Assembly: GCA_001769535.1 (NCBI GenBank)
Contig: MEOH01000027.1
Location: 158,553 to 222,552, forward strand
From: Bacteroidetes bacterium GWF2_38_335
Lineage (GTDB): Bacteria > Bacteroidota > Bacteroidia > Bacteroidales > GWF2-38-335
Length of the DNA stretch: 64,000 nucleotides
Direction: 5' to 3'
Both the position numbers and the translations under genes were made by a program. Below, one piece after another: positions 1 through 64,000 of the stretch. The notes beneath the pieces were generated by a model. It did no database searches. It worked only from the letters and a program-made list of their open reading frames with translations, and was not told the origin of the DNA. The first letter of the stretch is position 1. Each line of letters opens with the position of its first letter.

Positions 1-382
1 CAGATACAACTGCAGAAAATGCCATTGCTGCTGCAATTGCCTGAAATGCTGCCACAGAAGCTCCTTCCCTGTTTTTTTCACCGATGCGCCTTGAAACCAC
101 AGCAGTAGTAGCAGTAGACAGGCCTACAGCAACAGAGTAAATTATGGTCATAAAGGATTCTGTAAAACCCACAATGGCAATGGGGTCATTTCCGAGTCGT
201 GATACAAACCAAATATCCACCAATGCAAAAATGGATTCCATAAGCATTTCAAGTACCATTGGAATGGATAGCAAAATAATTGCATTCCTGATACTTGTCT
301 GCGTAAAATCCCTTTCCGAGCCAGTTACCGACTCTTTCAGAATTCTTAAAAAACCACGAAATTTCCCGTTTGGGTTAAGCAT
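1..382 (-). CDS. MATE family efflux transporter (N-terminal part, runs off the window)
   Basis: Only the first 127 residues lie in the window. A short charged N-terminus (about 30 residues) is followed by hydrophobic segments around residues 33-55 and 65-90, containing LLSIPMVLEMLMESIF and VDIWFVSRLG. This is the characteristic first-helix region of MATE (NorM/DinF) Na+ or H+ coupled drug exporters, followed by VGLSTATTAVVSRRIGEKN, the usual loop after helix 2. It would act in the inner membrane. The ATG at 382 is 45 bp downstream of the thioredoxin-like gene on the same strand, so the two may be co-transcribed. The family call rests on the N-terminus only. Confidence 0.8.
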   Translation of the reverse strand, partial: MLNPNGKFRGFLRILKESVTGSERDFTQTSIRNAIILLSIPMVLEMLMESIFALVDIWFVSRLGNDPIAIVGFTESFMTIIYSVAVGLSTATTAVVSRRIGEKNREGASVAAFQAIAAAMAFSAVVS

Positions 383-427
383 TGAAATATTAAAAACCGG
401 ATTTTATATAGTCTATTTCTTAAACAA

Positions 428-1606
428 TCAATATTTGAAAACTTCTCTGAGTTTCTCTTCCAAATCGCGGCCCATAATGTTTTTTGCAATTATTACGCCG
501 TTTTTGTCGATCATGAAATTAAGCGGAATGGTTTGAATATTGTATTCTTTTGAATAAATCTGGTCTTCGTCAAGAACATGAATCCATTCAGCCATATTAT
601 CATTTTTAATTACCCGCATCCATTCTTCACGATCGGTTGAAAGATCAAGTGAAACCTGAAATATTTCGAAACCTATCTTGCTTTTCTTATATTTCATGTA
701 ATTTCTTGTAAGCACAGGGTTTTCCATTCGGCAAGGTTTGCACCATGTTGCCCAGAAATTCAGCAAAACATACTTTCCCCTGAGATCATATAGCTTCACG
801 ATGTTTCCTTTATTGTCCTTTAGCACAATATCCGGAGCAATATCACCAACTTTTAGCTCATCAGGCAATTTTTGTGTTTCATCAATGGTGTTTTTTGCCT
901 CTCTGATAAAGGATGAGAAACCAAGTGTGATTTTTGACTTTGGGTATTTTTCGACTAATCCCTTTTCGACCATTTCAAAGTATTTGAAATCTTTTTTTAA
1001 ATCGAAAACAAAATTTGCCTGCCCGAGTTGTTCCGAAAGCAGCAAAAAGCTTGAGAAAGATCCCGGTTCGGATTTAATTTCTTCAACGAGCATCTTTTTT
1101 TGGTCAGCCATAACACTGTCTGAAATCCTCTTTATATCAGCAAGTGTGGTATCGAAATCATTCCGGCCTTTGTTTTTGCTGAAAATAAAATTAAGTGAGT
1201 CAATAACAAGTAAATTCCGACGTGTATGTCTGGCTATTTTCATCAACCTTTCGCACTCATCAGATCCTGAAATGGTATAGGTGGCATTCAGGTCCTGGCC
1301 ATCGGCTTTAATGGTGATTTTATCCTCATTTGAAACGACCAGTTTAATGGGATCATCCAGTGTTCTGTATAGAATGCAGGGAACAGGCTCATTAAGATTT
1401 CCTTTCATTCTGAAATTACCATCATTATCAACTTTGACTGAATCAATGATTTTCGGACTACCTGTTGTTATTTCAGCAAGATAAATGGGATGACCATTTG
1501 AATTTTCAAAATTGCCCGAAATAATGTATCCGGAATAAGATTCGGTTCCATCTCCGCATGAACCAATAATTACTGCAATTGCAAACAGAAATAAGATTTT
1601 TTTCAT
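428..1606 (-). CDS. TlpA-like thiol-disulfide oxidoreductase lipoprotein
   Basis: A 392-residue lipoprotein: hydrophobic signal with lipobox IGSC at residues 13-16. Residues about 20-240 resemble the DUF4369 domain that precedes redoxins in many Bacteroidota proteins. Residues 254-392 form a TlpA/AhpC-TSA thioredoxin fold with active site WATWCKPC (Cys289 and Cys292) and the cis-proline loop TIPLNF (Pro361). Family members reduce or exchange disulfides in the periplasm, for example for cytochrome c maturation or stress repair; the substrate cannot be read from sequence. It begins 12 bp after the aspartate kinase stop, so it is probably its downstream operon partner. Both catalytic cysteines are intact. 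Confidence 0.88.
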   Translation of the reverse strand: MKKILFLFAIAVIIGSCGDGTESYSGYIISGNFENSNGHPIYLAEITTGSPKIIDSVKVDNDGNFRMKGNLNEPVPCILYRTLDDPIKLVVSNEDKITIKADGQDLNATYTISGSDECERLMKIARHTRRNLLVIDSLNFIFSKNKGRNDFDTTLADIKRISDSVMADQKKMLVEEIKSEPGSFSSFLLLSEQLGQANFVFDLKKDFKYFEMVEKGLVEKYPKSKITLGFSSFIREAKNTIDETQKLPDELKVGDIAPDIVLKDNKGNIVKLYDLRGKYVLLNFWATWCKPCRMENPVLTRNYMKYKKSKIGFEIFQVSLDLSTDREEWMRVIKNDNMAEWIHVLDEDQIYSKEYNIQTIPLNFMIDKNGVIIAKNIMGRDLEEKLREVFKY

Positions 1607-1618
1607 GGTTATATCAAA

Positions 1619-2881
1619 TTACATATCCTTCATAATAAAACGTGCAGTGGAACGGCTTTTTTGCTCCACAAGTATTTTTTTACCGACAGTCACCCTGTCA
1701 ATGGTTGACTGGTCAAAATGTCTGATTGTCACCAACTCAAGTCCGTCATTGTAAAGAACCTGATAATGCTTTTGCAAATCCTTGATCAAAGCAGGCACTT
1801 TACGGTCATCATTATCCACGCTTACCGAAAAGCTGATGGCAGAATTCTGCATCAGATTAATTTTAACCCGATGTCCGGCAAATTTACCAAATATTTCGCT
1901 AAGTGCATTTTCCATTATAAATGAGAAATCACGGGGCTTGATTGAAATCAGTACCTGATTCATCCTGAAAATAAATGAAGGAACGCGTGAATCTTCAGAA
2001 GTTACTGTATTGATGACTGTTCCTGTTTCCGAAGGGTCAAGAAATGATCTTACAAAAAGCGGTATTCCCTTATTCTGCAATGGTTTAATTGTTTTGGGAT
2101 GGATGATCGTCGCTCCATAATAAGCCAGCTCAATTGCTTCAAGATAGCTGATGTGATTCAGTTTAACCGTTTCATCGAACCATTTGGGATCGGCGTTAAG
2201 AATACCGGGCACATCTTTCCAGATTGTAAGGGATTCAGCTTCCAGAATATTCGCAAGTATTGCAGCTGAAAAATCACTGCCTTCTCTTCCCAGCGTGGTT
2301 GAAAGGTTTTCAATTGTAGATCCTATAAATCCCTGTGTTACATATATTTTATTTTCATCTGGGAATGAGTCTTTAACCAGATTTCCTGTAATTTCCATAT
2401 TTACAGTGGCATCTCTGAAAAGGTTGTCGGTTTTAAAACACGTGCGTATATCAACCCACTTGCTTTTCAGTGAGCATTCATTTAAAAAAGCCGAAACAAT
2501 TTCAGTGGAAACCAATTCGCCATAAGAAACCACCTGATCGTATTCATAGTCAAAATTCAATGAAGAACCCTTCCTGCAAAAATCGTTGAGCCTGGCAAAC
2601 CAACTGTTTATCAAATCAAACACCGCGTTTGAATTATCGGGGAAAAGTCCCCTGGCAATATCAAGGTGATAATTTTTAATCCCCTCAATTTTATTTTCAA
2701 ACCCGTCGTTTCCGTTAAAGTAATCTTCAAGCACATTTTCAAGCGCATTGGTGGTTTTTCCCATAGCCGAAACAACCACAACAAGATTTTTTTGTGAGGT
2801 TTTAACGATTTCTGCAAGATTTTTAACAGAATCAGAATTTTTTACTGATGCTCCACCAAACTTATATACAATCATTTGCAA
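1619..2881 (-). CDS. lysC: Aspartate kinase (monofunctional)
   Basis: Catalyses ATP-dependent phosphorylation of L-aspartate, the first step toward lysine, threonine, methionine and diaminopimelate. The N-terminal KFGGASV nucleotide-binding motif, the LGREGSDFSAA aspartate/ATP segment near residue 200, and VPGILNADPKW are all typical of the amino acid kinase fold; residues from about 310 form the ACT regulatory region. At 420 residues it is a stand-alone kinase with no fused homoserine dehydrogenase. Translation may begin at the second Met (MIVYKFGG), which fits the family N-terminus better. A TAnnTTTG box lies about 50 bp upstream. Confidence 0.93.
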   Translation of the reverse strand: MQMIVYKFGGASVKNSDSVKNLAEIVKTSQKNLVVVVSAMGKTTNALENVLEDYFNGNDGFENKIEGIKNYHLDIARGLFPDNSNAVFDLINSWFARLNDFCRKGSSLNFDYEYDQVVSYGELVSTEIVSAFLNECSLKSKWVDIRTCFKTDNLFRDATVNMEITGNLVKDSFPDENKIYVTQGFIGSTIENLSTTLGREGSDFSAAILANILEAESLTIWKDVPGILNADPKWFDETVKLNHISYLEAIELAYYGATIIHPKTIKPLQNKGIPLFVRSFLDPSETGTVINTVTSEDSRVPSFIFRMNQVLISIKPRDFSFIMENALSEIFGKFAGHRVKINLMQNSAISFSVSVDNDDRKVPALIKDLQKHYQVLYNDGLELVTIRHFDQSTIDRVTVGKKILVEQKSRSTARFIMKDM

Positions 2882-2931
2882 TCCTGTTTTATCAGTTAAT
2901 TACAATTATTTTCTCCTTAAACAGTAATTTT

Positions 2932-2939
2932 CAAAGATA
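2932..2939 (-). promoter_or_regulatory. Candidate -7 box upstream of aspartate kinase
   Basis: On the minus strand the sequence reads TATCTTTG, a full match to the Bacteroidota -7 consensus TAnnTTTG, about 50 bp before the lysC start. The -33 region (TTTT at 19 bp spacing) is weak. Confidence 0.35.
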
Positions 2940-3001
2940 ATGCAGGTTTACAAGATTAAAAAATTATTAATTTTAGGGCTTTAACGAAAACAAACTAAAC
3001 T

Positions 3002-4027
3002 ATGCCGGCCAAATACCAACCGATGACCCTAAACGAAGTGATTATTCAGGAACAGTCAGCGTTTCCTTACGCCAAGGGCGAGCTGTCCAGACTACTGAGC
3101 CATATAGGGATTGCCACAAAAATTGTTCACCGTGAAGTAAATAAAGCCGGATTGGTTGATATTCTTGGATCTGTTGGATCCACCAATGTACAAGGCGAAA
3201 AACAGCAAAAGCTGGATGTTTTTGCTAACGATCAGTTTATTGCAGCCCTTAGGTCAAGCGGCATTGTCTGCGGTATTGCTTCAGAAGAAAATGACGAGAT
3301 TGTTATTTTCGATGATGAGCTTTCCCTGGATGGAAAATACGTTGTGTGCATCGATCCCCTTGATGGTTCCTCAAATATTGATGTAAATGTTTCCATCGGA
3401 ACGATTTTTTCAATTTACAGAAGGATTACACCCGTTGGCATGAAAGCAGAAATTTCTGATTTCCTGCAGGAAGGGACAAAACAGGCAGCTGCCGGTTACG
3501 TTATTTACGGATCTTCGACTATGCTTGTGTATACAACCGGACTGGGAACCACCGGATTCACTTATGATCCTTCGATCGGAGAGTTCTGTCTTTCATACAA
3601 GTTCATGAAAACACCGGAACACGGCAAGATATATTCTATAAACGAAGGAAACTACATTCACTTTCCAATGGGGGTAAAGAAATACATTAAATATTGCCAG
3701 GAAATTGATAAAGCAACCAACAGGCCATATTCTTCAAGGTATATTGGTTCACTTGTGGCTGATTTTCACAGAAATCTTTTAAAAGGCGGAATATTCATTT
3801 ACCCAAGTACTGAAAGCAATCCCAACGGAAAACTCCGCCTTCTTTATGAGTGCAATCCCATTGCATTCCTTGCCGAACAGGCAGGTGGTAAAGCTACCGA
3901 TGGCAAAGGAAAACGAATTTTAGAATTCAAACCCGATTCCTTGCATCAGCGAGTCCCGTTCTTCACCGGATCGCGTTATATGGTTGATAAAGCTGAGGAG
4001 TTTATGCGGGAGTTTCCTGACAAGTAA
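3002..4027 (+). CDS. fbp: Fructose-1,6-bisphosphatase class 1
   Basis: Hydrolyses fructose-1,6-bisphosphate to fructose-6-phosphate in gluconeogenesis, in the cytoplasm. Full family length (341 residues). The metal-binding loop [10 protein letters not shown] lies at residues 118-127 (Asp118, Asp121), with [11 protein letters not shown] near residue 56, the sugar-phosphate-binding [13 protein letters not shown] near residue 258, and the C-terminal [16 protein letters not shown], all class 1 signatures. Transcribed alone, divergent from lysC; the stop codon directly abuts a palindromic repeat starting at 4028. Confidence 0.96.
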
Positions 4028-4051
4028 GTAGGGTCATGCCTCTGCATGACC
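4028..4051 (+). repeat. GTAG-type REP-like palindrome, left copy
   Basis: Begins with GTAG at the hairpin foot, then an 8-bp stem GGTCATGC, loop CTCT, and GCATGACC. It starts at the base after the fbp stop codon. An inverted relative with compensatory stem changes lies at 4174-4197. REP elements mobilised by TnpA-REP (RAYT) transposases typically carry such a tetranucleotide foot; no RAYT gene is in this window. Confidence 0.65.
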
Positions 4052-4173
4052 GTTCTAAATGGTCATTATGCCTGACCGTTCTGAACGACCATTCTGAATG
4101 ACTGTTCTACACAACTATTTTAATGACCATTTTGCATGACCAAAATTCAAATAACAAACAATTATTAACAAAC

Positions 4174-4197
4174 GGACTTGCAGAGGCAAGTCCCTAC
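4174..4197 (-). repeat. GTAG-type REP-like palindrome, right inverted copy
   Basis: Read on the minus strand: GTAG foot, stem GGACTTGC, loop CTCT, GCAAGTCC. Identical loop and foot to the copy at 4028-4051, with two stem pairs changed on both sides so pairing is kept. The 122 bp between the copies hold degenerate GACC/GGTC half-sites. Confidence 0.65.
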
Positions 4198-4208
4198 ATC
4201 AATATAAT

Positions 4209-4727
4209 ATGATAGAAATCAATCACCTAAACGACGGAAATTTTTCAGACTTATCTTTCGAAATAACTGAAATAAAAAAAGATTTTCTTGGCGATTATGA
4301 AATCCTTGCAGCTGCAATGTTCAATAAGGAAAAAGCAGGATTTAAACTGATAATCAAAAGCAAATTAAAACCCGGCATTTCAGAAGGTAAAATATTAAGC
4401 GACAAAGCAGTAAAGGGAGGTGTGCAGATAAAATCAACCGGAAAAGAAAGTGATCATTTTGTGCAAGCGGCAGCTCATTTTTTCCAACAGATTGCCGTAA
4501 AACCATTCACCATCAAATCTGTTGTTGCCGATGCCATTGCACTTACCGGAAAGGACTTTGACATTACCAAGGAAAAAGTATCGTTGCTGTTGAAATTTGA
4601 TCCGGAAAATAAAAAATCAGGACTCAGTGAGTTTTTTCTTGATCTGGATATTCCGGGAAAAATGTTGCATTTGAAAGAAAAGGACCACCAATGGAGAGCA
4701 AACTTCCTGAAATTATTAACCACTTGA
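4209..4727 (+). CDS. Hypothetical cytoplasmic protein, 172 residues
   Basis: Not recognised. No signal peptide, membrane segment or cysteine cluster; lysine-rich with alternating strand-like and helix-like stretches. The middle (residues 78-105) contains a Gln/Ala/Phe-rich amphipathic segment AAAHFFQQIAVKPF, and the C-terminal third ends in KDHQWRANFLKLL. It is the first gene after the inverted REP pair, with its ATG 11 bp beyond the right palindrome. The next gene, a lipoprotein, begins about 120 bp later behind its own -7 box, so this is probably a single-gene unit. Codon use looks like that of fbp. An internal regulatory or binding role is possible, but nothing in the sequence decides it. 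Confidence 0.6.
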   Translation: MIEINHLNDGNFSDLSFEITEIKKDFLGDYEILAAAMFNKEKAGFKLIIKSKLKPGISEGKILSDKAVKGGVQIKSTGKESDHFVQAAAHFFQQIAVKPFTIKSVVADAIALTGKDFDITKEKVSLLLKFDPENKKSGLSEFFLDLDIPGKMLHLKEKDHQWRANFLKLLTT

Positions 4728-4807
4728 TTTACTATTATTTAACATTTTTTAAATTTTCATTATCAAATTATAATCAGCTTGTTTTCAATTTCAATCGTTT
4801 TATTTCA

Positions 4808-4815
4808 TAATTTTG
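4808..4815 (+). promoter_or_regulatory. Candidate -7 box for the coiled-coil lipoprotein
   Basis: TAATTTTG matches TAnnTTTG. It overlaps the alternative upstream TTG start at 4813, and so supports the ATG at 4846 as the true start, with a leader of about 25 nt. Confidence 0.4.
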
Positions 4816-4845
4816 CCATCGTTTAACCTTTTAAAGTTTTTTAAA

Positions 4846-5715
4846 ATGAAATACTTAGTATTAGTTTTTGCAGCAGTTTTATTCTTTGCCTGCTCAGAAG
4901 AAAAAAAAGAAAATGAAAATTCTGATGTGGCAAAACTTCAGAAAGAAAATGAAGAATTGAAAAAACAGGCCGAAGAACGCGACCAGGTTATCAATGAGTT
5001 TCTTACATCATTTGATGATATTCAGGCCAATCTCAATATGATCAAGGAAAAAGAAAACATCATTACTCTTCAAACCAAAGGTGATGTTGAACTTGAACAG
5101 GACGCCAAAGATCAGATCAACGAAGATGTTCAGTTGATTTACGAACTGATGATCGAAAACAAGAAGAAAATTAACAACCTTCAGTATCAGCTGAAAAATT
5201 CCAATCTCAATATTGGCAAACTTGAAAAAATGGTTGCCGATTTAAGCGCTGCCATTGAAGCAAAAGATACTGAGATCAATAATCTTCAGGACGAACTGGC
5301 CCACATGGACATTGTAGTTGAAAAGCTCAGCAGTGAAATTGAAGAACTGGTTACAGAAACTGAAACCCAGACTGAAACAATCAATTCACAGACCGAAGAG
5401 CTAAACACTGCTTTTTATGCCTACGGTACTGAAAAAGAACTCAAAACCCAACAGATTCTGACCAAAGAAGGCGGATTCATTGGACTTGGAAAAATTGAAA
5501 AACTGCGTGAAGACTTTAACAAAGGTTATTTTACAAAGATTGACATTACCAAAGTTAAAGAAATCAAACTGAATGCAAAAAAAGCCAGATTGGTTACCAC
5601 TCACCCGGCCGGTTCATATAAATTCTGCTGCGATAAAACTTTCGACAGCATTATTATTCTGAATGCAAAAGAGTTTTGGAGTGCTTCAAAATATCTGGTT
5701 ATTGTCGTTGACTAA
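4846..5715 (+). CDS. Coiled-coil lipoprotein, 289 residues
   Basis: The ATG at 4846 gives a clean lipoprotein signal (hydrophobic stretch then FFAC, followed by SEEKKE). An in-frame TTG at 4813 would put charged residues ahead of the signal and overlaps a -7 box, so it was not used. Residues about 20-200 are heptad-rich coiled coil (long K/E/L/N/I stretches), and the last 90 residues form a separate globular part containing YAYGTEKELK and GGFIGLGKIEKL. I recall this architecture as common in Bacteroidota, where some members carry adhesin annotations, but I cannot confirm a function. The acidic and lysine-rich residues after the lipid cysteine could act as a surface-export signal (inference). 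Confidence 0.75.
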   Translation: MKYLVLVFAAVLFFACSEEKKENENSDVAKLQKENEELKKQAEERDQVINEFLTSFDDIQANLNMIKEKENIITLQTKGDVELEQDAKDQINEDVQLIYELMIENKKKINNLQYQLKNSNLNIGKLEKMVADLSAAIEAKDTEINNLQDELAHMDIVVEKLSSEIEELVTETETQTETINSQTEELNTAFYAYGTEKELKTQQILTKEGGFIGLGKIEKLREDFNKGYFTKIDITKVKEIKLNAKKARLVTTHPAGSYKFCCDKTFDSIIILNAKEFWSASKYLVIVVD

Positions 5716-5749
5716 TAACTTTTTTGACGAACATAAAACAACTAAGTGA

Positions 5750-5831
5750 CCGTCACTGCGAGGAACGAAGCAGTCTCTTTATAGCAATCCGTTTTTTAAT
5801 TAAGGGATGGCTTCGTACCTCGCCATGACGG
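5750..5831. repeat. Imperfect inverted-repeat element (82 bp)
   Basis: Left arm 5750-5779 and right arm 5802-5831 (30 nt each) pair with about seven mismatches; the arms carry GCGAGG-ACGAAGC and its complement. The inner right-arm sequence GATGGCTTCGTRCCTCGCC recurs as a half-copy at 54320-54343, so the element is multicopy within the window. Confidence 0.65.
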
Positions 5832-5913
5832 TTTGGTCTTGGGTCTAAAGTATAATATAATACCATGCACTTTTTGTCAGAAAACCGATCAAATAACCAT
5901 TAAACAACACCCT

Positions 5914-6567
5914 ATGAAAACAAAAACCATATTATTTTCAGTTCTCCTGATGTCGGGAATAATCTTATTTTCCTGCGGTGAAAAAGAAGAAAAGAAAGCA
6001 GAAAAAGTTAAAAAAGAAGAAAAAAAGATTGTTGAAAACAATTCGGAAACAGAGTATATTCTTCTCAATTCAATCCTTGATTCCCTTTTAAAACTTGAAA
6101 CTCCGCCTGCTCCTTCGCCTGCAGAACTTAAAAAAATGAAAAATGGTGATAAAACCGTCATGCCTGTATTCATCAACAGTTTGTTGTTTTCAATTAACGA
6201 GGAAAGTTTTTACTATGAAAATATAAAGTATTTTAATACAGATGATGAAAGCAAAAAGCTCATAGATATTCTTGTTTCGGGAGAATCCAATGATCGTTAC
6301 CTTGCTCTTGATAAAATTAAACTCAGTGAAAAATACCAATTAATGCCTTTTGGCACAAAGGAAGAATTGAAAAAAAATGAAGGCGAATTTCCTTTATTTG
6401 CCTATGTGAAAATTTCACGGATTGCCTTTAACAAGGAAAAAAACAAGTCTTGTTTTTTCTTTGTTCTGACCTATAAAGGTAAGGGTAATGGCTATTTGGT
6501 ATTTACCGAAAAGACGGGTGAAAACTGGGGTATTAAAAATGCTGTGGGGGTATGGAAATCTGAATAA
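5914..6567 (+). CDS. Charged lipoprotein of unknown function, 217 residues
   Basis: The ATG at 5914 opens directly into a lipoprotein signal (MKTKTILFSVLLMSGIILF) with Cys following LFS. The longer upstream reading lacks a plausible start context. After the cysteine comes a tract of about 25 residues of almost only Lys and Glu, then a globular domain of about 180 residues with many aromatic positions (SFYYENIKYF, LFAYVKISRIAF, KSCFFFVLTYKGKG). I do not recognise the domain; the C-terminus resembles small beta-sandwich proteins. The Lys/Glu tract could be a linker or a surface-export signal. It is preceded by an inverted-repeat element and followed by a bidirectional terminator. Confidence 0.7.
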   Translation: MKTKTILFSVLLMSGIILFSCGEKEEKKAEKVKKEEKKIVENNSETEYILLNSILDSLLKLETPPAPSPAELKKMKNGDKTVMPVFINSLLFSINEESFYYENIKYFNTDDESKKLIDILVSGESNDRYLALDKIKLSEKYQLMPFGTKEELKKNEGEFPLFAYVKISRIAFNKEKNKSCFFFVLTYKGKGNGYLVFTEKTGENWGIKNAVGVWKSE

Positions 6568-6577
6568 TCAAAAAAAT

Positions 6578-6618
6578 CTGAATAAAAAAAAGGTGCTTTC
6601 GCACCTTTTTTTATTCAG
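6578..6618. terminator. Bidirectional Rho-independent terminator
   Basis: Stem CTGAATAAAAAAAAGGTGC, loop TTTC, then the complementary arm with a T-run on either strand. It serves the lipoprotein gene ending at 6567 (+) and the small-protein operon ending at 6611 (-), whose stop codon lies within the stem. Confidence 0.88.
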
Positions 6619-6955
6619 ATAAACCATCATGTTTTTTCTTTTTGGGTTTTTTAACCTCCTCACCCGGAGTTTGCTCCAGGTATATTTCAGCGCCGGGAAC
6701 AGGTTCGGCCTTGGATTCAACCGGATTAGACTCCAATTTCATTTCAGCAGGATTTTCAACGCCTTCTTCTTCCAATTTCATTTCTTCTTTCAGTACTTCC
6801 TTTTCAGGAACGGGTTGCAGCTGTTTTTCGAGGGTCGGACTAATTAATTCCTCTTCAGTCACAGGAGATTCAATTTTTTTCGTTTCTGTTTCTTCGGTCT
6901 GCGCATTGGCATAGTAAAAAACCGAAACAAATATCAATAATAAAATAGTTCTCAT
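6611..6955 (-). CDS. Small secreted Pro/Glu/Lys-rich protein with PGAEIYLEQ motif
   Basis: A 114-residue protein with a type I signal peptide (MRTILLLIFVSVFYYANA, cleavage probably after ANA before Gln). The mature part is low complexity, dominated by Glu, Pro, Lys and Val, and probably disordered, ending in a basic run KKPKKKKHDGLSE. Residues 84-95 read EPVPGAEIYLEQ, identical to the C-terminus of the lipoprotein encoded 11 bp upstream. The two genes form one unit ending at the terminator at 6578-6618. I do not recognise a function. The shared motif suggests that both proteins are bound or processed by the same partner in the envelope. Confidence 0.7.
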   Translation of the reverse strand: MRTILLLIFVSVFYYANAQTEETETKKIESPVTEEELISPTLEKQLQPVPEKEVLKEEMKLEEEGVENPAEMKLESNPVESKAEPVPGAEIYLEQTPGEEVKKPKKKKHDGLSE

Positions 6956-6966
6956 ATCAGCATTTT

Positions 6967-7200
6967 TTAGTTTTCCCCTGTTGGGTTTTGTTCAAGGTAA
7001 ATTTCGGCTCCCGGAACGGGTTCGCCGGTTGCTTTTTGGACAGATTCCTGGCCGCTTTCAGTTGGTGGTGCCATTGAATCGGACTGGGATTCTTCAACGG
7101 AAGATTTATCCTCAGATTTTTCCTTATTTTCCTTATTGCCTGAACATGCTGCAAACAAAGAAATTGCAGCAATAAAAGTCAAAATTCTAATTTTTTTCAC
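6967..7200 (-). CDS. Small lipoprotein with PGAEIYLEQ motif
   Basis: A 77-residue lipoprotein starting at a GTG (7200): MKKIRILTFIAAISLFAAC with lipobox FAAC, then SGNKENKEKSEDKSS. The mature part is hydrophilic and Ser/Glu/Lys-rich, and the C-terminus is GEPVPGAEIYLEQNPTGEN. The motif at 6988-7023 is identical over 12 residues to that in the next gene, but 7 of the 12 codons differ, so it is conserved at protein level. It lies 18 bp downstream of the zinc-free dehydrogenase gene and may share its transcript. Function unknown. Confidence 0.7.
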   Translation of the reverse strand: MKKIRILTFIAAISLFAACSGNKENKEKSEDKSSVEESQSDSMAPPTESGQESVQKATGEPVPGAEIYLEQNPTGEN

Positions 7201-7218
7201 GTTACAAAAGTTAAATTT

Positions 7219-8220
7219 CTAATCAAAGGTAAGTAAAATTTTACCATCCGACATGGAAGTAATGTATTTGCGAATGGCTGCTCCTGCGTCGGCAGCAGCA
7301 TACTTACTTTGAATTATGGTTTGTACGTCACCCGAAACGATCATTTTCTGTAATTCCACAGCTAGTTCATCAAATCGCTCTTTTTCAGTGTTTTTAATAT
7401 ATTGATTCAGGTCAAATCCCCTAACGGATTTATTTTTAAAAATAACATCCAGCACATCTATTCCGCCTATCGGTTCGCCCGACAAACCACCATAAACGAT
7501 AAGTTCAGCGTTTTCTGGCATTAAATTAAGAAGCATTCCGGAAGATGCTCCGCCCACCGCATCCAAAGCTACCAGAGGTTTTAATTCTGAAAAAATTTCT
7601 TTCAGTTCATCCGAATAATTATCAGATCTTGAACTGACCACATATTTTTGTCCTGCGTTTCTGAGCAAATCAACATGTTTATCCCTTCTAACAATATTGA
7701 TGATATTAACATTATCCCTTTTTGCAAAAACTCTGATAAAATTACCAACCTGACCGGCGGCAGCGTTGATCACAATGGTTCCGCCGCATTTTTCTTTAAC
7801 CGATTCATATAAAGCATAGGCAGTAAAAGGATTAACAAAAAGACATGCAGCCTGGTCGTCAGAAATATTGTCATTCAGAAAAATACAATCCCCGGGTTTT
7901 GTAAGGAAAAATTCAGCCCAGGTACCATGTCCGGATCCCTGTGCAAAAAAGCTGACCCTTTTACCGATGAACTGCTTAGCATTTTGTCCGGTTTCAACAA
8001 CAATTCCGCAACCTTCAAAGCCAATGGCTTTTGGAAGTTCCTTTTTCACGTTGTACATACCGCGCATGAAAGCGATATCGGAAGGGTTGCAGGGGGCAGC
8101 AGATAATTTTACAAGGATTTCATTTTCAGCAGGTACGGGAGTTTCGATTTCAGAAACTTTCAAGCCCTTAATGAGTTCAATCAGATTGGGGTTGTATTGT
8201 TCAAGAAGGATTGCTTTCAT
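7219..8220 (-). CDS. Zinc-independent medium-chain dehydrogenase (quinone oxidoreductase / enoyl reductase type)
   Basis: A 333-residue MDR-superfamily NAD(P)H-dependent oxidoreductase. The N-terminal GroES-like half carries AAPCNPSDIAFMRG and the KAIGFEGCG segment, and the Rossmann half has INAAAGQVGNFIRVF near residue 150, the AAxGxVG dinucleotide motif of quinone and 2-enoyl reductases. The catalytic and structural zinc ligands of alcohol dehydrogenases are absent. Likely substrates are quinones, alpha,beta-unsaturated carbonyls or enoyl thioesters. Its start overlaps the end of the upstream membrane transferase gene by 20 bp, implying translational coupling although no functional link is obvious. 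Confidence 0.85.
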   Translation of the reverse strand: MKAILLEQYNPNLIELIKGLKVSEIETPVPAENEILVKLSAAPCNPSDIAFMRGMYNVKKELPKAIGFEGCGIVVETGQNAKQFIGKRVSFFAQGSGHGTWAEFFLTKPGDCIFLNDNISDDQAACLFVNPFTAYALYESVKEKCGGTIVINAAAGQVGNFIRVFAKRDNVNIINIVRRDKHVDLLRNAGQKYVVSSRSDNYSDELKEIFSELKPLVALDAVGGASSGMLLNLMPENAELIVYGGLSGEPIGGIDVLDVIFKNKSVRGFDLNQYIKNTEKERFDELAVELQKMIVSGDVQTIIQSKYAAADAGAAIRKYITSMSDGKILLTFD

Positions 8221-9619
8221 GCTTTTTCCTTAAAAAAAATTTATACAAATAATAAAATAAATACGCCGCTGGAAACAGCAGCATAATATCCGCGTGCAAA
8301 AAATACCTGATTTCGATGTTTCTAAACTGTACTCCGGTCCCGAAGCACAATGCAAGATATAGAAAAACAGGGAAGAGCAGGAAGATAAGCCATTCCTTTC
8401 TTCGATGTACCAGCATTAAAACGGCACCTGCCAATCCGCAAAGAATTAAAAAAGTGCGATAATAAAACAGCAGGGAAGCGTATTTTCTTACACCCTCGGT
8501 ATTATACAATTCATTTTTAAAAGCTGCTTTTTTAAGGTTTTGGAGAGGCAGATACAGATAATAATTCCAGGGGAAATTTTTAATCTGGTTATCCCTCAAT
8601 TCATTAAAAAGCGTTGCAATTTCATGAGTACAGGAGTCATTTTGAAAAGGTTTCTGCCAATAACCCTGCCAATAACTAAATCCGCTGCCACAATTTTTAG
8701 CGAGATAAACGGCGCGCTCGAGTTTAGCAGAATCCTCTTTTGAAAAATAAGCATTTTCGGGCCAGGTAACCTCCTTATTGTGGAGGATATTCGAGAACTG
8801 AGGTTCCCATTCGGTTTTGACTGAGTAGGTAAATTGCATGAAGGCGATTACGTCTTCGTTCCAGTTGGGAGCCCCGCGTAGATCCTGAGTTAATACAACT
8901 TTTTTATGAATTAAAATATTGGATATAGGCCAGCAACCGTAAAAAATAACCACAGCCAATGCAAACTGCAGGACGGGTTTGTAGAATGATTTAATTTTCC
9001 AATTGTAAAACCATAAAATGAAAATTCCGGCAATCGGCACCAACAAAGCAACCTGAGGTCTAAATAAAATGCCCAACCCCAGAAACAATCCCGCATAAAA
9101 CCAATGATATTTTTTCTCATACAAAAGAAAATAAATTCCGGCCAGCATGAGCAAAATGCTCACCGACTCAGAATACACCACAGGATTCCAAACGATGATA
9201 AACGGATAAAAAGCATAGAGAGCAGCAGAAAACAAAGCGTTTTTTTCAGATCGAAAAAGTTTCAGGGCAATTTTATACACCAGCCATATTGCAAGAATAT
9301 CGAGAAGAATCTGGATCCATCCGATTAGTGGGTAGGTAATGTCAAGGTTTCCTCCGGTGATCAGGTAAAAGATGCCGATGAAGAATGAGTAGCCGGGCAT
9401 TCGGAGGAAGTAGCCGTATTCATGAGCAGGAACAGCAGTGTAAGAGCCGGTTTCGATAAGATTGATGAAGGAATTTAGCCAGGCGGCGGTATCACCATCA
9501 ACGTAGATGTTTTCTCTTCCAAAGTATAATCCCCCTAGAAAAAGTGTAAAAAAAGCCCTTGTTAATAAACCAAGCAGACAGATCAATAAAAGATTATTTC
9601 TCAATAATTTTTTTATCAT
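8201..9619 (-). CDS. GT-C / GT39-like membrane glycosyltransferase
   Basis: A polytopic protein with about 10-11 hydrophobic segments. The first external loop carries an acidic pair (IYVDGDTAAW), and LRMPGYSFFIGIFY is typical of the PMT/ArnT-like family that transfers sugars from lipid-phosphate donors at the periplasmic face. A long periplasmic domain lies around residues 265-360. The ATG at 9619 is preferred over the TTG at 9625, which sits inside a TAnnTTTG-like box. It probably decorates a lipid or glycan made by the neighbouring polysaccharide genes (inference from context). Confidence 0.78.
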   Translation of the reverse strand: MIKKLLRNNLLLICLLGLLTRAFFTLFLGGLYFGRENIYVDGDTAAWLNSFINLIETGSYTAVPAHEYGYFLRMPGYSFFIGIFYLITGGNLDITYPLIGWIQILLDILAIWLVYKIALKLFRSEKNALFSAALYAFYPFIIVWNPVVYSESVSILLMLAGIYFLLYEKKYHWFYAGLFLGLGILFRPQVALLVPIAGIFILWFYNWKIKSFYKPVLQFALAVVIFYGCWPISNILIHKKVVLTQDLRGAPNWNEDVIAFMQFTYSVKTEWEPQFSNILHNKEVTWPENAYFSKEDSAKLERAVYLAKNCGSGFSYWQGYWQKPFQNDSCTHEIATLFNELRDNQIKNFPWNYYLYLPLQNLKKAAFKNELYNTEGVRKYASLLFYYRTFLILCGLAGAVLMLVHRRKEWLIFLLFPVFLYLALCFGTGVQFRNIEIRYFLHADIMLLFPAAYLFYYLYKFFLRKKHESNPS

Positions 9620-9717
9620 ATTCAAATGTACAACTAATATTAATTATTTGTAATTATTTTGTTCAGGAATTATTGTGTAATAATAAAAACAAACCATTAT
9701 TTTTCTTTAAAATATTG

Positions 9718-9725
9718 TATATTTG
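9718..9725 (+). promoter_or_regulatory. Candidate -7 box upstream of acyltransferase
   Basis: TATATTTG matches TAnnTTTG. It implies transcription from about 9731, so translation upstream of that (from 9659) is unlikely. Confidence 0.4.
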
Positions 9726-9745
9726 AGTTACTTTTATTTAAACTC

Positions 9746-10882
9746 TTGAACGAGAAAAATCATATCTATTTTGAAAACCTTGACACATTGAGGTTTTTCT
9801 GTTTTTTATCAGTATTTTTTTTTCATAGTTTCTTTTCTGAATACAATTACATACTTGATGATGACGTATATATAAAAACAAAAGGCTTTTTTAAAAACGG
9901 AATGCTTGGAGTTAATTTTTTCTTTGTTTTAAGTGGATTTCTTATTACTTTTCTATTGTTAAAGGAAAAAGAGCAGACCGGTAAAATAAGTGTAAAAAAA
10001 TTTTACATTCGTCGAGTTTTAAGAATCTGGCCACTTTTTTTCTTTTGTGTATTTTTCGGTTTTTTTTTATTTCCCTTTTTTAAACAATATTTTGGAGAAT
10101 CATCTCATGAAACAGCAAATCTATGGGCATATCTGTTATTTTTAAACAATTTTGATATTATTAATAATGGTTTTCCAGATTCATCCTCATTAACAGTTTT
10201 ATGGTCGGTAGCCATTGAGGAGCAATTTTATTTAATTTGGCCTTTACTGATGTATTTTACACCAACCAAATACTATAAATTTTTATTGCCCCTTATTGTT
10301 TTTTTTTCGTTAGTCTTTCGAATTAGTACTGATTTAAGCAATTATACTGAATCAAACGACTTTCACACCTTGTCATGTATAAACGATATGGCTATTGGAG
10401 GAATAGGTGCATTATTGATTCTCAGCAGCGACAGTTTTAAAAATACGATAATACAAATGCCCAGGCATTTTATTGCACTTCTATATATCATTTTGATTAT
10501 TCTCTTTTTATACAAAGATTGGCTGTTTGATTTTACTGTATTTAAGCCATTTGAGAGATTACTTACTGCAAGTGTTTTTTTACTGATTATTCTTGAACAA
10601 ACTTACTCAGCAAAATCATTATTTAAAGCAGGGAAAATTAAAATATTTTCTGATTTAGGCAAAATATCATATGGATTATACTGCTTACATATGATAGGGA
10701 TTCTTGTCACTATAAAAATTTCAGACTTTTTAGGATACAATCAATATTTATGGGTTGTAATAATTGGAGAAACTTTTATGTCCCTTTTTATAAGTATTTT
10801 AATTGCGAAAATATCTTATAAATATCTTGAAACTCCTTTTCTGAAAATGAAAGGGAAATTTTCAATAATCAGAACTAATTAA
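9746..10882 (+). CDS. Membrane O-acyltransferase (acyltransferase 3 / OafA family)
   Basis: About ten membrane segments. The N-terminal signature ENLDTLRFFCFLSVFFFHS contains the conserved Arg and the catalytic-type His of acyltransferase-3 enzymes, and LSGFLITFLLL plus FYIRRVLRIWPLF follow in the usual order. The family acetylates or otherwise acylates sugars of O-antigens and other surface glycans in the inner membrane. The start is taken as the TTG at 9746, downstream of the -7 box at 9718; the reading frame is open from 9659. It is the only plus-strand gene at this edge of the locus and is strikingly AT-rich (long T runs), which may mean separate acquisition. Confidence 0.83.
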   Translation: MNEKNHIYFENLDTLRFFCFLSVFFFHSFFSEYNYILDDDVYIKTKGFFKNGMLGVNFFFVLSGFLITFLLLKEKEQTGKISVKKFYIRRVLRIWPLFFFCVFFGFFLFPFFKQYFGESSHETANLWAYLLFLNNFDIINNGFPDSSSLTVLWSVAIEEQFYLIWPLLMYFTPTKYYKFLLPLIVFFSLVFRISTDLSNYTESNDFHTLSCINDMAIGGIGALLILSSDSFKNTIIQMPRHFIALLYIILIILFLYKDWLFDFTVFKPFERLLTASVFLLIILEQTYSAKSLFKAGKIKIFSDLGKISYGLYCLHMIGILVTIKISDFLGYNQYLWVVIIGETFMSLFISILIAKISYKYLETPFLKMKGKFSIIRTN

Positions 10883-10897
10883 AAAAAACAGTTTCTT

Positions 10898-12025
10898 CTA
10901 CTTTTTATTTAAATACCGGTAAATACTGTAAATAAACTCAAGCATTTTCTGGTTATTCGGGTAATCGCGGTGGGTTTTGGGGGGAAGATTCATGATTTCC
11001 TCAAATTCACTTAGAGAAATGTCCAATTTCTTACTCAGGTATTCCTTTTCGATGGCAACCACAGATTCATCATATGGCAATTTTTCCAATTCGGTAAGTG
11101 CTTCATTTCTATTAATTTCACCAGCACAAATCTGGGTTGAAAAGGTGGCCCTGCGGTAATCAATATTGAATTTTTTTGGCAAAACATAAGACTGCACAAA
11201 CCCGGTAAACTTTGACTCATAGTGTTTTCCCCCATAATATTTCCAGCCCAGCTCATCTTCGAGAACTTTCATTGCATCTTTCTTACTATAAGGAAGGTAG
11301 TTAAGCAGATAAATCATTCTTATACCCTTAACATACTTATAGTAAATCTCCCTCATAAATCCAAAAGTAGGAAATGTTTTTAGCTTTTTAGATCCAAATT
11401 TTCTTTGTATCGATTTGAGATATTTCACATCCTTAGCATCGTAATGCCAGCTTTTTGGTAGAATACCTTCGGTTGCGTAGTTTCCTCCACTAATAATAAA
11501 TTTGATATTATTTTTTGCCGCAATTTGATGTAATGCAGCAGGAATAGCAATATCAGTAGGAGTTTCGATTTCGGGAACCGAAGCTTTCAGAAAGGCAAGC
11601 TGTAAATCTTTAAATTCTTCCCAGTCAAGCACATAGCTTTGGTAGTCAAAACCAAGTTTTGAGACAACGTTTTTAATATTTTTAACAGATGTATCAGAAT
11701 TCCAACCATTATCCATGTGAACAGTCAAAGCCCGTAGGCCGAGCTTTTTTGCCATATAAACAACATAACAACTGTCAGTGCCCCCGCTAATTCCGATCAG
11801 ACAATCATATTTGTTGTTTTTACCTGATTTTTTCATCCTTTCTACCAATTCCATGAGCTTTGCATCACTGCTTTTGCCTTGGTAAACATACTTTGCGGTT
11901 TTTTCAAAAAAATCACTGCAATGATTGCAATTGCCATCTTCAGAAAAAGCAATCTCACTGTCAGATGTATCCATTACACATCTGCAGCATTGCCTGTACT
12001 TAAGATTACCTTTTTGATCAGTCAT
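10898..12025 (-). CDS. N-acetyl sugar amidotransferase (WbpG/PseA-like)
   Basis: An ATP-pyrophosphatase (PP-loop) enzyme: ISGGTDS at residues 79-85 binds ATP, and an N-terminal zinc-finger-like arrangement has Cys13/Cys14/Cys16 and Cys33/Cys36. At 375 residues it matches the N-acetyl-sugar amidotransferase family, which uses ammonia supplied by HisH/HisF partners to turn an acetamido group into an acetamidino group on a nucleotide sugar (known for P. aeruginosa WbpG). Those partners are encoded immediately upstream (12077-13459). The precise sugar here cannot be assigned. A -7 box at 12043-12050 may give it its own promoter. Confidence 0.9.
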   Translation of the reverse strand: MTDQKGNLKYRQCCRCVMDTSDSEIAFSEDGNCNHCSDFFEKTAKYVYQGKSSDAKLMELVERMKKSGKNNKYDCLIGISGGTDSCYVVYMAKKLGLRALTVHMDNGWNSDTSVKNIKNVVSKLGFDYQSYVLDWEEFKDLQLAFLKASVPEIETPTDIAIPAALHQIAAKNNIKFIISGGNYATEGILPKSWHYDAKDVKYLKSIQRKFGSKKLKTFPTFGFMREIYYKYVKGIRMIYLLNYLPYSKKDAMKVLEDELGWKYYGGKHYESKFTGFVQSYVLPKKFNIDYRRATFSTQICAGEINRNEALTELEKLPYDESVVAIEKEYLSKKLDISLSEFEEIMNLPPKTHRDYPNNQKMLEFIYSIYRYLNKK

Positions 12026-12042
12026 AGTTTCTCAGTTGTTTG

Positions 12043-12050
12043 CAAATTTA
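12043..12050 (-). promoter_or_regulatory. Candidate -7 box for the amidotransferase gene
   Basis: Minus strand TAAATTTG, matching TAnnTTTG, in the 51-bp gap after the HisF-like gene, leaving a leader of about 15 nt. No clear -33 box. Confidence 0.3.
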
Positions 12051-12076
12051 CTTTTATTTTGGAAATTTATGCCTCA

Positions 12077-12838
12077 TCATTTAAATAAAACATTAAGTTC
12101 ATTTTTTTCCGGATAATTGATTAAAACACCTTTGTTTGCACCAAAAAAAACAAACATACTACCAGCAGCCATTGCACTGGCATGTGCTTGCTGGTAGCAT
12201 TCTTTCATATCGTATAGATTTCCTGCACCGCCAAGAGCAACGACCGGAATTTTAACAGCCTTTGAAATTTCCTCAATCAGATCCAGATCATATCCCTTCA
12301 TTGTGCCATCTTTTTCGATTGATTGCACAAGAATTTCTCCGGCTCCTTTACTTTCCATCAATTTAGCAAATTCGACCGGCACAAATCCGGTACATTTTGA
12401 ACCATTACAAATCCATGTTTTAGGTTTCTCTAAAAATGGTTTTTTAACGTCCATGCAAACGATAATGGTTGATGATCCAAATTCATCAGAAGCTTCTTTA
12501 ATAAAATCGGGGTTTTCAGCAGCATAACTATTAATAATTACTTTCTCTGCACCGGCATTAATAATTTCTCTGATATTATTAATGGTTCTAATTCCACCTC
12601 CAACGGCAAAGGGCATATTTGCCTCTTCGCCAACATCTTTTACAAAATCCAGAGATACTGTTCTTTTTTCTTTTGTTGCCAAAATATCCAGAAATACAAG
12701 TTCATCAGCTTTTAGATCATTCAAAATCCTAACAGCATTGATCGGGTCACCAATGTACTTGAAATCTTTAAACCTGACAGACTTTACAAGCGAATTGTTT
12801 TTAAGTAATAAAACCGGTATGATTCTTGGTCTGAACAT
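12077..12838 (-). CDS. HisF-like ammonia-channel subunit of the amidotransferase complex (HisF2)
   Basis: A 253-residue (beta/alpha)8 barrel of the HisF family, with RIIPVLLLKNN at the N-terminus, PFAVGGGIRT at 77-86 and VVALGGAGN near residue 207. In imidazole-glycerol-phosphate synthase, Asp11 and Asp130 are the catalytic acids. Here position 11 is Leu while Asp130 (IVCMD) is kept, so histidine-type cyclisation is unlikely. Together with the adjacent HisH and the sugar amidotransferase this fits the HisF2 role of passing ammonia to the amidotransferase. It abuts the HisH gene with no gap. Confidence 0.87.
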   Translation of the reverse strand: MFRPRIIPVLLLKNNSLVKSVRFKDFKYIGDPINAVRILNDLKADELVFLDILATKEKRTVSLDFVKDVGEEANMPFAVGGGIRTINNIREIINAGAEKVIINSYAAENPDFIKEASDEFGSSTIIVCMDVKKPFLEKPKTWICNGSKCTGFVPVEFAKLMESKGAGEILVQSIEKDGTMKGYDLDLIEEISKAVKIPVVALGGAGNLYDMKECYQQAHASAMAAGSMFVFFGANKGVLINYPEKNELNVLFK

Positions 12839-13459
12839 TTAAAGTTTAATAAAATTTTCTAAAATTTTCTCTCCAGCATCGTGGCTTTTTTCGGGGTGAT
12901 ATTGTACACCAAAAATGTTGTCTTTTTCAACTGCTGAAACAAATTTGTATTCATACTCCGTTTCATTTAAAACGTCCTTTTCATCATTACATTTATAGTG
13001 AAAAGAATGAACAAAATAAAAATCAGAATGCTCTGGAATTCCTTTCATCAATTCGCTATCCTTTTTTAAATAAATCTGATTCCATCCCGTATGAGGCACC
13101 TTAAATTTTAAGTTGTCTGAAATTCTGAATTTATTCACATCAGCATCAATCCATCCCAGCCCCTCAACATCTCCTTCTTCACTATGCTTTGCAAATAACT
13201 GCATACCCAGACAAATCCCAAGTATATGCGTTTTTTTTACAAATGCCAATTCATCAAGTGTGTTTTTCAGATTGAGACTAATAATATTCTGCATGGCTTT
13301 TTTAAAATGACCCACACCAGGTAAAATAATCTTATCTGCCGACAAAATTACCTTTGGGTCAGAAGACACCACTGTTCTTGCATTTACCCTGTTCAGTTTT
13401 TTAAGAACTGAGTTGATATTGCCCATTTTATAATCAACAATAACAGTTTTAGCAGACAT
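12839..13459 (-). CDS. HisH-like glutaminase subunit (HisH2)
   Basis: A class I glutamine amidotransferase of 206 residues. The nucleophile is Cys83 in LGICLGMQ; His188 and Glu190 in QYHPEKS complete the triad, and the GVGHF oxyanion segment is at residues 48-52. It hydrolyses glutamine and delivers ammonia to its HisF partner. No other his genes are nearby; the neighbours are a sugar amidotransferase and glycosyltransferases, so it belongs to acetamidino-sugar synthesis instead of histidine synthesis (inference from context plus the altered HisF). Spaced 2 bp from the gene upstream. Confidence 0.9.
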   Translation of the reverse strand: MSAKTVIVDYKMGNINSVLKKLNRVNARTVVSSDPKVILSADKIILPGVGHFKKAMQNIISLNLKNTLDELAFVKKTHILGICLGMQLFAKHSEEGDVEGLGWIDADVNKFRISDNLKFKVPHTGWNQIYLKKDSELMKGIPEHSDFYFVHSFHYKCNDEKDVLNETEYEYKFVSAVEKDNIFGVQYHPEKSHDAGEKILENFIKL

Positions 13460-13461
13460 GA

Positions 13462-16137
13462 TTATACATTTTTTTTCAGTTCCGTATTAATAATTTCAGC
13501 CAGCTTTTTTACCTGATCTTTTCTTGAGTATTTTCTTATATCTGTCTCATGAACTTCAATTTTTCCATTTTCAATCAATTCTTTCTGAGCATCGATTAAA
13601 ACCTGTTGAAGATGTAGCTTGTCTTTTATAATTATTCCGCCATTGGTCTCTTCCAATATTATTTCCTGCTGATTAATCAATCCGGGTTTCTTTTCGAAAT
13701 AATACTTGTTTTTAAGCAATTCCGCATCGGCATCTTCAGAAAAACAAAGCAGTATTTTTCTTTTAACAGATAGATAATCAAATATTTTTGTGCCTGAATA
13801 TGCATAATAATTAAATAAAAGGAGCAAATTGTTTTCTGCAAGGTTTTTTAATGCGCCGGATTGCTCGATACGTGGATGAAAAACTACTTTATTGCCTAAC
13901 GCAGAGAATTTTTTATCAACCATATTTTCTATTTCATCCTGATAATTAATTCCGTAAAAATTAATCTGCACATCAAATCCTGGATTTTTTTTGAAAAGAT
14001 CTGAAACAGCAAAAAGAAAAACTTCAACCGGATTCCATTTGTATACAGTACCAATAAATCCAATGTTTAAAATATCCTTTTTCTGAATAACTTCAGAATT
14101 AAGACTAACATTATCTGGATCATAGCCGTTTGGAAGAACATAAATTTTCTTTCCTTTAACTACAGTTGAGATTTTATCTCGGTATAATTCCTGAGCGGTT
14201 GTAATAAAAAAAGCAGATCGTAAAATACCCTTTTCAAGTATTTTTGAAGATATTTTAAAAACATAGTTTTTTTCAATTGAAAAATCCTGTGACCATGGAT
14301 CCCTGTAATCTGCAATCCATGGAATGCCATGTTTTTTGCTTAGTTTGCTTGCATAACTAAATAAAATAAATGGGTCTCCTGTAGCAAGAATAACTTCAAC
14401 CTTATTGTTTTTCAGATAATTATCAGCAGCTTTATAAATTGGAAATTTCGCCCCCTTGTTAAATAAAAATTCATAAAAATAGAGAAATGCCGAAAGAAGT
14501 TTGCGGAGGAACCTGAAACGTTTATCCCCATATTTTAAAAGCATTTTATTTGCAATATTTGGATAATATGGAGCATTTATTAAAGTCGCATTTGGCAAAT
14601 CATTTACTTTTTCTTTTTCAATATTTCCCGGAGAACTGTAGTTTTTCTTAATATCTTTATAATTATTTGTCCAATTCCGGGTTACAACCACCGGAAAAAA
14701 ACCAAATTCGTTAAAATATTTTAGCCAGCTATAAGCCCTTAATCCGCCAACTGTAGGAAAAGGCGGGAATTCATAAGCAAGCACCAATACTTTCTTTTTC
14801 TGACTGGTTTCTGCTTCACCAATAATTATATCAGCAAGTTGTTTTGCAAGAATTGTTCTGGAAAACGACTCATAATCAGATGTATTGCATTTTACATGTT
14901 TGTTTTGCCTATGTTCCTCAGAAAGTTGTAAAAGTAAAGTTGACAAATGAGCAGCATTCTCGACAATAAATCCGGAGTTTGTTTTTCTGATAAGATCTTC
15001 CTGGGGGCGGGCACTAACGTCTTTAATTTCGGGTGTCTTATAATACTTCTCTTTTAATCTTAAAGCTTCCTCATCATTGGAATAGCAAAAAAGAATTGCT
15101 CTTTTCAAAGGCAAATAATCAAAAATCTTTGTTCCGGTAATCTGGTAATAATTAAATAACAGCAACAAATTCGACCTGGCCAATTCTTTAATAACCTCTT
15201 CGTATGGTAATTTCTGATAAACCGTTATAAAATCAATAATATTTTGAAATTTCGTATTGATTATTTCAATAAGTTCTTCAGGATTATTTAATCCGAAAAA
15301 GTTGATCTGAATTTTAAAATCCCTGTTTTTCTCTTTTAACTCTGACACAACCTTAAGAAAGCTATTTATCGGGTGGTACTTATAGATTGTTCCGGCAAAG
15401 CCAATTGTTAAAACATCCGATGCCTGCTGAATCTTATCAATATCTTTAAGAAATTCTGAGTCAAATCCATTTTGAACAATTTTAATTTCCTTGTTTTTAA
15501 TCAAACTGGAAATCTGAATTTTAAAATAATCTGAAACAGTAATAATCAATTTAGATGACTTAACTATTTTTTTTTCAAAAACCAGACTCCATTTTCTTAA
15601 AATAAAATTATTTTGTAGTGTAATATTATGCGACCATGGGTCCCGGTAATCTGCAATCCAGGGAACATTGAATTTTTTACTAAGCAAAGATGCGTATTTG
15701 AACAAAATAAATGGCTCTCCAGTTGCAATGATGCAATCAACTTTATTTTTCTTGAGATACTCATTTGCTGCAAATAATAACTGTGATTTCGGCCCAATGT
15801 AAAACAGGTACTGTGAAAAAACATAATATGCAGATATCAGTCGTCTGAATAGGCTAAACCTTGAATCGCCATACTTTAGCATTAATTTATTTGCGAAATT
15901 TGGAAAATATGGAGTTCTGATGATTGTTCCTTGTTTATCAGACTCAATTACTGGCTCCCTATTGTTGCTGGGAGCAACATAATCAAGTTTATTCCGGTAC
16001 TTATTATCCCATTGACGGGTAATAACAACAGGATAAATTCCGTTTTCTGCAAAATACTTATACCAGCTGTATGGTCTTAGTGCCCCAACAGAAATATAGG
16101 GAGGAAAATCGTATGCCAGTATAAGTACTTTTTTCAT
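13462..16137 (-). CDS. Double-domain GT4-like glycosyltransferase (two fused paralogous halves)
   Basis: An 891-residue protein built from two homologous glycosyltransferases in tandem: residues 1-445 and 447-891. The halves align end to end: KKVLILAYDFPPYISVGALR with KKVLVLAYEFPPFPTVGGLR, PWIADYRDPWS in both, GFAGTIYKYHP with GFIGTVYKWNP, FNYY..TGTKIFDYL with FNYY..SGTKIFDYL. Each half has the GT-B layout of GT4 enzymes (N-terminal PP-S/T-VGG loop, C-terminal nucleotide-sugar domain). Single-copy relatives are about 420 residues. The reading frame is intact through the junction (about 14800). The fusion may add two similar residues in succession to a glycan. It overlaps the upstream gene by one base (TAATG). 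Confidence 0.9.
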   Translation of the reverse strand: MKKVLILAYDFPPYISVGALRPYSWYKYFAENGIYPVVITRQWDNKYRNKLDYVAPSNNREPVIESDKQGTIIRTPYFPNFANKLMLKYGDSRFSLFRRLISAYYVFSQYLFYIGPKSQLLFAANEYLKKNKVDCIIATGEPFILFKYASLLSKKFNVPWIADYRDPWSHNITLQNNFILRKWSLVFEKKIVKSSKLIITVSDYFKIQISSLIKNKEIKIVQNGFDSEFLKDIDKIQQASDVLTIGFAGTIYKYHPINSFLKVVSELKEKNRDFKIQINFFGLNNPEELIEIINTKFQNIIDFITVYQKLPYEEVIKELARSNLLLLFNYYQITGTKIFDYLPLKRAILFCYSNDEEALRLKEKYYKTPEIKDVSARPQEDLIRKTNSGFIVENAAHLSTLLLQLSEEHRQNKHVKCNTSDYESFSRTILAKQLADIIIGEAETSQKKKVLVLAYEFPPFPTVGGLRAYSWLKYFNEFGFFPVVVTRNWTNNYKDIKKNYSSPGNIEKEKVNDLPNATLINAPYYPNIANKMLLKYGDKRFRFLRKLLSAFLYFYEFLFNKGAKFPIYKAADNYLKNNKVEVILATGDPFILFSYASKLSKKHGIPWIADYRDPWSQDFSIEKNYVFKISSKILEKGILRSAFFITTAQELYRDKISTVVKGKKIYVLPNGYDPDNVSLNSEVIQKKDILNIGFIGTVYKWNPVEVFLFAVSDLFKKNPGFDVQINFYGINYQDEIENMVDKKFSALGNKVVFHPRIEQSGALKNLAENNLLLLFNYYAYSGTKIFDYLSVKRKILLCFSEDADAELLKNKYYFEKKPGLINQQEIILEETNGGIIIKDKLHLQQVLIDAQKELIENGKIEVHETDIRKYSRKDQVKKLAEIINTELKKNV

Positions 16138-17378
16138 TATTTCAGATTACTAAGTAAGTCAAAAAAAAGTAAATAATTCTTTTCTCCGTTATATTTTTCT
16201 TTCCATGAATCATAAGCATTTTTTCTGTATTCACCTTGCACCGAAACATCAAAATTTATATACATTTCTATAATCTCTGAAACCTTTTCTGAATTTATCT
16301 CTCTGTCCACAACAAAACCATTCTTATTATCTACTGCCTCTGATGTGCCGCCAACGTTGGTAGCAATGATGGGTATACCTGCCGATAATGCCTCCATAAT
16401 ACTCACGGGAATCCCCTCTGATTCGCTCAGGTTAATGAAAAGGTCAACAAAGTGGTTACGGTAAAATTCCATTATTTCCTCATTACTTACGATGCCTTTG
16501 AACTCAAGCTGAATGTTTTTCAATTTCTCCCCAGCGAGCATTTCTGTTTGCTTTCGCAGATTACCATCCCCAAAATGTATCCAGGTAACATTTCTGCTTT
16601 TTATCTTACTCAGGGATTCAATAATCAAAGGGATTCTTTTTACAGGTATTATATTTGAGCAGCTGCAAATAAGAAAACTATTATCAGGTTTTTCAAACCG
16701 GGGCTCGAATGAATTTATTTTTCCAAGTCTTGAAACAAGTATTTTTTTGTCATTTTCAGGAGACAACTTTAGAAGTTCCTCTTTTGCATCATTTGAAACA
16801 GGAATAGTAATGTCCAGATTTTCAATAATGAATCTCTTGAAAGGAAGAAAAGGGAATTTATTGACATCAAAATACACATCCCATCTGTGAGCTCTTGCAA
16901 CGGCATGCCTGATTACTTTTTCTTTATGAAGTGATGCCAAAGCCAGTGCCTTATAATCATGCCAATAGGAATAAAATATGGTATTATCTGCTTTTAAACT
17001 GTTTTCCTTTATCAGGCTTCTGAGTTTTTTCTTCACTTCATTTGCCCTAACCATGTCCATGAATACTACTTTTAAAAGAATCCAGCTCAGTTTGGCTTTT
17101 TTTGTTTTCACAGCCCATCTGATTTCATTCAGAAAAAATCCTGTAAAAACAAAGGGAAGGGCATTTAATTTTTCAAAAAAACCCGTACCTGCATTGAATG
17201 ATTCAGTTTTCAAGTTGTCGGGGACAAACCTGTTCAATCCTGTCTCCTTTTCTGAACCTGTAAGCACAATGATTTTGTCGAATTTACTATTAATGATTCT
17301 GAGTTCATCATCAATAAAGAATTCTCCCGCCGAATTCGGGTAATTATCACATAATATTACCAGATTTTCCGAACGCAT
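16137..17378 (-). CDS. GT4 family glycosyltransferase
   Basis: A 413-residue GT-B enzyme. The C-terminal half has CSNIIPVKRIPLIIESL and the EX7E motif ESEGIPVSIMEALSAGIP, ending NVGGTSEAVDNKNGF, the standard GT4 retaining-transferase signature for a nucleotide-diphosphate sugar donor. The N-terminal half contains a short acceptor domain with YSYWHDYKAL, seen in some GT4 enzymes of exopolysaccharide loci. It shares stop/start bases with the double-domain transferase and directly abuts the gene upstream, so it is one operon with them. Donor and acceptor unknown. Confidence 0.88.
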   Translation of the reverse strand: MRSENLVILCDNYPNSAGEFFIDDELRIINSKFDKIIVLTGSEKETGLNRFVPDNLKTESFNAGTGFFEKLNALPFVFTGFFLNEIRWAVKTKKAKLSWILLKVVFMDMVRANEVKKKLRSLIKENSLKADNTIFYSYWHDYKALALASLHKEKVIRHAVARAHRWDVYFDVNKFPFLPFKRFIIENLDITIPVSNDAKEELLKLSPENDKKILVSRLGKINSFEPRFEKPDNSFLICSCSNIIPVKRIPLIIESLSKIKSRNVTWIHFGDGNLRKQTEMLAGEKLKNIQLEFKGIVSNEEIMEFYRNHFVDLFINLSESEGIPVSIMEALSAGIPIIATNVGGTSEAVDNKNGFVVDREINSEKVSEIIEMYINFDVSVQGEYRKNAYDSWKEKYNGEKNYLLFFDLLSNLK

Positions 17379-18503
17379 TTAATTGTGCTTTTTGTACAAA
17401 TTTATAAGTCTTTCAGTGTATATTTTTATATCATACTGTTCGGCAAATCTAATTGCATTTTTTGAAACGGCACAATATTTTTCAAGGTCCATCCATAATT
17501 CCTGGATTTTATCGGCAAACAACTCAGGCAAAGGCATGTCAATCAAATAACCATTTTCGCCATTGATAATGATATCGCGATTTCCTTTTCCATCCAGGGT
17601 AATCACCGGCACTCCTGCTGCCATTGCCTCAAGTAAAACAAGGCCCAGTGGTTCATAGGTTGCAGTGTGCACATATAAAACTGTTTCCCAAAGGTACTTC
17701 TCAATATGGGATAAATTTCCCCTGAAAAAAATGTTTTTTTCCAATCCAGCTTCAATTACTCTTTCTTCCAGTGCTTTTTTTGTTTCTCCTTCACCAAATA
17801 AATTAATCTCAAAATCGATTTTTCTTTCCTGTAATATCAACCCAATATCTATCAGCAAACCCTGATTTTTCTTTTTTACAAACGATCCAATATTTGCAAT
17901 TGTTAATTTGTTTCCCCTGTTTTTTTCTTTAAGGTTAGCATTAAATCTGCTGAAATTGATGGCATTTGTCAGCTTATCAACAGGATAATAATGAAAATGA
18001 TCCATGAGAAAATTCGCTGTATCATCTGAGATGGCAATGTAATGGGTTCCTCCGTTTTTTCTGTAACTTTTTAAGAGATAATTTTTTTCAAAATAATTAG
18101 TCAGACTTCTTTTATTAAAGAGCATTTTCCCTGACATTTTTTTCAATTGGATCATATTGTCATGACAGTGAGAAAACCATTTAGCATTGGGGTATATGCA
18201 TGACCTGCTTACTATTTCGGCTTCAAATAAGTGAGTATGAATAATGTCTGGTGAAAAATCTTCAATTGCTTTCTGAAGTTTAATTATATTGTATTCATTC
18301 TTTCTGAAAACTGACAAATTTATTCGGGACGGTATTACTTCAATTTCAATGTTTCCTGATAATTCAGGGTATTCGTTTTGTTCACGGAAAGTAATAATTT
18401 TAACCTTAAAACCACCCATATCTGAAAGGCAATTACAAATGTCAAGAACCAATCTTTCGGCTCCTCCTTTTTTCAATGATGGTATAATGTGAAGGATGTT
18501 CAT
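17379..18503 (-). CDS. GT4 family glycosyltransferase
   Basis: 374 residues: N-terminal MNILHIIPSLKKGGAERLV is the classic GT4 opening (KGGAER loop), HTHLFEAEI follows near residue 92, and the C-terminal donor domain carries EPLGLVLLEAMAAGVP (EX7E) and LDGKGNRDII. It transfers a sugar to a lipid-linked glycan on the cytoplasmic face of the inner membrane. ATGA overlap of 4 bp with the upstream methyltransferase gene indicates coupling. Specificity cannot be predicted. Confidence 0.9.
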   Translation of the reverse strand: MNILHIIPSLKKGGAERLVLDICNCLSDMGGFKVKIITFREQNEYPELSGNIEIEVIPSRINLSVFRKNEYNIIKLQKAIEDFSPDIIHTHLFEAEIVSRSCIYPNAKWFSHCHDNMIQLKKMSGKMLFNKRSLTNYFEKNYLLKSYRKNGGTHYIAISDDTANFLMDHFHYYPVDKLTNAINFSRFNANLKEKNRGNKLTIANIGSFVKKKNQGLLIDIGLILQERKIDFEINLFGEGETKKALEERVIEAGLEKNIFFRGNLSHIEKYLWETVLYVHTATYEPLGLVLLEAMAAGVPVITLDGKGNRDIIINGENGYLIDMPLPELFADKIQELWMDLEKYCAVSKNAIRFAEQYDIKIYTERLINLYKKHN

Positions 18504-19279
18504 TTATTTTTGGTCTTTTTTTTGCACACAAAAAAAACACTGCTGCTAAAATCCCTGCACTTTCTCATTTTAAAAACCTGGAGCATTGAAGGATTTGGAT
18601 AAAGAAGAGGTAGTATTTTTTCGGTAACCTCAAATTCGGTACTGACAATTTTTTTCCAGTTTTTTGACTGATAATGTTCTAAATCATAGAGTATTGTTTT
18701 TTCAGAAAAACTATGGGAAGGCGGGAAAAAAATATGGATAAACCTTCCATATCCTGTATTGATAAATGGTTTCATAAAGAAATTTACAATCCTCATATGA
18801 GTTGTTAAAAGTAATTGACTGACAAAATTAATCCAGACCATTGTTGAGGTTGGCATTCCTATAATCAGCAGTCCGTCATCTTTCATAACACGGCTCATTT
18901 CGCGAAGACTTTCAATTTCGCTTTCAACATGTTCAAGTACATGTGAGCAAAAAACCACATCAAACGATTTGTTTTCAAATGGAAGTTTTTCAGCCTGAGC
19001 TTTTATCACTTCATAAAATAATTCATCGGATTTTCTTCCCACACCGTGAGCACCTGGATCTGGGTCAACTCCCTTTGCCTTACAACCAAATTCATTAACA
19101 GCTTTAGTAATATTGTATCCGGCACCACATCCCACATCAAGAAAACTGCAGCCGGGACGAATATACTTTTTCACACTGTCCCATTCTGTGTCCCTGATTG
19201 TTTTTTGAAGTTGGTTTTCTCTTTCCTTTGAAAGAAAGGGAAAATAATATATGTCAAGCAATTTCTTTTTAACATTCAT
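18500..19279 (-). CDS. SAM-dependent methyltransferase (class I)
   Basis: The glycine-rich motif I FLDVGCGAGYN and VDPDPGAHG follow a leader rich in basic residues; DVVFCSHVLEHVE and LREMSRVMKDDGLLIIGMP are motifs II and III of the Methyltransf_11 group. Start taken as the ATG at 19279 (259 residues); reading from the TTG at 19306 would cross a -7 box. The C-terminal half is hydrophobic (WINFVSQLLLTTHMRIVNFF) and may touch the membrane. Probably methylates a sugar or lipid-linked glycan of this locus. Heads the operon 19279-10898. Confidence 0.85.
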   Translation of the reverse strand: MNVKKKLLDIYYFPFLSKERENQLQKTIRDTEWDSVKKYIRPGCSFLDVGCGAGYNITKAVNEFGCKAKGVDPDPGAHGVGRKSDELFYEVIKAQAEKLPFENKSFDVVFCSHVLEHVESEIESLREMSRVMKDDGLLIIGMPTSTMVWINFVSQLLLTTHMRIVNFFMKPFINTGYGRFIHIFFPPSHSFSEKTILYDLEHYQSKNWKKIVSTEFEVTEKILPLLYPNPSMLQVFKMRKCRDFSSSVFFVCKKKTKNK

Positions 19280-19285
19280 AGGAAT

Positions 19286-19293
19286 CAAAGATA
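19286..19293 (-). promoter_or_regulatory. Candidate -7 box only 6 nt before the start codon
   Basis: Minus strand TATCTTTG (TAnnTTTG), followed by ATTCCT and the ATG at 19279. This implies a leaderless or nearly leaderless transcript for the operon running to 10898. Confidence 0.4.
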
Positions 19294-19346
19294 AAATATA
19301 TTGCAAAAAAAAGTGTTATTTTGCAGTAATAAAAAATGGAATTCAA

Positions 19347-20192
19347 ATGAAATACAGCTTAGAAAATCCATGGAATTTGTCAGATGAGGAGCTTAGAGAG
19401 ATTTTCGATCTGGAAGTCAGTCTTTCAAATGAAATTAGAAATTCAACCCGAGAAGAAAGAAAAAAACTTTATGTTGATTGTTACGACCGGTATTTCAAAA
19501 GGCTTCCTTTTCATCCGCAGTTGTTAGTGAAAAATAACCCTGATGCCATTAAGCGTAAAATTGATTTTCAAATGAAAATCATAAACAGGTTTATTACATC
19601 AAATACAGTTTTTCTTGAAATAGGGGCCGGTGACTGTTCTCTTAGCAGGGAAGTTTCGAATGTTGTATCAAAAGTATTTGCACTGGATGCTTCTGAACAA
19701 ATATCAAAAGGGCTAATTTCTCAGGATAACATTGAATTGGTGGTTACAGACTGTACAGAATTACCTTTTAAAGAAAATTCCATTGATCTTGCTTACAGTA
19801 ATCAACTTGCCGAGCATCTTCACCCCGAAGATTTTATTACTCATTTAAAAAGTGTAAGAAGGGTATTAAAGGAAGGCGGAAAATATATTTGTATTACTCC
19901 AAACAGACTTAGCGGGCCTCATGATATTTCAAGGTTTTTCACTAATAAAAATATAGGGTTTCATTTAATGGAATATACCAATACAGAATTAGCCAAAGTA
20001 TTAGTTAAATCCGGGTTTAAACAAATTAAATTCTACTTTTTTTTTAAAGGAAAATGGAAAAGAATACCATATAATTTATTGATTTTTATAGAGTCCATTT
20101 TGAAATTATTTAACCCCGGACTAAGAAAAAAGATTTTAAAACTTAAACCAATAAAAATACTGTTAGAAATCAACACTGTAGCTATCAGGTAA
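19347..20192 (+). CDS. SAM-dependent methyltransferase (class I)
   Basis: 281 residues from the ATG at 19347 (an upstream in-frame start at 19251 would overlap the divergent gene). Motif I is FLEIGAGDCSLS, acidic FALDAS follows, then DLAYSNQLAEHLHPED and LKSVRRVLKEGGKYICITP. It belongs to the Methyltransf_11 group. The C-terminal 60 residues are basic and hydrophobic, and may bind membrane or a partner. It is the only plus-strand gene inside the minus-strand polysaccharide locus, and its last 30 bp overlap the convergent GT2 gene. Substrate unknown; a glycan is likely from context. Confidence 0.85.
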   Translation: MKYSLENPWNLSDEELREIFDLEVSLSNEIRNSTREERKKLYVDCYDRYFKRLPFHPQLLVKNNPDAIKRKIDFQMKIINRFITSNTVFLEIGAGDCSLSREVSNVVSKVFALDASEQISKGLISQDNIELVVTDCTELPFKENSIDLAYSNQLAEHLHPEDFITHLKSVRRVLKEGGKYICITPNRLSGPHDISRFFTNKNIGFHLMEYTNTELAKVLVKSGFKQIKFYFFFKGKWKRIPYNLLIFIESILKLFNPGLRKKILKLKPIKILLEINTVAIR

Positions 20193-21071
20193 TTTTGTTT
20201 TAAAATCAAAAACTTTATACACTAAAAAAAGCTTGCGCTTAAAATTAACGTCGGGATATAATATTAAGCTTTTAAGGATAATCCAGAACATCATCCACCT
20301 GTTATTCCGGTAATGGTAATGTTTATACATACCTAAATAGCAATTGCTGTATGATTCCCTGAGGATTATTGACGGCACTTTATTTTTTATCGCCCTATTT
20401 TTTAAAAAAAGTCTTAATCCAGCCAACCTCTTTTTAAAAACGTTATATTTGATATTTACCGAGTTTTCAGGGTGTAATAAATAAACCACCGTATATTCAT
20501 TTATTTGATATACAGGGTATTCATTTGCGATTTCCATCCATAAAACAGAATCCTCAACAATTAAAACATCATCGCGAAATTTATATTTTTGCAGTGCTTC
20601 ATGGTGAACACATACCCTTGAAGGAATAATTGATAAAAGTAAAAAAAAAGAAATGGGGTTTTCGCTCAAAACCGGCATTTCTTCCTTAAAAATTTTATCG
20701 TCTGTAGAAGTGAGGGTGCTAGTAAAAAACAAAGCTTTTTGTTCTTTTTTATTCAGGATTTCGTTATAAAGAACTTCAAGGTGGTTGTTCAGGAAGTAAT
20801 CATCACTATCAAGAAAGCAAATATATTTACCTTTGGAATTAATTATTCCTGTATTTCTTGAAGCACATCTCTCCAGATTTTTCTCATGTTGAAAAAGTAT
20901 GATTCTGGGGTCTGAAAAAGACCTGATCTTTTCCACGGTTTTATCCACTGAAGCATTATCAACAATAATTAATTCAAAGTCTGAAAAAGTCTGATTTAAA
21001 ACACTTTCAATGGCTACAGAGATCAAATCCTCTCTATTGTAGGCTGGGATTATAACAGTGAAGAACGGCAT
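20163..21071 (-). CDS. GT2 family glycosyltransferase
   Basis: 302 residues with the GT-A opening FFTVIIPAYNREDLISVAIESVLNQ split over residues 3-27, NASVDKT, and the metal-binding CFLDSDDYFL (DXD-type) near residue 90. Classic inverting GT2 transferase of O-antigen clusters, cytoplasmic or membrane-associated. One base separates it from the rfbG gene upstream. The 3' end overlaps the convergent methyltransferase gene by 30 bp in coding sequence. Confidence 0.9.
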   Translation of the reverse strand: MPFFTVIIPAYNREDLISVAIESVLNQTFSDFELIIVDNASVDKTVEKIRSFSDPRIILFQHEKNLERCASRNTGIINSKGKYICFLDSDDYFLNNHLEVLYNEILNKKEQKALFFTSTLTSTDDKIFKEEMPVLSENPISFFLLLSIIPSRVCVHHEALQKYKFRDDVLIVEDSVLWMEIANEYPVYQINEYTVVYLLHPENSVNIKYNVFKKRLAGLRLFLKNRAIKNKVPSIILRESYSNCYLGMYKHYHYRNNRWMMFWIILKSLILYPDVNFKRKLFLVYKVFDFKTKLPDSYSVDF

Positions 21072-21072
21072 T

Positions 21073-22155
21073 TTATTTCCTTTTTGTTTTTTTTGTAAAA
21101 GCAGTTATTTGTTCAGATGTAAAATCAACAATACCATCCTTTTGTTCGTAAAATTTCTTATACCAATCTGCAGTCATTCTTATAGCATCATCAGTATTTA
21201 AAACCGGTTCCCATTTAAGCATGCTAACTGCTTTGCTAATATCTAATTTAAGAGAGGAGGCTTCATGATAAACCTTCATATCTATCACTTTATATTCTCC
21301 TTTTCCAAAAGACAGGATTATTTTATTTACCATCTCTTCAACAGTGTGAATACTCTGTGTTGACGGACCAAAATTCCATGCTTCAGAAAATTTCACACCA
21401 TCCTTCAAAAGTGCTGACGCCAGTGTTAAATACCCATAAAGTGCATCTAATACATGTTGCCATGGTCTTGTAGCATATGGATTTCTAAGCGAAATCATTT
21501 CATTTTCATTTATAGCTTTAATGCAATCAGGAATCAACCTTTCGTTTGCCCAGTCTCCACCACCAATTACATTTCCCGCTCGTGCTGAGGCAATTGCAAC
21601 CTTATGTGTTAAGCCATAGTTTATGGGATTAAAAAAAGAATTTCTGTAAGAAGCAACCACTAACTCAACACATCCTTTGCTTGCACTATATGGATCATAA
21701 CCACCCATAGCATCAGTTTCCCTATAACCATATGGCCAGTTATTATTTTGGTAGCATTTATCACTACTAACAACGATTACTGCCTTGACAGTTGTTGCGG
21801 TTCTAATGGATTCCAGAACATTTACGGTTCCCATTACATTTGTCTGGAATGTAGAAACAGGTTCTTCATAAGATATTGACACTATTGGCTGAGCTGCCAG
21901 GTGAAATACAATTTCAGGATTCGCTTTTGCCAATTCATATTTAAGGGTTTTTAAATCATTGATGTCACCATAAATCTGGTTTATTTTTTTTTCAAGCCCT
22001 AAGGATTCAAATAATGAGGGTGTCGTATCAGGCTTTAAAGAAAATCCTGTAACATTTGCTCCGAGGTCATATAGCCATTGGCTTAACCAGGAACCCTTAA
22101 ATCCTGTGCTGCCTGTAATAAAAATATTTTTTCCCTTAAAACTTTGTTCCATCAT
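21073..22155 (-). CDS. rfbG: CDP-glucose 4,6-dehydratase
   Basis: An extended short-chain dehydrogenase (360 residues): TGSTGFKGSWL at the NAD site (residues 15-25), HLAAQPIVSISYEEP, SSDKCYQN, and the catalytic YDPYSASKG with Tyr and Lys in YxxxK. The FKGSWL variant and the DKCYxN segment are diagnostic for RfbG as opposed to RmlB. Converts CDP-D-glucose to CDP-4-keto-6-deoxy-D-glucose. The start overlaps the end of the next upstream gene by 20 bp, and rfbF lies one gene further upstream, so the two pathway steps are encoded together. Confidence 0.94.
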   Translation of the reverse strand: MMEQSFKGKNIFITGSTGFKGSWLSQWLYDLGANVTGFSLKPDTTPSLFESLGLEKKINQIYGDINDLKTLKYELAKANPEIVFHLAAQPIVSISYEEPVSTFQTNVMGTVNVLESIRTATTVKAVIVVSSDKCYQNNNWPYGYRETDAMGGYDPYSASKGCVELVVASYRNSFFNPINYGLTHKVAIASARAGNVIGGGDWANERLIPDCIKAINENEMISLRNPYATRPWQHVLDALYGYLTLASALLKDGVKFSEAWNFGPSTQSIHTVEEMVNKIILSFGKGEYKVIDMKVYHEASSLKLDISKAVSMLKWEPVLNTDDAIRMTADWYKKFYEQKDGIVDFTSEQITAFTKKTKRK

Positions 22156-23044
22156 TTTGGATCTTTATTAATTGTTTTTCAATACCCTGTTCCAATTGTA
22201 CTTTTGGCATCCAGCCGAATGCCTTGTAAAGTTTACTAATATCAACTCTTGTTTCCATTTTTTCCTTTTTTCGATATTCTCTTCCTCCCCAGTTAATTTT
22301 AGTGGTTTTTCCTGATACTTTCTCGACTACAGCAGCAATTTCTCTTAGGTTTTTTGATACTCCCGACCCAACATGATACTCATGAAAACCATTTTCTATT
22401 TTATTTGTGTTTTTCAAAATTAATTCGAATAAATATACTATATCATCAATGTGAATTAAGTCCAATTTCTGCAAACCATAGGTCATTGAAATATATTCAT
22501 TTGAACTTATTGATTCGAAAATATAATCCAGTGCCTTTTTATTTTTTGTTTTTTCGCCATAAACAGTGTAAAAAATAAGATTTAATGTTTTAAACCCAAT
22601 AATATCAGAATAATAGTTAAGTATTGGCAAAAATGCTGTTTTAGTGGATGCATATAAATTTGAACTTTCTCTGGAATTTGAATTAATAAAAAATTCCAGG
22701 CCGGAGCCAATATTTATAAAATATTCAGTTTTTGTTTTACTAAGTGCGTGTAATAGTTTAGTTCCAAAAAGTATATTTGAATTAATCAGCTCTATTAGTG
22801 AATTTTCATTCTCAACAGATAAAGATGAAGAAGCCAAATGGATAACCATTTGAGGGCAAAAATTCTCTACAACCTTCACGAAATCAGCATCCTCTGTGTT
22901 AAGAATGGAAATATTCTTAAATGAATTAAACTGTATTTGGGCATTTTCTGTATTCCTTACTATCAATAGTAATTTATTGCTATTTAAAGAAGGAATAAGA
23001 TGAGTACCCACAAATCCGGTGGCACCGGTTAAGATAATATTCAT
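22136..23044 (-). CDS. NAD(P)-dependent sugar reductase/epimerase of the CDP-deoxyhexose branch (SDR)
   Basis: 302-residue extended SDR with TGATGFVGTHL at the cofactor site, IHLASSS, and an active-site NLYASTKTA (YxxxK). Lying between rfbF and rfbG, it most resembles the RfbJ-type (CDP-abequose synthase) reductases that act at C4 of a CDP-4-keto sugar. No RfbH-type 3-dehydrase was found in the window, so the true product may be a 6-deoxyhexose and not a 3,6-dideoxyhexose. An epimerase role cannot be excluded. Confidence 0.75.
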   Translation of the reverse strand: MNIILTGATGFVGTHLIPSLNSNKLLLIVRNTENAQIQFNSFKNISILNTEDADFVKVVENFCPQMVIHLASSSLSVENENSLIELINSNILFGTKLLHALSKTKTEYFINIGSGLEFFINSNSRESSNLYASTKTAFLPILNYYSDIIGFKTLNLIFYTVYGEKTKNKKALDYIFESISSNEYISMTYGLQKLDLIHIDDIVYLFELILKNTNKIENGFHEYHVGSGVSKNLREIAAVVEKVSGKTTKINWGGREYRKKEKMETRVDISKLYKAFGWMPKVQLEQGIEKQLIKIQNDGTKF

Positions 23045-23059
23045 TTTTTACAATTTTCA

Positions 23060-23830
23060 TTACCAAATTTTCCAGGGAGCATTTCCAGTTTCCCAATAAT
23101 CTTCAAGTGTTTTTTTATCTCTTAGGGAATCCATAGCCCGCCAAAAACCATTATGCTTATATGCAGCTAATTGTCCCTTTCCGGAAAGCATTTCCAATGG
23201 CTCCCTTTCAAGTATTGTATTGTCATTTTCAATGAAATCAAATATTTCCGGTTCAAAAACAAAAAAACCACCGTTAATCCATGAACCTTCGTCTTCAGGT
23301 TTTTCCTGAAAAGAAGTTACAACATCTGTATCATCAAGTTGAATGGTACCGAATCTTCCAAAAGGTTTGGTTGCAGTTAATGTTGCAATAACCTTACTCT
23401 TTTTGTGAAATTCAAGTAAGGAGTTTATATTTATGTTTCCTACACCATCTCCATATGTGAGCATAAACCTTTCTTTGCCAATAATATTCTTAATACGCTT
23501 AATGCGCCCGCCAGTCATTGTATTTAATCCTGTATCAATCAATGAAATTTTCCACTTTTCAGTTTTGTTATTTAAATATGTAACAGAATTATCCTGCATA
23601 TCAAATACAATGTCCGACTGGTGCAACATATAATTGGCAAAATATTCCTTAATAACATAACCTTTATAGCCCAAACAAATTACAAATTCATTAAAGCCAT
23701 AATTTGAGTATATTTTCATAATATGCCAAATAATTGGATGGTCCCCAATATTTATCATTGGTTTGGGTTTTAATATGGTCTCTTCACTTAATCTTGTTCC
23801 AAAACCCCCGGCAAGTATCACAATTTTCAT
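23060..23830 (-). CDS. rfbF: Glucose-1-phosphate cytidylyltransferase
   Basis: 256 residues. The N-terminal LAGGFGTRLSEET is the nucleotidyltransferase signature, followed by KPKPMINIGDHPIIWH, LTYGDGVGN (metal-binding Asp), FQEKPEDEGSWINGGFF and the diagnostic C-terminus GNAPWKIW. Makes CDP-glucose from CTP and glucose-1-phosphate, the entry to the CDP-deoxyhexose branch encoded just downstream. A TACTTTTG box 25 bp upstream could start a sub-operon for this branch. Confidence 0.95.
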   Translation of the reverse strand: MKIVILAGGFGTRLSEETILKPKPMINIGDHPIIWHIMKIYSNYGFNEFVICLGYKGYVIKEYFANYMLHQSDIVFDMQDNSVTYLNNKTEKWKISLIDTGLNTMTGGRIKRIKNIIGKERFMLTYGDGVGNININSLLEFHKKSKVIATLTATKPFGRFGTIQLDDTDVVTSFQEKPEDEGSWINGGFFVFEPEIFDFIENDNTILEREPLEMLSGKGQLAAYKHNGFWRAMDSLRDKKTLEDYWETGNAPWKIW

Positions 23831-23855
23831 AAAACAGATATTAGCATTCCTTATA

Positions 23856-23863
23856 CAAAAGTA
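23856..23863 (-). promoter_or_regulatory. Candidate -7 box for the rfbF branch
   Basis: Minus strand TACTTTTG in the 106-bp gap between colD and rfbF, 25 nt before the rfbF start. Matches TAnnTTTG; -33 box not clear. Confidence 0.35.
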
Positions 23864-23936
23864 GCGATTACAAATTAATTACAGGTTAAAGATAATCAAA
23901 AATGGCAGGCAAAACCACTTTTATACAAGCACATGA

Positions 23937-25106
23937 TTAATAAAGCTTTGCTATTATTTTATATAAATAATCTATTTCTTTACTCAAGTCATAATGATGA
24001 TTACCAACAAATAAGCCATTGTCTTCAACTATTTCTGCATTAACAATTTTTCCATACACAGTATAGTCAAAGTATTTAAGGACAGGATTTTTCAGGAAAT
24101 TTCCGGAAACTACAGGTCTGGTTTCAATATTGTTTTCAGTTAACAAATTAAGAAGTTCTTCCCGTGAAAATGGAGAATCTGGTTTGACAATTAAAGAGAA
24201 TCCAAACCATGAACTTTTCCCTGTTTCTTCCTGTATTTGAATATAAGGATGATTTTTAAATGATTTTACAAATATTTCAGCATTTTTCCTTCTGACTTTT
24301 AGTAATTCGGGCAACTTTTTCAATTGCTGTATTCCAATAGCTCCATTCAATTCGCCCGGACGAAGATTATAACCGGGTAAAACAAATTTGAATGATTCTT
24401 CAAATGGGTTGTCCGATTTAATTCCGGTAACAAGATTTTTTTCAGGCAAATGTCTTGTCCATCCGTGTGATCTGAGTGATAAAAGTATATGATAAATTTC
24501 TTCAGAATCGGTAATTACAACACCGCCTTCCATAGTTGAAATGTGGTGACTGAAAAAAGTACTGAATGTTCCTACTAATCCGAAAGTTCCAGCCATTTTG
24601 CCTTTGAACTCTGCCCCCATTGACTCGCAATTATCTTCAATAATTATAATATTTCTGTTGTCAATAATTTTTTCAATTGTTGAAAAATCATTAGGATTAC
24701 CCAAAAGATTAACCACTAATATTACCCGTGTTTTGTCAGTAATGGCTTCTTGTAATGATTCCAGATTGTAGTTGAGTGTTTTTGCATCAATATCTACAAA
24801 TTTACACTTTAATCCATATTGTTGCAGAGGGAAATAGCTGGTAGACCATGAAACAGCAGGTACAATAACCTCATCACCCCTTTTCAGAGCATTATTTTGT
24901 GTAAAGAAAAGTGCAGCTGTAGCAAGTAGGTTTGCCGAAGACCCTGAGTTAACCATCACAGCATATTTATTACCGAAAAAAGATGCAAATTCTTTTTCAA
25001 ATATTTTAACATTTTTGCCCATAGTAAACTGTCCGCTATCAACAACCTCCTTAATTGCATTCAGTTCTTTATTGTCCCAGGTAGTGCTTGCTAATGGATA
25101 ATTCAT
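23937..25106 (-). CDS. colD: GDP-4-keto-6-deoxy-D-mannose 3-dehydratase (PLP-dependent, ColD)
   Basis: 389-residue member of the DegT/DnrJ/EryC1 fold. Where aminotransferases carry the PLP-binding lysine, this protein has SHHISTMEGG (His187-His188), the hallmark of 3-dehydratases, in which His replaces Lys. The N-terminus NYPLASTTWDN and segments GDEVIVPAVSWSTSYFPLQ, VNLLGNPNDF and SHGWTRHLPEKN agree closely with my memory of E. coli ColD. The iron-sulfur cysteines and extra length of RfbH are absent. With gmd and colC next to it, it removes the C3 hydroxyl in GDP-L-colitose synthesis. Confidence 0.92.
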   Translation of the reverse strand: MNYPLASTTWDNKELNAIKEVVDSGQFTMGKNVKIFEKEFASFFGNKYAVMVNSGSSANLLATAALFFTQNNALKRGDEVIVPAVSWSTSYFPLQQYGLKCKFVDIDAKTLNYNLESLQEAITDKTRVILVVNLLGNPNDFSTIEKIIDNRNIIIIEDNCESMGAEFKGKMAGTFGLVGTFSTFFSHHISTMEGGVVITDSEEIYHILLSLRSHGWTRHLPEKNLVTGIKSDNPFEESFKFVLPGYNLRPGELNGAIGIQQLKKLPELLKVRRKNAEIFVKSFKNHPYIQIQEETGKSSWFGFSLIVKPDSPFSREELLNLLTENNIETRPVVSGNFLKNPVLKYFDYTVYGKIVNAEIVEDNGLFVGNHHYDLSKEIDYLYKIIAKLY

Positions 25107-25112
25107 GTTTTT

Positions 25113-26036
25113 CTATAAAGTTGTCAAATAATATTTATATGTTTCAGCTATTCCCTTTTCCAAAGATGTTTTGGCAAAAATTCCAAGGTTTTTAAGTTTT
25201 GACACATCAACCAATTTTTGTTTCATCCCAACTGGTTTTTCAAGATTATGGTAGAATTCTGAATTATAACCAATCACCTTAGATATTATATGATAATATT
25301 CATTTATGGTATAGTCTTTTCCTAAACCCACATTTAACAGTTCTGGTATTTTTTTAAAATCTGAAAGCAAATTCCACACTATTTCTGCAAAATCACCTGC
25401 GTACATAAATTCCCTTCGGGCATTGCCGTCACCCCATATTTCAACATTTGAAATGTTTCCAATCTTTGCTTCATGTATTTTTCTTATTACCGCGGGAATC
25501 ATATGAGAGAATTCCAAATCAAATTTGTCATGTTTTCCATATAAATTACATGGAATAACTGTTTTATATGAATACCCCGAATTCTCACTGTTTAAATAAG
25601 AGCAAAGTCTTTGAGTTAGTATTTTTGCAATTGCATAACCTTCATTTGTTGGCTCGAGTTTTCCTGAAAGCAACATTTCTTCTTTTAATGGGTTGACAGC
25701 ATCTGCCGGATACATGCAAGACGAACCTATATTCAGAAAATTAGGAATTTGATTTTTATGTGCAGCCCAGACAATGTTTCTGCCAATATCTGAATTTTCA
25801 ATTAAAAATTTTACAGGATTACTAATATTTGCCTGAATACCACCCACAATTCCTGCTGCATGAATAATTATGTCGGGTTTTTTAATTCTAATATAATTAT
25901 ATGTTTGCTCATAGTCAAGTAAATTCAACTCACTTTTATCAGGTAAAAGGACTTTATAACCTGAAGGGACTGCTTCAGATAGATTTCTGCCCACCATTCC
26001 AGAGGCACCACAAATCAATACTTTATCCATAAACAA
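25113..26036 (-). CDS. colC: GDP-L-colitose synthase / GDP-fucose synthase family (ColC)
   Basis: 307-residue SDR: CGASGMVGRNL cofactor loop, NIGSSCMYP (Ser106, Cys107) and EGYAIAK (Tyr134, Lys138). Cys107 and His178 (EFSHMIP) match the two C3/C5 epimerisation residues known for E. coli Fcl. The family epimerises and then reduces GDP-4-keto-6-deoxy sugars. Because colD is the next gene and gmd the previous one, the 3-deoxy substrate and GDP-L-colitose product are favoured; GDP-L-fucose synthase (fcl) is the alternative. Likely start MDKVLICG, the second or third Met. Confidence 0.82.
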   Translation of the reverse strand: MFMDKVLICGASGMVGRNLSEAVPSGYKVLLPDKSELNLLDYEQTYNYIRIKKPDIIIHAAGIVGGIQANISNPVKFLIENSDIGRNIVWAAHKNQIPNFLNIGSSCMYPADAVNPLKEEMLLSGKLEPTNEGYAIAKILTQRLCSYLNSENSGYSYKTVIPCNLYGKHDKFDLEFSHMIPAVIRKIHEAKIGNISNVEIWGDGNARREFMYAGDFAEIVWNLLSDFKKIPELLNVGLGKDYTINEYYHIISKVIGYNSEFYHNLEKPVGMKQKLVDVSKLKNLGIFAKTSLEKGIAETYKYYLTTL

Positions 26037-26042
26037 ACACAG

Positions 26043-27164
26043 TTACTCAAAATAATTTCTAATTTCAAAACCGCCCTTTTTGATGTAGTTTTCTTTTTTC
26101 ATCAATTTTATATCAGACCAAACCATTTCCCTGATCAATTCATCAAGTGAATGTTTGGGCTCCCAATTTAGATTTCGTTTAGCTTTTGAAGGGTCTCCAA
26201 CCAAACAATCAACTTCTGTTGGTCTGTAATATCTGGGATCAATTTCCAGAATACATTTGTCTAAGGGTAGAGAAAATTCTTCGGATAAGCATTTGGACAC
26301 AAATGCTTTTTCATTTTTGCCTTTTCCTCTAAATTCCAGAATAATACCAAGTTCTTCAAAAGTTTTTCGTACAAAATCTCTTATTTTGGTAGTTTTTCCT
26401 GTAGCAATCACGTAATCTTCCGGATGATCCTGTTGAAGGATTAAATACATTGCCTCAACATAATCCTTGGCATGTCCCCAATCCCTTTGGGCATCAAGAT
26501 TTCCTAAATAAAATTTATCCTGCAAACCCAGAACGATTCTGGCTGCAGCTCGTGTAATCTTTCTTGTAACAAAAGTTTCCCCTCTAACCGGAGATTCGTG
26601 ATTAAATAAGATTCCGTTACAACAAAACATATTATATGCTTCCCTGTAATTCACTGTAATCCAATATCCATATAGTTTAGCCACCCCATAAGGACTCCTG
26701 GGGTAAAATGGTGTATTCTCATTTTGAGGTATTGATTGTGCTTTTCCAAATAACTCTGATGTTGACGCCTGATATATTTTACATTTCTTTTCAAGACCTA
26801 AAATTCTGACTGCTTCTAAAATTCTTAGTGCCCCCATTGCATCTACATTTGCTGTGTATTCAGGTGTTTGAAAGCTTACATGGACATGCGACTGTGCAGC
26901 CAAATTGTAAATTTCGTCAGGTTTAATTTCCTGTATTAATCTTATTAAATTTGTGGAATCAGTCAAATCGCCATAATGCAGAATAAATTTTTGATTTTCT
27001 ATGTGTGGGTCCTCATAGATATGGTCAATTCTTTCAGTATTAAAAAGTGACGATCTGCGTTTAATGCCATGGACGGTATAACCTTTTTTCAAAAGAAATT
27101 CTGCAAGATATGCTCCATCCTGGCCTGTTATTCCTGTAATTAGTGCTGTTTTGTTTTTTTTCAT
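26043..27164 (-). CDS. gmd: GDP-mannose 4,6-dehydratase
   Basis: 373 residues from the ATG at 27164 ([11 protein letters not shown]); the longer reading adds eight residues that the family lacks. [16 protein letters not shown] is the NADP site, [12 protein letters not shown] and [11 protein letters not shown] follow, the active site is SELFGKAQ with [15 protein letters not shown] (YxxxK), and RYYRPTEVD lies near the C-terminus. Converts GDP-D-mannose to GDP-4-keto-6-deoxy-D-mannose, feeding colD and colC immediately downstream. GDP-mannose synthesis genes (manB/manC) are not in the window. Confidence 0.96.
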
Positions 27165-27193
27165 TATTGGTATATTCAAATAAATCACTAAAT

Positions 27194-28399
27194 TTAGATA
27201 AGATTAAGCAATAATTTTAATTTTTCCTCTATTTTTTCAGGGTGATTCTCAGATAAGTAGAGGTCATAATTTGGATTAAAAACTCCTGAATCAATATTTG
27301 CTTTCAGATCCAGGATGATATTGGCAATGAAATTGGAATTATCCAAATCAATTACGACGCCCAAATTATTTTTTCTGACAACTTTTTCCATCCAATACCC
27401 TTTATTGACAATCAATGGCTTATTAAGCAAACATGCTTTAAAAACCATATTACTTGTACTGGGAAAGCTTAAATAGGCTGCATAAATGGCATCAAAAGCA
27501 CTAATAATTTTATTAAACTCACCTTCTGTATCAACTTTATCCAGATAAAAAAAACAATTTTCAGGTTTTTTTTCAACAAAATCCAAAAAACGTTTTAGGT
27601 TGTCAGGGCTAAACTGATCTTTTTGAATTTTACCTATAAACGCAAACTTTAAGGAGCCATCAGAATTTTCTATAGCCAAATTCATGAGGGGAATCAAGCC
27701 CTTTCTTTCTCCAAGCGCACCAATTGATCCAATAAGAAATCCATCTTTCGAAAACATTTTAAGCTGATAATAAATACTTGATTCAGGAGCAATATCACAG
27801 CTTGAGAAATCAGGAAAATGAATAACAGTTTTCTTAATATTTCGCTCTGTTTTTTCAATAACAAATTCATCCAGCATACACACCCCAATGCACTTTTTAA
27901 GCTGAAAAATTCTGTCAAAATTCCAACTTCCTATTTCTTCCTTTGCATTTTCGCTGTATTGAACAGGGTGGAAATAAATTCCTGACCAATTATATGTGAA
28001 TTTTATTTCCAGAAATTTTATAAATCCTTTGATAATTAGTCTATGGTCTCTATGAAAGCGCATATTGTCAAGCCAGCAAAAAAACACTAAATCGGGCCTT
28101 AACCCACTTTTTTTTCTGGCTTTCTTAATTGATTGTATAGAGCGCCTCCAATTATTGAGTACTTTGTATCGCAGGCTTTGATTCTTATATTCACTGACAG
28201 GTGTATTAATATAAATCTCCTGATCAATTTCTTTTTTCCATTTCTTGATTTCTGATTCCAGAAAATTTGTATCCGGGTAGATAATTACAATATTGTTTCC
28301 CATTTTAAGGAAAGTCTCTGAAATCATTGAAATATAAGTTGAATGGTGACCTTCAGATAAAAAATCAATTAAATAAATTGTGTTTCGTTTTTTTATCAT
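27194..28399 (-). CDS. Putative glycosyltransferase (GT4-like)
   Basis: 401 residues. The N-terminus [19 protein letters not shown] resembles the acceptor-side loop of GT-B enzymes (EGHH in place of GGAER), and the C-terminal half contains [19 protein letters not shown] and [20 protein letters not shown], a degenerate equivalent of the GT4 donor site (no clean EX7E). Probably adds a residue to the polysaccharide. Position between gmd and an FkbM-family methyltransferase within one minus-strand run supports this. Specificity not predictable. Confidence 0.72.
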
Positions 28400-28422
28400 T
28401 TTCGCTCAAGTTCAATACCTGT

Positions 28423-29388
28423 TTAGGTTAATTTTAAAAAATTAATCAGTTTATCATTCGTCGTAAACAAAAAGTTATTTCCTTTAAAAGTATAGTCATT
28501 AAAACTTTGCAAACTTGTAATATCAATAATCCTTTTCATATTCAAATTGCTTTCAGGCAATTCAAACACTCTGTATCCTGAATCCTTCATTTGATTAATG
28601 ATAGAATTAAAATGATTACCCTTTTCGTTAATTTCAATTACAAAATCAGGTTTATATTCAGTAATTATTTTTTTTGATCCTAATAGTACTTTTTCTTCAA
28701 AACCTTCTGTATCTATTTTTATATACAAAGAGTCAAAACCTCTATTTAATCCATAAAAAATTGAATCTAAAGTTTTTACTGCTACTTTTTCTACTCTTTG
28801 TAATTCAAAACCCTGACTGATTGTTTTATCGAAACTGCTTAGATATGAACTTTTATCAATATAAATTTCTAATTCATCATCTTTTTCACCAACACCACAG
28901 TTAAAGATTGTATAATCACTAAACAAATTCATCCTGCATCTTTCGTTATTTATAGTATTCAGCTCCTTATTTGGCTCAACAAACAATACACTTTTTCCTT
29001 TGCTCAGGGGAATCAGGGAGCGAAGACCCAAATTTGAACCTACATCAATCCAAAGCAGGTTTTTATTACGGTAAAACTGTTCGGTTTTATTCTCTATTAC
29101 ATTAAGAAGCGGATCTTGCCATTTATAAGACAATGCAAATTGCCAGGTTTTTATATCATCTTTATCAACTTTTGTTTTTATGATCTTACCATTGTCCAAA
29201 AGGATTTTCCAGATAAAACTGAATTTTGGCTGTTCAATTTTATCAACAATATACCTGACAGCCCTGTAGGGTAATCTTTCGTAGACAAAGTTAAATATCC
29301 CGGATGTTTTTTTATATTTCAATAAAAAAATCAATATTCGGACAAACGGATAACCTGCAATTTTTATAGCTTTCATACCTATAGACAC
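28423..29388 (-). CDS. FkbM family methyltransferase
   Basis: 321 residues. SAM motif LLWIDVGSNLGLRS near residue 113, VLFVEPNKE at the acidic loop, and the FkbM core AVKTLDSIF followed by LYIKIDTEGFEEKVLLG and PDFVIEINEKG. FkbM-type enzymes O-methylate sugars and polyketides, and in O-antigen loci often cap or decorate the chain. The start overlaps the Wzt gene by 10 bp. The N-terminal 70 residues have a hydrophobic-basic character that could place it at the membrane. Confidence 0.87.
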   Translation of the reverse strand: MSIGMKAIKIAGYPFVRILIFLLKYKKTSGIFNFVYERLPYRAVRYIVDKIEQPKFSFIWKILLDNGKIIKTKVDKDDIKTWQFALSYKWQDPLLNVIENKTEQFYRNKNLLWIDVGSNLGLRSLIPLSKGKSVLFVEPNKELNTINNERCRMNLFSDYTIFNCGVGEKDDELEIYIDKSSYLSSFDKTISQGFELQRVEKVAVKTLDSIFYGLNRGFDSLYIKIDTEGFEEKVLLGSKKIITEYKPDFVIEINEKGNHFNSIINQMKDSGYRVFELPESNLNMKRIIDITSLQSFNDYTFKGNNFLFTTNDKLINFLKLT

Positions 29389-30674
29389 CGTTTATTATTA
29401 ATTATTGACCATATGGTAAGAGGTTTTACAATACCGAGTTTTTGTCCCATCCAACCAAATTTTTTCTCATTACTAACTATTTCGAATGTTAAAACATCGT
29501 AGCCATCAAGTAAAAGGAATCCAAAATTTTTAACCAGCATTATTCTCCCAATTGTATAAGACCCTTCCATCATCAAATTAGCAGGGACAATACATTTCCA
29601 TTTATATAATCCTTTTTCAGGATTTACTAAATGTACATCTGTTTCTGAACTTGAAACATCAAAAACCATATTGCCTGCCTCATCAAACAGTTGAAACGCC
29701 GGATCAACTGTAAAATCACCACCTTCAAATAAAAGAAACTCCATTTCAACAGTAAATGATTCACCTGCATTAATAGTATCAGGACTATTTTCGGGAATGA
29801 CCCTGATTGATTTCAGGGCAGCAAAATCAGTTTTATATTTAAAATTATCATTCCATTCCAAAAAAAGAATGTGATTAGAATAATGTGAAAGGTAAGAGGC
29901 AATTACTTCATCTGTATTCCCTGATTTTGCAATTTGACCGCTTTCCAGAAGTATAGCAGAGGTGCAAAAGGATTTTACAGCTGTCATGTTGTGGCTTACA
30001 AATAAAACCGTTCTTCCTTTCTCCCAACTTACATTTTTCATTTTCCCGATTGCCTTTTTCTGGAATTCGGCATCGCCCACAGCAAGTACTTCATCAACAA
30101 CAAGGATATCCGGTTCAAGGTGTGCGGCAACGGAAAAACCTAAACGGACTGTCATTCCGCTTGAATATCGTTTAACGGGGGTATCAACGTAGCGTTCAAT
30201 TCCCGAAAATGAAACAATCTCATCAAATTTTCTGGTTATTTCAGATTTTCTCATTCCCATGATCGCACCGTTCATATAAATATTCTCACGGCCGGTCATT
30301 TCAGGATGAAAACCTGTGCCTACTTCCAAGAGGGAGGCAATTCTTCCATTATAAGAAACAGTACCTTCTGTGGGTTTGGTCACCCGGGAAAGTATTTTAA
30401 GAAGGGTGGATTTTCCTGCGCCATTTTTACCAATAATACCCACAACATCGCCTTCAGCAATTTCAAGATCAATATTTCTTAATGCCCAAACGTAATCAGA
30501 CTGTCCTTTTTTTGACTGTTCATTTTTTTCGCCGATTTTCAGGTAGGGGTCTTCCTTTCCAAGCACAACAGTTTTCCACCACCTGTTCAGGTCATGCGAC
30601 ACCGTTCCTGTACCCACAACCCCAAGGCGGTATTGTTTTGAAAGATTTTTTATACTGATGGCGATTTGTTTCAT
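29379..30674 (-). CDS. wzt: Polysaccharide ABC exporter ATPase with C-terminal substrate domain (Wzt)
   Basis: 431 residues. Nucleotide-binding domain with Walker A GKNGAGKST (82-90), signature YSSGM (170-174), Walker B ILVVDE (190-195) and H-loop His228. Residues about 260-420 form an extra beta-rich domain like the C-terminal Wzt domain that recognises chain-terminal modifications in O9a-type systems. Works with the Wzm permease encoded two genes upstream to export undecaprenyl-linked glycan. The FkbM methyltransferase just downstream is a candidate for making the terminal cap recognised here (inference). Confidence 0.94.
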   Translation of the reverse strand: MKQIAISIKNLSKQYRLGVVGTGTVSHDLNRWWKTVVLGKEDPYLKIGEKNEQSKKGQSDYVWALRNIDLEIAEGDVVGIIGKNGAGKSTLLKILSRVTKPTEGTVSYNGRIASLLEVGTGFHPEMTGRENIYMNGAIMGMRKSEITRKFDEIVSFSGIERYVDTPVKRYSSGMTVRLGFSVAAHLEPDILVVDEVLAVGDAEFQKKAIGKMKNVSWEKGRTVLFVSHNMTAVKSFCTSAILLESGQIAKSGNTDEVIASYLSHYSNHILFLEWNDNFKYKTDFAALKSIRVIPENSPDTINAGESFTVEMEFLLFEGGDFTVDPAFQLFDEAGNMVFDVSSSETDVHLVNPEKGLYKWKCIVPANLMMEGSYTIGRIMLVKNFGFLLLDGYDVLTFEIVSNEKKFGWMGQKLGIVKPLTIWSIINNKRCL

Positions 30675-30690
30675 CCTGTAAAACTAAAAA

Positions 30691-31875
30691 TTATTTTAAA
30701 TGCATTTCGTAATCCGCAATTACCCTGACAATCCTTTCAGCTGTCCTGCCATCCCATAACTCAGGTAAAAACGGATGCTTTTCCAGAACAAGTGCCTGTT
30801 TGAATTCTTTTCTTATCCGGGATATTTTATTTCCGGTCAGCACAGATACTGCTCCATTGCTTTTCAGAGTAACCGGACGTTCGGTGTTATCACGCAAAGT
30901 CAGGCAAGGTGTTCCAAGAACTGTTGACTCTTCCTGTAAACCACCACTATCGGTTAGAATTACCCTTGCATCCATATTCAGTTTCAACATTTCATGATAT
31001 CCGACAGGATGCAAGAGAACCATCCGTTTATTTTTTTTAAGCTTACCGATCAGATCATATTTTTCCAGGTTCTTCAGGGTTCTTGGATGCATTATCCAGA
31101 TCAGGTCAATCAATTTCGTAACTTCATCATTAAAATAATCAACAAGTGATTTAATGATTTTTTTATCATCGACATTTGACGGGCGATGCAATGTAAGCAG
31201 GGCAAAGCTGTTTTGTTTAAGATACTCGTATTCACCAATTCCGCCAAAGAAATTTCTTTTGGCAATTTGGTCAGCCGACAATTTAAGTGCCTTTTTTCTT
31301 TCATTTTCAAGACAATCGACCATAATATTTCCGACAAAGAATATTTTATTTTTGTTAACGCCTTCATTTTCCAGATTCAGGCAGGAAATTCTGTCAGGTG
31401 CAAACATCAGGTCAGAAAGTCTGTCGGCAATAACCCTGTTTACTTCTTCGGGCATGCTCATATCACCACTTCTGAGTCCGGCTTCAATATGAGCTAATTT
31501 AATATGTTCCTTTTTTGCCACAATTGCACCGGCACAAATAGCATTTACATCCCCAACAACAACGATCCAGTCAGGCTTAACTTTTTTCACGACTTTTTCA
31601 AGTTCTATCATGGTTCTGCCAACCTGTTCGGCATGAGTTCCGGAGCCAACACCGAGGTGAATATCAGCTTTAGGAATTTTGAGGTCTTTGAAAAAATTAT
31701 CTGACATTCTAATGTCATAATGTTGTCCTGTATGAACAATGATATTTTTAATCTTAACCTTGGCGCTTTCGTTGAATTTTTTGACTGCCCTGACAAAGGG
31801 TGCAATTTTCATGAAGTTTGGTCTGGCGCCAACTACAGTCAATATCTTTATTATAGTTTGTTTGTTCGTTTTCAT
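30691..31875 (-). CDS. wecB: UDP-N-acetylglucosamine 2-epimerase (non-hydrolysing)
   Basis: 394 residues: VGARPNFMKIAPF at the N-terminus, HTGQHYD, VVGDVNA, HIEAGLRSGDMSMPEEVNR near residue 130, and the UDP-binding C-terminal segment LTDSGGLQEESTVLGTPCLTLRDNTERP (read in two parts). All are hallmarks of the WecB/MnaA fold. Interconverts UDP-GlcNAc and UDP-ManNAc; the product could feed a ManNAc-derived sugar such as a substrate for the acetamidino branch. Sits between the exporter genes wzm and wzt. Confidence 0.93.
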   Translation of the reverse strand: MKTNKQTIIKILTVVGARPNFMKIAPFVRAVKKFNESAKVKIKNIIVHTGQHYDIRMSDNFFKDLKIPKADIHLGVGSGTHAEQVGRTMIELEKVVKKVKPDWIVVVGDVNAICAGAIVAKKEHIKLAHIEAGLRSGDMSMPEEVNRVIADRLSDLMFAPDRISCLNLENEGVNKNKIFFVGNIMVDCLENERKKALKLSADQIAKRNFFGGIGEYEYLKQNSFALLTLHRPSNVDDKKIIKSLVDYFNDEVTKLIDLIWIMHPRTLKNLEKYDLIGKLKKNKRMVLLHPVGYHEMLKLNMDARVILTDSGGLQEESTVLGTPCLTLRDNTERPVTLKSNGAVSVLTGNKISRIRKEFKQALVLEKHPFLPELWDGRTAERIVRVIADYEMHLK

Positions 31876-31882
31876 AGAGAAT

Positions 31883-32725
31883 TTAAACCGTATCCATAAA
31901 TCCCTTCTCGACTTTATTAAAAATAATCAATCCGACCAGCAGCAAAACAATCATGAAGCAAAAGCTGTACAACAGATATATCCAGGAAAAATAACCCTGG
32001 CCAAGGAAAGCAAACCTGAAGCTTTCAACAATTGAAGTCATTGGATTTAGGGCGATAATCCATCTACTATCGGACGGGATCGAATTTAGCGGGTAAATAA
32101 CAGGAGTAATATACATCCAGAGTTGAACTGCAAACTGCAACAGAAAATTAAGATCCCGGTATTTGGTTGTCAGTGACGAGAAAATTATTCCAAAGCCCAG
32201 ACTTAACCCTGCGGTCATGATCAGCAACACAGGAACCAGAACAATATATTGGTTTGGTAAAATAACAGATGATTTATCAAAGAAATAGTAAAAATAAACC
32301 ATTAAAAAAATTACAAACTGAATAAAAAACCTAATCAGGTTTGATATTGTAATAGAAAGCGGGACAACCATACGAGGAAAATAAACTTTTCCAAAAACTT
32401 GTTGATTTTCAATAAAAACCTTGGAATTACGAGTTAAACAATCTGAGAAATATGACCATATTATTATTCCGCCCAAATAAAAAACCGGTTGAGGTAAGCC
32501 GTCAGTGGACAATCCGGCCAGGTTTCCAAAAACGAACATAAACATAACAGTGGTAAGAATTGGTTGGATAACAAACCAAAGGGGGCCCAGAATAGTTTGT
32601 TTATAGAATGTCAGGATATCCCTTTTGATGTACATTATTACCAAATCCCTGTACTCCCAGATTTCCGAAAATCCAAACTCGATTAATTTACCTTGCGGTT
32701 TAATTTGTTTTTGAAATTGTTCCAA
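31883..32725 (-). CDS. wzm: Polysaccharide ABC exporter permease (Wzm)
   Basis: 280 residues with six hydrophobic segments and the ABC-2 type signature: IWEYRDLVIMYIKRDI before helix 1, LGPLWFVIQPILTTVMFMFV in helix 1-2, and LNFLLQFAVQLWMYITPVIYP near residue 200. Starts at a TTG (32725), because an in-frame stop lies shortly upstream and no ATG fits. A TACTTTTG box lies 34 nt before it, so this gene probably heads the long transcript to about 20163. Partner of wzt. Confidence 0.92.
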   Translation of the reverse strand: MEQFQKQIKPQGKLIEFGFSEIWEYRDLVIMYIKRDILTFYKQTILGPLWFVIQPILTTVMFMFVFGNLAGLSTDGLPQPVFYLGGIIIWSYFSDCLTRNSKVFIENQQVFGKVYFPRMVVPLSITISNLIRFFIQFVIFLMVYFYYFFDKSSVILPNQYIVLVPVLLIMTAGLSLGFGIIFSSLTTKYRDLNFLLQFAVQLWMYITPVIYPLNSIPSDSRWIIALNPMTSIVESFRFAFLGQGYFSWIYLLYSFCFMIVLLLVGLIIFNKVEKGFMDTV

Positions 32726-32759
32726 GTATAAGTCAGTTAAATCCTCATATCAAATGATC

Positions 32760-32767
32760 CAAAAGTA
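32760..32767 (-). promoter_or_regulatory. Candidate -7 box at the head of the wzm operon
   Basis: Minus strand TACTTTTG, matching TAnnTTTG, in the 178-bp gap between wzm and the large membrane protein gene. Would drive the run of minus-strand genes from 32725 to 20163. No convincing -33 element. Confidence 0.4.
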
Positions 32768-32903
32768 ATAAAATATCAGGAATATTAATAATTCAGGCTG
32801 TTGTACCTGATAAAATTTACACTTACTAATTCAAATATAGGAAAAAGTTTCATCATCCCTTCAAAAATGAAATTCAAATATCTACTTGTGGGAAAACGCT
32901 AGC

Positions 32904-34871
32904 TTACTTTTTTAAGAAAACAAACTGTTCTCCCGAGATGCCATCTGTAAAGATAGTATCAATCTCAGGAATTAATAATTCAGGGAGATGCACATTTTTT
33001 TGAAGAACCACAAAACTAATTTTGTTTTTATTAATATAATCCGAAAGAAAGGCATTTAATTGGGCCGAATCGTGCATATTGGAAACTTTCAAAGGGTATT
33101 CAGCCATTTCTGCAACAGTAAAATATTTATTAAAAAGATTGTCACGTTCAATAGCCCTTGTAATAATTGCTTCACTGTTGTTTAAATTACTATCATTTTG
33201 GTAGATATTTAGATTTTTTATCAAAAAGAAATCAATGCTGGTTGAAAAAGCAGAGAACCAATAGGCATTATTTAAATCATGTTTGTTGCGTAATTTGAAC
33301 TCACTTTCTTCAAAAATAATTCCACCGATATTATTATAATTGTTTTTCTTATGATATTCCGTTACGCTTGTTATATAATGAACAGATCTTGCTTCTTCGG
33401 GTTTTTGTATGAAATTAAATTTTGTTACGATGAAAATAATAGCACAATAAATCATTAACAGTGAGACATATAGAAGATAAGCCCTTTTTTGAAACCTGTT
33501 CTTACTTTCAACTTTTTTATATACTATCAGCAATGACAAAAAAGACATAATATTTATCAATAATAAATAATTAAGATAATTAATCTGACCGGCATCATAT
33601 CCGGCAAAAGGAAAAAGAAAAAACTGCACAATATTCCCAATGATCATGCACAAAATTAGAATGATATAAATTTGCTGGTACTTACTTATAAATTCTTTGT
33701 AGAACAATTTATCTCTGAAAAAGGAAAAAGCAAGTAACAGAAAGAGTGGTAAAAAAAATGGGAGGTACATGAAATAGTCCTTTGATTGAGTAACCAGGTC
33801 GGCAAAGAAAAAACCCAATTGATAAAAATTTGCCAAATAGCTTGCAGAGTGCGTTATTCCTTTACTTTCAGAATTTTGTTGCATATAATAAAATAAACCG
33901 ATAAAAAGGATTGTCAGTGAAACAGCAATCAGTGTAATAAAACTGCTTCTAACAAAATTACCCTTTATAAGTTTCCAGAAAATAAGAATAGAAATTACAG
34001 GAAAAATTACAGGTGCAAATGCAATGTTTAGAACAGGCAAAATGGAAAGGGGGAAAAATGAATAAGGTGATTTTTTAAACTCCATAAATAAAAACATGAT
34101 ATAAAAGGGAACAGCAATCATGAATTTTGTTTGATGAGCATTTGTTCCTGCCTGGCTAATAAATGAATAATCCAGCAAAAAAGAGGAAATAAAGATTGAA
34201 AAGCAGGCAGCTATTAATAATAATCTGTTGCTTGTAAAAATCAACGTCAATGACAACATTCCGATAATTATTACAGAACTGAAAAAAGATTTAATAATTA
34301 CCGAAAAAACAAAAATCGGGTTAAGTTTAAAAACCGAAAACATCAACGCATTCAACCACAACTCGCTGTAATGGTATGGTGATGAATATGTATTGGAATC
34401 AAAATTTAATTGGCGGATAGTTTCAACCTGAAAAAGATTCATTTTATAACTCAAAACCGAATAGTAAACCTCGTCAAAATGCAATACAGCGGGCGGGTTT
34501 GAGGAAAAATACATCCAGGAATAAAATGAAAAGAACAATATTGCAAAAATAAATGCCAGAATCAAAGGTTTTTTTTCATCATTAAAACAAAAAGCTGCTT
34601 TAAGGTTAAAATTTATTTTTCCTTTTAATTTTCCTGCAAAAACAAGGTAAAATATTACAGGGATCAAAAATCCCCATTGAACAGTAAGCATTTGCGTTTT
34701 ACATACAGAATAACCAAATGAAATAAAAATCACTCCGGAAATCAGTTTAAGCATAACTCTGAAAAAAGGAGCAGGAATTTCATTTAACCTAAGAAAATGA
34801 ACTATTAATGATCCTATAAAAAAGGAACAAAAAAACAAAATCAATATGGCTAAAACAGCTATTAAGATCAT
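32904..34871 (-). CDS. Large polytopic membrane protein, possible lipid-linked glycan transferase or polymerase
   Basis: 655 residues with about 12-13 hydrophobic segments over the first 475 residues, then a soluble C-terminal domain of about 180 residues. The first big external loop has NPPAVLHFDEVYYSVLSYK with acidic residues, and SSPYHYSELWLNALMF follows, features reminiscent of GT-C enzymes. I cannot assign a family with certainty. It overlaps the aminotransferase gene by one base and lies in an O-antigen locus, so a role in transfer of a lipid-linked sugar is plausible; a polymerase is the alternative. Confidence 0.6.
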   Translation of the reverse strand: MILIAVLAILILFFCSFFIGSLIVHFLRLNEIPAPFFRVMLKLISGVIFISFGYSVCKTQMLTVQWGFLIPVIFYLVFAGKLKGKINFNLKAAFCFNDEKKPLILAFIFAILFFSFYSWMYFSSNPPAVLHFDEVYYSVLSYKMNLFQVETIRQLNFDSNTYSSPYHYSELWLNALMFSVFKLNPIFVFSVIIKSFFSSVIIIGMLSLTLIFTSNRLLLIAACFSIFISSFLLDYSFISQAGTNAHQTKFMIAVPFYIMFLFMEFKKSPYSFFPLSILPVLNIAFAPVIFPVISILIFWKLIKGNFVRSSFITLIAVSLTILFIGLFYYMQQNSESKGITHSASYLANFYQLGFFFADLVTQSKDYFMYLPFFLPLFLLLAFSFFRDKLFYKEFISKYQQIYIILILCMIIGNIVQFFLFPFAGYDAGQINYLNYLLLINIMSFLSLLIVYKKVESKNRFQKRAYLLYVSLLMIYCAIIFIVTKFNFIQKPEEARSVHYITSVTEYHKKNNYNNIGGIIFEESEFKLRNKHDLNNAYWFSAFSTSIDFFLIKNLNIYQNDSNLNNSEAIITRAIERDNLFNKYFTVAEMAEYPLKVSNMHDSAQLNAFLSDYINKNKISFVVLQKNVHLPELLIPEIDTIFTDGISGEQFVFLKK

Positions 34872-36007
34872 TATCGCTTTTCAGTTTTAAAAAAATCCAC
34901 AACGGTACTTATAATATATGATTGCTGTTTATCTGTAAGCTCAAAAAACAAGGGCAATCTTACCAGGCAATCTGAAAATTTGTCACAATAGTTCAGTTTT
35001 CTGCCGTCATGTCTTTTTTTGTAAAACTCACTCTGGTGCAGTGGCAAATAATGAAACGCTGCATAAATGTCTTTTTCCCTTAAAAAGTTAATCAGTTTTT
35101 GCTGCCTTACTTTGTTTTTGAGAACAATATAAAAAAGGTGTCCGTTTTGACTGGCATATTCAGGAATTAAAGGTAAATCAAAGTCGGGAAGTTTAAGCTT
35201 TTTAAACTCATTAAAATATTTGTTCCAGATTTTTAATCTTTTATCCTGAATAATTTCTGACATTTCAAGCTGTGCAAAAAGAAAAGCAGCATTAAGTTCA
35301 GAAGGTAAAAAAGATGACCCGGTGTCAACCCATCCATATTTATTGATTTCGCCACGAAAGAATTTTGCTCTGTTAGTGCCTTTTTCCCATATTATTTCAC
35401 TTCTTTCAACAAATCTGTTATCATTTATAATCAACATACCACCTTCGCCGCATTGAATATTTTTTGTTTCATGGAATGACATGCAACCAAGATGACCGAT
35501 TCCACCAAGGGGTCTGGTTTTATAAAAGGAATTAAATGATTGTGCGGCATCTTCAATAACAAAAAGATTATATTTTTCTGCAACTTTCATTATCATGTCC
35601 ATATTACATGAAATACCGGCATAATGTACAACAACAATAGCTTTTGTTTTGGGAGTAATGAGATCTTCAATTTTGCTTTCATCAATACTCGGAAAATCTC
35701 TCCGGCAATCGGCAAAGACAAGTTTTGCGCCCTGTCTGTAAAAAGCAAGGGCAGTTGAAACAAAAGTGAATGAAGGTAAAATTACTTCATCATCATTTTT
35801 AATGTCAAGCAGGATGGCACACATTTCGAGTGCGTCGGTGCAGGATGTGGTAAGCAGAGTTTTCTTAAAACCATATTTGTCTTTAAAATATCCATGACAT
35901 TTTTTTGTGTATTTTCCATTCCCGGAGATGTGAGCCTCCTTTAAAGCATCTTCGATATAATAAAGTTCGTTTCCAGACAGATAGGGTTTATTGAGAGGTA
36001 ATATCAT
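34871..36007 (-). CDS. wecE: dTDP-4-amino-4,6-dideoxyhexose transaminase (WecE/RffA-like)
   Basis: 378 residues of the DegT/DnrJ/EryC1 fold with intact PLP lysine: SFHETKNIQCGEGG (Lys182), aspartate in IEDAAQ (Asp153) and TTSCTDALEM at the phosphate site. The N-terminus LPLNKPYLSGNELYYIEDAL and FHETKNI are close to the WecE subgroup, which aminates dTDP-4-keto-6-deoxyglucose to dTDP-4-amino-4,6-dideoxygalactose. The acetyltransferase upstream would complete dTDP-Fuc4NAc. rmlA/rmlB are not in the window. Confidence 0.86.
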   Translation of the reverse strand: MILPLNKPYLSGNELYYIEDALKEAHISGNGKYTKKCHGYFKDKYGFKKTLLTTSCTDALEMCAILLDIKNDDEVILPSFTFVSTALAFYRQGAKLVFADCRRDFPSIDESKIEDLITPKTKAIVVVHYAGISCNMDMIMKVAEKYNLFVIEDAAQSFNSFYKTRPLGGIGHLGCMSFHETKNIQCGEGGMLIINDNRFVERSEIIWEKGTNRAKFFRGEINKYGWVDTGSSFLPSELNAAFLFAQLEMSEIIQDKRLKIWNKYFNEFKKLKLPDFDLPLIPEYASQNGHLFYIVLKNKVRQQKLINFLREKDIYAAFHYLPLHQSEFYKKRHDGRKLNYCDKFSDCLVRLPLFFELTDKQQSYIISTVVDFFKTEKR

Positions 36008-36205
36008 TATTTGTATTTAATAATAAATGTATTAATGCAAAAATATAAAAAAAAGTTCAAATTTGTGTTTAACAGTTAAATAAGAAAATAATACATTTAA
36101 GAATTATTTAGCAAACTGCAAGAACATTTATTACTAATTTGGCTACTTATTTGTATTTTTCATTTTGTCAGTCATGCATTAAAATTCGAAGTATTCAGTG
36201 TTTTT
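36008..36205. other. Intergenic, AT-rich, with possible promoter
   Basis: 198 bp between the acetyltransferase and wecE. A minus-strand TATTTTTG box lies at 36038-36045, 30 nt before the wecE start. Nothing else evident. Confidence 0.35.
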
Positions 36206-36916
36206 CTATTTCTTCCAAATATGATAAAAATACTCTTTCGTGATAGCAGTATATCCAAGCTTTTCATACAATTTACAAGCAGGAATATTATCTCCTTGAG
36301 TAACAATCTGAATGTACTTATATCCATTATCAAATGCCCATTTCTCAGCATTTTCAAATAGAACTTTCCCAATATTTAATCCTCTGTATTTTGGGTCCAC
36401 TGCCCCCATCCCTAAATCAGCCCGATTATTTTTTTCTCCAATTGTCAGATATCCGGCAATATCGTCATTTTTTTTATACACAATTACCTCTTTTGCTATT
36501 TCTCTTTTTACAGATTTTGTAATCCAAATGGAATATAATTCTTCAAATTTTTTTCTACCGATCTTTTTGTCAATGTTGAACCTTGAATAAACTCCACTTT
36601 GAAATGCTAATTTTATTAATTTGATACTCGGAATTTCTGAATCATATGAACATATTGCGGGGTGAGATTTTATATTGCTATCAATTGGTTTTAAAAATGT
36701 TGTTTTTTTATCAACTAAAAAAATATCAATGAAATCAATTGTGTCAAAACTGATTTCATCAGATGAAGAGTAATAAGCAAGTTTAAATTTACTTTCTTTC
36801 ATTTTTAAATCAATAGCTTTCAAATCTTCAATACTATTTATCAAACCATTTATCCTACACACGTTGTATTGAAAAAATTCCGAATCCCAATCTAATTTAA
36901 ATAATGTTTGTTTCAT
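36206..36916 (-). CDS. GNAT family sugar N-acetyltransferase (WecD-like)
   Basis: 236 residues. The N-terminus FKLDWDSEFFQYNVCRING resembles WecD/RffC and related 4-amino-sugar acetyltransferases, and the C-terminal GNAT core has LGMGAVDPKYRGLNIGKVLF (acetyl-CoA loop) and NIPACKLYEKLGYTAI. Predicted to acetylate the 4-amino sugar made by the adjacent transaminase, giving an N-acetyl-fucosamine type donor. The pairing of transaminase and acetyltransferase is the main support; the exact acceptor is inferred. Its ATG at 36916 has no obvious -7 box. Confidence 0.8.
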   Translation of the reverse strand: MKQTLFKLDWDSEFFQYNVCRINGLINSIEDLKAIDLKMKESKFKLAYYSSSDEISFDTIDFIDIFLVDKKTTFLKPIDSNIKSHPAICSYDSEIPSIKLIKLAFQSGVYSRFNIDKKIGRKKFEELYSIWITKSVKREIAKEVIVYKKNDDIAGYLTIGEKNNRADLGMGAVDPKYRGLNIGKVLFENAEKWAFDNGYKYIQIVTQGDNIPACKLYEKLGYTAITKEYFYHIWKK

Positions 36917-37196
36917 ATATTGCCATTTATTGCTATCTGAAAACCCGACAAAATTTATATATAATCTGCGCTCTGTACAAAAGAAGAAAACAAATAACTT
37001 TTCCCTTTTTGCTTGTGAGTTTGCTTATCTTTATTACTTTTTGTTTTTTCTACTTGATAGTACGATATTTTAGTAGTTTTAAAAACCTTATACTTTTGCA
37101 GCAAGGGTTTCTCAAAAGGGAAAATTTCTATAGAATTTCTTGGATTCATATAAATTCCTAATCTAAATAGAAATATTAGTTATATTAATTTTCGAA
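36917..37196. other. Intergenic, no supported gene
   Basis: 280 bp between GNAT and GT2 genes. Very AT-rich. A short plus-strand open frame of 85 codons (36904-37161) overlaps the acetyltransferase start and has biased, non-protein-like composition, so it is not called. Confidence 0.5.
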
Positions 37197-38135
37197 TTAA
37201 AACTTTTCTTTTTTTAGATTTCCTATTGTTGAGTCAATAATAAACAACGGTGGGTTTTTTAATTCATTAAAGATTTTCCCAATATAAATACCAACGATGC
37301 CAATGGAGAAAATTGTTACTCCAGATAAAAACCAGATTGATAAAATTAAACTTGTGTAGCCTGAAACCAGTATTAACCCTGCAAAATATTTATATAAGTA
37401 AATTGCTCCCATTACAAATGAAATAAATGAAATTAAAAAGCCTAAAATTACTGTTAAAATCAATGGTTTATTTGAATGCGAAATAATAATTTCAAAAGCC
37501 ATAATAAATAATTTCCGGTAATTATAGGCCGATTTTCCTGATGGCCTTTCATTATGTTTTACCTCTATAGCTGTTTTCCTGAAACCTACCTTACCAACAA
37601 TAAACCTGAAAGTTCTTACCTGACCTTTGAATTCAAGCAATGCACTAATTATCTTTTCGTTAAAAATTCCAAAATTTCCAATTGAACTATCAAATTTACT
37701 ATTTGTAAAAAATCCTAATACTTTATAAAACAAACCTGAAAACCATTTCTTAAAAAATTTGTCCTTTCTTTTAGCTCTTTTTGCTAAAACAATATCATAC
37801 CCCTCAAGTGCTTTAAAGTACAGATTAGCTATTTCTTCGGGCTGGTCCTGAAGGTCTCCATCCATTACAACTACCCAATTACCTGATGTATGTTGCAATC
37901 CAGCAATAATTGCCTTGTGTTGTCCGAAATTTTTGCTAAAATTTATTCCTTTTATCCTATTATCTTTTTCTGATAAAATTTTTATCAATTCCCAATCATT
38001 TTCAGGGCTGGCATCATTTATATATATTATTTCAAAATCTTCTGATAGAGCGGTTACTGCCTGAACAACCCTTTTATTAAGTTCTAAAATAAATGAACTG
38101 CATTTATACACCGGTATGACAATCGAAAACATCAT
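37197..38135 (-). CDS. GT2 polyprenyl-phosphate glycosyltransferase (GtrB/ArnC-like)
   Basis: 312 residues. GT-A domain with FSIVIPVYKCSSFILEL, NDASPENDWELI and the metal-binding VVVMDGDLQDQPEEI, then two C-terminal membrane helices (about 230-255 and 265-290). This layout is that of enzymes making undecaprenyl- or dolichyl-phosphate sugars used by GT-C transferases in the periplasm. The large membrane proteins at 32904-34871 and 8201-9619 are possible users. Transcribed on its own, divergent from the giant T9SS gene. Confidence 0.87.
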   Translation of the reverse strand: MMFSIVIPVYKCSSFILELNKRVVQAVTALSEDFEIIYINDASPENDWELIKILSEKDNRIKGINFSKNFGQHKAIIAGLQHTSGNWVVVMDGDLQDQPEEIANLYFKALEGYDIVLAKRAKRKDKFFKKWFSGLFYKVLGFFTNSKFDSSIGNFGIFNEKIISALLEFKGQVRTFRFIVGKVGFRKTAIEVKHNERPSGKSAYNYRKLFIMAFEIIISHSNKPLILTVILGFLISFISFVMGAIYLYKYFAGLILVSGYTSLILSIWFLSGVTIFSIGIVGIYIGKIFNELKNPPLFIIDSTIGNLKKEKF

Positions 38136-38269
38136 TTTAAAACCTTCTATTTCCTTTTTATAACATTATTTAAAAAAATATACTTTTTTAATCAAAAATA
38201 ATCTAATTTTACTAATATTTTTTTATTTGATAAGAATATTTGTAAATAAAATTAATTGGTTGAAATAAA

Positions 38270-41200
38270 ATGTCAGCAGAGAAATTAAAAATATCGATTT
38301 TATTATTTTTTTTCTCATTAATTTTCAATTTAACGTGGAGTCAGACTGTACCATTTCAGGGAGATATCCTATTACAACTTTCTGCAGATTCAATTCATTA
38401 TTCCTCTGGCGCGAATGTTGATACCATTTATGACATTTCTGGAAATAATCACCATGTTTTTCAAACAAATAGTGCATCTCAGCCAACAGTTACAAGTAGT
38501 AGCTTACTAAACAATCAAAATACTTTTTTATTTGACGGAATAGATGATTTTCTTTCAGGAAATTTAATATCCGATTTTGAGAACAAGTCACTTTCAATTT
38601 TTGCTATAGCTTCGGGAGGTAATCAGGGAGGAATCGCCGCATGTATTTTTGGAATAAACAGCTATCCCAATTGTTTTTGGGTTGCGCGTCGTAATTTTAC
38701 AGAAGAATTTATGTTTTTAAATAATGGTGAATTAATTGAAAGCACTGGCAACACTCTTCCAAATTCTGGATTTAACTACATATTATTCAATGTTATAAAA
38801 AGCTTTAATATTGAAGCAACAATTTATATAAATTATTCGCAATTAAACTCTTCATCAAGCACAGGCATTATCGGTTCTTTCATTAATTCCGATTTCTATA
38901 TTGGTAAAACTCCAGGATATGAAACCTGGACAGGAGAAATAGCTGAGATATTAATTTATGAAAAAGCACTTACTGATCCTGAAAAATTGGATGTGGAAAA
39001 TTATTTCAGGGCAAAATACTCCCCCCCCATTGAATTGGGTGCAGATATCTGTAATAATGATGAAAGTGTGGTAATTTCAGCAGGAGAAAGGTTTATAGAC
39101 TATCTTTGGTCAACAGGAGAAACAACAAATCAAATTGTTGTTTCATCAAGTAATGATTATTCAGTTACAGTTACAGATGTTTTTGGAAATATATCATCTG
39201 ACACGATTCGTGTTTCATTGTTTCATCCAAACATTATTTCCGATACTACAATTTGTCTAAATGATACAATCATCTGGAATACAAATTTAGCAAATACCGA
39301 TTATAATTTTCTTTGGCAAGACAACTCAACAGATTCTATTATAAGCATATATGACAACGGTGAGTATTTTGTTAAAATTTGTTTAACTGATAATCCTGCT
39401 TGTGTATTTTATTCAGATACAATTGTTGTAACTATTGACTCAATTGCTGAAATTGTAACACTTGATCCTAACATGGATTTATGTTCAGGCAATACTATTT
39501 CAGTGATAAACTATGTAGACTATAGTTACTTTTGGCAGGATGGTTCACATAACTCATTTTTTATTGTTGAAACAACCGGTGACTATTGGGTAGTTGTTAC
39601 GAATTCAAATGGTTGCACTGGAACAGATTCTACTCATGTTAACATCATTGGTGAAGCACCTGTTGCCGATTTTGATTTTTCAATAACATGTTTTGGTCAA
39701 TTAACCCAATTTACAAACACCTCGTTTACAACCGATGGAAGTTCAATTACTAGTTATCAATGGAACTTTGGTGAAGCAAATTCTTCTACATTATCAGATC
39801 CAACAAATATATACACTGATACAGGAGAATACTACGTTTCGCTAGAAATATCCACTGATGTTGGTTGTTCACAAGATACAGTTATTTCTATTTCAGTACT
39901 TCCAAAACCAAATGCAGCTTTCAGTTTTTTTCCAATGGGATGTGTTAATATTGAACAATCATTTGAGGATCACTCATCTTTAAATGGCACATCATCAATA
40001 ATAAATTGGGAATGGAATTTTGGCGACAGTGAAACGTCAAATGAACAAAATCCGATGCATTCTTTTTCCGATACTGGTGAGTATAATGTATCTCTTATTA
40101 TCCAATCCGAAAACCTTTGTTATGATTCTGTTTCGTATTCATTGAACATTATTGGAACATATCCCGACCCGCAGACATTTGAACTATTGTCTCCTCCTCC
40201 TTTTTATATTACATTGGAAAATAATGTTTTATTTTCCTGGAACAATTCTTTAAATGCATCTTCATACAAACTTGAGCTATCAGAAGACCAATTATTTACT
40301 GAAATAATCTTTTCGGCAATTACTGAAAATTTAACATACAACGCACCACTATTTTTATATGACAGTCTTTTCTGGAGAGTTACTGCTTATAATTATTGTA
40401 ATGATTCTATTGTTTCAGAGCAGCAATCAATTATACATCTTTTACCCGATACAGAAAACGGTCTTGTTATGTGGCTGATTTCTGATAGAGAAACAGCCGG
40501 CTCAGCGTCAATTTGGGAAGATATTAGTATAAATAATTTTAACCCTTTTCAAACAGATGAAAATAAAGTCCCACAACTAATTGAAAACGGAATAGACACT
40601 TTTTCTGTTTTAAGGTTTGATGGTGTAAATGACCATTATATTTTTTCTGAAGACCTAATTTTTGACAGTCTTTCTTTTTTTATTGTATTTAAAAAGAATG
40701 TTACAGGCAATTCAGGAATGTTAGCCGGAGATCAAAGCTCCAATAATTGCATAGCTAATTATAGTGATGGTGGTACTTATATAGTAGGTGATGGTGGTTA
40801 TACATCTATTCTTAACGGTGAGATACTAAATTTCACAATTCTGTCAATTGTTACCGATGGTTTGTTTGCTAATTTTAATATAAACAAAGTTCCAGTTGAC
40901 GCTAGTCTTGCTTTTACTTATAATGTAATATTGAATGCAATTGGGCAAAGAAATGGTGGAGAATTTTTGAATGGAGACATTGCTGAAATATTATTATTCA
41001 ACATTGATGTAAGTATTGAAAAAAGAAAAGAAATAGAAGATTATCTCCATTTTAAATATGCTCCTCCTGTAAATCTCGGCAATGATATTTATATCCCCTA
41101 TGGTTTTGAGGAACACGTTATTGATGCCAACAGCAGATATGTTAATTACTTATGGAGCAATGACTCTGCCAGCCAAACAATAGCTATAAATAAATCTGGT

Positions 41201-43501
41201 GAATATTCTGTAACTGTAACGGATATTTTTGGTTATACCTCTACAGATGAAATAAGGGTTTTTTATCCTGATCCCTATGTGCCTGAATTTGTAAATCTTT
41301 GTTTAGGAGACACCTTTATTTGGAATACAAACCTTATTGGAAATTACAATTTTATTTGGTCTGACGAATCAACTGATTCGGTTTTATTAATCTCAGATGA
41401 AGGATCAGTTTTTGTAACGATTTTTGATAGTATTGGTAATTTTATTACAACTGATAGTTTTTCTATAATTATCGACTCCTTCCCAATCCACGCCACCCTT
41501 GGCCCCGACCGCGACCTATGCGTAGGCAACCTCATTACCATCGAAGGCGATGAAGCCACCGATTTCCTCTGGCCCGATGGCTCCACCGATGAATATTATA
41601 TGGTTGATACCTCGGGTGTTTACTGGGTAACTGCAATAAACGAAAACGGATGTGTCAAATCTGACTCTGTTCTTGTGAACATTACGGGCATAGCCCCCAC
41701 CACCGGCTTCACCCAAAACACCACCTGCTTTGGCCAGGAAACAAACTTCTCCGATACTTCTTATACTACCGACGGAAGCAATATTATCAGCTATAACTGG
41801 GACTTTGGGGATTCGGGGTCATCGGTTCTGCAAAACCCGGAACATACTTTTGCTGATACGGGCTTGTATACCGTTGTGCTGGAAATTACCACCGACTCGG
41901 GTTGCTCTAATTTTCAGGAAAAGGATATCTATGTGCACCCGCTGCCTCAGGTTGGGTTCGGACCATCACAGGCATGTAAGGGTGATGCTGTGCACTTTGA
42001 AAACAATTCCTTTGTACCCGTTGATGATATAACCAGCTATCTGTGGGAATTCGGTGACGGCACCAATTCTACCGGCGAAAATCCAATGCATGCATATACC
42101 ATTGCAGGTGATATTGCTGTTAACCTGATCGTTACTTCTGATTACGGTTGTGCCGACTCTCTTTCTCAAATTATTACCATTAAACCTGCCCCAATTGCCG
42201 GATTTTCTCATTCTATTGCCTGCGCAGGATCTTTCATCGACTTTTTCGATGAAACTGTCCATTCAGGTCTTAACCCTGTTCTATCCAGTTTGTGGGTCAT
42301 CGATGGCGAAACCGGAGTTGAGGCTTCCAGTACCAGTTGGTTCGCATCGGAGCCGGGCGCCATTACGGTATCTTATATGGTGCAAACTATTAACGGTTGC
42401 CGCGATACTGCAACCGGAATTATTGTTGTCCACGACGTACCGACAGCTTCTTTTGAAACTTTCATTGCATGCGAGGGCGATCTCACTCAGATTGTTGAAT
42501 CTTCAACCTCAACCGACGGGGAAATTACAAAGTGGAACTGGAATGTTGAGGGTATTGGTGCCTACAGCGACTCTGACCCACTGTTCGAAACTCCCGATAC
42601 CGGTACATTTGAAATAATTCTCGTCATCTCCGACGAAAATCACTGCCTGGATACTGCCTTTGGTGTTTTAAACGTATTTGAAAAGCCTTATTCTGATTTT
42701 GGCTTTAACCCCTGGTTTGGAACGCCGGGCTCTGAAATCGAATTCACAAACAACAGTCTTCGATTTGATGATAATCTGTGGGATTTCGGCGACGGACAAA
42801 CAAGTACTGAAATAGATCCTGTTATTTCCTATGCCGACAGCGGAGTGTTTGATATTACGCTTATTACCTCCAACGACGAAGGGTGTTTTGATACACTGAT
42901 AAGAAAAATCTCTGTAATCATGCCTATTTATGATATCGCAGTGCTTTCTGTTGATCACGAAATTGTCGATAATAAACTGTATGTCTCGGCTTTTATTGCC
43001 AACCTCGGAACCATCCCGGTTTATAACCTTGACCTGAAAATCGATTTCAATAAAGGTTCTTCATTTACAGAGACCCGGACAGGCGAATTCATGATGGGCA
43101 GCGTTATCTATTATACGTTCCATGCCATTTATGAATTTTCTGACTATACATTGCCCGATTATATTTGCGTTGAAGCTGAACTTGATGCGGGAATTACCGA
43201 CATCAATCCGCAAAACAATATTAAATGCAACAACGAAGGTGCCTCTTTCGCACTTCTGGAACCTTATCCAAATCCTGCCGGAGACCAGATAACCATTGAG
43301 TTTATTATCCCTTATTCTGATGTAATCATACTGGATATCTACGATTCCAATGGCAAACAGGTTGACCGCGGCATCATTGAGTCCCCGCTGGCCGGATTGA
43401 ATCGCTTTACCTACAACACCTCAAAACTTGCCAAAGGCACTTATCATGTTAAAATGAATTATGAGGGGAGTTTGAAGTCGGTGCGGTTTGTGAAAAATTA
43501 G
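38270..43501 (+). CDS. Giant T9SS cargo protein: LamG-like, PKD and Ig-like repeats
   Basis: 1743 residues. Signal peptide 1-24 (cut before QTVPF). LamG-like domain about 40-245, Ig-like repeats to about 460, two PKD domains (463-630, motif YQWNFGE and WEWNFGD), a second LamG-like domain about 729-930, second Ig-like set to about 1140, further PKD-type repeats 1142-1550, a CARDB-like segment 1552-1655, and a type A T9SS sorting domain (about 1662-1743, LEPYPNPAGDQ, KGTYHVKM). The second half repeats the first. Base composition and codon use change sharply near 41475 (residue about 1069). Predicted to be secreted or surface-anchored, probably binding carbohydrate. Confidence 0.9.
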   Translation: MSAEKLKISILLFFFSLIFNLTWSQTVPFQGDILLQLSADSIHYSSGANVDTIYDISGNNHHVFQTNSASQPTVTSSSLLNNQNTFLFDGIDDFLSGNLISDFENKSLSIFAIASGGNQGGIAACIFGINSYPNCFWVARRNFTEEFMFLNNGELIESTGNTLPNSGFNYILFNVIKSFNIEATIYINYSQLNSSSSTGIIGSFINSDFYIGKTPGYETWTGEIAEILIYEKALTDPEKLDVENYFRAKYSPPIELGADICNNDESVVISAGERFIDYLWSTGETTNQIVVSSSNDYSVTVTDVFGNISSDTIRVSLFHPNIISDTTICLNDTIIWNTNLANTDYNFLWQDNSTDSIISIYDNGEYFVKICLTDNPACVFYSDTIVVTIDSIAEIVTLDPNMDLCSGNTISVINYVDYSYFWQDGSHNSFFIVETTGDYWVVVTNSNGCTGTDSTHVNIIGEAPVADFDFSITCFGQLTQFTNTSFTTDGSSITSYQWNFGEANSSTLSDPTNIYTDTGEYYVSLEISTDVGCSQDTVISISVLPKPNAAFSFFPMGCVNIEQSFEDHSSLNGTSSIINWEWNFGDSETSNEQNPMHSFSDTGEYNVSLIIQSENLCYDSVSYSLNIIGTYPDPQTFELLSPPPFYITLENNVLFSWNNSLNASSYKLELSEDQLFTEIIFSAITENLTYNAPLFLYDSLFWRVTAYNYCNDSIVSEQQSIIHLLPDTENGLVMWLISDRETAGSASIWEDISINNFNPFQTDENKVPQLIENGIDTFSVLRFDGVNDHYIFSEDLIFDSLSFFIVFKKNVTGNSGMLAGDQSSNNCIANYSDGGTYIVGDGGYTSILNGEILNFTILSIVTDGLFANFNINKVPVDASLAFTYNVILNAIGQRNGGEFLNGDIAEILLFNIDVSIEKRKEIEDYLHFKYAPPVNLGNDIYIPYGFEEHVIDANSRYVNYLWSNDSASQTIAINKSGEYSVTVTDIFGYTSTDEIRVFYPDPYVPEFVNLCLGDTFIWNTNLIGNYNFIWSDESTDSVLLISDEGSVFVTIFDSIGNFITTDSFSIIIDSFPIHATLGPDRDLCVGNLITIEGDEATDFLWPDGSTDEYYMVDTSGVYWVTAINENGCVKSDSVLVNITGIAPTTGFTQNTTCFGQETNFSDTSYTTDGSNIISYNWDFGDSGSSVLQNPEHTFADTGLYTVVLEITTDSGCSNFQEKDIYVHPLPQVGFGPSQACKGDAVHFENNSFVPVDDITSYLWEFGDGTNSTGENPMHAYTIAGDIAVNLIVTSDYGCADSLSQIITIKPAPIAGFSHSIACAGSFIDFFDETVHSGLNPVLSSLWVIDGETGVEASSTSWFASEPGAITVSYMVQTINGCRDTATGIIVVHDVPTASFETFIACEGDLTQIVESSTSTDGEITKWNWNVEGIGAYSDSDPLFETPDTGTFEIILVISDENHCLDTAFGVLNVFEKPYSDFGFNPWFGTPGSEIEFTNNSLRFDDNLWDFGDGQTSTEIDPVISYADSGVFDITLITSNDEGCFDTLIRKISVIMPIYDIAVLSVDHEIVDNKLYVSAFIANLGTIPVYNLDLKIDFNKGSSFTETRTGEFMMGSVIYYTFHAIYEFSDYTLPDYICVEAELDAGITDINPQNNIKCNNEGASFALLEPYPNPAGDQITIEFIIPYSDVIILDIYDSNGKQVDRGIIESPLAGLNRFTYNTSKLAKGTYHVKMNYEGSLKSVRFVKN

Positions 43502-43541
43502 TTGATTAGCAAATTTGTAGATTAGTTGATTTTAAATTGAT

Positions 43542-43582
43542 CGTAGGTTTTAACCTACGGCAAGCCAGCAAACCAGCTGGTT
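43542..43582. repeat. Pair of short palindromes downstream of the giant cargo gene
   Basis: CGTAGGTT-TT-AACCTACG (43542-43559) and AACCAGCTGGTT (43571-43582), 11 bp apart. Possible terminator, but there is no T-run directly after either arm, so an intergenic repeat family is more likely. Confidence 0.45.
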
Positions 43583-43748
43583 CAATAATTATTAAAAAAT
43601 ACATATAATATTGTTTTTAAATCAATTGCTTTCTTCTTGAATGAATTTTTATTTTTGTCAAAAAATCATCACATTTGCTTCCCGATAATTTTCGAACATC
43701 AGAAAAATTTGCACATTTTCAAATTAACAAATTAACAAATTATCTTAC

Positions 43749-44327
43749 ATGCAATTATTGTTCGCCACAAACAACAGCCACAAGCTGAAAGAAATACAGG
43801 AAATGCTGGGGGGAAATATCAACCTTACCGGCTTAAGGGATATCTGTTGTTTTGATGAGATTCCCGAGGATCAGGATACACTGGAAGGTAACGCACTCCA
43901 AAAAGCGCAATATATATATAGTAACTATCAAATTGATTGTTTTGCTGATGATACCGGACTGGAGGTTGAGGCTCTTGGTATGAAACCCGGAGTATATTCG
44001 GCACGGTATGCCGGTGAACAAAGAAACGCTCAGGACAATATGGCTAAACTGCTGGCCGAATTGAAAAACTTTTCCAACCGCAAAGCCCGGTTCAGAACAG
44101 TTATTGCGCTGATTATAAAAGGAAAAGAATATCTTTTCGAAGGAATTGTGGACGGCAAAATAATTGACCTCAAAAGAGGAGATGAGGGTTTCGGCTACGA
44201 TCCAATATTTGTACCTGACGGTTATGACCTTACCTTTGCCGAAATGCCACTATCCGAGAAAAACAAAATCTCACACCGGGCTCGGGCTTTCAGAAAGCTG
44301 GAGGAGTTTTTAAAAACGCTCTCTTAG
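43749..44327 (+). CDS. rdgB: Non-canonical purine NTP pyrophosphatase (RdgB/HAM1)
   Basis: 192 residues, full length. [14 protein letters not shown] at the N-terminus, [12 protein letters not shown] with the catalytic Asp pair, [18 protein letters not shown] and [16 protein letters not shown] are the five family motifs. Hydrolyses dITP, XTP and ITP to their monophosphates and keeps them out of DNA and RNA. Transcribed toward the phosphatase pair with only 16 bp between the stop codons. Confidence 0.95.
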
Positions 44328-44343
44328 AATAAAGTAACTATAA

Positions 44344-46281
44344 TCAGAATTTTACACCCACCACCAGCACATCATCCACTTGCTCATTTTCGCCCTTCCA
44401 CTCGTGGAAAGCCCCGGCTATTGCTGCTTCCTGATCGTAAACAGAACGGGGTGACGACCAAATTAACAATTGCCTGAACATGTTGTTGTTGAATTTCTTT
44501 CCGCTTTTTCCTCCGAATTGTGCAGTAAAACCGTCGGTAAACAGATATAAGGAATCTCCCTCAGAAATGCTCACTGACTTATTTGTAAAAGGCTGCATCA
44601 TATCAGTGTCTCCAATACGCATTCGGTCGGGCTGCAATTCCTCAGCCCCATGATGATCTTTTCTTACAATGTAAGCCGGACTTTTTGCTCCGGCATATTC
44701 AATGGTTTTGGTTTTATGGCTTATGGAAATTACTGCGGCTTCCATGTGATCGTTGGATTTATCTCCAACTGACTGGTTAAAAAGATCTCTTACAGTATTC
44801 AGAATAACATTCGGACGGGCAATACCCTTCTCGTTTACCACAATACTGAAAAGATTCATTCCTAAAACACTCATCAACGTTCCGGCAACACCACGGCCGG
44901 TGCAATCGCCCACCGCAATAATTATTCTGTCTGCTTTCTTGCTGATAAAATAAAAATCACCGGATCCATGCTCGCAGGGCATATTCATAATAAAAGAATC
45001 GGGTAAAATACGCCTGAATTCTTCTTTTCCGGTAATCAGTGCAGAAGAAATTCTTGAGGCATATTCAGCACTTTCTATAATCTGATTTTTTATTTTCAGA
45101 TTTTCATTTTGTTGCTGAGTAATCAGATTTTGATTTCTGTCAATTTCGTTTTTCAACATGCCAATCTCATCGCTCTGCAAATACAAAACTCCTGACTTTT
45201 CCTCAATACTGACCTTTTGCTCATTGATGATTTTACGATTGGTTCGTTTTCGTCTGAAACCCTTGAAAAGCAACATTAAAATTATTATAACCGAGACCGC
45301 CGCCAATACAAAAAGCGCCAGGATAAACAACTGTCTTTCAAGAATAAGCGTGCTTTCAAGCTCCTCTTTTTCAACACTTACCAGCTCAAGCTGTTGCTCC
45401 TTTTCAAATTTAATTTCAGTTTCGATAAACGACATTCTGTTGGCAAGTTTAATACTTTTTATACTGTCGGTGAGCCGGGTAAATTCTTTATAATAAAAAT
45501 AGGCACTTTTGTAATCATCTGAAAGGATAAACAGACTATTTAAAACTTCTGCAGCCCTTCGGGTTTCAGGCAAAAGCCGGTTTGTTTTGGCAAGCATGTA
45601 AGCTTTCTCAAGGTATTCCATGGCTTTTTCCTTTTCATCCTGCTTTATAAACAGCATGCCCAAATCGGTTAAAACGGTTGCAGTAGATTTGATATCATTG
45701 TTTGATTCGCTGATAACCAGACTTTTCATAAAAAAATCATACGCCAGTTCATACTCCGAATTCATGTAATAACTCTTTCCGGCATTGTCAAAATACGCCC
45801 CGATGTTTTTCTGGTAATTATTGGTTTTAGCTACTTCGGCTGCTTTCAGAAAGTGCTCAAGACTTTTTTCAACTTCACCCGTTGATCTGAAAACCAAACC
45901 AAGATTGTTATAGCAATCAGCCACTCCCGCCATTTCCTTAATTTCTTTTCTGATTTTCAGACAATTATAAAATTTTTCCAGTGCCTTATCATATTTTTTT
46001 GCCTGTATATAAATCAATCCCAGCGCATTGCAGGCATCAGCTTCATCCTTTTTTCTTTCCTTTGTCAAAGAAACTTCAAGAGCAGTGAGTGCATATTTTT
46101 CGGCAAGGGAGTAATTATCCTCCGTAAATATTTCAGCCAGTTTGATGTTAGCCGAAATTCTTACAGAATCGTTTTCATCGCTTGCCTGTCTGATTAACTG
46201 CCCGATTTCCTCCTTTTCCTTTGACAAAAGAGAAACCGGAAAAGAAATAATCAATAAAAATGCTAATATCCTGACTTTCAT
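44344..46281 (-). CDS. TPR sensor protein with SpoIIE-type PP2C phosphatase domain
   Basis: 645 residues: signal peptide (MKVRILAFLLIISFPVSLLS), tetratricopeptide repeats about 40-280 in the periplasm, one transmembrane helix at 318-339, a cytoplasmic coiled coil about 360-415, and a C-terminal PP2C/SpoIIE domain containing VGDCTGRGVAGTLMS and YLFTDGFTAQFGG. Such proteins dephosphorylate Ser/Thr on anti-anti-sigma or other partners in response to envelope input. No anti-sigma partner is in the window. ATG overlaps the end of the upstream paralogous phosphatase by 4 bp, so both are co-translated. Confidence 0.9.
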   Translation of the reverse strand: MKVRILAFLLIISFPVSLLSKEKEEIGQLIRQASDENDSVRISANIKLAEIFTEDNYSLAEKYALTALEVSLTKERKKDEADACNALGLIYIQAKKYDKALEKFYNCLKIRKEIKEMAGVADCYNNLGLVFRSTGEVEKSLEHFLKAAEVAKTNNYQKNIGAYFDNAGKSYYMNSEYELAYDFFMKSLVISESNNDIKSTATVLTDLGMLFIKQDEKEKAMEYLEKAYMLAKTNRLLPETRRAAEVLNSLFILSDDYKSAYFYYKEFTRLTDSIKSIKLANRMSFIETEIKFEKEQQLELVSVEKEELESTLILERQLFILALFVLAAVSVIIILMLLFKGFRRKRTNRKIINEQKVSIEEKSGVLYLQSDEIGMLKNEIDRNQNLITQQQNENLKIKNQIIESAEYASRISSALITGKEEFRRILPDSFIMNMPCEHGSGDFYFISKKADRIIIAVGDCTGRGVAGTLMSVLGMNLFSIVVNEKGIARPNVILNTVRDLFNQSVGDKSNDHMEAAVISISHKTKTIEYAGAKSPAYIVRKDHHGAEELQPDRMRIGDTDMMQPFTNKSVSISEGDSLYLFTDGFTAQFGGKSGKKFNNNMFRQLLIWSSPRSVYDQEAAIAGAFHEWKGENEQVDDVLVVGVKF

Positions 46282-49200
46282 GTAATTCTTATTCCAATTA
46301 TTAAAATATCATCAACCTGCTCATACGAACCTTTCCACTCAGCAAATATACGTCGGAGATTTTCTTTTTGTTCGCTCATTTTTAAATGGTTTATTTCAAG
46401 CAGTGTTTTTTTGAACCTTCGCGTCATAAACTTCAGTCCTTCAGCTCCTCCAAACTGATCAACATAACCATCCGAAAACAAATAAATACAATCGCCTTTT
46501 TCATATTTCATCTGATGGTTAGTATATTGTTTCTCTTCTTTTGAATATCCACCTGCGGTGTACTTATCTCCTTTTATTTCAGTCAGTTTTCCCTGCCTTA
46601 TCAGTAATAACGGTCGGTAAGATCCGCTGAAATCAATGGTTTCGTTGTTTTTATCAATACTGCAAATTGCAAGATCCATACCGTCTTTTGTGTATTGATT
46701 GGAGTCGGAATGGTGCAAAATCGACATGATTTTTCTGTCAAGAATATTAAGAATGGCCGATGGCTTGGTAATATGATTTTCTTTTACAATACTGTCAAGG
46801 ATTTCGTGACCGATGAGGGACATAAATGCTCCGGGAACACCATGTCCGGTGCAGTCAATAGCTGCAATAACATAGGTGTCATTTTTTCGGGTAAACCAAT
46901 AAAAATCACCGCTCACATAATCTTTTGGTTTGAGGATTAAAAATGACTCAGGGAAATAATCCTCGAGCAATTTCGGATCGGGTAAAATGGCTTTTTGTAT
47001 GCGCTGCGCATATTTCACACTGTCGGTAATGTCCTTGTATGCAATCTCAAGCTGCCGGCGTTTTTCTTCGATTTCTTCCTTTTGTGTAACAATCTCATAA
47101 GTTCTTTCCCTGACAATCCTTGAGAGGTTTTGTTTTGATTTTTCCAGGCTCCGGATTCTTAATCTGGTATAAACGTAAACTATCAATACGCCAATAAGAA
47201 TGCAGGTAATATAAAACCACAGGGTTTTCCAGAATGGTGGGTTAACAGTAAAACTGAAGGTAACCGGCTCTTTGGTCCAGATACCATCCTCATTGCATGC
47301 TAAAAGTTTAAAAGTATAATCACCCGGGGGAAGGTTTGAATACCGCTCATAGTTTTTGGAGGTTACCGGAGCCCAATCGGTATCAAATCCTTCAAGCATA
47401 TATTTGTATCTTACATTTTCGGGCGAGGAAAAATTTACTGCGGCAAATTCGATGGTTATTGTGTTTTGGTTGTAAGGCAGGGAAATATGTCCGGGGATTT
47501 TGTTCCAGGATGTCTTTTCATCAGAGTAATTGCTCCACCTAATATTTTCATAAAATAGTTTCACGTTGGTAATCATTGTTTTGGGCGGAATTTTATTGTC
47601 GGCAGATTCCACCGGATCATGCATAATAACCCCATCAATGGTTCCAAACCATATTTTTCCTGAGTTATCTATGGCTACTGCATTACTGTTACATTCAATA
47701 CTTACAAATCCCTGATTTTTTCCATAGTGTTTTTTCCAGAGAATATCACCCTTTCTGCTGAATTTGATTTTATCGGCACCCTTTTCAGTTCCTACCCAGA
47801 GATACCCTTGCTGGTCGAAAGTCAGAATATAAATGGTGTTTGATGCAAGTCCTTCATTAATTGTATAATTCCTGAATTTTTTTCCGTCAAACCTGCTGAT
47901 GCCCATGTTGGTACCCAGCCAAAGGTTATTGTCTTCATCTTCGCAGATAGTCCAGATACTGTTATTGATAAGTCCGTCATCCTTTTTAAACAGTCTGAGC
48001 CGGTCATTTTTCAGAATTCCCAAACCGTCTTCTGTAGCAATAATCAAAGATCCATTTCTGCTATAATATAAATCCCAAACCGCATTGTCATTAAGAAATC
48101 TGTGGCTGTATTGCCTACAAGCTGTGTCATTGAGGTAATACAACCCTTCTCCGTTTGTTCCCAACCAAAGTGTTCCCGAGGTATCCTGAACAATGCTCAT
48201 CACCGTAATACCTTTTAGTTTCTCATTAAACCTGAATGCGGTAATTTTTCCGTTTACAATTTTATTCAACCCTTCGTCTGATGCAATCCAAATGTTATGA
48301 TCCCTGTCTTCGAATATGCAGTTTGCGGTATTGTCGGTCAAACCGTCTTTCTGGGTAATTATTACCCCTTCCTTTTCACCGATTTTCAGTACCCCGTTAC
48401 CTTCGCTGCCAAGCCATACCTCGCCATTTTCGCGGCACAAAACCGACATAACAAGCACCTTGCTGTGTGCTTTTGAAAATGGCACATGGGCAAAGCTGTG
48501 GTCTTTCAAAATACTTGCTCCGCCCCCGTCGGTTCCAATCCACAGATTATTCTGGTCATCTATAAAAAGTCTGTTCACTTTGTTAAAAGCCAATCCGTTT
48601 TCCTCGGTAAAATTTTTGAAGCCGTTACCGGTAAACAGACTAAGTCCGCCTCCAAATGTGCCCACCCATATTCTGCCCTTTTTGTCTTCAACAACCGAAT
48701 AGGCGTTGTTTATCAACAAACCGTCTTCAGTTGAATATCTGGTTGTTTTTCCGTTTTTTTCAAGGAAAAGTCCTTTCGAAGTGCCCAACCAGAAATTGCC
48801 TTTGCTGTCTTCAAAAAAATCATTTGTTATTTCGTTATCCAGCTCATCGAAGCGTGAATAGTCAAACTTTTTATTGTGGTAGCAGATAATGCCCTTTTTA
48901 CTGGCGTGCATCCAGATTTCATTTTTGCTGTTGCAGTAAATCAAATAGATCACCTCTTTACTAAGCTCTTCAAAACCAACAAGTTCTCCCTTACGATAAA
49001 CCCAAAGGCCATGGTTTGTGCCAATCCAGATGTTTTTCTCCTTATCTTCACAGATATCCCAAATGGTAGTTCCGAGCAGCATTCCCTTTTTATCATTGAT
49101 GATTTTAATTTTTTCACCATCATACACACACAATCCCTCTGTGGTTCCTATCCAGATTTTTCCATCTGATGAAGCCAAAAGAGAAACAACATAGTCGGAT

Positions 49201-49430
49201 GGAAGTCCATCTGCCATGGATAAATATTTTGATGTAATTCCGTTGTAAATGGTAATCCCGCTGCTGTATGTACTAATCCATATATTGCCTGCCGGATCCT
49301 GACAGAAATCGTACACCTGTGACTGTGACAACCCGTGTTCGATGGAATAGGTGCGGAAATTATAAGTCTGCGCCACTGCGCCGCTAAGTGCAGATATAAA
49401 AACAATCAGGTACAAATACTGGCGCATCAT
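46278..49430 (-). CDS. Two-component-style propeller sensor with SpoIIE-type PP2C phosphatase domain
   Basis: 1050 residues. Signal peptide, then two seven-bladed Reg_prop propellers to about residue 655 (repeated IWIGT, LWLGT, GRIWVGTFGGG motifs), a Y_Y_Y domain about 660-725, a transmembrane helix near 736-755, a coiled coil, and a SpoIIE/PP2C domain about 825-1050 with AAIDCTGHGVPGAFMSLIGHE (Asp859) and YLFSDGYVDQFGG. This replaces the histidine kinase usually attached to the same sensor in hybrid two-component proteins. Coupled by 4 bp to the TPR phosphatase downstream. The ligand is not predictable; polysaccharide is common for this sensor class. Confidence 0.92.
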   Translation of the reverse strand: MMRQYLYLIVFISALSGAVAQTYNFRTYSIEHGLSQSQVYDFCQDPAGNIWISTYSSGITIYNGITSKYLSMADGLPSDYVVSLLASSDGKIWIGTTEGLCVYDGEKIKIINDKKGMLLGTTIWDICEDKEKNIWIGTNHGLWVYRKGELVGFEELSKEVIYLIYCNSKNEIWMHASKKGIICYHNKKFDYSRFDELDNEITNDFFEDSKGNFWLGTSKGLFLEKNGKTTRYSTEDGLLINNAYSVVEDKKGRIWVGTFGGGLSLFTGNGFKNFTEENGLAFNKVNRLFIDDQNNLWIGTDGGGASILKDHSFAHVPFSKAHSKVLVMSVLCRENGEVWLGSEGNGVLKIGEKEGVIITQKDGLTDNTANCIFEDRDHNIWIASDEGLNKIVNGKITAFRFNEKLKGITVMSIVQDTSGTLWLGTNGEGLYYLNDTACRQYSHRFLNDNAVWDLYYSRNGSLIIATEDGLGILKNDRLRLFKKDDGLINNSIWTICEDEDNNLWLGTNMGISRFDGKKFRNYTINEGLASNTIYILTFDQQGYLWVGTEKGADKIKFSRKGDILWKKHYGKNQGFVSIECNSNAVAIDNSGKIWFGTIDGVIMHDPVESADNKIPPKTMITNVKLFYENIRWSNYSDEKTSWNKIPGHISLPYNQNTITIEFAAVNFSSPENVRYKYMLEGFDTDWAPVTSKNYERYSNLPPGDYTFKLLACNEDGIWTKEPVTFSFTVNPPFWKTLWFYITCILIGVLIVYVYTRLRIRSLEKSKQNLSRIVRERTYEIVTQKEEIEEKRRQLEIAYKDITDSVKYAQRIQKAILPDPKLLEDYFPESFLILKPKDYVSGDFYWFTRKNDTYVIAAIDCTGHGVPGAFMSLIGHEILDSIVKENHITKPSAILNILDRKIMSILHHSDSNQYTKDGMDLAICSIDKNNETIDFSGSYRPLLLIRQGKLTEIKGDKYTAGGYSKEEKQYTNHQMKYEKGDCIYLFSDGYVDQFGGAEGLKFMTRRFKKTLLEINHLKMSEQKENLRRIFAEWKGSYEQVDDILIIGIRIT

Positions 49431-49491
49431 ACAGGTTTTTTTTAATCCTGTAAGATAAACAATTTGGGTGAAATAAAAACTGTTTTTTTGT

Positions 49492-50379
49492 CTAAAAATA
49501 TTCCACTTTGATTTCCTTGCCCGATTCGAGTTTTACGATTTCGGTAAGGATGTTGTTTGCCAGTCGCGAAGCCCCAATCCTGAAAAGTTCATTATTGAGC
49601 CAGTCATCGCCGAGATTATGCTTCACGATGGCATAATATAATAATGCATCTTCAACAGTAGCAACGCCTCCGGCAGGTTTGAAACCAACTTTTTTACCGG
49701 TTTTTTTGTAATAATCGGCAATGGCCTCGGTCATGACGTAGGCAGCTTCGGGAGTGGCAGCCGGAGTAATTTTTCCGGTAGATGTTTTAATAAAATCGGC
49801 ACGGGCTTCCATGCTGATGATGCTGGCAATGCGCACGTGGTCTAAGGTTGGCAAAGCGCCTGTTTCAAGAATCACTTTTACATGATGTTCGCCAACGGCT
49901 TCTTTGATAACGCCAATTTCGATAAAAACTTCTTTGTAATTTTCTTCAAGAAATGTTCCAACAGACATGACAATATCAATTTCATCGGCTCCTTTTTCTA
50001 TGGCCATTTTTGACTCAACGGCTTTAATGGCAAGGTACGTCTGGCTCGAAGGAAAACCTGCAGTCACTGATGCAATTTTCACATTATCGCGATCCAAAAA
50101 CTCCCTGACAACCTCAACCAGCGTGGGGTACACGCAAATGGCCGCCACATCAGGCATGTTGGGGAATTTATTGTGGAAATTGGTGACTTTGGTGGCCAGT
50201 TCTTCTCCGGTTGATGAAGAATCAGTAGTATTTAACGTTGTAATATCGAGCAGATTAAATATCTGTTTCAGTGTTTTGGTGTTGTGGTGTTTTTTGGATT
50301 CTTCCTTGATTTTTTTCAGCTCCTCAGCAACAAAAGCCGGGTCAATCCTTTTTTCGTAGATTTTTAGAATGTCGTCCAT
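49492..50379 (-). CDS. deoC: Deoxyribose-phosphate aldolase
   Basis: 295 residues, the longer DeoC type. Schiff-base lysine in ADFIKTSTGKITPAATPE, a second lysine in GFKPAGGV, and DIVMSVGTFLE near residue 137 are the DeoC signatures. Splits deoxyribose-5-phosphate into acetaldehyde and glyceraldehyde-3-phosphate in nucleoside catabolism. Single gene; a -7 box (TATATTTG) lies 22-29 nt upstream and a palindrome lies just beyond it. Confidence 0.93.
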   Translation of the reverse strand: MDDILKIYEKRIDPAFVAEELKKIKEESKKHHNTKTLKQIFNLLDITTLNTTDSSSTGEELATKVTNFHNKFPNMPDVAAICVYPTLVEVVREFLDRDNVKIASVTAGFPSSQTYLAIKAVESKMAIEKGADEIDIVMSVGTFLEENYKEVFIEIGVIKEAVGEHHVKVILETGALPTLDHVRIASIISMEARADFIKTSTGKITPAATPEAAYVMTEAIADYYKKTGKKVGFKPAGGVATVEDALLYYAIVKHNLGDDWLNNELFRIGASRLANNILTEIVKLESGKEIKVEYF

Positions 50380-50400
50380 AGAATTTCATGTTTTATTTTG

Positions 50401-50408
50401 CAAATATA
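50401..50408 (-). promoter_or_regulatory. Candidate -7 box for deoC
   Basis: Minus strand TATATTTG (TAnnTTTG). The -33 region would fall inside the triple palindrome at 50421-50466, so that repeat could affect expression. Confidence 0.4.
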
Positions 50409-50420
50409 ATTCAATATTTT

Positions 50421-50466
50421 GTAGAGACGCAATATTTTGCGTCTCTACAAAATATTGCGTCTCTAC
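50421..50466. repeat. GTAGAGACGC palindrome with an extra half-site
   Basis: GTAGAGACGCAA-TATT-TTGCGTCTCTAC (50421-50448) followed directly by a third arm ATTGCGTCTCTAC ending at 50466. Also starts with GTAG. It fills the short gap between deoC and the nitroreductase gene. Confidence 0.7.
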
Positions 50467-50475
50467 AAAAAATAT

Positions 50476-51021
50476 TTAATACCCATTAAACCCCGACATC
50501 TCCTCCATCGTTTTCCTGATTTTCATTCGTTGTTTGTAGCCATCGGGGGCATAGCCCAGCGAAATGACCAGTCCGATCGTGCGTTTTTCGGGAATGTTCA
50601 GCAGTTTTTTCAGTGGTTTTTCATTGAACCAGCCGAGCATGCAGGTGCCCAGACCATCTTCCTGTGCCTGTAGGCAAAAATGCTCGCAGGCAATACCCAG
50701 GTCAATCAGCGGATATTCCTTGTTTTTCAATGTTTCCCCGATTTGGGTGATGAGCTTTGGTTTTTCAATGACCACCACAATCATAACCGGAGCTTCGGCA
50801 GCAAATTTATTAAACCTGATAAGCGGTCCGTATGTTTCTTTAGCCACCTTTGATTTTAGCCCGGGCTCATCAACCACAATAAATTTCCATGGTTGGGAAT
50901 TGCATGCCGACGGGGCCAGACGGGCAGCTTCGAGGCAGCGAATAATTTTTTCCCTGTCAACCGGTTTGTCGGAGTATTTTCTGACGCTTTGGCGGGCGGA
51001 GATTATATCTATAAGTTTCAT
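50476..51021 (-). CDS. Nitroreductase family FMN protein
   Basis: 181 residues. N-terminal ARQSVRKYSDKPVD contributes the FMN-phosphate Arg residues, then APSACNSQPWKFIVV and the C-terminal LGISLGY-like segment VISLGYAPD complete the small one-domain nitroreductase fold. Reduces nitro compounds, flavins or enones with NAD(P)H; the true substrate is not deducible. A TATCTTTG box ends 10 nt before the ATG. It is shorter than NfsA/NfsB and close to the FMN-dependent family often found near housekeeping genes in Bacteroidota. Confidence 0.88.
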   Translation of the reverse strand: MKLIDIISARQSVRKYSDKPVDREKIIRCLEAARLAPSACNSQPWKFIVVDEPGLKSKVAKETYGPLIRFNKFAAEAPVMIVVVIEKPKLITQIGETLKNKEYPLIDLGIACEHFCLQAQEDGLGTCMLGWFNEKPLKKLLNIPEKRTIGLVISLGYAPDGYKQRMKIRKTMEEMSGFNGY

Positions 51022-51031
51022 TTTTTTTCTG

Positions 51032-51039
51032 CAAAGATA
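51032..51039 (-). promoter_or_regulatory. Candidate -7 box for the nitroreductase gene
   Basis: Minus strand TATCTTTG, 10 nt before the start; TTTG at a 14-bp spacing upstream is shorter than the usual 19. Short-leader transcript likely. Confidence 0.35.
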
Positions 51040-51190
51040 AGATTGTAAATCCTCAAATATTATACTTTTTGTGGATAAGGAGAGATTTTTAGAAAATATA
51101 ACTGTTATTAGTTGATGTTTTTTAATTGCGCCCTGCCTTTATTTTTGCACATTCATTTATTGACTAATCGATAGATGTTAGAAATAGATA

Positions 51191-51341
51191 TGGTGCAGCG
51201 CACATGGCATTCAGGTTTATTTTACAACAAAATAATTATCAAATTATAACAAAGAGATCCCTCGCTCCGCTCGGGATGACAGTTCGTGTTGTGTGTTTGA
51301 TAATGAAAAGCATTAGCCTGAAGTCTATGAGCGCTGCACCA
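51191..51341. repeat. MITE-like element with 25-bp terminal inverted repeats
   Basis: Left end TGGTGCAGCGC..TTCAGG at 51191-51215 and right end at 51317-51341 match in inverted orientation at 21 of 25 positions. The 101-bp core is non-coding and holds a short hairpin. No clear target duplication was seen. Confidence 0.6.
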
Positions 51342-51442
51342 ACTTTATTATCACTGTAATTTTTTCAGAAAATCGCTTTCGATAAGAATGTTAATTATTC
51401 AGAGTTCCTGAACAGTAACCAAATACCTGATAATTTGCAAGA

Positions 51443-52015
51443 TTACTTCACCAAAATCTTAGCCCCCTTCACAATCTTCCCGATTTCCTCAACTCCGGAT
51501 ATATTGGTGTTCACATAGCCGTTGCTGCCATAACCCAGCAACACCATTTCAAGTTCATTGATGCCTTCGTTCAGACTGTACGTTGCCATATAGATTATTG
51601 ACGGGGATTTTTCCTTTTCGCCTTCTTTAAGCGGCTGACTGACTTCAATATAAATATAATAAGCCACTTCCTGCGGTAAGGGCTGCGCTGTTTGGTAGGT
51701 GGCACCGGAGTTCACATCTACAGCAATTTTGGTTTTTTTGTATGACCAAAAGGGAAATGCTTCGGGCTGTAGTTCGGGTTTCAAGGTGATTTTTTCTGAC
51801 ATTACCAGCAAATTCGAATAACTGCCACTGGTGCCTTCAGCCCAGACAACATAGGATGTTCCATCGGTTTTCTCTGTAGGATTGATCCATTTTTCACCGG
51901 GCGTGATGGTTATCTCCATTGATTTTTCTCCAAAAGCGAAGGGTTTTGTGATGGTTTGAGAGTAGCTTATTACTGCGATTATCACCAGAAGAATTGATAG
52001 TATTTTGATTTTCAT
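51443..52015 (-). CDS. Exported protein of unknown function, 190 residues
   Basis: Signal peptide MKIKILSILLVIIAVISYS with cleavage before QTITKPF. The mature 170 residues look all-beta, with repeated aromatic and Thr/Ser strands (SYVVWAEGTSGSYSNLLVM, VAYYIYIEVSQPL split over the mid-part) and a C-terminal NTNISGVEEIGKIVKGAKIL. I do not recognise a family. No lipobox and no T9SS domain, so it is probably periplasmic. It is preceded by a TAnnTTTG box at 52045-52052, which is duplicated 270 bp away in non-coding DNA. Confidence 0.65.
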   Translation of the reverse strand: MKIKILSILLVIIAVISYSQTITKPFAFGEKSMEITITPGEKWINPTEKTDGTSYVVWAEGTSGSYSNLLVMSEKITLKPELQPEAFPFWSYKKTKIAVDVNSGATYQTAQPLPQEVAYYIYIEVSQPLKEGEKEKSPSIIYMATYSLNEGINELEMVLLGYGSNGYVNTNISGVEEIGKIVKGAKILVK

Positions 52016-52018
52016 TTG

Positions 52019-52287
52019 TTTTGATTTTGATTGTAAATACTTATCAAATTTACGAAAAAACTTTAATTTGGCATGATTGATTAATTTTTATATATTTCTA
52101 TAAGCGTGTTTATAACTTAGGGAACTGACTCTTGATATGTTACTATAATCTCAACGCACTGAAGGGGCGAAAGCATTTATGTTATTATTGCTTGCGCCCT
52201 TTCAGGGCTATGAGTTTCCTGTGTTTTTTCACAGGGCGATGCCCTGTGTTGGTGCTTGGGCCCCGTTGGGGCGGTAGGGAAACTAAC
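52019..52287. repeat. Intergenic repeat unit, copy A
   Basis: Contains the gene-proximal promoter-like segment and hairpin set. Segment 52187-52275 is nearly identical to 52508-52597 in copy B. Confidence 0.65.
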
Positions 52288-52288
52288 C

Positions 52289-52607
52289 TTTGATTTTGAT
52301 TGTAAATACTGATCAAATTTATGAAAAAACTTGAATTTGGCATGATGGGTGTTGTTTTTAAATTTTAATTATCATGATTAAAACTTAGGAAACTTAATAC
52401 TTTTATGTTCCGCCCTGAAAGGGCATAAGCAACAGAACAGGGCATCGCCCTGTTTAATTTGTTGCGAAGGGGAAAAGCCCTGAAGGGGCGCAAGCATTAA
52501 TATTCGTTATTGCTTGCGCCCTTTCAGGGCTTTGTCTTTGCTATGATTTTTCACAGGGCGGTGCCCTGTGTTGGTGCTTGGGCCCCGTTGGGGCGGTTTG
52601 CACAAGT
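52289..52607. repeat. Intergenic repeat unit, copy B
   Basis: Repeats copy A including the TTGATTTTGATTGTAAATAC leader, with about 50 bp more of palindromes (CCGCCCTGAAAGGGC, ACAGGGCATCGCCCTGT). Long stem GCCCTGAAGGGGCGCAAGC with its complement at 52479-52533. Confidence 0.65.
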
Positions 52608-52625
52608 TTAATGAAAATATTGTAT

Positions 52626-54260
52626 TTACTCCACCACCAACTTCTCAGTCCGCACCAATTTCCCATCCATAAACAAATTAACCAGATAGGTTCCCTTGGC
52701 CCAGCCGGTGGTGTTGATGGCGGTTTTTTCGCCGGTAACGGGAACGGTGGTTTTGGTGTGGCCGTTTAGGCCGGTGATGCGGAGGGTGAGGCCCTCGCGC
52801 TTAGTCAGGGTGCAAGCGCGCTGACTTTCCCAACTATCCCCCACCTCAACATAAACCATCCCATCGCTGGGGTTGGGGTAGATTTTGAAGTCTATATTTT
52901 CAATCTCGGGTATTTCATCACCTAGCAAAACATGGATTGTTTTTGTAGCAGTTTTTACACATGCCCCATCGGTTACTGTTACTTGAACATTGTAATCGCC
53001 TGTTGCTGTGTAAATGTGCATTGGGTCTTTAACGTTGGCTGTGCCTGAATCGCCGAAATCCCACTGCCATGTTTGCACATACGGGTTGTTGTTATAAAAC
53101 TGTGCCGGCTGGCCTACATAAAATGTATCTGTATAAGTTTGTACCCGTGGGTTAAGGTATTTGCAGCTTGTATCAGGTGGCAGGTACCAGCGGGCAAGGG
53201 TCTTGACTGCCGTATCCATAGGACATTCCATGGTGCCGTCCAATGGTCCCCAGCCACCGATCCACAGCATATCATCATATACTGCCAGGGAAGTTACTGC
53301 AAAGTTTATTCCCCCCGGAACACCCGGTGACCACTCTGAACCATCCCATCTGATAAGACGACCGGTGAATACTCCTCCTATGGTATCAATCCCGGAATTG
53401 CAATATAAATCTCCCCTGTATATTGTCATAGTATAAATATCATTGACTATACCAGATCCCCCAATCGGGCTCCATGTAAACCCGTCCCATATAGCCACTG
53501 CATCAGTGGGCAAACTGTCATCAACAATATTGAACCCGCCGGAAACATATAAAAAACTGTTGATTGTATCAACCATCATGCCCCGGATATAATAATTCAT
53601 ATGCCCACCAACATCCTCCCAATTATTTTCAGTATTATATTTTTTCAATGTGAACCATCCTCCACCTGAATATAACTCGCCATTAAGCACCCCAAGTGCC
53701 ATAACATTATCAGGCAAAGTATCCATACTAATAAAGTCAGTTCCATCATAGGCAGCAATAAATGGGAAATTATAAAAAACGCCCCCGATACTATGAAACC
53801 CCCCTCCGATAACCAGTTTGTTATCATATACTGCCATGTCGAAGACGTATCCGTTAAGTGCGCCAAAAGTGTTGGCTACCGCCTCCCAGTTTGTGCCGTT
53901 GAACCTTGCAATGCTTTCTGTATTTGGCAAATCAAGCATATCTGAAAACATCCCACCAATGTATATCTCGTTATTATATTTCATAATGCTAAAAACCTGA
54001 CCGCTTGGCCCATCAAAACCATTGTCCATGGAATGCCAGCCATCATTATAATAATAACCAATCTGGTATAATGATTCGGTCCCTCCGTAATGTATTGCTC
54101 CACCTCCAATATATAAATTTTGGCCATTTGGATAAATACATCTCATAACACTTGGTGAATTATAACTATTGTACAAAGAATCTTCACCAAAAGGAACAAA
54201 TTCCTGGGCTCTCCCACCCAAAGCCAAGCCAATCAAAAATATGACCAGAATTTTCTTCAT
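52626..54260 (-). CDS. T9SS cargo protein with propeller repeats and PKD domain (paralog A)
   Basis: 544 residues. Signal peptide MKKILVIFLIGLALGGRA. Residues 20-370 contain propeller-like repeats with GG motifs (NLYIGGGAIHYGG, LVIGGGFHSIGG, LYVSGGFNIVDD). A PKD domain follows (WQWDFGDSGTANV, about 385-460), then a T9SS type A sorting domain with IYPNPSDGMVYVEV and KGTYLVNLF. Closest relative is the gene at 55474-57141, which shares sequence from the promoter to the stop. A variable linker (DSWESQRACTLTKREG) lies just inside the sorting domain. Predicted secreted or surface anchored. Confidence 0.88.
   Translation of the reverse strand: MKKILVIFLIGLALGGRAQEFVPFGEDSLYNSYNSPSVMRCIYPNGQNLYIGGGAIHYGGTESLYQIGYYYNDGWHSMDNGFDGPSGQVFSIMKYNNEIYIGGMFSDMLDLPNTESIARFNGTNWEAVANTFGALNGYVFDMAVYDNKLVIGGGFHSIGGVFYNFPFIAAYDGTDFISMDTLPDNVMALGVLNGELYSGGGWFTLKKYNTENNWEDVGGHMNYYIRGMMVDTINSFLYVSGGFNIVDDSLPTDAVAIWDGFTWSPIGGSGIVNDIYTMTIYRGDLYCNSGIDTIGGVFTGRLIRWDGSEWSPGVPGGINFAVTSLAVYDDMLWIGGWGPLDGTMECPMDTAVKTLARWYLPPDTSCKYLNPRVQTYTDTFYVGQPAQFYNNNPYVQTWQWDFGDSGTANVKDPMHIYTATGDYNVQVTVTDGACVKTATKTIHVLLGDEIPEIENIDFKIYPNPSDGMVYVEVGDSWESQRACTLTKREGLTLRITGLNGHTKTTVPVTGEKTAINTTGWAKGTYLVNLFMDGKLVRTEKLVVE
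52803..52826. repeat. Degenerate palindrome inside paralog A
   Basis: AGTCAG...CTGACT ends at the position equivalent to the perfect palindrome in paralog B (55651-55683). In-frame; encodes the variable linker. Confidence 0.5.
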
Positions 54261-54267
54261 AGATAAA

Positions 54268-54275
54268 CAAAGATA
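54268..54275 (-). promoter_or_regulatory. Candidate promoter of T9SS paralog A, 7 nt before the ATG
   Basis: Minus strand TATCTTTG, with TTGA about 20 bp upstream as -33. The same 40-bp block precedes paralog B. Spacing implies a leaderless or near-leaderless mRNA. Confidence 0.5.
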
Positions 54276-54319
54276 GGGGATAATTGGGTGGAAATCAAGA
54301 ATTGGGGTAAATATTTGGA

Positions 54320-54343
54320 GATGGCTTCGTGCCTCGCCATGAC
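54320..54343. repeat. Half-copy of the 5750-5831 repeat
   Basis: GATGGCTTCGTGCCTCGCC and following ATGAC matches the right arm at 5806-5829 at 23 of 24 positions. No left arm present. Confidence 0.6.
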
Positions 54344-54459
54344 AGGTTAAATTGAAGTTGGTTTTAGATTGTTGATTTATGCCATTTTTATATTATTCAT
54401 CTTATTAACACAAACATTGGTTGCTGAAAAATTTATGTATTTTTACAAAAAAAAACAAA

Positions 54460-55452
54460 ATGAATAATTCAGATATTCAAATATTTAGAACTAAAGATGG
54501 AAAAACTGAAATTCAGGTAACACTTGAAAATGATACTGTTTGGTTAAATCAATATCAACTGGAATCACTTTTTGAAACGAACAGGACCTCATTAAACAAA
54601 CACATCTTAAATATTTATAAATCAAATGAATTGGACAGTGATTCAACTTGTGCAATTTTTGCACAAGTTCAGAAAGAAGGCGACAGGGAAATAAAACGTA
54701 ACATTAAATTCTACAATCTTGATGTAATTATTGCGGTTGGGTATAGGGTTAATTCAATTCGTGGTACTGAATTCAGAATGTGGGCTAATAAAATTTTGAA
54801 GGAATACTTGATAAAGGGATATTCGATTAACGAAAAACTTATCAGAAAACAAAATGAACAGCTAAAAGAACTACAAAATTCAGTAAAAATACTTGGAAAT
54901 GTTTTAAGTTATAAACCTCTGACAAACGATGAAAGTACCGGGCTCCTGAAAATAATATCAGATTATGCCCATGCATTGGATATTTTAGATCAATATGATT
55001 ATCAAAAGCTGGAAATTAAAGACACATCCGGCAAGGAAATTTATCAATTGTCATACAAAGAAGCTATCACTCAAATCGCTCTTGTGAAAAAAGCTTTTGC
55101 GAACAGCGAATTGTTCGGACGGGAAAAAGATGAGTCTTTCAGAAGTTCCATCACAACTATTTATCAGACATTCGGAGGAATGGACCTGTATCCAAGTATT
55201 GAGGAAAAGGCAGCGAATTTATTGTACTTCATCACAAAGAATCATTCATTTTCAGATGGCAATAAGCGGATAGCTGCATTTCTTTTCCTTTACTTCATGG
55301 AACGAAACAACATCCTGTTTGATAAAAAGGGAAACAAAAGAATTGCTGATAATACTTTGGTTGCCTTGACTTTGATGATAGCGGTAAGTAAACCTGAGGA
55401 AAAAGATGTCATGGTCAAAGTGATTGTTAATCTGATAAATAAAAATAACTAA
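54460..55452 (+). CDS. RhuM-like protein with C-terminal Fic/Doc domain
   Basis: 330 residues from the ATG at 54460 (a TTG at 54421 precedes a TATTTTTA promoter-like box and is less likely). Residues 1-125 match the RhuM family (TVWLNQYQLESLFETNRT, FYNLDVIIAVGYRVNS, RGTEFRMWAN). A coiled linker (125-145) leads to a C-terminal Fic/Doc domain with the active-site motif HSFSDGNKR (His262-Arg270), so a nucleotide-transfer or phosphotransfer activity is likely. It is inserted between two paralogous T9SS genes, convergent with the second (21-bp gap), and resembles toxin or phage-exclusion genes. Confidence 0.85.
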   Translation: MNNSDIQIFRTKDGKTEIQVTLENDTVWLNQYQLESLFETNRTSLNKHILNIYKSNELDSDSTCAIFAQVQKEGDREIKRNIKFYNLDVIIAVGYRVNSIRGTEFRMWANKILKEYLIKGYSINEKLIRKQNEQLKELQNSVKILGNVLSYKPLTNDESTGLLKIISDYAHALDILDQYDYQKLEIKDTSGKEIYQLSYKEAITQIALVKKAFANSELFGREKDESFRSSITTIYQTFGGMDLYPSIEEKAANLLYFITKNHSFSDGNKRIAAFLFLYFMERNNILFDKKGNKRIADNTLVALTLMIAVSKPEEKDVMVKVIVNLINKNN

Positions 55453-55473
55453 GATTTTATATTCAGGATTTTC

Positions 55474-57141
55474 TTACTCTACCACCAACTTCTCAGTCCG
55501 CACCAATTTCCCATCCACAAACAAATTAACAAGATAGGTTCCCTTTTCCCAGCCGTTGGTGTTGATGGCGGTTTTTTCGGCGGTGACGGGAACGGTGGTT
55601 TTGGTGTGGCCGTTTAGGCCGGTGATGCGGAGGGTGAGGCCGGAATTCTTAGTCAGGGTGCGACTTTGAGTCGCACCCTGACTAGCGGAAGTTGCACCCT
55701 GACTATCTCCCACCTCAACATAAACCACCCCATCACTGGGATTGGGATAAATTTTGAAATGGATATTTTCAATCTCGGGTATTTCATCGCCAAGCAAAAC
55801 ATGGATTATTTTTGAAGCAGTTTTGATACATGCGCCATCGGTTACTGTGACATGCACGTTGTAATCGCCGGTGGCGGTGTAAATGTGGGTTGGGTCTTTT
55901 ACGTTGGAAGTACCTGAATCGCCAAAGTCCCATTCCCAGGAATCAACGTATGCATTGTTGTTGTAGAGTTGTACTTCGGCTTCGCCGGAGTACATGTAGA
56001 AAGTATCGGTAATTGATTGGACTCTTGGCCGCATATAACGACAATTGCCATCGTATAGGGCATAATATCGAGCCAAAGTTCCCCGAAGGGTATCACCTTG
56101 GGTGGGAAGCCAATCTTGGCCAATGAACAATGTATCCCTAAAAACCTCAAGGGCGTTTACTCTCGTATAAATGCCTGAATTAACCCTTTGCCACTGCTCA
56201 CCGTCAAAAAAGGCACAATAACCAACACCCTGTCCTCCGATAGTATCCCAGTTTCCACCAAGATAAACATCTCCATTGTATAAGCAAATTGCGTTAGCAT
56301 CAAGAGCATACCCTTCACCCGTTCCAACTCCAGACCATCTAAACCCATCCCAAATGCCGTAGTCACATGGAATCGAGTCATCGACCATTGTAAAACCTCC
56401 TGCTACCAATAAAAAGTTATTAAAAGTATCAACCTCCATATCCTTCACATAATAATTCAAATATCCTCCAACATCTTCCCAAACATCATAACCCGTCCCT
56501 GCCCCAGTGTATTTTCTCAATGTAAACCATGCTCCCCCTGCATACAACTCGCCATTGTATGTTTCTAAAGCAAAAACAGTTTCCGGCATTGTTCCCATGT
56601 TTATATAATCCGTCCCGTCATAAGCAGCAATACAGTAAAAATTTAATGGATCTGCTGTGCCAATGGAATGAAACCTGCCACCAATTACTAGCATATTATT
56701 GTAAATTGTCATGTCAAAAACTGTCTGTGTCATAACACCATATGAATTTGGGACTCCTTCCCAAGAATCTCCATCCCAATATACAAAATATGCAGCATTT
56801 ATATCTGTACCTATATATGCAAAACTCCCTCCCATATAATAAAATCCGTTAAAGTAAGTTAAGCACTTTCCACCACCAGAACCTGAAGCATTTATTGTAC
56901 CAGCCATATCTTGCCAGTTGTTATTGTCCCATTTTCCTATTGCACGATTTAATATTGTTGTCCCCCCGCGCTTAACACCATCGCCCAATACAAATAAAAT
57001 GTCATTTTCATTGTAGATACCCATAACTGCTGTTCCCCCACCAGGGTTATAAAGAGAATCCTCACAAATAAAATAATCCAATGTTTGGGCGCTCCCACCC
57101 AAAGCAAAACCAATGAAAAATATGGCAAGAATTTTCTTCAT
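55474..57141 (-). CDS. T9SS cargo protein with propeller repeats and PKD domain (paralog B)
   Basis: 555 residues from the ATG at 57141 (MKKILAIFFIGFALGGSA signal); the longer reading from 57189 runs through the promoter box. Propeller-like repeats (LVIGGRFHSIGT, LYAGGAWFTL, LLVAGGFTMVDD), a PKD domain (WEWDFGDSGTSNV) and a T9SS sorting domain follow in the same order as in paralog A. A linker DSQGATSASQGATQSRTLTK, largely encoded by a palindrome, replaces the corresponding segment of paralog A. Predicted secreted or surface anchored. Confidence 0.88.
   Translation of the reverse strand: MKKILAIFFIGFALGGSAQTLDYFICEDSLYNPGGGTAVMGIYNENDILFVLGDGVKRGGTTILNRAIGKWDNNNWQDMAGTINASGSGGGKCLTYFNGFYYMGGSFAYIGTDINAAYFVYWDGDSWEGVPNSYGVMTQTVFDMTIYNNMLVIGGRFHSIGTADPLNFYCIAAYDGTDYINMGTMPETVFALETYNGELYAGGAWFTLRKYTGAGTGYDVWEDVGGYLNYYVKDMEVDTFNNFLLVAGGFTMVDDSIPCDYGIWDGFRWSGVGTGEGYALDANAICLYNGDVYLGGNWDTIGGQGVGYCAFFDGEQWQRVNSGIYTRVNALEVFRDTLFIGQDWLPTQGDTLRGTLARYYALYDGNCRYMRPRVQSITDTFYMYSGEAEVQLYNNNAYVDSWEWDFGDSGTSNVKDPTHIYTATGDYNVHVTVTDGACIKTASKIIHVLLGDEIPEIENIHFKIYPNPSDGVVYVEVGDSQGATSASQGATQSRTLTKNSGLTLRITGLNGHTKTTVPVTAEKTAINTNGWEKGTYLVNLFVDGKLVRTEKLVVE
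55651..55683. repeat. Perfect 15-bp-stem palindrome inside a coding sequence
   Basis: AGTCAGGGTGCGACT-TTG-AGTCGCACCCTGACT, 33 bp and in frame (11 codons), within paralog B. A third arm GTTGCACCCTGACTA follows at 55691-55705. This encodes the linker residues SQGAT..SRTLT. Confidence 0.85.
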
Positions 57142-57148
57142 AGATAAA

Positions 57149-57156
57149 CAAAGATA
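57149..57156 (-). promoter_or_regulatory. Candidate promoter of T9SS paralog B, 7 nt before the ATG
   Basis: Minus strand TATCTTTG in a 40-bp block shared with paralog A (54261-54300). Supports 57141 as the start and a near-leaderless transcript. Confidence 0.5.
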
Positions 57157-57295
57157 GGGGATAATTGGGTGGGAATCAAGAGGGGGCAATTTATTGGGTT
57201 AAATATTCCTATTTAACTTATAGGAATTGCAATTTTTTAATAAACGATTCTATGTTTTTGAAAACTGAATTTTTTGCCGGTTCGACCCAAAATCA

Positions 57296-58294
57296 TTATT
57301 CTTCTGTTTTTGATTTTTCGGCTAATTGAAAGAATTCTTCCAATTTTTTCTCAAGCAGATTTTTATCTATAAGTTCTGTTTCATATTTTGCAATCATCGC
57401 CGGGGACATACTTCTGCTAAGAGCATATTCAACAACTTTTGAATCTTTGTTTTTACACAAAATAACTCCAACACTTGGCTTTTCATGTTCTTTTTTTATG
57501 TCTCTATCTAAGGATTCAAGGTAGAACTCCATTTTGCCGAGGTATTCCGGTTTAAAATCAGTGATTTTTAGATCAAATGCTACCAAACACTGCAAATCTC
57601 TGTGGTAAAATAACAAATCAACGAAAAAGTCCTTTGTCCCAACCTGAACCCTATACTCTTCTCCGACAAATGAAAAGTCTTTTCCAAATTCTAATAAGAA
57701 AGTCTTTAGGTTTTGAATAATTGATTTCCGTAAATCCTTTTCGGAAAATGGCTTTGGAAGGGACAGAAAATCAAGTATGTAATTGTCTCTGAACGCATCG
57801 ATTGATTTGGGATGTATTTCTCTCAGCACTGATGAGATTTTTCTGTCAGAGATGATTAATCGTTCAAATAAACCACTGTCGATTTGACGTTCCAACTCTC
57901 TTGAAGTATATTTTTCTTTAGCAGTCAGTTTTAAATAAAACTCCCTTTCTTCATTTGTTTTTGCTTTTGAAAAAATCATCAAATTATTTGTCCAGCTAAT
58001 TTCTCTCAGCAGTGATGAGAGTTTTGGGGTATCAACATAAGTCTCATAAAACTGTTTCATTCTCCATAAATTCTGAGAGGAAAACCCTCTTGTTTCAGGT
58101 GCGTTTTTATTAATGTAATCAGACAGATTTGCAACAATACGATTGCCCCAATCAGAATTATTTACCTTATCACTGATATATTTTCCTATATTCCAATATA
58201 GCCCAATTAATTCACTATTCACGGCAAGTACTGATCTCTCTTTTGCAGCGTTAATCATCTGCAAAACATCATTAAAAGATTCAACTAATTTCAT
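57296..58294 (-). CDS. YhcG-type PDDEXK nuclease domain protein (DUF1016)
   Basis: 332 residues. The N-terminal DUF1016 region (about 1-160: LYWNIGKYISDKV, GFSSQNLWRMKQFYE, ISWTNNLMIF) precedes a PD-(D/E)xK nuclease core with Asp226 in DFFVDLLFY and the DLK triad (Asp241, Lys243) in VAFDLKITDFKPE. Such proteins are common in restriction-related and defence islands. The catalytic residues are intact. It lies two genes from the RhuM-Fic gene. TATTTTTG ends 4 nt before the ATG, another short-leader promoter. Confidence 0.88.
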   Translation of the reverse strand: MKLVESFNDVLQMINAAKERSVLAVNSELIGLYWNIGKYISDKVNNSDWGNRIVANLSDYINKNAPETRGFSSQNLWRMKQFYETYVDTPKLSSLLREISWTNNLMIFSKAKTNEEREFYLKLTAKEKYTSRELERQIDSGLFERLIISDRKISSVLREIHPKSIDAFRDNYILDFLSLPKPFSEKDLRKSIIQNLKTFLLEFGKDFSFVGEEYRVQVGTKDFFVDLLFYHRDLQCLVAFDLKITDFKPEYLGKMEFYLESLDRDIKKEHEKPSVGVILCKNKDSKVVEYALSRSMSPAMIAKYETELIDKNLLEKKLEEFFQLAEKSKTEE

Positions 58295-58298
58295 ATTT

Positions 58299-58306
58299 CA
58301 AAAATA
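58299..58306 (-). promoter_or_regulatory. Candidate -7 box 4 nt before the nuclease start
   Basis: Minus strand TATTTTTG then AAAT and ATG (58294). Consistent with leaderless transcription. Confidence 0.35.
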
Positions 58307-58453
58307 GTAAAAAACATTTCTGTTGAATTATTTTGTTAAACATAAAAAATCTTGTGAACACAATTCATCTGTTCGCATCTGATTTCTATCGGATTACTGC
58401 CCTATTAAAAATGTAAACCGACAGTCTTCTTAAAGATATATTAAATCCCCTCC

Positions 58454-58484
58454 TTTGATGTCTTTTCAAAATTTCGTACTTTTA
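58454..58484 (+). promoter_or_regulatory. Bacteroidota-type promoter of the 1724-residue T9SS gene
   Basis: TTTG (58454-58457), exactly 19 bp, then TACTTTTA (58477-58484; the consensus TAnnTTTG with the last base changed). Start codon at 58513 leaves a leader of about 22 nt. Confidence 0.55.
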
Positions 58485-58512
58485 CATCATTATACGATTC
58501 AACCTGTTTACT

Positions 58513-61500
58513 ATGAACCGCTTTAAACTTACACTTGTTTTTTTGACAGTTTTGTCATTTGCATTTGGCCAAAATGCACGATTTCCTTATGCCGCTGAGG
58601 AGGATGGCTATTTTACCGGACTGTCCCAATCAATGAACGGATTGGTTTTTACCGATAACTATGCTTCTAAACTTTATATGCTGCAAAACGGTGCTCTGAA
58701 AAAAATCACCGCCTCTGCCGGCTGCGGAAGGTATTACGAAATGAGTCCGGATGGCAAAATGCTCGGCTTCAAGAAAATTACCGAAACGGGTATGCAAATC
58801 CCTACTGTTTTTGATTTCCTAACCAACAAACTGGTCGAACTCCACGCTCCCGCCGAAAAATGTGGCCAGGTGAGTTTTTCTGCTGATGGCCATATGGCTT
58901 TTACCGTCGAAAATACTCTTTTTGTGAAAAGCCAAAGCGAAACCAAAACCTACGATCTGGGCTGCTACGTGAACATTGTCAAAATTTCATCCGACGGAAA
59001 TTACGTTTCCTATGCCGATAACAACAACCAAATCCATATCCTGTTCTTTGATATCATGGAAGACAGAATCATCACATCAGGTGACCAAAATTATGCCTAT
59101 CCCCAGTTTTCTGCCAACGGAAGCCACCTGCTTTATCAGGGCGATCACATCTATGTTTATGATTTGTTGTATCAGCAGACCTACGATTTGGGTCCCGGAC
59201 TGGCTCCCAAATTCTCTGCCGATGAGGATTTTGTTATCTTCCACAAAATCATTTCCAACGAACAGACTTTCATCGGTTCCGACCTTTTCGTTAAAAAATT
59301 CGACAACAGCTTCGAAAAACAATTGACTTTTACTCCGGATGTTTATGAAATGGGTGCAAATTTTATCGGCTGGAATAAAATTGCCTGGCATACCTATTCA
59401 GGCAAACAAATTGTTTCATCCTTTTATGACAAAAACAGCTGGGAACTCAATCCGGTTGTTGAATATGCACATTCCGGCAAAATTGAAATTGAATTTTACG
59501 ACTCAAAAAATTATTACCACAATGCATCAAAAGGCGTTGTTCAATTAGGTCCGGCCCCATACGTGAATCAGGTGTATGATACGCCCGACTGGCACAATGG
59601 TCACGGTTCATGCAAGCCCACCACAGCGGTGATGGCTGCTGCTTTTTACAACCGTCTGCCCGAATGGCCAACCATCACCAACAACGAGAGTGCAACCCAT
59701 TACAACAGCTACGGCTCATACGTGGCTGATAAGTACCGCTACGACGAACTATTTTTCAATGTTTATGAAGCCGCTTACAGCACCGATGCCTGGGGCGCAT
59801 ACGGCTACATGTGGGGCACAGGCACGCCCACGGGCAGCATGCAGGAATATCTCGAGCATCACGGAATGGTTTCGAATACCATCTGGACAAGCTCCAATTC
59901 CTACCACTACACCAAAGACGAAATTGATCTGGGTTATCCGCATCCCATCTGCTCGTACATCACCAGCGTGGGCCATGTGAAACTGGCCATTGGCTATATC
60001 GAGGGATTGCATTCCATCATGTTCAACGATCCTTACGGGAACAAAAACCTTCCGGGATATCCGAACCCTTATGGAGCCGGAGCCATTTACGACTGGCCGG
60101 GTTACAACAACGGATACGTGAACCTCGATGTGGACGGCAGTCACGGCGTCATTGCATGGTCAACACGGGCACGCAGCACGCAGCCCAATTACAGCAATTT
60201 AGTGATTGATGATGACCATTTCGGACATGGGTTTTACGTGGAAAACACGATCAGCACCCTAGGCGGCGGATACAACATCCAGCAGTATTACCGTGATCAA
60301 AACACAGGTTACAACGGACATTCGTGGTGGACAATTACCGAATCAACCGGAGTTGATATTTGTTTTGTAAACTGGACTCCCACCATCACCGAACCCGGAA
60401 ATTACAAGATTGAAGTGTATATTCCGGCCACCAACGCCACCGCCACCACAGCACCTTATAAAATTTATTATTCGGGAGGAAACACCACCGTTTCAGTGAA
60501 TCAAAATATTTATTCAGATCAGTGGGTAGATTTGGGAACGTACTTTTTTGATGCCGGAACCACAGGTTATGTGCATCTGGGAGATATGACAGGAATCACC
60601 GGTCAATCTTTGGCTTTTGATGCCATGAGATGGACAAAAATCACCTCGCCCGTATCTTTAACAGCCACAAATATTTCATGTTTCGGACAGAATGACGGAA
60701 GCATTTCAGCAGGATTAGCCGGAGGAACACCTCCCATCTCCTATTTATGGAATAATGCGGCCACGAGTTCATCAATAACCGGACTGGAACCCGGAGTTTA
60801 CACTGTAACGGTTACCGATGCCGTTGATTCGTATATTGCTTCAACAACCATTTCAGAACCAGCGGAAATCAATGCAAACGTATCAGTCACTCCGCCCACA
60901 GCCCCCGGCCTATCTGACGGATCGGCTCAGGTTTCTGTAACAGGCGGAGTTCCGGCTTATACTTATTTATGGACACCCGGAGGATTGGGAACCGATACCC
61001 AAACCGGACTACCAACCGGAACATACAGCGTTTTGATTCAGGATGTAAACGGATGCGAAAAAGAAATAAATTTCACTGTTTCTGATCCAACTTGTTTGAT
61101 ACCTACCGGATTAACAACCACCGCCATCACACAATCTGAAGCCACACTAAACTGGAACGCAATTTCAGGCGCTTTGGGTTATGCAGTTAAAGTTACCGAA
61201 GAAGGATGGCCAATATCCTGGGAATATTTTTCTGCGGATAACAGTCTGAACATCTCAGGATTATGCTTGGGAACCGATTATACATGGGAAGTGGCCACCA
61301 TTTGCGACAACGATTCATCTGTCTGGGTCAGCTCGACATTCACCACTTCTGCAACACTTTCGAACTACGGCAGCACCGATTGTTCGGGAATTTTCACCGA
61401 TGCAGGCGGAAGCACCCACCATTATGGCAATTCACAGGATTTTGTTTTCACTCTGACACCAACCGGAGCTACAGAAATCACCATGATTTTTGATGCTTTC

Positions 61501-63687
61501 GATCTGGAACCGGGTAGCGGAGCCACCTGCGATTACGATTATCTTAAAATTTATGATGGGCCAAGCACCTCATCCACTTTGTTGGGAACCTATTGCAATA
61601 CCACCGGTTCGCCCGGCACAATATTGTCTTCGGGTGGCAGTCTGACTTTCCAGTTTCACTCCGATGGCTCAACTGTTCGTCCGGGCTGGGTTGCCCGATG
61701 GATGAGTGACGGAACCGGTTGCGGAAATCCTGCTACTCTGGTTGATGAGCCCGCGACCGAATGGCAAACCGAAGATTTTTCAGCCACCTTCACCGATACC
61801 GATGTCAATTCCTACGGATTAAACCAACGTTTCTATCAGGTACTCGATTTCAACGGAACCAGCTGGTGGAGCAATACCGACAAGGGATTTCTTGCTGATG
61901 ATTTTTCCTCAACACTTAATCCGGAGTGGGTAAGCAGTTCGGGGACATGGTCTGTGACCGGAGGAAATTTATATCAATCAAATCAGTCAGTGAGCAACAC
62001 CAATCTGTACATTCCCATTGAGCAAAGCAATGAATATGCCTATTTATATCAGTTTAAAATGCAGATCATCGGCGGAGATGCCACACGACGCGCCGGACTG
62101 CATATTTTCTGCGACGATCCAACCTTGACCGAGCGGGGCAATTCATATCTGGCATGGTTCAGGATTGCCGAGGGGGAAATGCAGCTCTGGAAAAACGTGG
62201 ACAATGTAGATTATCTGGAAACAACCGGAACAGTTCCTCTTGCTAACGGCACCTGGTACGATGTGAAAATGCTTTTCAATCCCGATTCACTTTACGGAGA
62301 ATTTACTGTTTTTGTAAACGACCAGAAAATTGTTTCGTGGGTTGATCACAATCCGCACACCACCGCCAACAGCATCTCCCTGCGCACCCGCTTGTGCTCT
62401 GCCTATTTCGACGACATCAAAGTATACAAATCAAGACCGGGAACAAAATGGATTGAAATCGGCAGTTCAACAGACGACATCCGCTATCAAAACCCAAATC
62501 CTGCAACACCCTCAGCCGTACTGTCCACCCTAGTGGTGGACAATTTCGACAGATTCTCTGTCGAAATGAATCATCCCTTCAACATCGATTGGACACCACC
62601 TGCCAGTATCACCACCATCAACGACGGATTGACCGCCGATGAAGACCTCACGTCCTCAACCAATGAGCTTTCGGCCAACTGGACGGGATCAACAGATGTG
62701 AATTCGGACATTGCAGATTACTGGTACGCCATTGGCACCACATCAGGAGGAAATGATCTGGTTGATTGGACATCCAATGGAACAACCACCAATTTTACAG
62801 CAACCGGATTATCGTTGGTAAACGGACAAACCTATTACATCTCGGTAAAAGCAGAAAACGGGGCCGGTTTGTATTCGGGAGTTACCACCTCAGATGGCAT
62901 TACAGCAGAATACTCGGTGGTTTCCGCTTCATTTTCAACCCCCTTTACAGACATATGCGAAGATTCAGAAATTGACTTTCTCAACAATTCATCCAATGCC
63001 GATTCCTATTTATGGATCTTTGAAGGAGGAACACCGGCGACCACAACCGACCCCGAACCAACGGTTACATGGGCAGAACCGGGAGATTATGATGTTACAT
63101 TGATTGCATACCACGGCATAGACAGTGACACCCTGACCATTGAAAATTATGTGATTATGCATGCCGCTCCGGTTGCGGGGTTTACTGTGAATTCTGACAC
63201 TTTATATATACCCGGGGCAACAGCCACCTTTACAAACACCTCAGAAAACGCCAACCTTTTTCACTGGCATTTCGGAAATGGTGATTCCTCAAATGATATT
63301 AATCCATACTGTATCTATGATGCCGAGGGGGTTTATACCATAACGCTGGTATCCTGGAACAGCTATTGTGATCCTGACACGCTGGTAATGGAAGATTACA
63401 TTGTCGTGTTGAACTCCATCAGCATAACCGAAACAGCAGCAAATTCAGCTCTTACCGTATATCCCAATCCCGGAAACGGGGAGTTTGTGGTTGAGATGAA
63501 GGGTATTGAAGCAAGCAGGTTGGAAATTACCGACCTCACCGGAAAAACCATTAAAACAATATTAATCCCAAATCCACAGCAACAATTAAAAGTTGATCTA
63601 AGCAAAGCCGAAAAAGGAATTTACTTTTTCAAGATATACACAAGGGATGAAGGTTATTTTGTAAAGAAGATTCTATTGGTAGAATAA
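58513..63687 (+). CDS. Giant T9SS cargo protein with C39-like peptidase domain
   Basis: 1724 residues. Signal peptide (cut before QNARF); TolB-like propeller about 20-330; C39-like cysteine peptidase-type domain about 345-545 with Cys367 in GSCKPTTAVMAA, His488 in VGHVKLAIGY and Asn505-Asp506 in FNDPYG; golvesin-like domain about 575-710; two SprB-type repeats about 712-865 (NISCFGQNDGSI); FN3 about 870-950; CUB domain about 953-1068; LamG-like part about 1090-1310; FN3 near 1375-1470; two PKD-type domains about 1480-1640; T9SS sorting domain about 1650-1724 (VYPNPGNGEFVVEM). A surface or secreted peptidase is predicted; the propeller could gate or bind substrate (inference). Confidence 0.88.
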   Translation: MNRFKLTLVFLTVLSFAFGQNARFPYAAEEDGYFTGLSQSMNGLVFTDNYASKLYMLQNGALKKITASAGCGRYYEMSPDGKMLGFKKITETGMQIPTVFDFLTNKLVELHAPAEKCGQVSFSADGHMAFTVENTLFVKSQSETKTYDLGCYVNIVKISSDGNYVSYADNNNQIHILFFDIMEDRIITSGDQNYAYPQFSANGSHLLYQGDHIYVYDLLYQQTYDLGPGLAPKFSADEDFVIFHKIISNEQTFIGSDLFVKKFDNSFEKQLTFTPDVYEMGANFIGWNKIAWHTYSGKQIVSSFYDKNSWELNPVVEYAHSGKIEIEFYDSKNYYHNASKGVVQLGPAPYVNQVYDTPDWHNGHGSCKPTTAVMAAAFYNRLPEWPTITNNESATHYNSYGSYVADKYRYDELFFNVYEAAYSTDAWGAYGYMWGTGTPTGSMQEYLEHHGMVSNTIWTSSNSYHYTKDEIDLGYPHPICSYITSVGHVKLAIGYIEGLHSIMFNDPYGNKNLPGYPNPYGAGAIYDWPGYNNGYVNLDVDGSHGVIAWSTRARSTQPNYSNLVIDDDHFGHGFYVENTISTLGGGYNIQQYYRDQNTGYNGHSWWTITESTGVDICFVNWTPTITEPGNYKIEVYIPATNATATTAPYKIYYSGGNTTVSVNQNIYSDQWVDLGTYFFDAGTTGYVHLGDMTGITGQSLAFDAMRWTKITSPVSLTATNISCFGQNDGSISAGLAGGTPPISYLWNNAATSSSITGLEPGVYTVTVTDAVDSYIASTTISEPAEINANVSVTPPTAPGLSDGSAQVSVTGGVPAYTYLWTPGGLGTDTQTGLPTGTYSVLIQDVNGCEKEINFTVSDPTCLIPTGLTTTAITQSEATLNWNAISGALGYAVKVTEEGWPISWEYFSADNSLNISGLCLGTDYTWEVATICDNDSSVWVSSTFTTSATLSNYGSTDCSGIFTDAGGSTHHYGNSQDFVFTLTPTGATEITMIFDAFDLEPGSGATCDYDYLKIYDGPSTSSTLLGTYCNTTGSPGTILSSGGSLTFQFHSDGSTVRPGWVARWMSDGTGCGNPATLVDEPATEWQTEDFSATFTDTDVNSYGLNQRFYQVLDFNGTSWWSNTDKGFLADDFSSTLNPEWVSSSGTWSVTGGNLYQSNQSVSNTNLYIPIEQSNEYAYLYQFKMQIIGGDATRRAGLHIFCDDPTLTERGNSYLAWFRIAEGEMQLWKNVDNVDYLETTGTVPLANGTWYDVKMLFNPDSLYGEFTVFVNDQKIVSWVDHNPHTTANSISLRTRLCSAYFDDIKVYKSRPGTKWIEIGSSTDDIRYQNPNPATPSAVLSTLVVDNFDRFSVEMNHPFNIDWTPPASITTINDGLTADEDLTSSTNELSANWTGSTDVNSDIADYWYAIGTTSGGNDLVDWTSNGTTTNFTATGLSLVNGQTYYISVKAENGAGLYSGVTTSDGITAEYSVVSASFSTPFTDICEDSEIDFLNNSSNADSYLWIFEGGTPATTTDPEPTVTWAEPGDYDVTLIAYHGIDSDTLTIENYVIMHAAPVAGFTVNSDTLYIPGATATFTNTSENANLFHWHFGNGDSSNDINPYCIYDAEGVYTITLVSWNSYCDPDTLVMEDYIVVLNSISITETAANSALTVYPNPGNGEFVVEMKGIEASRLEITDLTGKTIKTILIPNPQQQLKVDLSKAEKGIYFFKIYTRDEGYFVKKILLVE

Positions 63688-63690
63688 TAT

Positions 63691-63746
63691 TTATTTTGCC
63701 GCTAATGCGCTAATTTTATTTTATTCGCGCATTAGCGGCAAAATAA
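63691..63746. terminator. Perfect 20-bp inverted repeat after the T9SS gene
   Basis: Arms 63691-63710 and 63727-63746 are perfectly complementary (TTATTTTGCCGCTAATGCGC and its complement), with a 16-bp AT loop. Starts 4 bp after the stop codon, so it probably terminates transcription, although no long T-run follows. Confidence 0.6.
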
Positions 63747-63870
63747 AAATCTTATCATATTATCATTCAACTGTTTAGCCGGTAATAACCCGGTAATAAG
63801 TTGGTAAAAACTTCTATCTAATTCATAAATATTTTTTTAAAATCCTTATTTATTTTTACAAAAAAAATTT

Positions 63871-64000
63871 ATGAACGAGAAAGTAAAAGTTGCAAGTTTA
63901 TCTGTTATCTCAAATACTTTTCTGATAATCATAAAATTATTAGTTGGGATTTTAACAGGATCGGTGAGTATTATTTCAGAAGCCATTCACTCATCAATGG
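63871..64000 (+). CDS. Cation diffusion facilitator transporter (N-terminal part)
   Basis: The first 43 residues are visible: a short polar start, a hydrophobic helix (ISNTFLIIIKLLVGILTGSV), then SIISEAIHSSM, the conserved CDF helix 1-2 segment in which a His/Asp helps bind zinc, cobalt or iron. Truncated by the window edge. A TATTTTTA box 17-24 nt upstream resembles a promoter. Transcribed in the same direction as, but separated by a hairpin from, the T9SS gene. Confidence 0.8.
   Translation, partial: MNEKVKVASLSVISNTFLIIIKLLVGILTGSVSIISEAIHSSM

Follow-up and report, generated by a model that had tools for sequence, protein, structure and literature searches.

Analysis of two adjacent tiny genes in the window, the whole 64,000-nucleotide stretch of Bacteroidetes bacterium GWF2_38_335 DNA studied here, revealed a 12-residue peptide, EPVPGAEIYLEQ, that is common to both products and recurs in a subset of large T9SS proteins. 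Sequence comparison across genomes indicates that the spelling of this peptide tracks the genome more than the gene, the same-genome modules of the large proteins usually being identical or nearly so. We favour, with a confidence somewhat short of an even chance, the reading that EPVPGAEIYLEQ is a short recognition tag, common to a subset of T9SS cargo and to the tiny proteins, which would be read by one coevolving partner per lineage.

The features of the locus, in window coordinates, are as follows.

6611-6955, minus strand: gene A, 114 aa with an ATG start, an exported low-complexity protein of the signal peptidase I type with a syntenic orthologue in genome G001.
6902-6955, minus strand: signal peptide of A, residues 1-18, ending in ANA ahead of Q, judged by eye from the sequence.
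6671-6706, minus strand: EPVPGAEIYLEQ in A, residues 84-95, near the C-terminus, with a 19-residue charged tail behind it.
6967-7200, minus strand: gene B, 77 aa with a GTG start, a predicted lipoprotein.
7144-7200, minus strand: lipoprotein signal peptide of B, with the lipobox Cys at residue 19 (FAAC, lipobox-like by eye, at residues 16-19).
6988-7023, minus strand: EPVPGAEIYLEQ in B, residues 60-71, ending six residues before the C-terminus of B.
7219-8220, minus strand: zinc-type alcohol dehydrogenase / quinone reductase-like gene upstream of B, a flanking gene conserved in G001.
6577-6619, no strand: near-perfect palindrome read from the sequence, a probable bidirectional terminator that overlaps the A stop and lies between A and the convergent plus-strand gene 5833-6567; it is absent from the output of the terminator scan.

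B lies upstream of A on the same strand, with a gap of 11 nt. Codon comparison confirmed what the first-pass annotation had described here, namely two adjacent tiny exported proteins that share a 12-residue motif in which 7 of the 12 codons are silently different: A and B agree at all 12 residues, and the seven codons differ by seven bases, all synonymous. When mature A and B were shuffled 20,000 times, the longest run common to both never exceeded seven residues, compared with the 12 observed. Neither protein matched a Pfam or NCBIfam model above cut-off; the N-terminus of B gave weak matches to lipoprotein models, all far below cut-off, and was likewise the only part of B to match PHROGs, again weakly. 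An AlphaFold2 model of B, made from three sequences, was of low confidence (mean pLDDT 62.6, averaging 53 over residues 21-50) and consisted of a signal helix only.

Just beyond the tiny genes, on the opposite strand, the window encodes two larger predicted lipoproteins (4813-5715 and 5833-6567), one of which has a long coiled-coil-like stretch. The motif is absent from both, and when they were compared by blastp with the neighbours of tiny genes in other genomes, neither gave a match.

Our searches met a single further genome of the genus, G001, in which A and B keep their order and again lie next to the reductase gene. All 12 motif residues are kept in both proteins, while outside the motif only 25 of 61 residues of B and 34 of 101 residues of A are identical to those of the own genome (the reductase retains 209 of 333). 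Conservation of the entire motif as the rest diverges argues for selection on the protein sequence. The protein-level selection proposed in the first-pass annotation is thus well supported, both by these orthologues and by silent sites that are close to random between tiny genes and modules (see below); neither G001 orthologue has lost the motif, and the copies in A and B did not arise by recent duplication.

A search of the own genome with B located the motif in three large proteins (G000 C25 twice, C1), and motif matches at E ≤ 0.5 in this genome number five in all, two tiny and three large. In the large proteins the motif forms strand B of a CarboxypepD_reg-like domain (PF13620) that precedes a T9SS type A sorting domain. 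GEPVPGAEIYLEQEPEGEPI is common to all three, the tiny proteins matching just its first 12-14 residues, and all three also bear SprB repeats. The four modules scanned, each comprising this domain and the sorting domain behind it, all passed the PF13620 gathering score of 32.3 (32.5-43.6 bits) and the TIGR04183 cut-off of 23 (28.9-45.9 bits), and among the three full-length proteins PF13620 scores of 36.8 and 37 passed and one of 31.3 fell just under. The own genome contains at least 150 T9SS sorting domains (150 of 466 candidates were scored, all above cut-off), and the 150 matches listed include one of the three tagged proteins. By these tests the large proteins are unremarkable T9SS type A cargo carrying a CarboxypepD_reg domain, and the tiny proteins belong to neither family: B scored 13.7 bits over positions 6-28 of the 82 in the PF13620 profile, A gave no PF13620 match at E ≤ 1, and neither gave a Por_Secre_tail match at E ≤ 1. 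Thus the motif that had been noted in the tiny proteins is indeed present there, but it is not private to them, being also strand B of this domain in a subset of T9SS cargo. Elsewhere in the window, a 1724-aa frame (58513-63687) also has a T9SS type A sorting domain at its end (G000 C27:222009-222227, at about 63457-63675 of the window).

An AlphaFold2 model of the module (the G001 copy, L131; mean pLDDT 76.7, pTM 0.52) placed the motif in a beta-sandwich strand, residues 37-42. A structure search with the module yielded beta-sandwich matches with low TM-scores, and by sequence comparison its two best solved relatives match the sorting-domain half only.

The domain also occurs without the peptide. 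A motif-blind profile (A6, the domain minus the motif) matched 71 times at E ≤ 1e-3, across 12 genomes; the six weaker matches were dropped, leaving 65 at E < 1e-6. The motif (E < 1e-4) was present in 42 of these and absent from 23, a biased sample rather than a frequency because A6 was built from motif-bearing modules. In the own genome three of five domain copies are tagged, and the remaining two read NPISNVNIFLTK and DPVSGMSVFLVS at the same place. The existence of untagged copies indicates that the fold does not need the peptide. Several of the 23 partly resemble the motif (for example GEPLSGIEVTIEQDP in G047 and LGNPVSGADIFIERK in G191), and the boundary between tagged and untagged copies is, as judged from these sequences, not perfectly sharp.

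Sampling of 393 genomes of the order gave a motif match at E ≤ 0.05 in 27 and at E ≤ 1e-3 in 15. Eleven tiny exported proteins were found in eight of the 393, in four families (f1, f47, f63 and f65), and all of those genomes also have tagged modules. By eye, each begins with a signal peptide or lipobox and continues with a low-complexity, charged stretch, and the motif falls in the second half of the protein, close to the C-terminus or right at it. One more tiny protein each came from G787 and G783, f63 genomes identified afterwards; G783 (94% complete) had no module match at E ≤ 1e-3. Conversely, no tiny protein was found in f53, f90 and some f47 and f65 genomes despite their tagged modules. 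Four genomes in the collection were duplicates (G774 = G785, G776 = G169, G781 = G090 and G782 = G324). The search across Bacteroidota suggested in the first-pass annotation did not recover the motif phylum-wide: among 395 genomes of the class only the own genome gave a match below E 3.3e-4, the other matches being weak (E 3.3e-4 to 5e-3) and in frames of at least 375 residues, and the phylum beyond the class was covered solely by an exact-pattern scan.

In Melioribacteraceae, Ignavibacteriales, Chlorobiota and two other Bacteroidota, mid-size exported proteins carry GEPVPGAEI(Y/I)IE(L/Q)EP (loci L134:4234-4701 and 4756-5322, L137:1085-1540, L148:4923-5528, L140:4692-5204 and L142:4941-5486). 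The peptide follows soon after the signal peptide in four of them and lies further inside in one (L140). The gene that follows in L134 has the C-terminus YGINDDGIK, and a similar YGINDVIK closes the motif protein of L148, an arrangement that looks like a fusion of two neighbours.

Comparison by blastp of the genes around the eleven tiny-gene loci showed neighbours that are common within genera but mostly not between families, and this search for a conserved neighbourhood gave no candidate for a partner or reader. A weak cross-family pair was found in G065 and G390 (29% identity over 63 residues). In addition, G169 (f65; L085:3636-5367) and G783 (f63; L315:2148-4432) each have a uridine-kinase-like and a PolB-type exonuclease-like gene no more than about 2 kb from the tiny gene. 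The recurrence of the same two neighbours hints at descent of the tiny gene from one old gene, and suggests that they mark an old common gene rather than a partner.

The spelling of the peptide differed between families in the 42 strict modules. It was EPVPGAEIYLEQ in all seven f1 modules, DPVPGA(E/D)(I/V)(Y/F)IEQ in f47 (n = 6), EPVPGAEI(L/I)(I/V)EQ (n = 7) or EPVPGAEITVEQ (n = 1) in f63, EP(I/V)PGAE(I/V)TLEQ in f65 (n = 13), EPVPGAE(I/V)Y(I/V)EL in f90 (n = 4) and mixed in f53 (n = 4). Motif-bearing modules outside the strict pattern were left out (among them G047 C181, G262 C297, G191 C98, C38 and C129, and G169 C174); the first four of those named keep much of the family spelling, with one to four positions changed. 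Spelling and tree tests were run on the 40 of the 42 that end 150-190 residues past the motif (without L165 and L276), and preceded the finding of G784, G783 and G787. Both modules of G784, a further f63 genome, read EPVIGAEVF(I/V)EQ, unlike the rest of f63.

Agreement of spelling within genomes exceeds what the relatedness of the genes would give. Among module pairs that are 35-45% identical over the 75 residues following the motif stretch, the 12-mer was 0.967 identical in 20 within-genome pairs, 75% of them fully identical, compared with 0.742 in 406 between-family pairs, in which the fraction fully identical was 0.00; between-family pairs at 20-35% identity had a fully identical 12-mer in 2% of 118 cases. 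In a sliding-window comparison of the 40 modules, the motif window ranked first of 188 for within-genome identity. Ranked by the gap between within-genome and between-family identity it was 13th, and the top eight windows start in the motif and extend behind it.

A tree of 57 modules, made with the motif stretch excluded, allowed spelling to be compared with gene relatedness directly. It comprises 40 tagged modules and 17 of the 23 untagged copies (L211, L212, L218, L219, G090 C105 and G191 C38 were left out), and its labels split the tagged and untagged copies of a family, which raises label-change counts. Well-supported clades mix families: one (99/98) joins f47, f65 and f90 with an untagged f90 copy, and another (96/86) joins f1, f47 and f90. 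The f63 modules form one group. Even the seven closest different-family pairs (tree distance 0.83-1.25) differ at 4-8 of 20 positions. At distances of 1.5-2.0, the mean number of differences per 20 positions was 0.50 for same-genome pairs (10 pairs) versus 5.10 for different-family pairs (84 pairs); at 2.0-2.5 it was 1.76 (21 pairs) versus 5.75 (291 pairs), and at 2.5-3.2 it was 0.80 (5 pairs) versus 5.93 (210 pairs). No position differs in the three same-genome pairs that lie furthest apart (3.65-3.90), although all involve the long-branch L129, whose place on the tree is unsure. Exceptions to one spelling per genome occur in G047, G169, G260 and G390, the last of which has two module spellings, and in one linker copy in G787 (see below); the G047 module L273, for example, differs from two other G047 modules at 6 of 20 positions.

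The tiny proteins, on average, follow the spelling of their family as well. In all four families they are nearest to their own family's modules, an outcome that only 1 of 360 assignments equals in this set of four families. The tiny 12-mer is identical to that of an own-genome module in 7 of 11 cases, and differs at one position in G047 and G065, at two in G169 and at four in G260.

These data bear on an alternative account of the peptide, that the tiny genes are leftovers of a truncated cargo domain and the motif an ordinary CarboxypepD_reg hairpin start, with agreement among copies due to descent or gene conversion. The motif does fit strand B of PF13620, to which B shows its sub-threshold match, and the modules partly cluster by family, as the single f63 group illustrates. 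Third-base identity at 4-fold sites among same-genome modules is also somewhat above that between families (0.404 versus 0.323; 0.399 within families). Nevertheless, the third bases have clearly not been homogenised, and at these sites tiny genes agree with modules of the same genome about as often as pooled codon usage predicts (0.346 identical versus 0.340 expected, with one linker copy counted among the tiny genes). Gene conversion is therefore unlikely, and pure descent is weakened by the tree, on which near relatives from different families differ and same-genome copies mostly agree. In addition, orthologous tiny genes hold all 12 residues with the rest at 34-41% identity, and untagged copies maintain the fold without need of the peptide. 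We consider this account largely refuted and quite improbable.

A third type of carrier was found in two genomes of a single f63 genus, GWA2_32_17 (G774) and G787: a two-part protein that lacks a signal peptide and has the peptide in its linker. Of the four linker copies, one is in a frame-broken gene and three are in unbroken genes; three read ILIEQ and one ITIEQ. The possibility that the linker motif of L164 is noise in a broken gene was ruled out by the three unbroken G787 copies. These proteins, which look alpha-helical by eye, belong to a multi-copy family of about 265 aa with L308, L309 and L310 in G787 and L223, L224, L236 and L241 in G090 and G191. Ten relatives were found in G090 and G191, and the motif was absent from the five linkers read. 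Pfam gave no match for two members of the family, and for one of these two NCBIfam, PHROGs and the PDB gave none either. In G787 C6 and C108 (L312-L314), short repeat frames (EVAKASCEVVK, FAKVFGQ, TKDV) adjoin each linker-carrying gene.

The linker copies bear on the proposal in the first-pass annotation that the peptide is the tag or ligand of an envelope system. Tag or ligand is still the best reading, but carriers without a signal peptide, in this one genus, place an exclusively envelope system in doubt: such copies would not fit a reader confined to the envelope unless they are exported by another route.

The same spelling in unrelated hosts, including linkers in two genomes of one genus, is also what would be expected of a mobile in-frame mini-element, a short coding segment that copies itself into tolerant sites of unrelated genes within each lineage. 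Such an element is highly improbable here. Motif matches at E < 1e-4 in 16 searched genomes all fall in open frames of at least 65 residues, and silent divergence among the copies is large with the amino acids kept, indicating that any copies were under protein-level selection after arrival.

A recognition tag is the simplest account of the peptide, and how it would act can be outlined as follows. A partner, either a receptor or an assembly factor, would read the tag as an extended strand, and if the specificity of this partner drifts by lineage, the tag carriers of a genome would have to keep the local spelling. Carriers of the first type would be those T9SS surface proteins whose CarboxypepD_reg-like domain, adjacent to the C-terminal sorting domain, has the tag as its strand B. 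The second type would be the tiny exported proteins, in which a flexible, charged tether links the tag to a signal or lipid anchor; these may dock on the partner that the tagged cargo uses, occupy it or tether it. More broadly, and with some further reserve, it is possible that some environmental Bacteroidales use a genome-specific peptide code, in which a tag of 12-20 residues with a coevolving reader is placed on T9SS proteins, tiny tethered proteins and, in one genus, signal-less proteins, and serves as a lineage password to one assembly or address.

A different mechanism would require no additional gene to explain the within-genome agreement. If like binds like, the free peptide of a tiny protein could pair with or replace strand B of the module by strand exchange, which would make the tiny protein a chaperone for tagged cargo, or its anchor, and would oblige all copies to match one another. 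The location of the motif in a strand of the predicted beta-sandwich is consistent with this, as is the match of f1 and most f63 tiny proteins to the modules at all 12 positions, including those expected from the alternating pattern to face the core, and type V pili of Bacteroidales are an established case of strand exchange. However, the 21 untagged copies read keep sequence at strand B, so that no empty groove is evident, and the linker copies are left unexplained; we regard strand exchange as rather unlikely.

Alternatively, the peptide could be a processing site, recognised by an endopeptidase or transpeptidase that cuts or crosslinks cargo and tiny proteins and whose specificity drifts by lineage. 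Coevolution of enzyme and substrate would yield a genome-wide spelling, and the motif occupies accessible places in the tiny proteins and linkers and lies 162-175 residues from the protein end in 40 of 42 modules. Yet in the cargo it is a strand of a predicted folded domain, a poor cleavage site. Moreover, unlike exosortase or sortase signals, it has neither a transmembrane segment nor a basic tail behind it: B stops six residues past the motif, and the charged tail of A lacks a transmembrane stretch. Processing thus appears improbable, and recognition of the peptide as a tag by a coevolving partner is the reading that we carry forward.

T9SS cargo is selected by its C-terminal domain. A review of the system leaves open, in the part drawn on here, how different signals are told apart and whether destinations differ (PMC10202324). 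If the recognition-tag reading is correct, a second peptide with genome-specific spelling, carried by a few of the cargo proteins and also presented by tethered tiny proteins, would constitute a new layer of sorting or assembly, and the different natural spellings would be ready-made controls for finding the reader. A literature search that included the exact peptide returned no description of such a tag as judged by titles and the start of abstracts, with most subscription papers and preprints outside its coverage.

Comparison with known systems suggested partial parallels. In the part of PMC7712824 drawn on here, PorA is a sorting-domain protein that acts on PorXY-SigP and is reported only from Porphyromonas, which provides a precedent for a small exported protein that shares a feature with cargo and acts on the T9SS itself; unlike the tiny proteins, PorA has a folded domain and a CTD, and no sequence relation between them is evident. 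The closest match by family is CarboxypepD_reg (PF13620) before a T9SS type A sorting domain (TIGR04183 / PF18962), of which the motif is the B strand in the large proteins, but the tiny proteins have neither the rest of this domain nor the sorting domain, and the fold does not need the exact spelling. The type V pilus likewise joins envelope lipoproteins to a beta-sandwich partner through a strand, whereas no folded domain is apparent in the tiny proteins, and the domain copies without the tag retain a strand B of their own. Finally, in PEP-CTERM/exosortase and LPXTG/sortase systems a motif is followed at the C-terminus by a transmembrane segment and basic residues, and we know of no enzyme for the tag described here, unlike these signals. 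As in those systems, a short peptide is common to otherwise unrelated exported proteins and presumably has one dedicated reader; the tag differs from them in lacking a transmembrane segment or basic tail, in being a folded strand in cargo and in its genome-specific spelling.
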